Below, piece by piece: positions 1 to 29,769 of a stretch of DNA of 29,769 nt. A model generated the notes under the pieces. The model had not been told where the DNA came from. It was given only the letters and a program-made list of their open reading frames with translations, and searched no databases. Every line of letters starts with the position of its first letter. Positions within the stretch are counted from its first letter, which is position 1. The position numbers and the translations under genes were made by a program. The stretch comes from a virus, in the IMG/VR virus record IMGVR_UViG_3300044809_000115, positions 1-29,769 of that record, one strand, 5' to 3'.

Positions 1-564
1 CACGTCGTAGACGGGCAACGCTTTTGGGTCGGCGGCCGACCTGTTCATAACCCATGCCGCACCGAACACGCGGTAGAAGTCAGGATCGGAGAGGTCGTCA
101 ATGAACCGTTGGCGATCTTCGGCGCTGGAAAACTCGGGCGAAACAATCGTCTGAACGTCGGGCCTGTCCTCGTCCACGAACGTCAGGAGCGCCTCAGGGA
201 AGTCGTCGTAGTTGATGCCCCAACCCGCGTCATCGTCGTGCAGGACCGTGACAGGCTTGTCGTCGTCGGTGATCGTCTGCTCGCGCGGGGGGTGTGCGCG
301 CGTGAGGTCGCGCCACGCTACGCGGCCGAGCGCCTCGACGACGACACAGGTAGCGCGCCCTTGTGCCTCGATACGGAAGGTGTTGTAAGCCTCGGTTGCA
401 TCCTGGGCGCTGGTGTCGGACATCAGCCGCGAGTTGCTCGCGATGGCGGCAGTCTCGGAAGCCTTGGCTTCCGATGCGATCTGAGCCAGATTGGTCAGGC
501 GGTCGAGGTCATCGCCCTGGTAGAGATACACCGTCTCGCGGCGGCGCTGGTGGGTGGTGCTCAT
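1..564 (-). CDS. Tail assembly chaperone-like protein, cut by left edge
   Basis: An open frame begins at the ATG at 564-562, whose ATGA overlaps the stop of the preceding gene, and runs off the left edge after 188 codons. The product is hydrophilic and acidic, with an Arg-rich N-terminus (MSTTHQRRRE), an Ala/Glu-rich helical stretch and, near residue 95, the pattern WRDLTRAHPPRE. That pattern, and the place downstream of the major tail protein, fit the tail assembly chaperones that act on the tape measure protein in siphoviruses. Such genes often carry a programmed frameshift near their end, which would lie outside this window. The family is inferred from position and composition. A minor tail protein of other function is the alternative. 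Confidence 0.68.
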   Translation of the reverse strand, partial: MSTTHQRRRETVYLYQGDDLDRLTNLAQIASEAKASETAAIASNSRLMSDTSAQDATEAYNTFRIEAQGRATCVVVEALGRVAWRDLTRAHPPREQTITDDDKPVTVLHDDDAGWGINYDDFPEALLTFVDEDRPDVQTIVSPEFSSAEDRQRFIDDLSDPDFYRVFGAAWVMNRSAADPKALPVYDV

Positions 565-776
565 GCGCCTGCCCCCTCGGTCGCGCTCAGTAGAGCGTCA
601 GGGAGGTCGCCGTCGAAGGTGTGAGCCAAGATGATGACGTGGACCCGCACGGGAAGTTCGTAGTCGGGGTCGATCTCAACGCGAACATCTCGGGAGACAT
701 GAGCTGACAGGTCGATCCCATCGACTTTCAGACTGGCGGGGTGCCCGCCTCGCGCGTGCAGTTCTACGTGTGTCAT
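561..776 (-). CDS. Small hypothetical protein after the major tail gene
   Basis: A 71-residue acidic protein without a recognised domain, rich in Asp/His in a beta-like pattern (VRVEIDPDYELPVRVHVIIL). The ATG at 776 has a GGAG ribosome site 7 bases upstream, and the stop overlaps the next start in an ATGA. It lies between the major tail protein, from which a strong hairpin separates it, and the chaperone-like gene. Position suggests a tail role, but nothing in the sequence shows one. Confidence 0.7.
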   Translation of the reverse strand: MTHVELHARGGHPASLKVDGIDLSAHVSRDVRVEIDPDYELPVRVHVIILAHTFDGDLPDALLSATEGAGA

Positions 777-807
777 TGGCCTACTCCGTGCCGGGATACC
801 GGGATGA

Positions 808-844
808 GAAGCGCCGCCGACTCCCGGTGAATCGGCGGCGCTTC
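808..844 (-). terminator. 13 bp perfect stem-loop after the major tail gene
   Basis: Arms at 808-820 and 832-844 are perfectly complementary over 13 pairs, with an 11-base loop. On the leftward transcript the hairpin starts about 10 bases after the stop of the major tail protein gene. No T-tract follows, so it may be an intrinsic terminator of the GC-rich actinobacterial kind, a partial attenuator, or an RNA 3' end stabiliser that lowers expression of downstream tail genes relative to the tail tube. Confidence 0.72.
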
Positions 845-854
845 GTCAGAGAGA

Positions 855-1385
855 TCAGGCAGCAACAGCGACGTTGAACGACGGAGCACCCGTCACCGAA
901 GCACCCTGCATGAACGCATACACACCCGAGGCGTCCGTAGACGTCTTGATCGGCACCTTCACGCCCAGATCCACCGGAACGATGTCAACGAACTGGCCGG
1001 CAGCGATCGCCGTCTGCGGGTCGACGTCCTGACGGCGCCACAAGAAGCCAGAGATCAGGTCGTCCATCGCCTCCCACGCCTTCTTGCCATCCGCGCCACC
1101 CGCAGCCTGAGGCTGGAACGACACGGTCAGGTCAGCCGCGGCATAGTTCGTCGCGTCGTTCGACTCGTAGGTCTGCGTCTCACACAGCAGACGAGGCAGC
1201 GTCACCTTGCCCGTGGTCGCGGAGAGGTCGCCCTGGTCGCCGAACAGTGAGCAGGACAGGTTGAACCCACCGGCCGCGGTCAGCTCTGCGACGGTCGGGG
1301 CGCCGTGGACAGCGATCGTCGGGACGAAACCCCAACTGTCGTTGCCGAACGCGCGCTTGAGGGCGGGCTTGAGAGGTGCAGTCAT
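855..1385 (-). CDS. Major tail (tube) protein
   Basis: A 176-residue protein with alternating hydrophobic beta-strand patterns (DLTVSFQPQAAGG, FVDIVPVDLGVKVP) and a closing segment GASVTGAPSFNVAV, which is the usual look of actinophage tail tube subunits. It follows the tail terminator and a small gene, the canonical place. The ATG at 1385 has a strong AAGGAGATC ribosome site inside the preceding gene and overlaps its stop by four bases. A strong ribosome site and a following hairpin fit a highly expressed structural protein. Family membership is inferred from order and composition. Confidence 0.85.
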   Translation of the reverse strand: MTAPLKPALKRAFGNDSWGFVPTIAVHGAPTVAELTAAGGFNLSCSLFGDQGDLSATTGKVTLPRLLCETQTYESNDATNYAAADLTVSFQPQAAGGADGKKAWEAMDDLISGFLWRRQDVDPQTAIAAGQFVDIVPVDLGVKVPIKTSTDASGVYAFMQGASVTGAPSFNVAVAA

Positions 1386-1606
1386 CGGCGGATCTCCTTC
1401 TGGGGCTCGGCCGACTTGACGGCCTTCTTCTCCGTCTCGGTCGAGACGGTGGTCTTGTATTTCGGCGGCAACGGATTGCCGGCGAGGTCTGCGGCGGGCT
1501 GCTCGAGTTCGACGTAGGCGCCAGCTGGTGCGCGGTCGAAGTTCGCGCGGGTGACACTCAAGTGGTGGCCGGTCTCGGCCTGACGGACACGAACGAACTC
1601 ACGCAT
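1382..1606 (-). CDS. Small hypothetical protein between tail terminator and tail tube genes
   Basis: A 74-residue basic protein with a Lys/Glu-rich C-terminus (TETEKKAVKSAEPQKEIRR). The ATG at 1606 has a GAGGAG site just upstream. The N-terminal half (REFVRVRQAETGHHLSV) resembles small actinophage proteins found at this spot, but no function is recognised. It may be a minor tail or assembly protein. The C-terminus encodes the ribosome site of the next gene. Confidence 0.72.
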   Translation of the reverse strand: MREFVRVRQAETGHHLSVTRANFDRAPAGAYVELEQPAADLAGNPLPPKYKTTVSTETEKKAVKSAEPQKEIRR

Positions 1607-1626
1607 GGGTTACTCCTCGGTGGTGG

Positions 1627-2034
1627 TTACTGGGCATCGAAGCCATAGGTGTACGAACGCATCCCCGACCACAGGTTCGAGTCCGTCTCGTCCTCACCCA
1701 CGGGCTCCTGTGTCTCAAACTCAGCGCCCGTCGAAACAACGCCGCCGATCGTGATACGCCGGTTCTCAATCACGCCCGACGCACGATCGAGAAGGGTGTT
1801 GGCGTTCGACTCACCCACACCCACGGCACGGACAATCAGGCGCCACAGACCAGAGGGACGGGAGCCGTCATTGAGACGCGGGCCGCCGTACTGACGGGTC
1901 AGAAGGATCGTCACAAAGTCGCCGCCCGTGATAGGCGCGTCATCGACGCTGTACGCATGACGCACCGGACTCATCGACGCGAAACTGGTGCTCAGCGGGG
2001 TCAACCATTGTGCAACCTGGGCGTTCGTGGTCAC
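1627..2034 (-). CDS. Tail terminator protein
   Basis: A 135-residue protein, the usual size for siphovirus tail terminators, which cap the tail tube and join it to the head connector. The sequence starts with a helical segment (AQVAQWLTPL) and continues with beta patterns (DFVTILLTRQYGGPRLNDG, WRLIVRAVG) typical of the lambda gpU/HK97 gp10 fold group. The start overlaps the preceding stop by four bases (ATGA). The order stopper, gp10-like, terminator, small protein, tail tube supports the call. Motif evidence alone is moderate. Confidence 0.75.
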   Translation of the reverse strand: MTTNAQVAQWLTPLSTSFASMSPVRHAYSVDDAPITGGDFVTILLTRQYGGPRLNDGSRPSGLWRLIVRAVGVGESNANTLLDRASGVIENRRITIGGVVSTGAEFETQEPVGEDETDSNLWSGMRSYTYGFDAQ

Positions 2035-2423
2035 CAGAACAGCCGATCGAGAACCGCCCGAACCTCACCCGGCAAGGCGTTGGCGATCAAGTCAGCAGAG
2101 CGCGCAAGATCGAGGTGCGGCTTCTGGTTCCGCGAGCCATACTCGAACGACATGCCGCCCTGAGGCATCGCACTATCCGGGCCATACTCGCCCGAATACG
2201 TGTTCCCGAACAGCCCGGAGCCGCGGTTCATCTGCGCAGAGAACGCGCGCGGATACAGCTTGCCGTGACGACCAGCAGACGACCGCGCGAAGTCACGCGC
2301 AACCGTGTTGCCGACCTTGATCGCCTCACGCACGATGCCCTGAAACTCTTTCTTGGCCTCCGGCGCAATCTCGAGCAGATCCCGCTCGAAAGCCTCCAAC
2401 GTGGAGACCACATGGACGCTCAC
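2031..2423 (-). CDS. HK97 gp10-like head-tail connector / tail completion protein
   Basis: A 130-residue protein starting at a GTG (2423) that overlaps the preceding stop as GTGA. The N-terminal helix, rich in Glu, Lys and Ala (FERDLLEIAPEAKKEFQGIV, then AIKVGNTVARDFARSSAG), and the later FEYGSRNQKPHLDL are the characteristic pattern of HK97 gp10-type proteins: an amphipathic helix, a conserved stretch and an F-E-Y-G segment. These act at the neck of the virion. A longer frame upstream has no matching composition, so the GTG start is preferred. Confidence 0.78.
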   Translation of the reverse strand: MSVHVVSTLEAFERDLLEIAPEAKKEFQGIVREAIKVGNTVARDFARSSAGRHGKLYPRAFSAQMNRGSGLFGNTYSGEYGPDSAMPQGGMSFEYGSRNQKPHLDLARSADLIANALPGEVRAVLDRLFW

Positions 2424-2830
2424 GCCAGCACCTCCACCACATTCAGCCGCCGGGCCGTCGCATAGGAGTCCGCCTGGACCCCAACAACATGCCAACGACG
2501 ACCCGCCAGGGCCGGATCAGTAGCCGGACCCGCAGCCGTCATCTGGTACTCCCAACCCACAGACGGTGCCGCCGACGAAACAGGGATACGGATTCCGCCG
2601 TCATAGACAGGACGATCCACACCGCCCACAGCAGACGTAGTAGCAGCGACCGACTGGAGGCGCACACCCGCATGGAGACGGCCGAGTGTTGACCCCTCCG
2701 AAGCGAACGCCGGAGTCTTCATGCCGTCCGCGCCCGTCGTGAAGCCGTTGGGCGAGTAGGCCGCGAAGATGTCGGTCATAATCGCGTCAGCGGCACGACG
2801 TCCACGGATAGCAGCCGACCCGGCGCTCAT
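2420..2830 (-). CDS. Head-to-tail stopper (DUF6093-like)
   Basis: A 136-residue protein with an N-terminal helix (RRAADAIMTDIFAAYSPNG) and a beta-rich body including PSVGWEYQMTAAG and a closing RRLNVVEV. The pattern is typical of DUF6093-type head closure proteins of actinophages, which seal the connector after packaging. The ATG at 2830 overlaps the stop of the adaptor gene. The assignment rests on gene order and resemblance to the family. Confidence 0.72.
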   Translation of the reverse strand: MSAGSAAIRGRRAADAIMTDIFAAYSPNGFTTGADGMKTPAFASEGSTLGRLHAGVRLQSVAATTSAVGGVDRPVYDGGIRIPVSSAAPSVGWEYQMTAAGPATDPALAGRRWHVVGVQADSYATARRLNVVEVLA

Positions 2831-3417
2831 CGCGAAACCGTCATCCCGGCCCCGCCGCCGAACGCTGCACGGAGAGATTGCTTCGTCGCCCGCGGGAGCT
2901 CGGTCGCTGTAGCAACCTGCTCACCCTGCGACGTGAAAGTTACGGAGTAGTCGTCGATCGACTCGACCACCACGCGCGGGTCGCGGGCGCCACTAGTGGC
3001 AGCGCTCATACCAGCGATAGCCACGTCGCACACGAGCTGCACAACCCACTCAGGAACGACAGCGAGGCCGTGCCTGAGGGTCACGACGATCTGCAAGGGT
3101 TCCCAGTCCGTCGCCCATCCGCAACGCCGCCAGAGGCGCCCATAGATCAGTTTGTAGTCGGTGTCGGCGACCAGCGTCGTACCGTCCAGCGAAACCGCAG
3201 AGACAGCAGAGACTGGCTTGCCGGGGAGGTCGAGGTACTGGCCCGACTCTTGCGCCCACAAGTCGATTGTGGACGTGGTTTCGAGCACCGGAGACTGTGC
3301 GGCACCCCGGATGATCGACGACGCGACAGCAAGGAACGTGTTAGCCACGTCGTCGTCATCAGGTTCAACACCACGAGCAGAGAGGTCCGACAGGTCAGCC
3401 AGGTTCGGTAGAGCCAT
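2827..3417 (-). CDS. Head-to-tail adaptor / connector protein
   Basis: A 196-residue protein directly after the capsid gene. It opens with MALPNLADLSDL and a helical segment (VANTFLAVASSIIRGAA), followed by VLETTSTIDLWAQ, LDLPGKPVSAV and YKLIYGRLWRR. The L-x-LPGxPV motif is frequent in gp6/gp15-type connector proteins of actinophages. The start at 3417 was chosen because GAGAGGGG lies a few bases upstream and the longer upstream frame is Arg/Ser-rich noise. The protein would form the dodecameric ring below the portal. Confidence 0.8.
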   Translation of the reverse strand: MALPNLADLSDLSARGVEPDDDDVANTFLAVASSIIRGAAQSPVLETTSTIDLWAQESGQYLDLPGKPVSAVSAVSLDGTTLVADTDYKLIYGRLWRRCGWATDWEPLQIVVTLRHGLAVVPEWVVQLVCDVAIAGMSAATSGARDPRVVVESIDDYSVTFTSQGEQVATATELPRATKQSLRAAFGGGAGMTVSR

Positions 3418-3454
3418 TGCCGGACCCCTCTCGCTCGTTGGGTTATGCGGAGGG

Positions 3455-4678
3455 TCAGCCGAACAGGCCGCGGAGGACGCCGTGCGCCGCCTCGTTGCCG
3501 TACTCGAGCCCGATCTCGCCGTAGATCTGCGTCCGGTCAGACGAACCGACCTTGGCAAGCTCCTCCTCGAACAGCACACCCTTGTTGGGAATGCTCAGGA
3601 AGACAGGCGAAACCTGCTCCAGCGACACGACCGCAATCGCGTCAGCAGGCAGAGCCCGCTCCACAGCCACGTTCAGAACACCGAAGTCGGTCACGATGGT
3701 GTTCAGGTCCACGCCGCCGACGTTGCGGGTGCCCGCAAAGGCGTCCGCCTGACGGTAGGCAGTGGCATACGCCTTGGAGAGCGCAACCTTCTGAACGGAC
3801 GGCACGAACAGCGTGGCGGTGGCCTGCTCGTTGATGCCGCCGTTGTCGAACACGGACTGGAGCAGCCCGTTGACGTCCGCAACCGTGGCAACGTTGGCGA
3901 CGTTGATCGCGTAGAAACTGACCGTGGCCGTACCGACCGTGATCGCCGTCGCCGACGTGTCAGAGGTCGGCACGATCTTGAACGAGACGGTCGTGGAGAC
4001 CGACTTCACGTAGTACGCACGGCCGACGACGATAGTCGTCGAAACGCCCACGTCAGTGAACACCACCTTGTCCCCGATTGCGAGGTCGTGGGTGGCGGTG
4101 ATGGTGTCAGTCGCAGCCGAGGCGGACGCGGTGAGCGCCGAACCCGACTTGACCTGGGCGTTGCTGGTCGAGACGGACAGAAGCCCGCCCATCGCACGCG
4201 CAGTCGAGTTGGTGGTCGGCTTGACCTTCGTGCCGTTCCACATGCAGTAGTTCGCGTCGCGCGCGATCTGCTTGAGGGACTGCATGACCTGCCACGAGTG
4301 CTCGTTGCCGACAGGGTTGGCGCCGCCGCCGTTGGAGTTGAACGGAGCCGACAGCGCCGAGCGGTACATGCCCGCGGTCGCAGCCTTGGTGTACGAGGTC
4401 TCCACGGTCTCATGGAAGATCTGGCACACGTTCTCCACAACGCCGCGGACGCGCTGCTCGGAGGTGGGAGCCGAAGCACCCTCCAGACGGGCGCGGGATG
4501 CGGCTGCACGGAGGTCGAAGGTCTGCCACTCGAACGAAGTGGAGTCGGTCTGCTTGCCGCCGCCGAGGCCGCCAGAGGCAGACAGGAGCGGGGTGTCGGC
4601 GGGAGTGAGGGCGATCAGTTCGCCGTGATAGTTGGGAAGATCGAACGTAGTCGAGATCCCCGTAGTGCTTCCGGACAT
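3455..4678 (-). CDS. Major capsid protein, SU10/DUF5309 type, with an inserted beta domain
   Basis: A 407-residue capsid protein. The N-terminus (LPNYHGELIALTPADTPLL, then SFEWQTFDLRAA) and the C-terminal half (GGINEQATATLFVP, TDFGVLNVAV) match the SU10-type major capsid family, which has an HK97-like fold. Residues about 178-258 look like an insertion: Thr/Ser/Val-rich beta strands with HDLAIGDKVVFTDVG and AYYVKSVSTT, a pattern common in Ig-like or beta-tandem decoration domains. A strong AGGAGG site precedes the ATG at 4678, as expected for the most abundant virion protein. It follows the scaffold gene at 12 bases. Confidence 0.9.
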   Translation of the reverse strand: MSGSTTGISTTFDLPNYHGELIALTPADTPLLSASGGLGGGKQTDSTSFEWQTFDLRAAASRARLEGASAPTSEQRVRGVVENVCQIFHETVETSYTKAATAGMYRSALSAPFNSNGGGANPVGNEHSWQVMQSLKQIARDANYCMWNGTKVKPTTNSTARAMGGLLSVSTSNAQVKSGSALTASASAATDTITATHDLAIGDKVVFTDVGVSTTIVVGRAYYVKSVSTTVSFKIVPTSDTSATAITVGTATVSFYAINVANVATVADVNGLLQSVFDNGGINEQATATLFVPSVQKVALSKAYATAYRQADAFAGTRNVGGVDLNTIVTDFGVLNVAVERALPADAIAVVSLEQVSPVFLSIPNKGVLFEEELAKVGSSDRTQIYGEIGLEYGNEAAHGVLRGLFG

Positions 4679-4690
4679 GGGTTAGTCCTC

Positions 4691-5344
4691 CTAGGACTTA
4701 CTTTTGGCAAGCAGCTCGGCGGTGCGTTGCTGCTTGAGGGCAATAGCGAGTTGGTGGTTCCCGGCCTTCGTCGCTTCCGCGATCTGGTCGTCGATGGACA
4801 CCTGGGACCCGTTGCGGGCACCGCCGTCCGCCGAACCCTGGAACCTCTGACCGCTTTGCGCGCCGAGGTAGGGCCTGGACTTGATGAGCTCCGCGAGGGC
4901 GTCTGCGATCGCGGTTTCGTCAACGTTGCCGTCGTCGTCTACCTCGAACTTCTCGAGGTCGAGGTACTTGTATGCGTCGGTCGGGTCTTGGAGCACACCC
5001 TTGGCGGCGGCCTTGATCTCCGACTTGCGGATGCGGTCGTTCGCCTTGGAAAGCGCCTCGTCCCTGACGCGCTGGGATTCCTGCGCGGCGAGGTGTTCGG
5101 CTTCCTTGCCGTCGAGCTTGGCTTGGAGTGCGGCGAGTTCCGCCTTTGCTGCGGTTGTTTCGTCGCGTGCGGCCTTGCGCTCTGCCTTCATGGCGTCGAG
5201 CGCCTTCTTGCCGGCGTCACCGAGAGCCGCTTCACCCTCAGTTGAGGCGGAGGCGGCCTCGGTGGTGGCCTCCGTTGCGGCGGCCTCGGTGCTGTCACTA
5301 GACGTCTCAGCGGCAGCATCGGTTGTTGCGGTGGCGTCAGCCAT
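4691..5344 (-). CDS. Capsid scaffolding protein
   Basis: A 217-residue highly charged protein just upstream of the capsid gene. It has a low-complexity Ala/Thr/Glu/Ser N-terminus (residues 1-45), a long coiled-coil-type stretch (KALDAMKAERKAARDETTAA and onward to about residue 115) and a C-terminal segment with SKSRPYLG-like spacing near residue 160. Composition, length and position are those of phage scaffolding proteins, which guide procapsid assembly and leave or are degraded before packaging. GGAG lies 8 bases before the ATG. No protease domain is visible in it. Confidence 0.85.
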   Translation of the reverse strand: MADATATTDAAAETSSDSTEAAATEATTEAASASTEGEAALGDAGKKALDAMKAERKAARDETTAAKAELAALQAKLDGKEAEHLAAQESQRVRDEALSKANDRIRKSEIKAAAKGVLQDPTDAYKYLDLEKFEVDDDGNVDETAIADALAELIKSRPYLGAQSGQRFQGSADGGARNGSQVSIDDQIAEATKAGNHQLAIALKQQRTAELLAKSKS

Positions 5345-5383
5345 GATGGTCTCCGTTGCGGAGTTGGCCCGACGCCTTGCGCG

Positions 5384-6313
5384 TCAGGAAGTTTTGAGGT
5401 AGCCGTAGATCCGCAAGAGACGCAGCGCGTCCTCGTGATCCTTGGCAATGTCGTAGATCGACTCCGGCCGTAGCCTCACTAGCCGGGTCGGGTTCGCCTT
5501 ACGCCACGCAGCACGCTTCGTCGTCCCGTGCGTAGTGGCCTTCACCCGATGCCCGAAGGCATCCGTAGTGAGCGCGTTCGTGATACCCGGCGCAGAGGTG
5601 CCGCGCGTCGCGTTCACAATCTCCGTCATGTCAGCGCCATCACGGATCGCCTGCGCGTCAGCCTGCGACAACCCACGAACCTGACCATCACGGAACGCTT
5701 GGTCAGGAGAAGCGACCAGGCCCTCATCGTGCGCGGCCTGCCAGTCCTGAACCGGCACCATCACACAGTCACAAAGGGGATGCCTGTCGAAGTGGTCGAG
5801 GTCGCGGTAGATCCGACCCGCCAAGATCGTGCAACGCGCACACGACGGCGGGTTTAGCATCCGCACGTAGTTCTGCCAGGTCGGCTCCGCGGCTATCTCG
5901 ACCTGCGAAGCGGTGCGGCCGGCGTCCTGAACCTCAGACACGAACAGTTGTTCAAGCTCCGACATGAACGCTTGCGCGTCGTCCCACCACGCGGCAGGCA
6001 TCGGCTCAATGGGTGCCGGCACGATCCGGTCGATGGTCGCGATGATCGGCTCGGTCAGCGAGAACCCCCGCGACGAGACACCCATGAAAGCGTGCGCGAT
6101 CGACTGCGGTTGCTTGTCAGCGAACCCGGCGATAGTCGAGGCAGACACCACGGCTGAGGCGTACTGGTAACCGGCACCCGTAGCCGCGATCTGCGGGATA
6201 GAAGGCTTCGGATTCAGCGCAAACAGTTTGCGGAGAGCGGCCAACGCGGCAAGAGAGATCCGCCGCTGCCGGTCGTAGTGGCTACGCGCCTGTTGCAGCG
6301 TTGGGGTCGGCAT
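5384..6313 (-). CDS. MuF-like minor capsid / capsid maturation protein
   Basis: A 309-residue protein between portal and scaffold genes. The centre carries a Cys-rich block, CARCTILAGRIYRDLDHFD followed by HPLCDC (C158, C161, H174, H178, C181, C183). This is typical of the MuF/VG15 minor head proteins of actinophages and suggests a metal site. The N-terminus is helical. The family joins the portal to the capsid interior and is sometimes annotated as a capsid maturation protease; no protease triad is evident here. The ATG at 6313 lies 32 bases inside the end of the portal gene, so a shorter start is possible. Confidence 0.82.
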   Translation of the reverse strand: MPTPTLQQARSHYDRQRRISLAALAALRKLFALNPKPSIPQIAATGAGYQYASAVVSASTIAGFADKQPQSIAHAFMGVSSRGFSLTEPIIATIDRIVPAPIEPMPAAWWDDAQAFMSELEQLFVSEVQDAGRTASQVEIAAEPTWQNYVRMLNPPSCARCTILAGRIYRDLDHFDRHPLCDCVMVPVQDWQAAHDEGLVASPDQAFRDGQVRGLSQADAQAIRDGADMTEIVNATRGTSAPGITNALTTDAFGHRVKATTHGTTKRAAWRKANPTRLVRLRPESIYDIAKDHEDALRLLRIYGYLKTS

Positions 6314-7733
6314 TTGCCGTGGCTCCCGCGTTGGCTGCGGTGGCTTCCTTGATGATCGCGCTCAGAATCGGGTCCTGTGCCTGGTCGCGCGCCATCCGCA
6401 TCACACGCTCGATCTCCTGCGGCGGCAACCCATCAAGCTCCAACAGGTACTCGAGCGGATAGCCGATCGCCGACTTCTTCTGGAGAGCATCGGCGCGCTG
6501 CGCGTCAGAACGGTTCTCAATGTCCTTCCACAGCACCACACCGCCACGGATAGCCGCAGCCTTACCCGCGTCCTCCTGCACCAGCGCCACCAGCTCGAAC
6601 ACGTCACGGGCCGCGCGGCCGAAGTGCTGTGTCTTCTCCTGCGTCCGCTTCACCAGACCCGTCTCCAACGCCTTCATGGCATCCGAGGAGACGTTGGCGA
6701 TCGTGCCGCCAATCAGGAGGTAGTGGGACGGGGTGCGAGTCTGGGCCGCGATGTGGCCGACCGCAATCTCAATGATGTTCGTATACACGTCCAGCTTCGC
6801 GGCGGGCCAAGTGTCGATCTTGCTCTGCGGGTCCTCGAGCCAGAGCGCCCGCTTGCGAGAGAACTCAGCCAGGTCGACCTCTTTCCGACCGACCTCGTTC
6901 CCGTCCGCATCAAGGATCGGGATGGTCGGACGCTCTGCGCCGATGATGACCCTCTGCCCCAACGTGGCCTCGTCCGCCGAGGCGAACAGGTAGGACCACA
7001 GGAGGTTGATCGCGTTCTGCATCGACAGGGTGCCGGCGATGTCAGAGATGGGCTCACCGATCAGGCGAGGCCGGTTCGCGAACTCAACGAGCGGCACCAC
7101 ACCCAGCGGGTTCGGAATCACACCCTCCGCGCGAGGCTTCCACCCGCCGTCCATCGACGGCACATACAGCCCCGAAGGCAGCATGTTCGTCAGACTCAAC
7201 CGCGGGCGCTGAAACTTCCAGACCTCATTCGGCAGATAGAGCGTCGCGTACTCGAGCGTGTCGTCCGCCCACACCTTCGCACCCGAAATCCGCTTCCGCG
7301 TCTCCGGGTCATAGGCCACGATCGCCTGCGACGGATGCTCCCACGTGATCGCCGGGTTGCCGTCCTTGTCCTGCCACACCAGCGCATAGGCACGCTTCGC
7401 AATGATCGCATCCAACAGAGCCAGGTCGGAGTAGGCGTCGGCATCATTTCGCCGCCACGTATCCCACAAGCCCTGGTCACCCGTGTCCTCGCCATCGAGG
7501 CGAATCCCGGTGATCTCCAGCCGCTCATGCGGTGCGTCAGCGACGATCCCACACCAGTTGTCAGAGAACTTCTCGTAACGGTCCTCAAAGAACCGCGAAA
7601 AGTCGCGCGACCCGAACTGGAGATTGTGGTCCCCCCGGTAGGCACACTCCATCGCATCAACGTCGACACGACGAGCACGGAGATGCCACGAGAGTTTGTT
7701 CAGGATCGCTAGGGCCTCGTCAAGAGTCGCCAC
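6282..7733 (-). CDS. Portal protein, SPP1 gp6-like
   Basis: A 483-residue protein of the usual length for SPP1 gp6-type portals, the dodecameric ring through which DNA enters the head. Recognisable parts are YRGDHNLQF near the N-terminus, NWCGIVADAPHERLEITG, the wing segment VPLVEFANRPRLIGEPISDI, LMQNAINLL-like LSMQNAINLLWSYL, and the ending AIGYPLEYLLELDGLPPQEIERV. Translation starts at a GTG (7733) preceded by AAGGGGG at 7 bases. It follows the large terminase gene by 24 bases, the standard packaging-module order. Confidence 0.95.
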   Translation of the reverse strand: MATLDEALAILNKLSWHLRARRVDVDAMECAYRGDHNLQFGSRDFSRFFEDRYEKFSDNWCGIVADAPHERLEITGIRLDGEDTGDQGLWDTWRRNDADAYSDLALLDAIIAKRAYALVWQDKDGNPAITWEHPSQAIVAYDPETRKRISGAKVWADDTLEYATLYLPNEVWKFQRPRLSLTNMLPSGLYVPSMDGGWKPRAEGVIPNPLGVVPLVEFANRPRLIGEPISDIAGTLSMQNAINLLWSYLFASADEATLGQRVIIGAERPTIPILDADGNEVGRKEVDLAEFSRKRALWLEDPQSKIDTWPAAKLDVYTNIIEIAVGHIAAQTRTPSHYLLIGGTIANVSSDAMKALETGLVKRTQEKTQHFGRAARDVFELVALVQEDAGKAAAIRGGVVLWKDIENRSDAQRADALQKKSAIGYPLEYLLELDGLPPQEIERVMRMARDQAQDPILSAIIKEATAANAGATANADPNAATGA

Positions 7734-7757
7734 GCGCGGCCCCCTTAGAGGTCTAGG

Positions 7758-9416
7758 TCAGCCTGCATAGGCTTGGTATTTGCGGCGCCACAGCTTCGCC
7801 GCGGTCACATCGCCCCACGCCTCGTGACAAACCACAGACGAGACAGCAAGGTCGATCTTCCGACCATCACCAGGCTTGGTCAGGACGTAACGCGGACGAC
7901 TCCCCATCGTGCGAGCAGCCTTACGCGCACTACGAACATGGAGAGCGGTCGTCGGGCACCCGTCGTGAGTGAACCCAGAATCAACCTTGTTGATGTCAGT
8001 CAGAAGACGCTCGGCCGCATCGTGCATCTGCTTCGGCCGGTACGTCTCCCACCGCAACACACGTTCCTTGCCGTACTGCTCCGACCAAGTGTCAATCTCG
8101 GTCTCCCAATACGGCGGGTCGCAATACATGCGGACCACGTCGAACATGACGAACAGTTCCGACACCGCAGCGGCAACCTCGAGCCGAGGCACCTTCCCGC
8201 CAGTATCAGCCGGACACCAGATCGTCTCCCCAGCCGAAGTGACCGGAGTGAACTGGTAACCCTCCTGCGTCTCCGCACGAATACCCGTCCAGTCATCGAC
8301 ATCCGAACCATCGAACCCGAGGACCACCTGAGTACGCGGCTTGAAAACGACCAGGGACTTCGCCTTACGCGCATCCCACTTGTCGCCATCCATCCACGAA
8401 CCAAGACCGGCGACAATCCGGTTCCCAAAGAACCGCTCGGCTTGCGCAGGGTCCGTCTCGGTGATCTCCGCCGACTCGCCCTCAATGCCATGCAGGTCGG
8501 CGTGGGGGCTGCCTGCGTAGTTCAGGGCGTGGATCTTGGCCCGATCCCGCGCAACCGTGTATTTCAGCACGGTCGGAGGCGGCTCGTAGAACTTGAACAC
8601 GTCGAGCGTCTTACCCTCACGGGTGCGTTGCGCGACCGACTGCTCAGACGGGTCGTAGCAGTTGGTCGTCTCGATCGAACGGCCACCCATCGCGGCGGCC
8701 CCGCGGCGCATCGTCTCCGCAACCCGGATGAGCTTGTTCTCTTTCGTGAAAAGCTGCGTCTCATCTTGGAGGCAGAAGTTCAGCGGGTTACCAAGGCGAG
8801 ACTGCGCACTCGACGTGACGATCTCCACCTTGCCGCCCCGCGGGAGCCGGATGAAGCCTTCACGAACCTGCATCTGCTCACAGAGACGCGCCCCCTTCGC
8901 CATCTCGCGGAGGTGGCGGTAGACGTTCTCAACCTGATCCTCAGACGTCGCAAGCAACTGAATCAGCGGCGTCGGCCAGGGATGACCCATCGGCTCGCCA
9001 GCCCGGTAGCGGTAGGTCCAACCACAACCGCAACCATGATCAGCGCAGTCGTACAGGTCTCCCTCACGAGCCCAGTCGTAGAACAGGACCGGACCAACAG
9101 CCTCCGCGCACACGATCGTCGCCGACCACGGACCCTTGCCTGTCTTCTGCGGTGCGATGACCTGCGAACGGCGGTAGTGGAACGCAGCCGTCAGAATCGG
9201 GATCGCATCCGGGTCGCCGTCGAGGTAAGCCGGATTCTGCTCCGCCCCAGGCTTGATCCGATAGTGGTTCAAGGTGACCCAGAGCTGCCAGTCGTACATC
9301 TTGAACGGACGTCCCTGACGGAACCCATCCGCAACGATGCAATGGCGCTGAATCCAAGCCGGAACCACGTAGAGCGTCGGAAAGTCGACGACGTACCGAC
9401 TAGCCTCCGGTGCCAT
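7758..9416 (-). CDS. terL: Terminase large subunit
   Basis: A 552-residue terminase. The ATPase half has an unusual Walker A (SQVIAPQKTGKG, about residues 84-95) and a Walker B ending in D218-E219 (NFCLQDETQLF). The nuclease half shows the expected acidic residues in VVLGFDGSDVDDW, MYCDPPYWETEIDTW and GRKIDLAVSS. Between ATPase motifs lies a Cys/His cluster CADHGCGCGW (about 124-133), possibly a metal knuckle. The protein pumps DNA into the procapsid and cuts it. The start overlaps the small-subunit gene by 17 bases, so translation is probably coupled. Confidence 0.96.
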   Translation of the reverse strand: MAPEASRYVVDFPTLYVVPAWIQRHCIVADGFRQGRPFKMYDWQLWVTLNHYRIKPGAEQNPAYLDGDPDAIPILTAAFHYRRSQVIAPQKTGKGPWSATIVCAEAVGPVLFYDWAREGDLYDCADHGCGCGWTYRYRAGEPMGHPWPTPLIQLLATSEDQVENVYRHLREMAKGARLCEQMQVREGFIRLPRGGKVEIVTSSAQSRLGNPLNFCLQDETQLFTKENKLIRVAETMRRGAAAMGGRSIETTNCYDPSEQSVAQRTREGKTLDVFKFYEPPPTVLKYTVARDRAKIHALNYAGSPHADLHGIEGESAEITETDPAQAERFFGNRIVAGLGSWMDGDKWDARKAKSLVVFKPRTQVVLGFDGSDVDDWTGIRAETQEGYQFTPVTSAGETIWCPADTGGKVPRLEVAAAVSELFVMFDVVRMYCDPPYWETEIDTWSEQYGKERVLRWETYRPKQMHDAAERLLTDINKVDSGFTHDGCPTTALHVRSARKAARTMGSRPRYVLTKPGDGRKIDLAVSSVVCHEAWGDVTAAKLWRRKYQAYAG

Positions 9417-9939
9417 CGGACACGAGGGTCAGGCGGTTACGCGGGTCGTCCTCATCCTCTGCCGGCACGGTCGGCTCGACCACAATAGGCTCGGGCTCGG
9501 CGATCTTCCAGCCGTTCTCTTTCAACCCGGCAGGCGTCAAGCCGATCTGGTCAGCGAAACGGTGAATCGCGCCCTTATCGGCCGCGGTCGCTTCGCTCGA
9601 CTCACAAACGACAGCAGTACGAACCCACATCGCGACCGCCTGCCAACGCCAGGACTCGATCGACCACGCGCAAGCCTGCGGATACGCCCAGATCGTCGCC
9701 CAAAGCTCCGTCTCGCGCTCACGGAACGCATCGGTCGCGTCATCGTCGCGGACCTGATAGCGGCGATCGCCGTCATGCTCCCAGCGGTAAACCGTGAACG
9801 GCATCAGCGGGAACTCGGGGGCCTCACCGTCGAAACCAGCAGGCGGAAGCGCAGATAGGACGTACCCCTGACGCTCCGAAGTGCGCGAAGCCTCATCCTT
9901 CGCGGGACCGGAACGATTACGCGAGCCACCACGGGCCAT
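9400..9939 (-). CDS. terS: Terminase small subunit
   Basis: A 179-residue protein with the actinophage small-terminase signature near the C-terminus, RFADQIGLTPAGLKENGWKI, preceded by a helical region with ELWATIWAYPQACAW. The N-terminus is basic and disordered (ARGGSRNRSGPAKDE). The ATG at 9939 is preferred over the GTG three codons upstream because GAGGAG sits 8 bases before it and abuts the GTG. It recognises the packaging site and directs the large subunit, which follows with an overlap. Confidence 0.9.
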   Translation of the reverse strand: MARGGSRNRSGPAKDEASRTSERQGYVLSALPPAGFDGEAPEFPLMPFTVYRWEHDGDRRYQVRDDDATDAFRERETELWATIWAYPQACAWSIESWRWQAVAMWVRTAVVCESSEATAADKGAIHRFADQIGLTPAGLKENGWKIAEPEPIVVEPTVPAEDEDDPRNRLTLVSDGTGG

Positions 9940-10123
9940 GTCGCTCACTCCTCAGCAGCGTTGCGCCGCATCAAGGTGCCGACAGCCTTGCGCTGCGGCG
10001 GGATATCTCATGGGACGGATACTCGAAACTTCTGAACCCCGCGCACCCCGCAGACGCCTCACCCGCTGTCCTACGAAGCACGGGGTTAGGGAGTCACCCC
10101 CCACCCCTTACGAGGTCGACACG
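9940..10123. other. Noncoding gap between HNH and small terminase genes
   Basis: About 184 bases without a convincing gene. In many phages with an HNH nuclease next to the small terminase, the cos packaging site lies here. The stretch holds C-rich and G-rich tracts (around 10080-10115) and the GAGGAG site of the small terminase. No cos consensus can be recognised by eye, so a packaging site is a proposal from position only. Confidence 0.4.
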
Positions 10124-10450
10124 TCACATGTGAGATACATGCACGCATCCTGCGTTCGAGGTGTCGCTGTTGCAGCGTTCGTGCTGTGGTCCGTGGATGA
10201 CGCTGCGGTCTATGTCGCAGTGGCCCTGGTCCCAAGGCTCGAGGGGACTGATGCGTGTAAGGCACGCCCAACAGATCGTGGTACCTAGGGTTAGCCCTCT
10301 TGCTGCACGTCTCCTAGAGGCGTCGTAGGCGGCGTCGTAGCCACGTTCCTGCCGTGTCCCTCGGGTCTGTTCATGCTCACGACTACAGGAGGGACAGCGA
10401 CCCGCTTTGGATACGAGGTTGGGGCAACCCGATGACGAGCACACTCTCAT
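10124..10450 (-). CDS. HNH endonuclease (terminase-associated)
   Basis: A 108-residue nuclease with an N-terminal zinc knuckle (CSSSGCPNLV, then GRCPSC) and a C-terminal HNH segment: ICWACLTRISP, then WDQGHCDIDRS and HGPQHERCN. HNH proteins beside terminase genes are required for cos cleavage and packaging in HK97-like phages, and this location fits that role. The ATG at 10450 is preferred because GGAGGG lies 7-8 bases upstream. An in-frame start 11 codons earlier would overlap the divergent plus-strand gene's leader. The 5' end is divergent from the DUF2510 gene with only 17 bases between. Confidence 0.9.
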   Translation of the reverse strand: MRVCSSSGCPNLVSKAGRCPSCSREHEQTRGTRQERGYDAAYDASRRRAARGLTLGTTICWACLTRISPLEPWDQGHCDIDRSVIHGPQHERCNSDTSNAGCVHVSHM

Positions 10451-10467
10451 CGGCGTACCCTCCACGC

Positions 10468-10686
10468 ATGAGCGAGACAGCATCGTCCGGCTGGTATCAC
10501 GACCCGCAGAACTCGGCCATCCTGCGCTACTGGGACGGGGCCGCCTGGACCGAGGCGAGGATGCCGGTTCCCACGCAGGGCAGTGGTGGCGACCGTGTGA
10601 GCGATGGTGTTGGTCTGCTGCTGATCGTCGTGCTCGGCCTGTGCGTGCTCGCGATCATCTGGTACGCAGCCGTCTACCTGGACTAA
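10468..10686 (+). CDS. DUF2510 domain membrane protein
   Basis: A 72-residue protein on the strand opposite to its neighbours. Residues 7-33 match DUF2510 (GWYHDPQNSAILRYWDGAAWT), a short actinobacterial module with conserved Trp and Tyr. Residues about 46-69 form one transmembrane helix (VGLLLIVVLGLCVLAIIWYA). The ATG at 10468 is chosen because the domain begins there; no good ribosome site precedes it. TACCCT at 10456-10461 with ATGACG at 10432-10437 could be a promoter giving a near-leaderless mRNA. It looks like a moron gene inserted between the early and late blocks, possibly expressed in lysogens. Its function is unknown. Confidence 0.82.
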   Translation: MSETASSGWYHDPQNSAILRYWDGAAWTEARMPVPTQGSGGDRVSDGVGLLLIVVLGLCVLAIIWYAAVYLD

Positions 10687-10704
10687 TGACCGCGCCGGTG
10701 AAGG

Positions 10705-11028
10705 CTAGGGCCTGTTGTCGTAGTCGCGGTGTGTCTCCATGAACTCGATGAGGGCGAGGGCATGGAAGGCGACGGACGCCATGTGGGGCAGCCCTGTCTC
10801 AGTGTCGTTGTCTTCGCCGTTCCAGAATGCCCAGGAGTGGCGTTGTAGGGCGGCGAATGAGAGTGACCAGTCGTAGCCTTTGCGCCAGTTGTGGTCGGCG
10901 TATTTCTCGGCGCCTTTGCCGTAGAGGCGGGCTACGGTTTCGAGTGGCATGGGTGGGATGAGGTCGAACCGGGCAGACTTACTGCCCTTCTGGCCTCCGG
11001 TGTCGGAGGTGACGCGGACCTCGCTCAT
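10705..11028 (-). CDS. dATP/dGTP diphosphohydrolase-like protein (MazZ/DUF5664)
   Basis: A 107-residue protein that matches the phage dATP/dGTP diphosphohydrolase family. Visible features are KGSKSARFDLIPPMPLETVA, YGKGAEKYADHNW, an ALQRHSWAFWNGEDND metal-binding stretch and ETGLPHMAS. The family hydrolyses purine dNTPs. MazZ supports 2-aminoadenine (Z) DNA synthesis in some siphoviruses by making dGMP from dGTP. No PurZ gene is seen in this window, so a general dNTP-pool or dGTP-restricting role is as likely. It overlaps the HAD nucleotidase stop by four bases and ends 18 bases from the convergent DUF2510 gene. Confidence 0.85.
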   Translation of the reverse strand: MSEVRVTSDTGGQKGSKSARFDLIPPMPLETVARLYGKGAEKYADHNWRKGYDWSLSFAALQRHSWAFWNGEDNDTETGLPHMASVAFHALALIEFMETHRDYDNRP

Positions 11029-11576
11029 GCGATCTGCTCGGCGTAGTGCAGCAGGTCGAGCACGCGGCGGCGTGGTGTCTGGTCGTGTTGGTTCCAGGCC
11101 CTCGTGAGGAGGTACGCCTTGACGCCTGCCGCCTCGAGTGCGTCGTAGTTGGCGATCTTGTCGTCAACCATCGTGTCGAGCCTCACGACCGTCTTGTCTG
11201 CGGAGAATGTGAGGGAGTCGAACGGTAGGCCGTGGACGTCGAGCCAGGTTCGGGTGGCTGCCTCGGATGCGCCGTTGCTGCCGAACGATCGGTCAGTGAC
11301 GACGTGGATGGTGTGGCCCGCTCCCTTGATCCGGTGGAACGCTTCGGCTGTGTTGGGGTAGGGCTCGCCGTGTGCGAACACGATCCCGGCGTCGACACCG
11401 TCGTGGCAGGTGGCGAGGAAGCCGTCGAGGTCGAGGCCCCAGTCTTCGTAGAACTCCCAGCGTGTGGGTGGTTGGCAGACGTCGACTTGGTGTGTGGCGG
11501 CGTAGTTGCAGAGGTATTCGCGGACGGATGCGGAGAAGTCGTAGCAGACCCCGTCGAGGTCGATCCCGACGCGCAT
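11025..11576 (-). CDS. HAD-family 5'(3')-deoxyribonucleotidase-like phosphatase
   Basis: A 183-residue protein starting with MRVGIDLDGVCYDF, the HAD motif I with nucleophile D6 and general acid D8. Motif II lies in HTIHVVTDRSFG, and the C-terminal motif IV is in TMVDDKIANYDALEAAGV. The architecture is that of small phage nucleotidases that dephosphorylate dNMPs. Coupled to the MazZ-like gene downstream and the DnaQ-like exonuclease gene upstream, it suggests a nucleotide-turnover set. The ATG at 11576 overlaps the upstream stop by one base. Confidence 0.87.
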   Translation of the reverse strand: MRVGIDLDGVCYDFSASVREYLCNYAATHQVDVCQPPTRWEFYEDWGLDLDGFLATCHDGVDAGIVFAHGEPYPNTAEAFHRIKGAGHTIHVVTDRSFGSNGASEAATRTWLDVHGLPFDSLTFSADKTVVRLDTMVDDKIANYDALEAAGVKAYLLTRAWNQHDQTPRRRVLDLLHYAEQIA

Positions 11577-12415
11577 CAGACGCCTCGCACGATGGACATG
11601 CGTTCGGGTTCGATGGACAGCCGACCATGCCAACCGCACGTTCCGCAGCGTTGCATCGAGTAGGTGAACACGTCGGCCACATACCGTTTGGCGATGGGCT
11701 TCGTTTCGCGTCCGCAGGCGCGGCATGTGTCGAGCTTGGATTGGCCGTCTACGAACAGGGCCGGGTGGTTCTTGATGTGTGGGCGTTCCCAGTCGTACAA
11801 CCATTGGGTTGCGATGACGTCCCCAGCACAGTAGTCGACGAGCCGTTCGCGGTCTTCTGTTGATCCGGCGACTGCACGTTCCATTGCTTCTGCGTCGTAC
11901 CTGTCGGTCTTCGCGGGTATGCCGATGATCTGGCAGACAGCATCCAACGACTTGAAGGGCGCACCTGACTTGAACTGCCGCAAGACCTTGAGCGTGTCGA
12001 CGGTCTTGAACGGCGGGAGTGGCTTGAGGTTGGGGCGGTGGGGATGGCCGATGCGAGGAAAGTAGAAGTCGCCTTTGAGCCAGGGGATGTCGGCTTGGTC
12101 GAGGTAGTGACCGACGATGATGTCGGCTTCGGCCATGAGGGCGTGGACGTTTTTGAGGAACTGTCCGCGTCCGCCTTTGTCCCATTCGGTGAGGCGGATG
12201 ACGTCGGGGCTGTCATACCACTTCGCACAGGCGATCGTTGTGCGTGGTTCCCTGGTGACCTCGGATGCGCGGATATAACGTTTCTGTAGGTCGCCACGAT
12301 CCCACCATGACTGTGTAGTCAGCCCGGGGAGACGTTCGACGTCGAGGACCAGGATGCGGTTACGGACACCTTCGGCGATCCGCGTCACGTCGGCGACACG
12401 CTGATCGAGTGTCAT
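11576..12415 (-). CDS. DnaQ-like (RNase H fold) 3'-5' exonuclease with zinc ribbon
   Basis: A 279-residue protein with DEDDy exonuclease motifs: ExoI ILVLDVERLPG (D25, E27), ExoII IIVGHYLDQADIPW (D106 or D109) and ExoIII RLVDYCAGDV (Y195, D199). Residues 231-260 carry CRAC and CGTC pairs, a probable zinc ribbon for nucleic acid binding. It is longer than a bare exonuclease domain because of that tail. It may process DNA ends, RNA or primers during replication or recombination. Downstream coupling to nucleotidase and diphosphohydrolase suggests recycling of the released nucleotides. Confidence 0.87.
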   Translation of the reverse strand: MTLDQRVADVTRIAEGVRNRILVLDVERLPGLTTQSWWDRGDLQKRYIRASEVTREPRTTIACAKWYDSPDVIRLTEWDKGGRGQFLKNVHALMAEADIIVGHYLDQADIPWLKGDFYFPRIGHPHRPNLKPLPPFKTVDTLKVLRQFKSGAPFKSLDAVCQIIGIPAKTDRYDAEAMERAVAGSTEDRERLVDYCAGDVIATQWLYDWERPHIKNHPALFVDGQSKLDTCRACGRETKPIAKRYVADVFTYSMQRCGTCGWHGRLSIEPERMSIVRGV

Positions 12416-12690
12416 GCCGCGCGCCTATAGCAGCGGCAACGCTTCCCTCGGTGCTCGTTGATCTGGTTCTTAGCCACTTCGTAGCCTTCTTCGGTGACGA
12501 CCTTGAAGACTTCCTTCTCGGTCCAACCGCGTACACCGCGGGCCGGTTCGGTGAGTCCGGCGCGGCCGTACATGATGAGCTGGAAGGCGGCGAGTTCCTT
12601 GCCCTTGAGTGACGTCATCAGTTTGTCTACCGAGCAGGGGTAGCCGTTGATGGTTTCGGGGCGTTGGGTTGCGCGGTCTGCGAGTGCCAT
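12412..12690 (-). CDS. Small hypothetical basic protein
   Basis: A 92-residue protein with no recognised domain. It has LKGKELAAFQLIMYGRAGLT in the middle, WTEKEVFKVVTEEGYEVAKN as a likely helical pair, and a basic Cys-containing tail (GKRCRCYRRAA). GAGAGG lies 8 bases before the ATG at 12690. The upstream 156 bases contain a complex hairpin. It is the first gene of the exonuclease, nucleotidase and diphosphohydrolase set. A small nucleic-acid-binding role is possible from charge only. Confidence 0.72.
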   Translation of the reverse strand: MALADRATQRPETINGYPCSVDKLMTSLKGKELAAFQLIMYGRAGLTEPARGVRGWTEKEVFKVVTEEGYEVAKNQINEHRGKRCRCYRRAA

Positions 12691-12768
12691 AGTGGTGCCT
12701 CTCGTTTGGCCTCTGCCCGACTGGGCTAGGGCTTTCCGATGGGGGTGGTGCGTCCGGCTCGTCTCATA

Positions 12769-12832
12769 CGTGGGCCGGAAGATGGGTGACCCGCGCGGGT
12801 CGGTGTCTGAACCGTGTTCCGGCCCGCGCGGG
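12769..12832 (-). other. Nested inverted repeats with alternative pairing (RNA structure or attenuator)
   Basis: Arms at 12772-12780 (GGGCCGGAA) and 12817-12825 pair perfectly and extend to 12769 and 12828 with one wobble. They enclose a perfect 14 bp palindrome, GACCCGCGCGGGTC, at 12788-12801. The 10 bp palindrome CCCGCGCGGG occurs both inside it (12790-12799) and at 12823-12832, where it overlaps the outer right arm, so mutually exclusive folds exist. The element lies between two leftward genes in the leader of the exonuclease set. Confidence 0.6.
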
Positions 12833-12846
12833 GTGATCTTGGTCGG

Positions 12847-12999
12847 CTAGTTCGCTTGTGGGCTCTTCACCCGAATGCGCTCTAGCGATAGGCGGTCGCG
12901 CTTCTGCTTCCACGCGGCCGACTTGGTGTGTCGGTCATCGCCCCGGGTGTGCGCCTTGAGTTTGCGGCGTGCCGCGCGGCGTTTGCGTGCGCTACTCAT
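12847..12999 (-). CDS. Very basic 50-residue protein
   Basis: A 50-residue protein with an Arg/Lys-rich composition (SSARKRRAARRKLKAHTRG, then WKQKRDRLSLERIRVK). Such a charge suggests nucleic acid or ribosome binding, but no family is recognised. The ATG at 12999 overlaps the stop of the 33-residue membrane peptide gene by eight bases, which argues for real coupled translation. The structured element at 12769-12832 follows directly. Confidence 0.62.
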   Translation of the reverse strand: MSSARKRRAARRKLKAHTRGDDRHTKSAAWKQKRDRLSLERIRVKSPQAN

Positions 13000-13093
13000 C
13001 GTTCCAGTGGCGGCAGGCGTTTAGGATCACGCTGCACAACAGCGCGACTATCCCGAGGGCCAGCGCGCCGTATAGCACGTCTGGCGCGGTCAT
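12992..13093 (-). CDS. 33-residue single-helix membrane peptide
   Basis: A tiny gene whose ATG at 13093 overlaps the stop of the preceding gene (ATGA) and whose stop lies inside the next start region. The product has one hydrophobic stretch, VLYGALALGIVALLCSVIL (residues 6-24), followed by NACRHWNDE, so it is a likely inner-membrane peptide. Function is unknown. Support comes from overlap on both sides and the clean hydrophobic pattern. Confidence 0.58.
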   Translation of the reverse strand: MTAPDVLYGALALGIVALLCSVILNACRHWNDE

Positions 13094-13392
13094 GCGTCCG
13101 AGCCGAACGCTTGGTCGCGCGCCTTGCGGAGCACGCGAATGACGCGGTTGACGCCATCGCGGCCAAGGCTCAAGAAGCAGCCGTTGAAGGGGCTTTCGAT
13201 CTCGCCCGTCTCACCGACGAATGTCGTGGCGCCGATCTCGACCCAGCCGTTGCGGTTCCATCCGACCTGTACGCCGTGGTGGAGCAGCGTCTTCACGCCT
13301 TCGCCATCGCGGTATTGGTCGGCCGGATACTGGCCTCCGTCTTCGCGGCGGAAGAACATCGGCTGGTCGCTGTACGTTGTTTCCTTGGGCAT
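13090..13392 (-). CDS. Hypothetical protein
   Basis: A 100-residue protein, MPKETTYSDQPMFFRREDGG at its start, then beta-type LLHHGVQVGWNRNGWVEIG and RDGVNRVIRVLRKARDQA as a closing helix. The start at 13392 is chosen because AGAGGTGG precedes it at a good distance. The repeated Gly/Trp/Val pattern resembles a small beta-sheet DNA- or ligand-binding fold, but no family is recognised. The stop overlaps the membrane peptide start. Confidence 0.7.
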   Translation of the reverse strand: MPKETTYSDQPMFFRREDGGQYPADQYRDGEGVKTLLHHGVQVGWNRNGWVEIGATTFVGETGEIESPFNGCFLSLGRDGVNRVIRVLRKARDQAFGSDA

Positions 13393-13458
13393 CACGCCCA
13401 CCTCTTTCGAGGTACGCCCCATCGCGGGGCAACCGGCCTGCCTAGTTGCGGTCGGTGG

Positions 13459-13611
13459 TCATTCGGTGCCCCGGATGATGTTTTCGGGGTCTGCGATGCG
13501 GGCGAGTGTTTCGGCCCAGCGTCGGGTGTTCGCTTCGGCCAGGGTGAGCTCACACAGCCGCGGCTCCGGATGCCAGTCGGGTGTCTCCGGGCTACCGTTC
13601 TCGCCGGTCAC
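13459..13611 (-). CDS. 50-residue hypothetical protein
   Basis: A short gene opened by a GTG at 13611 that overlaps the preceding stop (GTGA). The product includes a helix-like CELTLAEANTRRWAETLARIAD and no recognised domain. Its start coupling and absence of stops favour a real gene; the case is moderate because only one side overlaps. About 65 bases follow before the next start. Confidence 0.55.
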   Translation of the reverse strand: MTGENGSPETPDWHPEPRLCELTLAEANTRRWAETLARIADPENIIRGTE

Positions 13612-13814
13612 GATGCGGTCTCGTAACTGCGTTCCAGATACAACGGCAGGACCGCCTCAAGCATCAGGTCAATCGCCGCGTACCGTTCCGCACGTTCAGC
13701 CCGCTTGTCGAAGCTGTGCGGGTCGATCGCATCATGCAGGGCCTTAGCACACTCGATAGCGGCCTCGGCTAGGTCGATGCGCAGTTGGAGCGGGATGCTG
13801 TCCGCGACCGCCAT
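13608..13814 (-). CDS. Small helical hypothetical protein
   Basis: A 68-residue mostly helical protein (LQLRIDLAEAAIECAKALHD, then AERYAAIDLMLEAVLPLYLER). It starts 1 base after the stop of the preceding gene, and its end overlaps the next start. No family is recognised. The regular heptad-like hydrophobics suggest a small helical bundle or a dimer. Confidence 0.66.
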   Translation of the reverse strand: MAVADSIPLQLRIDLAEAAIECAKALHDAIDPHSFDKRAERAERYAAIDLMLEAVLPLYLERSYETAS

Positions 13815-13815
13815 G

Positions 13816-14046
13816 TCACTCTGCGTCCACGTCGTTCCATGCGCCCGCGTCGATCTGTCGGGCGCACTCCAAGAGGCCGGATACGATCACTACGTCGGCG
13901 CCGTCAGACTTGGTGAAGCCGACCGTGTTGCGTCCGTCTGTCATGCGTGTGATGCGGAGGATGACCAGGGCGTCGGACACGATCTCGTCGTCCTCGATCG
14001 TCAGGCCGAACTCGAGCCCTGCGATGGCTTCCTGAATCGTCGCCAT
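13816..14046 (-). CDS. Small acidic hypothetical protein
   Basis: A 76-residue acidic protein with beta-type patterns (FGLTIEDDEIVSDALVILRI, NTVGFTKSDGADVVIVSGLL). GAGG lies 5 bases before the ATG at 14046. It opens a run of small coupled genes. The 162 bases upstream, 14047-14208, hold no gene that I can support. The function is not recognised. Confidence 0.68.
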   Translation of the reverse strand: MATIQEAIAGLEFGLTIEDDEIVSDALVILRITRMTDGRNTVGFTKSDGADVVIVSGLLECARQIDAGAWNDVDAE

Positions 14047-14208
14047 GACGCCTCGATCCTCAGCCGAAGTGGTGCAACGTGAATCCCAGCTCGCGCGCCG
14101 ATGTGGCTCTGTAGCGTCGAGGCGGCGTTACCCCTCCGCACTAGGCGTCGGGTGCCGACCAGGCCGCTCGTGGCGTATTTGTGTGTCGCGCGGCTGGGAA
14201 GTTGTGGG

Positions 14209-14709
14209 TTACGCGGCAGGGAAGCCCTTTGGCCGCGCGGTTTGGTCACGCTTGGGTTCAGTCCAGTAAGGAAAGACTGTCGGTTTGCCGTGGCGTTGGA
14301 TGATCCCGTTGACCACGTCGGTGAGGAGTTTGCAGTCCTGATACCACTCGCGGCCACGCGCCAGGTATGGGCGCAACGACTGGTGGAGCCCGGTCTCTTC
14401 GGCCCTGGTGGCCGGATAGTGGGCGAGGATCTCGACGCCTGCGCCGTACTGCTTGAGGCGGCTGCGGAGCTTGCTGGACCATCCAACCTTGATGAGCCCG
14501 CCCTGTCGGATCACGTAGATCTGGCCCTGCGGAGCGCCGGCATTCTCGTGGTCCAGGTCTTGACGCTCGAAGCGTGTGATCTCTTCCTCGATGTACCGAC
14601 GCGCTAGGCGTTCCCGCATCGCGGCATGGTCGGCGTCCCGAATCCAACGGTCGGAGTCGAGGGTCACAATCGTCTGGTGGTACGTGCAGATAGGGAGACG
14701 CTCAGACAC
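14209..14709 (-). CDS. GIY-YIG / T5orf172-type nuclease-like protein
   Basis: A 166-residue protein whose residues about 62-125 match the GIY-YIG-like T5orf172 pattern: QIYVIRQGGLIKVGWSS, then R81, R84 and L85, an AEETGLHQ segment with the catalytic-type Glu and His, and GREWYQ. The N-terminal 60 residues form a helical extension (ADHAAMRERLARRYIEEEIT). Such proteins are seen in phages as probable nucleases or DNA-binding modules. The start overlaps the preceding gene by eight bases. Whether it is an active nuclease is unproven. Confidence 0.82.
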   Translation of the reverse strand: MSERLPICTYHQTIVTLDSDRWIRDADHAAMRERLARRYIEEEITRFERQDLDHENAGAPQGQIYVIRQGGLIKVGWSSKLRSRLKQYGAGVEILAHYPATRAEETGLHQSLRPYLARGREWYQDCKLLTDVVNGIIQRHGKPTVFPYWTEPKRDQTARPKGFPAA

Positions 14710-14968
14710 CTTGCGGGCGTACTGCGCTCATGCGCAGAAAGGGTGGGAACTCGGTCTCGCAGCCTGGGATACAGCATGTGGACCAGTCCAAGGCGGCTGC
14801 GACGCGGGCGTCGATGCGCTTCTGATTGCGTTCCCGCTTCCGAGCGAACTCGGCAGAGATGCGGATGTCACGCTCTTCCTCGGTCTCGAGGCGCTTCCGA
14901 GTGATGGTGACCGGCCTCGGTGGGATCGCCGATTCAAGGGCCGGAGGCCGGCTGTTCTTGCGTCCCAT
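14702..14968 (-). CDS. Hypothetical basic protein with C-terminal CxxC
   Basis: An 88-residue protein: MGRKNSRPPALESAIPPRPV, a charged helix (RLETEEERDIRISAEFARKRERN), then AALDWSTCCIPGCETEFPPF. The Cys residues may bind a metal. The start at 14968 is preferred because GGAGGG lies four bases upstream; an ATG one codon earlier and an upstream one at 15004 exist. It is the first gene after the tandem promoter at 15011-15054, and its long charged helix suggests nucleic acid binding. No family is recognised. Confidence 0.68.
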   Translation of the reverse strand: MGRKNSRPPALESAIPPRPVTITRKRLETEEERDIRISAEFARKRERNQKRIDARVAAALDWSTCCIPGCETEFPPFLRMSAVRPQGV

Positions 14969-15010
14969 CATGCCCTCCGGGGATGCGGTCGCCACGGGGT
15001 ACAAGCGACA

Positions 15011-15054
15011 GCATAACCTACGTACGTTAGGCTTTGCAAGTCGATCCTGTCAAT
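15011..15054 (-). promoter_or_regulatory. Tandem sigma-70-type promoters with inverted repeat
   Basis: On the minus strand, a consensus TTGACA (15054-15049) and TAACGT (15030-15025) are separated by 18 bases. A second pair, TTGCAA (15040-15035) and TATGCT (15016-15011), has the same spacing. A 15-base imperfect inverted repeat, CCTACGTACGTTAGG on the plus strand at 15018-15032, covers the first -10 and could be an operator. The element would drive the 14.97-10.7 kb gene set independently of the main early promoter. Confidence 0.72.
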
Positions 15055-15061
15055 ACCTCGT

Positions 15062-15346
15062 TCACGATGCGACCCGCGCCTCACCGGCCAGGGCATCAAT
15101 GACGTCACCCAGCCGGAACCGCTTCGGCCCCACCGGGTCTCCGTCGTCGTCTACCTGACGGATGACTTCAATCTTGTCGCGCTCGCCCCACTTGCTGATC
15201 CGCTTGTGCAGCCGTGGTGCGCTTTGCTCGGCGTCGAGGAGTGCCACCAAGGCTTCCGCGATCTGCAACGGGCGAGCTACCCACCCGCGGGCTTCTTCGA
15301 GAATGATGTCGAGGTGGTCTGAGGCGTGGGTGGTGGGGTTTTGCAG
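15062..15346 (-). CDS. C-terminal HTH half of a split Zn-ribbon/HTH regulator
   Basis: This frame encodes HLDIILEEARGWVARPLQIA, then EALVALLDAEQSAPRLHKRI, SKWGERDKIEVIR and KRFRLGDVIDAL. It looks like the winged or MerR-type HTH second half of an actinophage Zn-ribbon/HTH protein. It has no ATG. It overlaps the end of the preceding frame in another register, so it needs a -1 shift, a TTG at 15268 or a GTG at 15247 (GGAAG upstream) for translation. The boundaries given are the part where similarity to that pattern is visible. It may be a broken remnant. Confidence 0.5.
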   Translation of the reverse strand: MQNPTTHASDHLDIILEEARGWVARPLQIAEALVALLDAEQSAPRLHKRISKWGERDKIEVIRQVDDDGDPVGPKRFRLGDVIDALAGEARVAS

Positions 15347-15837
15347 AGGCGGCAGGCGCCGGCGTACCAGCCGGGCATGGCGCGTTCGGTTTCGTCTCGG
15401 AGGGTGGTTTCGATCTCGCTGATTCCGGTGACGATCCCTTTTACCCAGGAGAGGGTGGTGAGGGAGTCGACGTACTTGACGAGCAGGGCGCATACGAGGA
15501 GGACGAAGGTTTCTTCTTCCATTCGGCTGATGCGGGCGACTATGCGGGTGAACTGTGGCCTTGCGGTGGCGAGTTGTTCGGTGAGGCGGATGAGGTCGGT
15601 GTGTGCTTCCTCGAGGACGTTGCCGATGTGGTCGCGTCCCGAGCTTCCGGGCATGGACGGCATGGGGGGGGCGACCTGTCGGACGCGCTTGGCCCCTGAT
15701 GCTTGTGATGGGCTCCAGCGGGCGAGGTTGCGGAAGTAGACGGGGATGAATTCGCAGTTGACGAGGAACCAGGCGCGGCAGGCTTGGCAAAGGGCGAGGC
15801 CGTTTGTTGTTTCGGCTCCACAGTGGTCGCAGGTCAT
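15277..15837 (-). CDS. N-terminal Zn-ribbon part of a regulator, frame-disrupted at its end
   Basis: A 186-residue frame opens with a zinc ribbon (CDHCGAETTNGLALCQAC) and continues with two helical regions, around LEEAHTDLIRLTEQLATARP and EEETFVLLVCALLVKYV. It ends with PGWYAGACRLCKTPP and a Thr/Ser/Pro-rich tail. GACRLC looks like the first half of a second zinc ribbon whose second half is missing; the expected continuation is in the next frame at 15062-15346. The ATG at 15837 overlaps the preceding stop. The N-terminal part could still be a DNA-binding protein on its own. Confidence 0.72.
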   Translation of the reverse strand: MTCDHCGAETTNGLALCQACRAWFLVNCEFIPVYFRNLARWSPSQASGAKRVRQVAPPMPSMPGSSGRDHIGNVLEEAHTDLIRLTEQLATARPQFTRIVARISRMEEETFVLLVCALLVKYVDSLTTLSWVKGIVTGISEIETTLRDETERAMPGWYAGACRLCKTPPPTPQTTSTSFSKKPAGG

Positions 15838-16031
15838 GGGGTCTCCTCGGTGGCTGTGGTTGGTGTGCCGTATGGGCCTTGGCATCCGCATGGTCCGTGG
15901 CGGGTTCCGAGTGGTGAGCCGTGTCTGCGGCAGGGGAGTCCGTGCCATTGGTGGCCGCAGGTTTTGCAGGGGTCGTGGTGGGTTTCGGGTGGTGCGAGGT
16001 TGGCGGCGATGTGTGCGACGAGGCCCCTCAT
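15834..16031 (-). CDS. Cys/His-rich 65-residue protein
   Basis: A 65-residue protein with four Cys-containing blocks: DPCKTCGHQWHGLPC, then RHGPCGCQGPYG, plausible ligands of one or two zinc ions. Start and stop overlap both neighbours as ATGA. No family name is recognised; it is one of several small zinc-knuckle genes in this operon. The third positions are strongly biased to C and A, unlike the genes upstream. Confidence 0.7.
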   Translation of the reverse strand: MRGLVAHIAANLAPPETHHDPCKTCGHQWHGLPCRRHGSPLGTRHGPCGCQGPYGTPTTATEETP

Positions 16032-16306
16032 GGCTGTCCCCCGTCGCCCTGCGGGTCGGGGAGAGCGGCGCGGTAGGGGTTGACGGCGTACAGCGAGCGC
16101 ACATAGCCCCCGCCATAGGGGGCCGACGCCGCCACGCCCTCGTCCCACGCGGCGGCCATACGGGCGCGGACATGGGCAGCGAGCCAGTCGGAGGCGAGAA
16201 CGGCGCGGGCCATCGCCTCGTTGCGGCTCTCGTCTCGGAAGCGCACGTTGTACGCTCCCCGCCGGAGAACCACGGTTAGCGCCTCGGTGTCCTCGCGCTC
16301 GCCCAT
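16028..16306 (-). CDS. Hypothetical helical protein
   Basis: A 92-residue protein with a helical core (RNEAMARAVLASDWLAAHVRA, then MAAAWDEGVAA), the A-W-D-E-G pattern seen in many small actinophage proteins. The ATG at 16306 overlaps the upstream stop by one base at the first copy of the repeated junction (16300-16315). The longer upstream frame is part of the preceding gene's region and was rejected. Function unknown. Confidence 0.7.
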   Translation of the reverse strand: MGEREDTEALTVVLRRGAYNVRFRDESRNEAMARAVLASDWLAAHVRARMAAAWDEGVAASAPYGGGYVRSLYAVNPYRAALPDPQGDGGQP

Positions 16307-16315
16307 CACGCGCCC
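16300..16315 (-). repeat. 16 bp repeat at gene junctions (copy 1 of 3)
   Basis: The plus-strand 16-mer CGCCCATCACGCGCCC occurs here and again at 17885-17900 and 18265-18280. In each copy it holds the stop of one gene and the start of the next, so the upstream protein ends in Gly-Ala and the downstream one begins Met-Gly. The arrangement is shared exactly, which is unlikely by chance. Confidence 0.9.
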
Positions 16316-16449
16316 CGGGTGGAGAGGGCTGCGCGCTTCATGCAGGCTCGGTCGTTGGAGCACACCCAGACCTCAGCCTCGGCGTCCCACCTGAACGCGC
16401 GGTTGCCCCAGCGTCCGCACTGTCCGCAGCATCTCGGCTCATCGCTCAC
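16306..16449 (-). CDS. 47-residue zinc-knuckle protein
   Basis: A 47-residue protein begun by a GTG at 16449 in a GTGA overlap. It has CCGQCGRWGNRAF, then WVCSNDRACMKRA, so two CxxC/CxxxxC pairs with aromatic residues between, the look of a small zinc ribbon. It ends ...TRGA at the repeated junction. The function is unknown, possibly nucleic acid or protein binding. Confidence 0.68.
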   Translation of the reverse strand: MSDEPRCCGQCGRWGNRAFRWDAEAEVWVCSNDRACMKRAALSTRGA

Positions 16450-17312
16450 GACGCCCCCCTGTGGTCGGCGGGCGACGTGGCCGCCATCGCTTCCCGAACG
16501 ATGTGAACAGTGACATTGATGCCGTTCGCGTAGGTGCCATCCTCCCCCCTTGGGCGGTCTCGCCACTCGACGGCCTCCGCGAGTGCCCGCTCGACTGCAT
16601 CCTGAAGAGCGGCATGACGCTGGTCCGCCCCAGGCGACACGAGCAGGACCCGCCCGCAGTCGCCGCAGCGCAGGCACGGCGTCCACTCGCCGTCGAGCGT
16701 CTGGACCGTCCCCCACCCTGAGAAGCCAGGGTGATCGGGAAGTCCCGCCGCAACGGGAACCGGACCATGAATCGGACAGGTGGGTACAGGCCGTCCATAC
16801 TCGTCAGTCGGCGCGTCAGGCGCGGTCTCCATGACCGTCGCGGCATCCTCGCCATCGAGCATTCGGTCGAGGACGGTCTTGCCGTGGTCGCCCCACTTCG
16901 TCGGCACGCGGAGCGACGCGACCAACGCCTCCCGCTCCGCCTCCGTGAGCCGCGGCGCCTCGGTCTGAGCGGCGCAGTACGCCAATGTGGCCGCTCGGAC
17001 CTCCGCGTACTCGGCGAGGACGTAGAGGAGCGCTGCGCAGTCGCATCCGTCATCTCGCCACCGCGGGGCATCGAACGGCACTCGGTAACCGCACCCGTGG
17101 ATGTGGCCGTCACTGGGCTCGAAGTCGGCGAGTTCCACGGCGGGTGTCGCTCTCCGCTCGGCAGTGTTCGGGTCGTCCGGGACATCTCCGGGTTTAGGTC
17201 CGGGGTGTTGTATGTCCAGAGCGAGCGAGAGTCGCCGCCCGCACTCTCGGACGGCGCCGAGATTGCTGTTGAGCCACTCGGTCGATAGAGCGCGCAGGTC
17301 GTCGGCTCTCAT
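16446..17312 (-). CDS. Hypothetical Cys-rich protein
   Basis: A 288-residue protein with no recognised family. It opens with a helical ADDLRALSTEWLNSNLGAVREC, has a Cys/His stretch HIHGCGYRVPF and DDGCDCAALL near residues 70-95, an acidic helix, and a zinc-ribbon-like CPIHGPVP followed by CLRCGDCGRV near residues 180-220. The long C-terminal helix contains AALQDAVERALAEAVEW. Both ends overlap neighbours. It may be a multi-domain fusion of small zinc-binding modules like those encoded nearby. Confidence 0.74.
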   Translation of the reverse strand: MRADDLRALSTEWLNSNLGAVRECGRRLSLALDIQHPGPKPGDVPDDPNTAERRATPAVELADFEPSDGHIHGCGYRVPFDAPRWRDDGCDCAALLYVLAEYAEVRAATLAYCAAQTEAPRLTEAEREALVASLRVPTKWGDHGKTVLDRMLDGEDAATVMETAPDAPTDEYGRPVPTCPIHGPVPVAAGLPDHPGFSGWGTVQTLDGEWTPCLRCGDCGRVLLVSPGADQRHAALQDAVERALAEAVEWRDRPRGEDGTYANGINVTVHIVREAMAATSPADHRGAS

Positions 17313-17401
17313 GGCGTCGCGCGCTCATCCGCGTGGGCGTTCAAGACCACCTCGATAGCGCCATGCAGACTCGCTGTGTCTATCGCGGGTCCCCGCGTCA
17401 C
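17309..17401 (-). CDS. 30-residue coupled mini-gene
   Basis: A GTG at 17401 overlaps the previous stop as GTGA, and the stop overlaps the next ATG as ATGA. The product, VTRGPAIDTASLHGAIEVVL followed by NAHADERATP, has one short amphipathic helix and no family. Tight overlap on both sides is the support; a non-translated spacer is possible. Confidence 0.45.
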   Translation of the reverse strand: MTRGPAIDTASLHGAIEVVLNAHADERATP

Positions 17402-17577
17402 TGGGCGTCCCGGGGTGCGGGGGCCGCGATCCATCCGGCCCACTCGTTGTCGAAGTGGCCGGCGCGGACCAGCGCACCCTCGGGCGGGTGGACGGGCGTT
17501 CCGCTCATGCCCCCCGCGTGCTCCCTAGTGCACTTGGCGTAGTCCTGACAGACGATGCTGCTCGGTATCTCGATCAT
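17398..17577 (-). CDS. 59-residue hypothetical protein
   Basis: A small gene whose ATG at 17577 overlaps the stop of the preceding gene (ATGA). The product starts MIEIPSSIVCQDYAKCTREH and later has EGALVRAGHFDNEWAGWIAA, which looks like a short beta segment with Trp. Two early Cys and a His suggest a minor metal site, but no family is recognised. Confidence 0.62.
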   Translation of the reverse strand: MIEIPSSIVCQDYAKCTREHAGGMSGTPVHPPEGALVRAGHFDNEWAGWIAAPAPRDAQ

Positions 17578-17891
17578 GGTCGTTCTCCTTCGGGTTGGGT
17601 TGAGCGGAGCCGCCTGATCTCGGCGACGAGTGCGGCAATGAGGTCGTTGACGTGGTAGGTCGGGCGCGTATCGAGGACGGCCCGTGGTGGGTCGAGCCCC
17701 GGGATCACGCCTGGGATCAGAACCTCCTCGTTGGGGTCATCACCGCTCGCGCCAGCGAGGAAGTCGAGTAGTGCGGACAGCATGTAGTCCGCTCCGGTGA
17801 CCTCATTGTTCTCGTCCAGAGCGGCTCCTAGCGCGTGCTCGATGGCGTCGAGGGTGAAGTCGTCCAGGGGAATCGGCGCTAGCCCGCCCAT
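17574..17891 (-). CDS. Hypothetical acidic helical protein
   Basis: A 105-residue acidic protein: IPLDDFTLDAIEHALGAALDE, then YMLSALLDFLAGA, DDPNEEVLIPGVIPGL and a C-terminal helix VNDLIAALVAEIRRLRST. The ATG at 17891 is inside the second copy of the repeated junction. No domain is recognised. Regular spacing of Leu/Ala suggests helical packing or dimerisation. Confidence 0.7.
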   Translation of the reverse strand: MGGLAPIPLDDFTLDAIEHALGAALDENNEVTGADYMLSALLDFLAGASGDDPNEEVLIPGVIPGLDPPRAVLDTRPTYHVNDLIAALVAEIRRLRSTQPEGERP

Positions 17892-18271
17892 CACGCGCCC
17901 ACCAGTTCGCCGTCGCGCAGCCAGTAGTGGCCGGAGCACGTCCCGTCACGCCAGCGAGGACAGCCAAGGGAGGGCGTGAGTGTCAGGTGCTCGTCGTCAC
18001 CTTCACGGGTCCAGCGGGGGCCATCCCAACCGCCGACAGGGGCGTCTCCGAGTGTCCCCATCGTCGCGCCCCCACACCCGGGACACACCCACATGAAGCG
18101 GCCGTTCGGGTAGAACAGGAACGGGGTCTCGCCGCTCTGTGCGATGAACTGCTCAGCGCCGGATTGGGACGATGCGGCGGTCCACTCCTCCTGCACCCAG
18201 ACCGCCACGGCGTTGAGCCATGCGCGGTACTCGTCGGGCGTCTTCACAACAGCGCGGATTCGCTCGCCCAT
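17891..18271 (-). CDS. Zinc-binding hypothetical protein (possibly DUF6527-like)
   Basis: A 126-residue protein with VVKTPDEYRAWLNAVAVWVQE at the N-terminus and, in the second half, MWVCPGCGGATMG, GPRWTREGDDEHLTLTPSL and GCPRWRDGTCSGHYWLRDGEL. The paired CPGC and C-x(7)-C-x2-H motifs followed by H-Y/F-W/I-x-D-G-x-L/V resemble DUF6527-type metal-binding proteins, common in phages and mobile elements. Both the start and stop are in copies of the repeated junction. The family match is by eye. Confidence 0.7.
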   Translation of the reverse strand: MGERIRAVVKTPDEYRAWLNAVAVWVQEEWTAASSQSGAEQFIAQSGETPFLFYPNGRFMWVCPGCGGATMGTLGDAPVGGWDGPRWTREGDDEHLTLTPSLGCPRWRDGTCSGHYWLRDGELVGA

Positions 18272-18687
18272 CACGCGCCCCGCCCGGAGTCGTGATCATC
18301 AGCGTCGCCGTCGGAGTGGCAGTGCATGCAGCCCTGACACCCGTCACCGGGGCATAGCAGCGGGTCACGCTGCGCAGGTGCCACGAGGAAGCCTGTTGCG
18401 GACTGCTGTAGACCTCGGGCGAGGCTTGCGCGTAGGTCGGCGTTCTCCCAGACGATCAACTCGCGCACAGGGGTGTTGGACAGCGGCCTCAACGCGGCCT
18501 CGCCGTCCTCGATCGGGACGTCGTACTGGCTCATGGCTGCGCACAGATGCCCGTGGACGTTCTTCACACAGACGCCCGTGGTGGAGTGAACGTGGCTGAA
18601 ATCCGACAGCGCATTGGGGAGCGCCTGCCCGTGGTAGTACGGGTCTTCCAGGTCGATGACGATGGGGTCCCGCACCTCCCCGCTCAC
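18271..18687 (-). CDS. Hypothetical protein with C-terminal Cys/His cluster
   Basis: A 138-residue protein: early IVIDLEDPYYHGQALPNA, a middle MSQYDVPIEDGEAALRPL, and a C-terminal CPGDGCQGCMHCHSDGDADD, which resembles a short metal-binding cluster. The ending DHDSGRGA is encoded in the third repeat copy. The N-terminal beta pattern with Asp/Tyr/His is not assigned to a family. ATG at 18687 overlaps the preceding stop. Confidence 0.7.
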   Translation of the reverse strand: MSGEVRDPIVIDLEDPYYHGQALPNALSDFSHVHSTTGVCVKNVHGHLCAAMSQYDVPIEDGEAALRPLSNTPVRELIVWENADLRASLARGLQQSATGFLVAPAQRDPLLCPGDGCQGCMHCHSDGDADDHDSGRGA

Positions 18688-18881
18688 GACCCCACGCCCC
18701 GCTCGGTGGTCGGCGGGACAACGGGGGGATCGACGATCGCGTTGAACTCGGCGTGTAGGTCGGCTCGCTCACTGGCCTCGTCGTGCTCGTTTGTCTCGTG
18801 AAACGGGAGGCCGAGGTGCTTGCTGCATCGCACGCAGTAAGGGTTCTGCGCCTTGGCTCCGGTGGGTTGTGGCCCGCTCAT
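18684..18881 (-). CDS. 65-residue CxxC protein
   Basis: A 65-residue protein with NPYCVRCSKHLGLPFHETN, a CxxC followed by two His residues, then an acidic helix (EHDEASERADLHAEFNAIVD) and a Pro-rich end. This is a possible half zinc ribbon that would need to dimerise. The ATG at 18881 overlaps the stop of the preceding gene and its own stop overlaps the next start. Confidence 0.68.
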   Translation of the reverse strand: MSGPQPTGAKAQNPYCVRCSKHLGLPFHETNEHDEASERADLHAEFNAIVDPPVVPPTTERGVGS

Positions 18882-19360
18882 CGCTTCTCCTCGGTTGTGC
18901 CCTCGTCGGGCGTAGGGTGTAGCTCGGCCCGGACGGCCTGCGCGATCAGGTGGTTCGCCTCCGGGGGACGGTTGTTGATCGCCCGCAACCGGTCCGCGGC
19001 GATGAACTCGTGGCGCCCCATCGCATCGTCGCGCTCGGGGTTCCCGGTCGGCGCCCAGACGCGGCGGCAGCGGTCCTCGGGCTGGTTGCAGATGCCGCAG
19101 AACCGGGCGGCGTCGTAGGGCTCGCGGCGGTTCGCCTGCCCCTCGATCGCGACGGCTCGCCACCAGGGGCCGGCCTCGAGGACACGGGCGGGGGTCGAGC
19201 TGTTGGGTTCGCAGGCGACCCAGGTCAGGGCTACGGCGACGTCGCGCATGGGGCGGTCGGCGAGCCGGGTGGCGATGAGGGTGCGGATCGACTTCATGGG
19301 CCAGTCGGGCCTCAGGCGATTGAGCGCGGAGGCGATGAGGTCGATGTCGTGTTCGTTCAC
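18878..19360 (-). CDS. Conserved-looking actinophage hypothetical protein
   Basis: A 160-residue protein with the N-terminal pattern found in many actinophage and prophage early regions: LIASALNRLRPDWPMKSIRT, then MRDVAVALTWVACEPNSSTP and ARVLEAGPWWRAVAIEG. A Cys pair FCGICNQPEDRC follows near residue 92. The family has no assigned function known to me. Its location just downstream of the replication initiator is typical. Start and stop both overlap neighbours. Confidence 0.78.
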   Translation of the reverse strand: MNEHDIDLIASALNRLRPDWPMKSIRTLIATRLADRPMRDVAVALTWVACEPNSSTPARVLEAGPWWRAVAIEGQANRREPYDAARFCGICNQPEDRCRRVWAPTGNPERDDAMGRHEFIAADRLRAINNRPPEANHLIAQAVRAELHPTPDEGTTEEKR

Positions 19361-19890
19361 GGCGTCCTCCCGAGTCGGCCTTGGGTGGGGTGGGCACCGC
19401 GAACGAGGTTCATGGAACGAGTGACCGGTTCAAGGTGGTCGGGGTTGACGCACGCCCGAACCCGACAGAGATGGTCTAGGTCGAGGTTGCGTGGAAGGTC
19501 ACCTATGAGGATCTGCCAGATGGCTCGGTGAGCGACGGTGCTGGTGCCACGGAAGCCACATGCGGCGTACCCGCTACCGAAGCGCGCGCCGTGCCATATC
19601 CAGCAACCGGCTGCGTCTTCGCGGATGAACTTCTCGAACCACCCCTGGAGGTTTGACATCTCTGGGGAAACCAAGGCCAAGGTGCGCCGGGAACTACGCG
19701 ACCTGATACGACGGCGGCGAGCAGGGGTGGGCGCGGGTGGGTCTAGCCCAATGGCGATGAGGTCCCAGATGACGCCGATGTCCGCACCGGGGTTGCCGTA
19801 GGTAACGGTTCCTTGGTGTTGGTCTTTACCACCGTAGGGAGAGGAGTGGTGTGGAGTAGGTGTGGAGAGGAGAGGAGAGGAGTTGCTCAT
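19357..19890 (-). CDS. HNH endonuclease with low-complexity N-terminal extension
   Basis: The C-terminal 100 residues are an HNH nuclease: CWIWHGARFGSGYAACGF, then AHRAIWQILIGDLPRNLDLD, HLCRVRACVNPDHLEPVTRS and N. The conserved core runs DHLC...CVNPDHL. Translation could begin at the ATG at 19890, which overlaps the initiator stop, giving an extension that starts MSNSSPLLSTPTPHHSSPY and has an Arg-rich RRRRIRSRSSRR. It could also begin at an ATG at 19659, just before the domain. It may be a mobile homing-type nuclease inserted beside the replication gene. Confidence 0.82.
   Translation of the reverse strand: MSNSSPLLSTPTPHHSSPYGGKDQHQGTVTYGNPGADIGVIWDLIAIGLDPPAPTPARRRRIRSRSSRRTLALVSPEMSNLQGWFEKFIREDAAGCWIWHGARFGSGYAACGFRGTSTVAHRAIWQILIGDLPRNLDLDHLCRVRACVNPDHLEPVTRSMNLVRGAHPTQGRLGRTP
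19835..19883 (-). repeat. Polypurine/polypyrimidine tract, GAGGA-type repeats
   Basis: The plus strand is nearly pure G/A with GAG-GA units repeated (three clear AGAGG units around 19865-19881). It lies at the junction of the initiator and HNH genes. A perfect 8 bp hairpin (19901-19908 with 19912-19919, loop TCG) lies beside it. It may be part of an origin or a simple repeat. Confidence 0.6.
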
Positions 19891-20396
19891 CTCTTGCCCG
19901 AACCCTTCTCGGAAGGGTTGCCCGAACCCTTTGCGGATATCAGCCGGAAGAGGTCTGGGGCGGCTTGCTTGAACCCACCCCAACCCTTCATCTTGGGGTC
20001 GTCGCGGTAGGCCCTTCGCAGCTCGGAATCGACCGCGTCTCGGAGGCAGTCGGAGAGCAGCGCGGCACGGTCCTTGAGCATCGCCTTGGTCATGTTCGGC
20101 GAGGAGAGGAGCCCGTCGTGACGGACGAAGGAACGCACGAGGAGTTCGCTGGTGACGTAGTCGCCGACCACAAACCGGGCCATCTCTAGGGTGTTGACGG
20201 CCTTCTGGATGCTCTCCTCGTCCTCGTCGGCCGCGAGGGTCGCCAGACGGCCCGGCATGTAGTCGAGTGCACCGCAGTAGGTGAGTCGCGCCTGGGTCAT
20301 CAGGAGCAGGTACATCCGCTGCGCCTCGCGGTCGAGCTTGCGGAAGTCGGGGTCGGCCCAGATGGAGACGAAGACCCGTCCGTGGTCGCGTGCCAT
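19887..20396 (-). CDS. Replication initiator-like protein
   Basis: A protein of 169 residues from the ATG at 20396, with the N-terminal pattern MARDHGRVFVSIWADPDFRK and QRMYLLLMTQARLTYCGALD. It continues with DEESIQKAVNTLEMARFVV, LLVRSFVRHDGLLSSPNMTKAM and a Gly/Ser/Lys/Asn-rich C-terminus (KGSGNPSEKGSGKR). These are features of the winged-helix replication proteins of actinophages. A GTG 12 bases earlier (20408) overlaps the upstream stop; AAAGGGG is not well spaced to either, so the start is open. It probably binds the phage origin and loads host helicase. Confidence 0.82.
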   Translation of the reverse strand: MARDHGRVFVSIWADPDFRKLDREAQRMYLLLMTQARLTYCGALDYMPGRLATLAADEDEESIQKAVNTLEMARFVVGDYVTSELLVRSFVRHDGLLSSPNMTKAMLKDRAALLSDCLRDAVDSELRRAYRDDPKMKGWGGFKQAAPDLFRLISAKGSGNPSEKGSGKR

Positions 20397-20404
20397 AATC
20401 GGCG

Positions 20405-20620
20405 TCACGCCCCTTTCGCTGTAGTCGAAACGGTGGCGAGAGGGTCGGATTCGTTAGCGCGATCCGGCCCTCGCTTTGTCTCGAAGTCTATCGGAGAAAT
20501 GCGCTCAGATCCCTTACAAACAAGGGGATTCGCGTGACACCCGTGCCCGCATCCCACCCACACGCACCGCTCGCATTGGGGCCGCGCGCCGGGGGGTCCA
20601 CAGCACCATCCCGAGGTCAT
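20405..20620 (-). CDS. Cys-rich 71-residue protein
   Basis: A 71-residue protein with WCCGPPGARPQCERCVWVGC followed by GHGCHANPLVC, at least seven Cys with His, a plausible double zinc knuckle. The second half is hydrophilic (FETKRGPDRANESDPLATVS). The ATG at 20620 overlaps the methylase stop. A near-perfect inverted repeat (20440-20450 and 20462-20472) lies in its 3' half, before the replication initiator. The function is unknown. Confidence 0.66.
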   Translation of the reverse strand: MTSGWCCGPPGARPQCERCVWVGCGHGCHANPLVCKGSERISPIDFETKRGPDRANESDPLATVSTTAKGA

Positions 20621-21384
20621 GCCGTCACCTCGCCGAAGAGGGTGTCGCCAGCGTTCACCAGACGCTTTGCGGCGACCTCACAGTGAGCCTCGCTCTGCTC
20701 GATCAGGACCGCCTTGCGACCGAGGTAGGCAGCGACAACCCCGAGCGTTCCCGACCCTGCGAAGGCGTCGAGGATGGTCTCTCCCGGGTCGGTGAATTGG
20801 TCAACGAGTGCTCGGATGAGGCCCTCGGGCTTCTGCGTCGGGTGCAGCCTCTCGGTGCCGCTGCGCCCTCGGTCCAGCACGATGGGCACCGACCACAATG
20901 CGTGCCCGCCGCCACCGTTCCATCGCTTTCGTCCGGGCTGGTGGCAGATGGTGATGGCCTCGAAGGCTGTCGCTGGACGGTCGCCCGAGAACTGCGGCGT
21001 GCTTCCGACCTTGTGCCACGCGCCGGTGCGCACGTAGTCGAGGCCGTTCGTGGTTAGGTCGTCGCGCCAGAGGTGGTCGCTCTCCACATCTGAGAACACG
21101 AGGGTCCAGCGGGCGGCGAGCCGGGCGAACCACTCCGCACAGAGGGCGCGCAACTCTGGGGTGAGGTGGTCGAAGCCTAGGTCGACGTTGCGCCGCACAT
21201 CGGAGCCGTATCGTCCCCCGCGATCGTTCGCCTGCATCTTGGCCGAGCGCACCGACTTGTGGGTGTGCTCGCTGTACGGCGGGTCTGTGATGACGTGCGC
21301 CACTGGCTCGAGCGTCGGTAGGACGTCCTCCGCCCGGCCCAGCCAGAGCGTCACGCTCGCGTCCTCGTAGTACGGCGCACTCAC
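20617..21384 (-). CDS. DNA methyltransferase, beta class (N6A/N4C)
   Basis: A 255-residue DNA amino-methyltransferase. Motif IV is DPPY (residues 34-37, in VITDPPYSEHTHKS) and motif I is AFAGSG near residue 207 (TILDAFAGSGTLG); the order IV before I marks the beta group. HPTQKP occurs in GTERLHPTQKPEGL. The GTG at 21384 overlaps the preceding stop as GTGA; the longer upstream reading is Arg/Pro noise. No restriction partner is seen, so it is an orphan methylase, probably protecting phage DNA from host nucleases or marking the genome. Confidence 0.92.
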   Translation of the reverse strand: MSAPYYEDASVTLWLGRAEDVLPTLEPVAHVITDPPYSEHTHKSVRSAKMQANDRGGRYGSDVRRNVDLGFDHLTPELRALCAEWFARLAARWTLVFSDVESDHLWRDDLTTNGLDYVRTGAWHKVGSTPQFSGDRPATAFEAITICHQPGRKRWNGGGGHALWSVPIVLDRGRSGTERLHPTQKPEGLIRALVDQFTDPGETILDAFAGSGTLGVVAAYLGRKAVLIEQSEAHCEVAAKRLVNAGDTLFGEVTA

Positions 21385-21710
21385 ACGACCACCTCGAGCC
21401 CGACCAGCAGCGCCCGGACGTGGGGGGCCGCCTCGACCTTGCGTATCGCGTAGCCGACGGTGGAGTGGTCGAGCCCGAGCGCGGTGCCGACGTCGCGCCA
21501 GCTCATCCCGGTGCGGAACAGCAGCCATGCGGCCCCGTGTCGCGCGGCGGCGGTGCGCCGGTTGCGTCCGCGGCCGAGCAGTTCGGGGAGCGGTACTTCG
21601 TAGAGGTCGGCGGCGCGCTGGATGAGGTCGTGGGCGTGGGGGCCGAGCGCGCCAGCGATCTCCTGGTCGATGAAGTCGCGCATGTGGCGCAGGTCGTCGA
21701 GGCGGCTCAT
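21381..21710 (-). CDS. DnaA domain IV-like HTH protein
   Basis: A 109-residue protein with a long N-terminal helix and a C-terminal segment resembling the DNA-binding domain IV of DnaA: LPELLGRGRNRRTAAARHGAA, WLLFRTGMSWRDVGTALGL and DHSTVGYAIRKVE. In DnaA the D-H-(S/T)-T-V motif binds the DnaA box. No ATPase domain is present. It could steer host replication factors to the phage origin or mask host DnaA boxes. The ATG at 21710 overlaps the stop of the 34-residue gene. Confidence 0.82.
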   Translation of the reverse strand: MSRLDDLRHMRDFIDQEIAGALGPHAHDLIQRAADLYEVPLPELLGRGRNRRTAAARHGAAWLLFRTGMSWRDVGTALGLDHSTVGYAIRKVEAAPHVRALLVGLEVVV

Positions 21711-21811
21711 GGTCGGCCGAACTTCACGACGGGCAGCCCGCAGCGGGACCACGGGCCGCGGGTGACGGGGTGGAGGGTGACGTGGCAGCCGGGGCGGGGG
21801 GACGGGTTCAT
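21707..21811 (-). CDS. 34-residue coupled mini-gene
   Basis: Starts at ATG 21811 (ATGA overlap) and its stop overlaps the next start. The product, MNPSPRPGCHVTLHPVTRGP then WSRCGLPVVKFGRP, has two Cys and three His or Trp residues in a beta-like pattern, which may be a metal-binding peptide. Overlap on both sides is the main support for translation. Confidence 0.48.
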   Translation of the reverse strand: MNPSPRPGCHVTLHPVTRGPWSRCGLPVVKFGRP

Positions 21812-22071
21812 GGGGTGCGCTCGTCGATGAAGCGGGCGGGGTGAGCGCCGCCGGTCACCTCGTAGAGACCCCAGATGCAGGCGCCCTGACGCCGGTAGCC
21901 CTGCCCGCTGTCGGCGAGCGTCTTCCCGTTGGCCGCGACCACTCGCCAGCGCCAAAGTGAGGCGACGTCTCGGTAGATCTCGGCGTGCGGGCGGTATCGC
22001 TGCGCCCGGTCGTGGTCACGCAGCAGTTCGGCCTCCCACTCGGCGAGGGGCTCCTCTATTGGCGCGCTCAC
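21808..22071 (-). CDS. Hypothetical protein with DUF1508-like segment
   Basis: An 87-residue protein started by GTG at 22071 (GTGA overlap). The C-terminal half, LWRWRVVAANGKTLADSGQG, followed by YRRQGACIWGLYEVTGG, resembles the YegP/DUF1508 pattern in which a short beta sheet precedes a helix. The N-terminal half is an acidic helix. The family match is suggestive only. Confidence 0.62.
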   Translation of the reverse strand: MSAPIEEPLAEWEAELLRDHDRAQRYRPHAEIYRDVASLWRWRVVAANGKTLADSGQGYRRQGACIWGLYEVTGGAHPARFIDERTP

Positions 22072-22229
22072 GGCGACACCGGCTCGTCGGCCTCATGCTC
22101 GGACGCTGCTGCCACGATCCACCCCAGCGGGGTCAGCCAGTAGCGAGCCCCGAGGCAGGTCCCGACGTCGCGTGACGGGGGTGTGGGGGGCGGCTGGTCC
22201 ATCGCGTCGAGGAAGTGGTCACTCTGCAT
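22068..22229 (-). CDS. 53-residue hypothetical protein
   Basis: A small gene whose ATG at 22229 lies 11 bases inside the end of the preceding gene. The product, MQSDHFLDAMDQPPPTPPSR, then GTCLGARYWLTPLGWIVAAA, has a Pro-rich linker and a beta-like segment with a single Cys. No family is recognised. It ends in a GTGA overlap. Confidence 0.55.
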   Translation of the reverse strand: MQSDHFLDAMDQPPPTPPSRDVGTCLGARYWLTPLGWIVAAASEHEADEPVSP

Positions 22230-22791
22230 TGGGCTCGCCTGTCACGGCCGCGACGTAGTCCGCGTCCGCCCGGAGCGTTTCGACCTCTGCCACGATGGCC
22301 GCCTGACGTTCGGGGTCGGCGGTGTGCCACTCGGTCTGGAGCGCGGCGATCTTGACGTCGGTCTCGCTCACAGGTGCCGACGAGGGGGCGTCGTCGGGCA
22401 GCGGCTCGATGGTGTGGGACGCCTTCTTCCCGCGCGTCTCGTTGAGGGCCACGACGAACCGCTTCTCGATGTGAGACAGGTGGCTCACCCTGATCCCACC
22501 GACAGCCTGCCCGCCGAACTTCACGGCGGGGTCGCGGTAGAGCCTCATCCGCCGGCCCACGTACATCGCTGCGTCAGGACCCCAGGCTGTGACGAGGATC
22601 CGGCGCACGGTCTTGCTCGGCTTGAACGGTCGGTCCTTGGGGAACTCGCCGAGCGTGATCGCGAACGGCTGCTCGTCGGAGCCGGTCTTGTGGACCTCCG
22701 CGATGGTGAAGACACGCGGCCCTGAGATCAGGTCGTCTCCGTTGAGCTGGTCGCTCTTGGGCACGATGGTGTCGGTCAGGTCGATACTCAC
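22219..22791 (-). CDS. Recombination partner of the exonuclease (hypothetical, possibly ssDNA-binding)
   Basis: A 190-residue protein beginning at GTG 22791, overlapping the exonuclease stop. Recognisable stretches are TIVPKSDQLNGDDLISGPR, FTIAEVHKTGSDEQPFAI, WGPDAAMYVGRRMRLYRDP and GGIRVSHLSHIEKRFVVALN, a pattern repeatedly found beside RecE-like nucleases in actinophages. A basic Arg/Lys-rich loop and a beta-rich core suggest nucleic acid binding. By position it could act as a RecT-like annealing or ssDNA-binding partner, but no RecT/Red-beta motif is visible. Confidence 0.74.
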   Translation of the reverse strand: MSIDLTDTIVPKSDQLNGDDLISGPRVFTIAEVHKTGSDEQPFAITLGEFPKDRPFKPSKTVRRILVTAWGPDAAMYVGRRMRLYRDPAVKFGGQAVGGIRVSHLSHIEKRFVVALNETRGKKASHTIEPLPDDAPSSAPVSETDVKIAALQTEWHTADPERQAAIVAEVETLRADADYVAAVTGEPNAE

Positions 22792-23462
22792 AGGATCATC
22801 TCCATCTCGATGGGCCGCTCGGTTGCGGGTAGTCCCTTGGTTGCCTTCTCGTAGGCCGCGACCATCTCGGCGGCCTTGGTCTCGAACGACGCGACGGCCA
22901 GGACGATGGCCCCGAACCATTCGAGGTCGGGCTCCACGCGCTTGACCCACAGGGGCATCCCGCCGCAGTACGACACGTAGTCGCACCAGGCGCGCCCGGA
23001 CACGAGGAGCCCGGCCTGCATCTGGGCCATGTTCTCGGGGGGGACGGCGTCGGACAGGATCGTCTGGAGGTGCTTCTTCTGCCTCCGCGACTTGACCTCG
23101 ATCAGCCCGTCGTCTCCGACCAGGCCGTCGGGTGAGTAGCCGATGGAGAAGTCCCAGTCGTCGCGGACCATGAATCCGACCGGCTTGACGGGGGCGTAGT
23201 TCTCGCCGTACTTCTCGGCGGCGAGGGGCTCGTCGTTGATCCCGCGCAGCATGTCGTCGTTGACGTAGGTCGGCTCGGTGTAGCCCGTGATCCGTTCGGC
23301 GACGAGTGTGGCCGTGAGCCCGCGAGAGGTGTCGTTGTTCGCTGGGGCCAGCGTCGTGGTCGTCAGGAGTTGGCCGACGACTGAGGCTGTGACCATGCCG
23401 CGTCGCTGGGCGTGCCACTCGTCCGAGCCTTGGATGAGGTCGGGCAGTTCGCGGAGGGTCAT
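22788..23462 (-). CDS. YqaJ/RecE-type viral exonuclease
   Basis: A 224-residue PD-(D/E)xK nuclease. The N-terminus LIQGSDEWHAQRRGMVTAS is the usual YqaJ opening (EWHAQR plus T-A-S), and the active site is GYSPDGLV (D112) followed by LIEVKSR (E122, K124). A C-terminal QMQAGLLVSGRAWCDYVSY completes the fold. It is the 5'-3' exonuclease of phage recombination and would work with the gene coupled downstream. The ATG at 23462 overlaps the preceding stop by one base. Confidence 0.93.
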   Translation of the reverse strand: MTLRELPDLIQGSDEWHAQRRGMVTASVVGQLLTTTTLAPANNDTSRGLTATLVAERITGYTEPTYVNDDMLRGINDEPLAAEKYGENYAPVKPVGFMVRDDWDFSIGYSPDGLVGDDGLIEVKSRRQKKHLQTILSDAVPPENMAQMQAGLLVSGRAWCDYVSYCGGMPLWVKRVEPDLEWFGAIVLAVASFETKAAEMVAAYEKATKGLPATERPIEMEMIL

Positions 23463-23638
23463 CAGCACGGCACCTCGTCCAGCGCCTCGAGCTCGACCAC
23501 CCGGAGGCACTCGTCGCAGACCTCGGCGGCCTCGCACCCGTCGCACACGCAGATCCCGTGCGGGCAGGGCGGGAAGGCGTCCATGTTGACCGCCGTCCCG
23601 CACCGCTCGCAGGTGCCGTTGTCGCTGCGGTCGCTCAT
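23462..23638 (-). CDS. 58-residue zinc-ribbon protein
   Basis: A 58-residue protein with CERCGTAVNMDAFPPCPHGI, then CVCDGCEAAEVCDECLRVV, ten Cys or His ligands enough for two zinc sites. It ends in an acidic helix and Pro-Cys. The ATG at 23638 overlaps the preceding stop. It may be a small regulator of the recombination genes. No family is recognised. Confidence 0.7.
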   Translation of the reverse strand: MSDRSDNGTCERCGTAVNMDAFPPCPHGICVCDGCEAAEVCDECLRVVELEALDEVPC

Positions 23639-23811
23639 GGCCCACCCCACTGGCGGTCCATGTCCCGCTCCCATGCCTCCGCAGCCCGGTCGGCCTCCCC
23701 GCCCAGGTCCCGCTGTGACCGTGGGCTGCCCCAGGCCTGCTCGTCCTCGCGGGCGGCGATGGCCGCGAGGCATCGCTGGCAGTCGTCCCCCGGACACTCG
23801 TGGCGGGTCAT
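23635..23811 (-). CDS. 58-residue hypothetical protein
   Basis: The product opens MTRHECPGDDCQRCLAAIAA, a C-x4-C-x2-C knuckle, and continues as a charged helix (REDEQAWGSPRSQRDLGGEA) ending WERDMDRQWGGP. The ATG at 23811 and the stop both overlap neighbours (ATGA). No family recognised. Confidence 0.66.
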   Translation of the reverse strand: MTRHECPGDDCQRCLAAIAAREDEQAWGSPRSQRDLGGEADRAAEAWERDMDRQWGGP

Positions 23812-24275
23812 TGGGGGATGCCGGGGGACAGGATGGTGACGGCCTCGTGGCGGATGTCATCCCACGGCTTCTGCTTATTGCGGCTGTACCAGTGAGGTTC
23901 AAGGTCGGCGTTCTCGCAGCGGACCCAACGCGAACCGAAGGCATCCTCGACCACGGCCCCGAGTCCCCGCGGCTCCTCGATGCGGGGACTCGGGTCGGCG
24001 AACTCGCGGAGGGCGGTTTGGAGGGCGTCCTCCGCGCGGCAACCGTGCGCCATCATCACCGTGGCGAGCTCGGCAACAGCAACCATGTCCTCCGGGTCGA
24101 TGACCACGAGGCGGCGGGCATCGCTGATCTCGACGTCCCTCATGCCACCAGTCGCGAATCGCCAGAGCGGACCCTGGAGGTGTGCGTAGTAGAGCGCGAC
24201 CCTGCGCACGCCGTCGTTGCACATGACCATCGCCACGTCCCCCGGCCTCCACTCGCTCGCGTCGTAGCCGCTCAT
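23808..24275 (-). CDS. Hypothetical protein of actinophage type
   Basis: A 155-residue protein: MSGYDASEWRPGDVAMVMCN, VRRVALYYAHLQGPLWRF, then a helical EDMVAVAELATVMMAHG and, near the C-terminus, VVEDAFGSRWVRCENADLEP and HWYSRNKQKPWDDI. The last segment is commonly seen in actinophage early proteins that fold as a beta barrel with a W-x-R patch. No function is assigned. The ATG at 24275 overlaps the preceding stop; the six upstream codons are noise. Confidence 0.72.
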   Translation of the reverse strand: MSGYDASEWRPGDVAMVMCNDGVRRVALYYAHLQGPLWRFATGGMRDVEISDARRLVVIDPEDMVAVAELATVMMAHGCRAEDALQTALREFADPSPRIEEPRGLGAVVEDAFGSRWVRCENADLEPHWYSRNKQKPWDDIRHEAVTILSPGIPQ

Positions 24276-24466
24276 GCCGCACCTTCGGCCCATGCCAACG
24301 CTTCCGCCCGGATCGCGTCGGCCCGCTCATCCGCCAACCGCGCCTGTGCCCGGTGTGCTACTGCGGCGGCACGTTCGACAGCGATGCGGTCCTGGTAGGC
24401 GGCGAGGGTTGCGGACCATGCCGGGTAGTGGGGGGTGGTGAACGGGGCGACCTCGGGCTTGATCAT
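24272..24466 (-). CDS. 64-residue helical hypothetical protein
   Basis: The product, MIKPEVAPFTTPHYPAWSAT, is followed by a continuous Ala/Arg/Glu helix (AAYQDRIAVERAAAVAHRAQ, then ARLADERADAIRAEALAWAE). This resembles a coiled coil. The ATG at 24466 overlaps the preceding stop. No family recognised. Confidence 0.66.
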   Translation of the reverse strand: MIKPEVAPFTTPHYPAWSATLAAYQDRIAVERAAAVAHRAQARLADERADAIRAEALAWAEGAA

Positions 24467-24690
24467 CGGCGTAGCCACTTGCCGGTTGCTTCGCTGTAGA
24501 CAGGCGGGATGGTCTGCACCTGCGTGACGGGGTTGGTCTCCTCGACGTGAGCGCGTGTGAGGCGGCAAGCGCACCCACCCATCGAGCACGGGCCAACCTT
24601 CGGCGGAGGACCCCCACTCCAACTGCCCGCCTCGTGGACTTGTGACGGGTGCTTGCAGTCTGAGCAGCGGTGGATCGGGACGGTTCCCAT
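24463..24690 (-). CDS. 75-residue zinc-binding protein
   Basis: A 75-residue protein with HRCSDCKHPSQVHEAGSW and PCSMGGCACRL, six Cys/His ligands in a ribbon-like spacing, then RAHVEETNPVTQVQTIPPVY. The start at 24690 is supported by AGAGGA five bases upstream, better than the in-frame ATG 21 codons earlier. It follows a 77-base gap after the methyltransferase, so it may carry its own ribosome loading. Confidence 0.7.
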   Translation of the reverse strand: MGTVPIHRCSDCKHPSQVHEAGSWSGGPPPKVGPCSMGGCACRLTRAHVEETNPVTQVQTIPPVYSEATGKWLRR

Positions 24691-24767
24691 TGTGTTCCTC
24701 TTTCGGTGGTGGGTTGTTGGGGGACGGTCGGGGCGCGGCGGTGTACGCAGCACGCCCCGGCCGCGTC

Positions 24768-25256
24768 TTACTCACCCCCGGCTGGCTCGTTCAGGAAGGT
24801 GATCCAGTGGGTGTCCGACGACTTCCCGGCGCGGACGTGACCGACTAACGGCTTGTGGTCGGTGAGCGCGAGCACTTCACGGACCGGGATCTGCGTCTCG
24901 TTCCACTTGAAGATCAAGACCCCATCGGGACCGAGGACCCGGAAGCACTCGGCGAACCCGGAGGCCAGGTCTTCACGCCACGTCGAGACGTCGAGACGCC
25001 CGTACTTCTTGAACATCCATGAGCGGTGGCCAACACGGGTGAGGTGCGGCGGGTCGAAGATGACGACGCGGAAGTGATCGTTGGGGAATGGGATGGCGCG
25101 GAAGTCGAGGATGACGTCGGGGTGAACCTCGAGTGCGCGTCCGTCGCAGAGGATGTGTGACTCGGAGCGTTGATCGCCGAAGACGACGCGGGGGTCCTCG
25201 CGGTCGAAGTAGAACATCCGCGACCCGGATGCTGGGTCGAGCACGGTCGCGGTCAC
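24768..25256 (-). CDS. SAM-dependent methyltransferase (DNA methylase-like)
   Basis: A 162-residue class I methyltransferase. Motif I is in ATVLDPASGSRMFYF, and motif IV is VVIFDPPHLTRVG (FDPPH). A beta-hairpin GPDGVLIFKWNETQI and a closing helix pattern follow, with HWITFLNEP near the C-terminus. The D-P-P-H motif is typical of small phage N6-adenine-type or base-modifying methylases. The GTG at 25256 overlaps the stop of the membrane peptide gene (GTGA). It lacks a target-recognition domain, so it may modify free bases or act with a partner. This is the second orphan methylase of the window. Confidence 0.82.
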   Translation of the reverse strand: MTATVLDPASGSRMFYFDREDPRVVFGDQRSESHILCDGRALEVHPDVILDFRAIPFPNDHFRVVIFDPPHLTRVGHRSWMFKKYGRLDVSTWREDLASGFAECFRVLGPDGVLIFKWNETQIPVREVLALTDHKPLVGHVRAGKSSDTHWITFLNEPAGGE

Positions 25257-25414
25257 TGGCCTGTCCCTGTCATGGGTGAGAACTGGGCGACCACCGAGGC
25301 GTGTAGGGCAGCAGCGATACACGCGAACACGATCAGGACGGCTAGGGCTGCGGCTGCGGTGCCGAGTCCGGGTGCGTAGAGGGTGTGGCGGCGGGGGCTG
25401 CGGTCCGTGATCAT
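25253..25414 (-). CDS. 53-residue single-helix membrane protein
   Basis: The product MITDRSPRRHTLYAPGLGT is followed by a hydrophobic helix, AAAALAVLIVFACIAAALHA (about residues 20-39), and a polar tail. Arg residues before the helix suggest an N-in orientation. The ATG at 25414 overlaps the HTH protein stop. The function is unknown; it sits between the excisionase-like gene and the methyltransferase gene. Confidence 0.66.
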   Translation of the reverse strand: MITDRSPRRHTLYAPGLGTAAAALAVLIVFACIAAALHASVVAQFSPMTGTGQ

Positions 25415-25671
25415 GCGGACCGTCTACGGGCTGCGGAGCGTGGCGTCTGTCCAGGGACCCTCGTAGCCGGCGCGTTGGAGAGGGTCGGTGCGACGGAGTG
25501 TTGGGCGACGATTTGTGCGGCTTGTTCCTCGGTGTAGCGGATTTCGAGGGGGACGCGGCTGATGCGGACGTGGGGCCAGTGGTGGCGTTTGCGGAGTTTT
25601 TCGACGGTGGTGGCGTCGAGGCCGTTGAGGAGTGCGCCGAGGTCGGTGGGGGTGAGCAACGGGGCGGTCAT
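25411..25671 (-). CDS. Excisionase-like HTH DNA-binding protein
   Basis: An 86-residue protein with a MerR/excisionase-like HTH: LLTPTDLGALLNGLDATTVE, KLRKRHHWPHVRISRVPLEI and RYTEEQAAQIVAQ, followed by a basic tail ending RSAARRRSA. It matches small phage Xis or HTH_17-type proteins in length and pattern. It follows the lipoprotein gene by four bases and is coupled to the membrane peptide. It could direct excision with the integrase at 27.8-28.9 kb, an inference from the fold and context. Confidence 0.75.
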   Translation of the reverse strand: MTAPLLTPTDLGALLNGLDATTVEKLRKRHHWPHVRISRVPLEIRYTEEQAAQIVAQHSVAPTLSNAPATRVPGQTPRSAARRRSA

Positions 25672-25675
25672 CGCG

Positions 25676-26260
25676 TCACTTCGTCTTCGCGATGGTCCCT
25701 GGCCCGAGGGGCTGGGCGTCGCCGTACTGAGGAAGCGGCTGGTCACTAATCTGCTGGTTGATACCGAGGCCGACCGAGTACTCGACGTACGCGCCAGTCA
25801 CGGCGTCCTTGCCGTAGAACTCCGAGCAGTTGGAGGACGACGCGTATGTGCCGTCGACCGAGGGGCCGGGGACCAGCAGGGGGACGGTGGCTCCATCAGT
25901 TCCGCCGTCGAAGGTCTCCACGCGGTAGGGCGGAATGATCGACGTGCAATAGGAGACGGGCAGGCCGTCCAGAACGTAGTAACCGAAGACGTTGCTCTGG
26001 GAGTCACGGAGATAGACGTAGGCGACCTTGCCCTTGCTGCCCCAGGTGTCGATCCAGAAGTTCTTGGTCGCGCGGGTGGGCGAGTAGGGCATGGAGTGGA
26101 CAGGCTGCGTCGCGATCAGCTTCGTGTAGGTGTCCTCGCGGGACTGGTCTTCCTGCTTCTGTGCGGCGGGTGGGGCGTGACTGTCGCCACCGCAAGCGGT
26201 GAGGCTGAACGGGAGTGCGACGAGGGCGACACCGAGGGTGAGGGTGCTCAGCTTGCGCAT
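25676..26260 (-). CDS. Phage lipoprotein
   Basis: A 194-residue protein with a lipoprotein signal: KLSTLTLGVALVALPFSL, then the lipobox LTAC (C23). The mature part includes YTKLIATQPVHSMPYSPTR, AYVYLRDSQSNVFGYYVL, DGLPVSYCTSIIPPYRVE and VDGTYASSSNCSEFYGKDA. These stretches recur in lipoproteins from unrelated phages and prophages. Anchored outside the membrane, it is a candidate superinfection-exclusion factor, but no such role has been shown here. Its start overlaps the membrane-protein gene by 13 bases. Confidence 0.85.
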   Translation of the reverse strand: MRKLSTLTLGVALVALPFSLTACGGDSHAPPAAQKQEDQSREDTYTKLIATQPVHSMPYSPTRATKNFWIDTWGSKGKVAYVYLRDSQSNVFGYYVLDGLPVSYCTSIIPPYRVETFDGGTDGATVPLLVPGPSVDGTYASSSNCSEFYGKDAVTGAYVEYSVGLGINQQISDQPLPQYGDAQPLGPGTIAKTK

Positions 26261-26703
26261 GACGTGTGGTTTCCCTTCAAGGAGATTTGGTAGGGCAGAT
26301 CGGATGCTCGGAAGTTGGCAGCCGTGTCGGCCTTGCGCGCGTCGGCGTTGTACTGGTTGATCACTTGGGCGCGGATATTGGTCGTGGCGGCGCTATTCGC
26401 CACGTACTGCGCGTTCGTCTTGTCGGTGCGCCACATGGAGAGCGCCGACGCGCGTCGGGTTTCGGCGGACTGAATGGCCGCGCAGGTGTCGTAGAAGTGG
26501 TCGTACTGAGCGATCCGGTAGTTCGGGTCGGCGTGGATTCGCTGGTACTGCTTCGCTTGCCCGATGGGGTCAGCGATCAGCGTCTTCACTAGGAAGACGC
26601 CCCCACCCAGGAGGCTGAAGAAGATGACGGCGACGACGATCCAGCCCCCGATGCGGAGGCCCCCGCGGCGGCTTGTGCGGTCAATCTCTTGCCAGTCGCT
26701 CAT
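26248..26703 (-). CDS. Membrane protein with extracytoplasmic domain
   Basis: A 151-residue protein: cytoplasmic MSDWQEIDRTSRRGGLRIGG, one transmembrane helix (WIVVAVIFFSLLGGGVFLV, about residues 21-39), then a charged helical domain with YQRIHADPNYRIAQYDHFYD and IQSAETRRASALSMWRTDK. It is coupled to the lipoprotein and to the Cro-like gene, overlapping both. Similar membrane genes occur beside lipoproteins in phage immunity regions. Function is unknown; superinfection exclusion is the leading idea. Confidence 0.78.
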   Translation of the reverse strand: MSDWQEIDRTSRRGGLRIGGWIVVAVIFFSLLGGGVFLVKTLIADPIGQAKQYQRIHADPNYRIAQYDHFYDTCAAIQSAETRRASALSMWRTDKTNAQYVANSAATTNIRAQVINQYNADARKADTAANFRASDLPYQISLKGNHTSCAS

Positions 26704-26933
26704 GCGGCGGCCCGCTCAGCCTCGGCCGCGATGCGGCTCGCTGTGGTGCCCAGAACAGAGGCGATCAACCCCAACTCGTTGATCGTGAACGGGGAGTGCC
26801 CACCGAGACGGCGGGTCAGAGTGGTGCGCGGGATGGTGGTGCTCTCGGCGAGCGACTTCACCGAGATGTCTTGCTGGGCCATCGTTCGTGTGACGATGGC
26901 TGCGACCGTTTGGGTCGCTGACGGGGTGACCAT
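26700..26933 (-). CDS. Cro-like HTH regulator
   Basis: A 77-residue protein with an XRE-type HTH: VAAIVTRTMAQQDISVKSLA, ESTTIPRTTLTRRLGGHSPF and TINELGLIASVLGTTASRI. It is the first gene of the leftward operon, read from a promoter with a palindromic operator. The start at 26933 is the only one compatible with that promoter; the mRNA would be leaderless or nearly so. It is probably Cro, or the repressor if the plus-strand gene is Cro-like; gene position favours Cro. Confidence 0.82.
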   Translation of the reverse strand: MVTPSATQTVAAIVTRTMAQQDISVKSLAESTTIPRTTLTRRLGGHSPFTINELGLIASVLGTTASRIAAEAERAAA

Positions 26934-26939
26934 GTGGTC

Positions 26940-26969
26940 ATCGTAAGTGACCCGCGGGTCACCCTGCAA
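26940..26969 (-). promoter_or_regulatory. Early leftward promoter
   Basis: TTGCAG (26969-26964) and TACGAT (26945-26940) are separated by 18 bases on the minus strand. TACGAT ends six bases before the ATG of the Cro-like gene, so the transcript would begin at or within a base or two of the start codon. The spacer contains the palindrome. Confidence 0.72.
26947..26962. promoter_or_regulatory. Perfect 16 bp palindromic operator
   Basis: The sequence GTGACCCGCGGGTCAC is a perfect palindrome that fills the spacer between -35 and -10 of the early leftward promoter. A regulator bound here would block RNA polymerase. A related GTGACC half-site lies at 27009-27014, over the rightward promoter. Confidence 0.82.
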
Positions 26970-27008
26970 CCGAAACGCGGAAGTTTCTGAGCAAATTCTG
27001 TATCTGTG

Positions 27009-27043
27009 GTGACCGATTGGGTACTTTAGTGGCATGAGTACCC
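27009..27043 (+). promoter_or_regulatory. Rightward promoter and flanking inverted repeats
   Basis: TACTTT at 27022-27027 stands six bases before the ATG at 27034, so a leaderless mRNA is likely; no strong -35 is evident. GTGACC at 27009-27014 repeats the operator half-site. GGGTACT (27019-27025) and AGTACCC (27037-27043) form a perfect 7 bp inverted repeat spanning the -10 and the start codon, a second possible operator or a hairpin that hides the start. Confidence 0.6.
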
Positions 27044-27375
27044 GAAAGAAGCGAGGCGGCCTCAACGCCGCCGTGGCCGCTGTACTAGAAGGCGAGCGAG
27101 CAGCAGCGGACCTGAACTACCCCACCCTCGGGCAACGATGCGGGCTCTCGGCCCGCACCCTGATGCGCAAACTGTCGACCCATGAGGCCGACCTCGACAT
27201 CAACGAGGTGGCGGCGATTGGCGAGGTCTTTCACCTGGCCCCGTCAGAGGTCGTCGCCAGGGGTGAGGAGTATCAGCTCCGCAACTCACCCGAGGACGTC
27301 GGCCGCGAGATCGCGCGCCTCATTAACGACCGCCGAGATGCAGAGGCTCGACGGACCAGGGGCGACGCGGGCTGA
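27034..27375 (+). CDS. HTH regulator, probable immunity repressor
   Basis: A 113-residue plus-strand protein, STRKKRGGLNAAVAAVLEGE, then AAADLNYPTLGQRCGLSART, LMRKLSTHEADLDINEVAAI and GEVFHLAPSEVVARGEEY: an XRE-type HTH in residues about 25-75 and a basic helical tail. It diverges from the Cro-like gene over a shared operator region. Its likely leaderless start and the repeat over it suggest autoregulation. By position it is the candidate lysogeny repressor; no experiments are available. Confidence 0.8.
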   Translation: MSTRKKRGGLNAAVAAVLEGERAAADLNYPTLGQRCGLSARTLMRKLSTHEADLDINEVAAIGEVFHLAPSEVVARGEEYQLRNSPEDVGREIARLINDRRDAEARRTRGDAG

Positions 27376-27420
27376 ACCAAACGGTCACGCCTTGCGTCCA
27401 ATGTGGACAGACGCCTAACG

Positions 27421-27438
27421 CGGACGGGTCTCCGTCCG
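27421..27438 (+). terminator. Possible hairpin after the repressor gene
   Basis: CGGACGG (27421-27427) pairs perfectly with 27432-27438 over 7 bp with a 4-base loop GTCT. Two T residues follow and no long T-tract, so it is a weak terminator candidate between the repressor-like gene and the membrane-protein gene. Confidence 0.45.
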
Positions 27439-27476
27439 TTGAATGGGGTCAACACACAATTGAAGCGGGGCAGTGT

Positions 27477-27755
27477 ATGACGCGACTCCACCGGCAACTT
27501 CTCGGGGTATCCCTTTGGGTCTCCGCCGTACTGATGATGACCTCAGCGACCGTCGACAGTGACCTCCAACTGGCCGGGTGGGCGATCCTCGTTGCGCTCG
27601 GTGCGTGCGTGTTCACGGGTTGGCTCTTACTTGAGGGCTGCCGGAACCAGATGCTTCACGCGATCGCGGAGGAGGAGGACAAGATCGACAGGCTGGTTGG
27701 GACGATCCTTGGCGAGCTGGGGAAGGGTGAGCGGCCGACGATCGTGCGGGACTAG
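27477..27755 (+). CDS. Two-helix membrane protein, convergent with integrase
   Basis: A 92-residue protein with two predicted transmembrane helices (QLLGVSLWVSAVLMMTSA, about residues 7-24, and AGWAILVALGACVFTGWLLL, about 33-52), then a cytoplasmic-type charged tail, NQMLHAIAEEEDKIDRLVGT. Its stop overlaps the integrase stop in a CTAG. It lies downstream of the repressor on the same strand and might be expressed in lysogens, perhaps as an exclusion or immunity protein. No family is recognised. Confidence 0.75.
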   Translation: MTRLHRQLLGVSLWVSAVLMMTSATVDSDLQLAGWAILVALGACVFTGWLLLEGCRNQMLHAIAEEEDKIDRLVGTILGELGKGERPTIVRD

Positions 27756-28942
27756 TCGAGCTCGAGGACTTGGGCGATGACTTCGCCCTGCACGATCTCA
27801 GCGACGCCGGGCACGTTCCGTTCGCCCGACATGATCGCTGCGGCCCGTGTCACGGACTCCGAAGACATGTCGCCGATCATGCCGCCGTAGACGTCGACGG
27901 TGGTGGAGTAGTGCTCGTGGCCGATGCGTCTCTGGACTTCGTGTATGGGTGACCCGGAGGCGAGGGCGACGGCGACGTGCATGTGGCGGAGCCAGTGTGG
28001 GGTGGGGTGTCGGTCGCCGAGCTGGGCGTCGGCGATGATTTTGGGCCAGGTTTCGCGGAGGAACGTGTTTTGTGACCATGCTCGGCCGCGGGTGTTGGTG
28101 AATACGAGGTCGCCGGGTCGTTTGGTGGCGACCCTGCGGCGGACCATTGCTGCGGAGGCCGGCCACATGACGATGCGACGGAATGCGGCGTCGGACTTGG
28201 CGGAGTCTTCGGCGACGACTTGCCGGTAGTGGGCGTTGAGGCGCATGACTCTGGTGACGTTGACCCACACGTTGACGCCGTCGTCTTCTACGTCGCGGAC
28301 ATCGAGTGCGGTGGCTTCGGAGAATCGCCATCCGGTTTCGGCGAGGAACAGGATGAGGTCGGCTGCGTCGGGGTTCCGTTTGACGGCCGCCTCGAGGATG
28401 GCGCGGCATTCGGCGACGGTGGTTCCCTTGGGTGGCTTCTTGACACGTTTGGGTAGGTCGGTTTCGAGGCAGGGGTTGTGTGTGACGAGTCCGCGTGATT
28501 TCGCTTTGCCGTATTGGTACATGGCGTGGAGGAGCATGTGGCGGTCGGCTACGGACTTGGGTGAGAGTCGGGTTGCCATGTGGTCGACCCAGCGTTGGAC
28601 GTCGCCCTCATCTACGGTTTCTGCGGCTTTGTGTCCTAGCCAGGGTTTGATCCAGTTGGCGATGTCGCGGCGGTAGTCGGTCATGGTGCGTTCGGTGACG
28701 TCGCGTGTTTTCCAGTCGAGGAACTGTGTAGCGAGCTGGTCGACGGTGAGCCTGTCGTCGGGTGCGCCGTCGTTGAGGGCTTTGAATGCGCGGTCGACGC
28801 CGAGGGTGTCGATGAGGGTTTTGAGGTCGTGGGCGTCTTTGGCGCTGGCGACGGTGTGCGAGGTCTGTTTCTTGCCGTGTCGGTAGAGGACGGCCCAGGT
28901 GGTTTCGCCGTTGCGTGCGGTTCGGGTACGGATGGAAGCCAC
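27752..28942 (-). CDS. int: Tyrosine integrase
   Basis: A 396-residue tyrosine recombinase from a GTG at 28942. An N-terminal AP2-like region (ASIRTRTARNGETTWAVLYR) precedes a SAM-like core-binding domain (about 65-165), then the catalytic domain with R206 in ETGWRFSEA, H316 and R319 in HWLRH, H342 in IGHEHY and nucleophile Y352 in TVDVYGG. It inserts and, with an excisionase, excises the genome. The start overlaps the upstream stop as TAGTG. The convergent overlap with the membrane gene leaves no room for an attachment site downstream, so attP is probably outside or inside a coding end. Confidence 0.96.
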   Translation of the reverse strand: MASIRTRTARNGETTWAVLYRHGKKQTSHTVASAKDAHDLKTLIDTLGVDRAFKALNDGAPDDRLTVDQLATQFLDWKTRDVTERTMTDYRRDIANWIKPWLGHKAAETVDEGDVQRWVDHMATRLSPKSVADRHMLLHAMYQYGKAKSRGLVTHNPCLETDLPKRVKKPPKGTTVAECRAILEAAVKRNPDAADLILFLAETGWRFSEATALDVRDVEDDGVNVWVNVTRVMRLNAHYRQVVAEDSAKSDAAFRRIVMWPASAAMVRRRVATKRPGDLVFTNTRGRAWSQNTFLRETWPKIIADAQLGDRHPTPHWLRHMHVAVALASGSPIHEVQRRIGHEHYSTTVDVYGGMIGDMSSESVTRAAAIMSGERNVPGVAEIVQGEVIAQVLELD

Positions 28943-29703
28943 TAGGCGCAGTTCCGCCCGTCCCACGAAACAGCGAGGTCGGAGAGCCGCAGTAGACCGA
29001 TGTTCTTCGCTTGTCCGTCGCAGCCGAGAGACAGGTAGCGCGTCGGCTCCTGGGGTCCAGTGTCGTCGGGTGCGTGGTAGTGCCCGTGCGCGAACAGCTT
29101 GGGGCGCACGCCAGCCACCGCAGCGTTCATCAGCACGCGACCCTCTCGGGCGTAGTTCAACCCCTTCTCTGACCATGGGCTCTGGTCGACGGGGGTGGCG
29201 ATAATGCGATCGACCGCCGCAGTCCCGCCGTCAGGCGCGTCGTGCGCAAGCATGACGTCGGCGTAGCCAGCCTCCGCAACCGCACACGCCTCCGAGTAGG
29301 TGATCCTCTCAGCGTCCCACCACGAGGCACCCGGCGTTCGCATCTCGAAGTCGATCGAGGGCGCTCCGCCGAGGGAGACGAATGTCTGGCCCCCATGCTC
29401 CCAGCGGTGCCCGCGGGGGATCAGCGCGATGTGCGACCGGACCCACTGGAGGCCGTCCGCACCGACCGGCGCCGCATTGATCTGGTCGTAGTCCTCATGG
29501 TTACCGGGCGTGACCCAGATCGGCGCGTCGTAGTGCTTGGCGACCGTGTTGACGTGATCGAGGTAGTGGGCTCCCTTCGAGCCCGGCCAGATGCCGAAGT
29601 CGCCCAGGTGGTAGATCCGTTCGACCTTGAATGAGGCGAGGCCCCGGATCGCCTCCCGGGCCCACGCGAGGTTGCCATGCCAGTCTCCAGCGAGCCCCGC
29701 CAT
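28942..29703 (-). CDS. Metallophosphoesterase
   Basis: A calcineurin-like phosphoesterase of 253 residues. Motifs in order are GDWHGN, HLGDFGIW, GNHEDYDQ, MLAHDAP and HGHYHAP, the full metal-binding set of the family. The ATG at 29703 is chosen because GGCGGAGGACCC precedes it; the open frame continues to the window edge with a Gly-rich stretch, so a longer N-terminus is possible. The substrate is unknown: nucleotides, phosphodiesters or proteins. Coupling to int suggests the two are transcribed together. Confidence 0.9.
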   Translation of the reverse strand: MAGLAGDWHGNLAWAREAIRGLASFKVERIYHLGDFGIWPGSKGAHYLDHVNTVAKHYDAPIWVTPGNHEDYDQINAAPVGADGLQWVRSHIALIPRGHRWEHGGQTFVSLGGAPSIDFEMRTPGASWWDAERITYSEACAVAEAGYADVMLAHDAPDGGTAAVDRIIATPVDQSPWSEKGLNYAREGRVLMNAAVAGVRPKLFAHGHYHAPDDTGPQEPTRYLSLGCDGQAKNIGLLRLSDLAVSWDGRNCA

Positions 29704-29769
29704 GGGTCCTCCGCCCATCTCCACGAGTCCCCCACCGCCGCCTGCGGCACCCTCAGAAACGTTCGCCAT

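Follow-up and report, generated by a model that had tools for sequence, protein, structure and literature searches.

The window analysed here is a virus record from IMG/VR, 29,769 bases long with a GC content of 65%; to judge by its genes it is most likely a truncated temperate actinophage. The nearest named records to its terminase are Streptomyces, Gordonia and Arthrobacter phages, and the same protein is 83% identical to the terminase of a 42-kb uncultured contig. From right to left along the minus strand run HTH-A, two small putative membrane or lipoprotein genes, an excisionase-like protein and methyltransferases, followed by a replication initiation protein, an HNH endonuclease, terminase, portal, protease, scaffold, capsid, adaptor and the major tail protein. 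The excisionase-like protein, an HTH protein in the leftward operon (25411-25746, minus strand), is a weak match to phrog_1840 (E = 0.016). Divergent from HTH-A lies a second HTH gene, HTH-B, and convergent with HTH-B is a tyrosine integrase (27752-28942, minus strand; phrog_1, E = 1.2e-50; Pfam Phage_integrase), which likely starts at a GTG overlapping the stop codon of a phosphoesterase gene.

HTH-A (26703-26933, minus strand, with its stop codon at 26700-26702) encodes a Cro-like protein of 77 amino acids. It matches phrog_4583, annotated 'transcriptional repressor', at E = 6.8e-17 and Pfam HTH_26 above the cut-off. Its AlphaFold2 model has five helices and a pLDDT of 89; the nearest solved folds found by Foldseek are ClgR and the C-proteins, with a best E of 4.6e-3 that speaks to fold class only. 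Because the stop codon overlaps the start of the next gene (ATGA, 26700-26703), HTH-A heads an operon, which we read as probably the early lytic operon of the leftward strand. Its relatives include the genes in the cro position of phages Guacamole and JustASigh. The protein ends in ...AERAAA (26703-26712, minus strand) and several relatives have -A or -SA as their last residues; this may be a C-terminal degradation signal of the kind described for the BPs repressor and integrase.

HTH-B (27034-27375, plus strand; 113 amino acids) is the candidate immunity repressor. Its match to phrog_4583 is weak (E = 0.0027), yet it is a paralogue of HTH-A (29% identity, E = 1e-6), and it adjoins the integrase, as do the genes annotated as immunity repressors in RavenCo17, Moosehead and Guacamole. 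No LexA-type C-terminal domain was found in it, a phmmer search of both proteins against the PDB returned nothing useful, and a model of HTH-B built without an alignment was poor (pLDDT 60) and was left unused. Within the 5' part of the gene sits a terminator-like hairpin (27055-27072, minus strand) that could halt leftward integrase transcription ahead of the switch and the lytic operon. The ORF 3' of HTH-B (27477-27755, plus strand) encodes a membrane-like protein of 92 amino acids with a weak match to DUF4229 (E = 0.024); it is possibly expressed in the prophage and is a candidate superinfection exclusion gene. The phosphoesterase gene overlapping the integrase start (28942-29769, minus strand) is of the metallophosphoesterase type, and Arthrobacter phage Seahorse has a phosphoesterase-integrase neighbourhood too.

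Putative leaderless promoters and operator copies

The first-pass annotation of this DNA had described a good leftward promoter with a perfect 16-bp palindrome filling the spacer between its -35 and -10. The palindrome is there. It is GTGACCCGCGGGTCAC at 26947-26962, which we call O2, and it is centred 21.5 bp before the HTH-A start. The promoter, P_cro, reads TTGCAG-N18-TACGAT on the minus strand, with the -35 at 26964-26969, the -10 at 26940-26945, 6 nt before the ATG, and an 18-nt spacer (26946-26963) that O2 fills. By E. coli standards 'good' was too generous: the -35 shares three of six positions with TTGACA, and a sigma-70 search gave no match. What speaks for the promoter is that TTGC or TTGA recurs at this distance from the start in relatives. 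In the other direction, P_rep has the -10 proposed for it, TACTTT (27022-27027, plus strand), six bases before the HTH-B ATG, but the annotation was silent on the missing -35. None is recognisable, so P_rep may be weak or may depend on activation.

The arrangement TANNNT-N6-ATG is exact at both HTH-A and HTH-B, and a Shine-Dalgarno-like motif is absent from both starts. Among 1,882 ATG or GTG triplets on the two strands, TANNNT stands at N5-N8 in only three ORFs of at least 50 amino acids, the third (10468-10686, plus strand) also with TANNNT-N6-ATG. In Mycobacterium tuberculosis, promoters use TANNNT and leaderless transcripts account for 26% of the genes with a primary start site (PMC3898074), so a leaderless reading is normal for an actinobacterial host. 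The proposal that both switch mRNAs are leaderless is supported, at the level of sequence, by this signature and by its enrichment in the homologues described below.

O2 is the longest perfect palindrome in the window. By chance, a Markov sequence as long as the window would yield about 0.9 palindromes of at least 16 bp, and we therefore rejected its length as evidence. The claim rests instead on position: the 18-nt spacer that it fills, and two further copies nearby. O1, GTGACCATGTGGTCAT (26926-26941), has one mismatch of 12; its centre falls on the start codon of HTH-A, 21 bp, or two helical turns, from O2. O3, GTGACCGATTGGGTAC (27009-27024), is degenerate, with two mismatches, and overlaps the -10 of P_rep. 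All three share the consensus GTGACC-N4-GGTCAC, with a distance of 10 bp between the half-sites of each, as would suit a dimeric HTH protein. When the region 26901-27060 was shuffled, a best match with at most one mismatch arose in 0.04% of cases, and such a match plus a second with at most two in 0 of 20,000; in the rest of the window there is one other match with at most two mismatches. The first-pass annotation had recorded one operator and a GTGACC half-site. The half-site proves to be part of O3, and O1 had been overlooked. At the sequence level, the predicted operator copies overlap both promoters. Adjacent copies lie 21 and 62 bp apart and are not contiguous. We considered a stoperator system of the cluster A type, with many asymmetric sites across the genome, and rejected it: the motif is confined to the switch, with one weak match elsewhere in the 29.8-kb fragment.

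Geometry in homologous Rep/Cro pairs

Relatives of this switch are distant. Close relatives of HTH-A, HTH-B, the integrase and the phrog_11517 protein were absent from the viral contigs searched. A tblastn search of phages with HTH-A and HTH-B gave no match at E <= 0.01; at E <= 10 the HTH-A matches were weak but useful. In 32 records with a related terminase (55-83% identity), HTH-B found no match and HTH-A a single one, weak and interrupted by a stop. A scan of genome contigs yielded a single locus, a Mycolicibacterium litorale prophage. No close relative of the exact switch was found in these searches, and the comparison was one of geometry, in loci that include the homologous annotated pairs gp40/gp41 of Guacamole, gp46/gp47 of JustASigh and gp47/gp48 of Sparky.

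Our test asked for a palindrome with an arm of at least 5, a loop of at most 5 and a centre 19-24 bp ahead of the cro start. The discovery set comprised 13 loci, most of them picked up through weak homology, and 7 of the 13 cro starts had one, with 0.44 expected from shuffles and 1 of 65 control windows positive. These numbers carry choices of our own: the range from -24 to -19 was picked once the results had been seen, some starts had been shifted to the leaderless candidate, the Doucette start was used and not the B3 start, and one of the seven palindromes, that of Arthrobacter phage Nandita, precedes a gene whose relatives are annotated repressors. Because range and starts had been chosen post hoc, we fixed the test and then ran it on ten held-out loci, effectively about nine since Charlie and MichelleMyBell are near duplicates. 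The palindrome was present at four of the ten cro starts (0.29 expected) and at none of the ten rep starts (0.28 expected). The leaderless signature was found at five of ten rep starts (0.67 expected) and at three of ten cro starts, where 1.5 were expected and one locus reached it in every shuffle. TTGC or TTGA stood at -39 to -34 before 12 of 18 cro starts and 8 of 18 rep starts, against about one expected in each case and with start choices as in the palindrome test; this recurrence supports the position of the promoter relative to the start codon. The spacer geometry was absent, by the test used, from the cro genes of Guacamole and Charlie and from JustASigh.

It is here that coincidence can be judged. 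Were O2 a chance palindrome in GC-rich DNA, with no such promoters or operators at the locus and both genes expressed from led transcripts, one would point to the expected count of such palindromes and to the failure to detect an E. coli-type promoter. That account has to reckon with three clustered operator copies, with the exact TANNNT-N6-ATG at both genes where no Shine-Dalgarno motif is seen, and with a geometry that recurs in held-out homologues. We find it scarcely credible.

A tandem-site search, using the symmetric consensus of each locus's own spacer palindrome over its switch region, found in 5 of 11 loci (the window, the related viral contigs L112 and L113, Sparky and Doucette) a second copy with its centre exactly 0.5 bp ahead of the cro start. 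The distance from start-codon copy to spacer copy is 19-21 bp in these five, of which L112 and L113, at 79% identity, count once. Degenerate copies also occur 17.5 to 21.5 bp before the rep start in the window, Hestia, GD43A-3, Nandita and Sparky, mostly not above the 95th percentile of shuffles. The operator sequences themselves are unrelated between phages, and an alignment of six members proved too diverse for a pattern scan. It is the geometry that recurs. We therefore offer, tentatively and with somewhat less than even confidence, a fixed plan for actinophage Rep/Cro switches: a site in the spacer of a leaderless cro promoter, a site on the start codon 19-21 bp away and a degenerate copy at the rep promoter, the sequence turning over while the geometry stays. 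This is the part worth following. If the plan is general, operators and immunity specificity could be predicted from raw sequence. If position is kept while sequence drifts, contigs could serve to predict the immunity groups of uncultured temperate actinophages, and the co-evolution of operator and repressor would be open to study with defined sites.

The switches of L112 and L113 each have different palindromes on their two sides: the rep promoter carries TGTCA-N4-TGACA, the leaderless cro promoter two copies of AGTTCA-N2-TGAACT spaced 19 bp apart. Since the two palindromes are unrelated, one code shared by rep and cro is not universal. This bears on a separate perfect 7-bp repeat that the first-pass annotation had proposed as a distinct operator in the window, GGGTACT-N11-AGTACCC (27019-27043; arms 27019-27025 and 27037-27043). 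The repeat exists and spans the -10 and start codon of HTH-B, and HTH-A might bind O1, O2 and O3 while HTH-B binds the repeat, or the reverse, much as the different rep and cro palindromes of L112 and L113 would lead one to imagine. It was nevertheless the weakest of the earlier claims. The repeat is only marginally above chance, arising in 7% of whole-region shuffles and in 0.8% of those confined to 60 bp at the HTH-B start, and its half-sites are 18 bp apart centre to centre, off the helical repeat, where those of O1 to O3 are 10 bp apart. Two codes in this switch seem to us unlikely, if still worth some thought. Of the 'different, partly shared operators' once proposed, the shared part stands, as three copies of one consensus; the repeat is a possible but weak second operator.

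A different kind of variation appears in L095 (G011:C1:1-9000). The contig G011 has an integrase 51% identical to that of the window, but its repressor is another, with a metalloprotease-like gene, and its switch has other repeats (TGAGCAAG). Because the integrase is shared and the repressor is not, the comparison suggests modular exchange of the immunity cassette between integration genes. In G011 the protein after cro has a C-terminal region resembling, by eye, that of the window's excisionase-like protein.

A probable Rep/Cro-type switch and its known counterparts

Gene order, the paralogy of the two proteins, both TANNNT-N6-ATG signatures, three operator copies and a geometry that recurs in homologues can all be read directly in the DNA. 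Together with gene identity and the homologous annotated pairs, they uphold the original reading of a divergent lysis-lysogeny switch, and we think it very probable that the locus is the immunity region of a temperate phage of actinobacteria, with a Rep/Cro-type switch in which two paralogous HTH proteins are expressed from divergent leaderless promoters and HTH-B is the repressor. Which protein binds each site, the order of filling, cooperativity and repression itself we infer. As the lysogenic repressor, HTH-B would bind as dimers to O2, in the P_cro spacer, and to O1, over the +1 and start codon, two turns apart and probably cooperatively, and so would block RNA polymerase from the early lytic operon. 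With rising concentration HTH-B would also fill the weaker O3 and limit its own synthesis. During lytic growth HTH-A, with the same or an overlapping code, would fill O3, shutting off P_rep, and then O2 and O1, later damping its own promoter. As neither mRNA would have a leader, an occupied operator would directly cover the +1 and the start codon.

The roles might instead be reversed, with HTH-A as the lysogenic repressor, autoregulating through O1 and O2, and HTH-B as its antagonist. The two strongest sites do lie at HTH-A's own promoter, as one would expect of an autoregulated repressor; the proteins are paralogous; and the spacer palindrome of Nandita precedes a gene with relatives annotated as immunity repressors. 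Yet the closest relatives of HTH-A occupy the cro position, and HTH-A leads a long lytic operon, ATGA-coupled to the next gene, when the gene at the head of such an operon is not expected to be active in a silent prophage. It is HTH-B that adjoins the integrase, like annotated repressors. We consider the reversal improbable, and keep HTH-B as the likely repressor.

Switches of this kind are already known, and this one is a typical actinophage case; what it adds is one more example, with unusually readable operators. In BPs, one operator lies between the -10 and -35 of P_R and another overlaps the P_rep start (PMC4557955). The window resembles it in having a divergent small HTH repressor and Cro-like gene (gp33/gp34 in BPs), a perfect palindrome in the cro-side promoter spacer and a second, degenerate operator copy at the P_rep start. 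The BPs operator differs in its CGACATATGTCG half-sites, tetrameric repressor, variable spacing and sites elsewhere in the genome, whereas the window operators are found only at the switch. BPs also has attP inside rep, with int co-transcribed with rep. Here int is opposite in strand to HTH-B rather than adjoining and co-directional, another gene, the 92-aa ORF, intervenes, and no tRNA, tRNA-like core or Rfam match marking attP was found in the window; the relatives GD43A-3 and GD16-1 have attP in rep according to their own annotation.

In the N15-type phage PY54, RACE places the start of both the cI and the cro mRNA at the AUG, and the lambda cI mRNA is cited there as leaderless too (PMC4488713). 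PY54 is thus like the window, where the signature points the same way for both switch genes, but it has an enterobacterial host, another repressor family and a Cro that binds a single operator. Lambda's CI/Cro O_R offers the analogy for how the switch would work, with divergent genes and three graded operator copies common to two promoters. We claim no homology to it: HTH-B has 113 amino acids and no LexA-type domain was found in it, and the window operators are not contiguous. The controller proteins C.Esp1396I and C.BclI are, with ClgR, closest in fold to the HTH-A model, at 16% sequence identity, and no restriction endonuclease is seen beside HTH-A. C proteins occupy tandem operators as pairs of dimers.

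Likeness to BPs and lambda may then be one of mechanism, while the relationship to the actinophage Rep/Cro family is one of homology. Guacamole, JustASigh and Sparky have homologues of HTH-A (39-45% identity for the first two) in a divergent layout. The palindromes of Sparky have their centres at cro -21.5, cro -0.5 and rep -0.5. In all three the operator sequences are unrelated to the window's.

Far from the switch, the gene at 10468-10686 (plus strand) encodes a protein of 72 amino acids that matches DUF2510 (Pfam, E = 1.3e-11) and has a hydrophobic stretch at its C-terminal end; the lytic genes are on the other strand. The gene seems to be a prophage 'moron', expressed separately from a leaderless promoter of its own.
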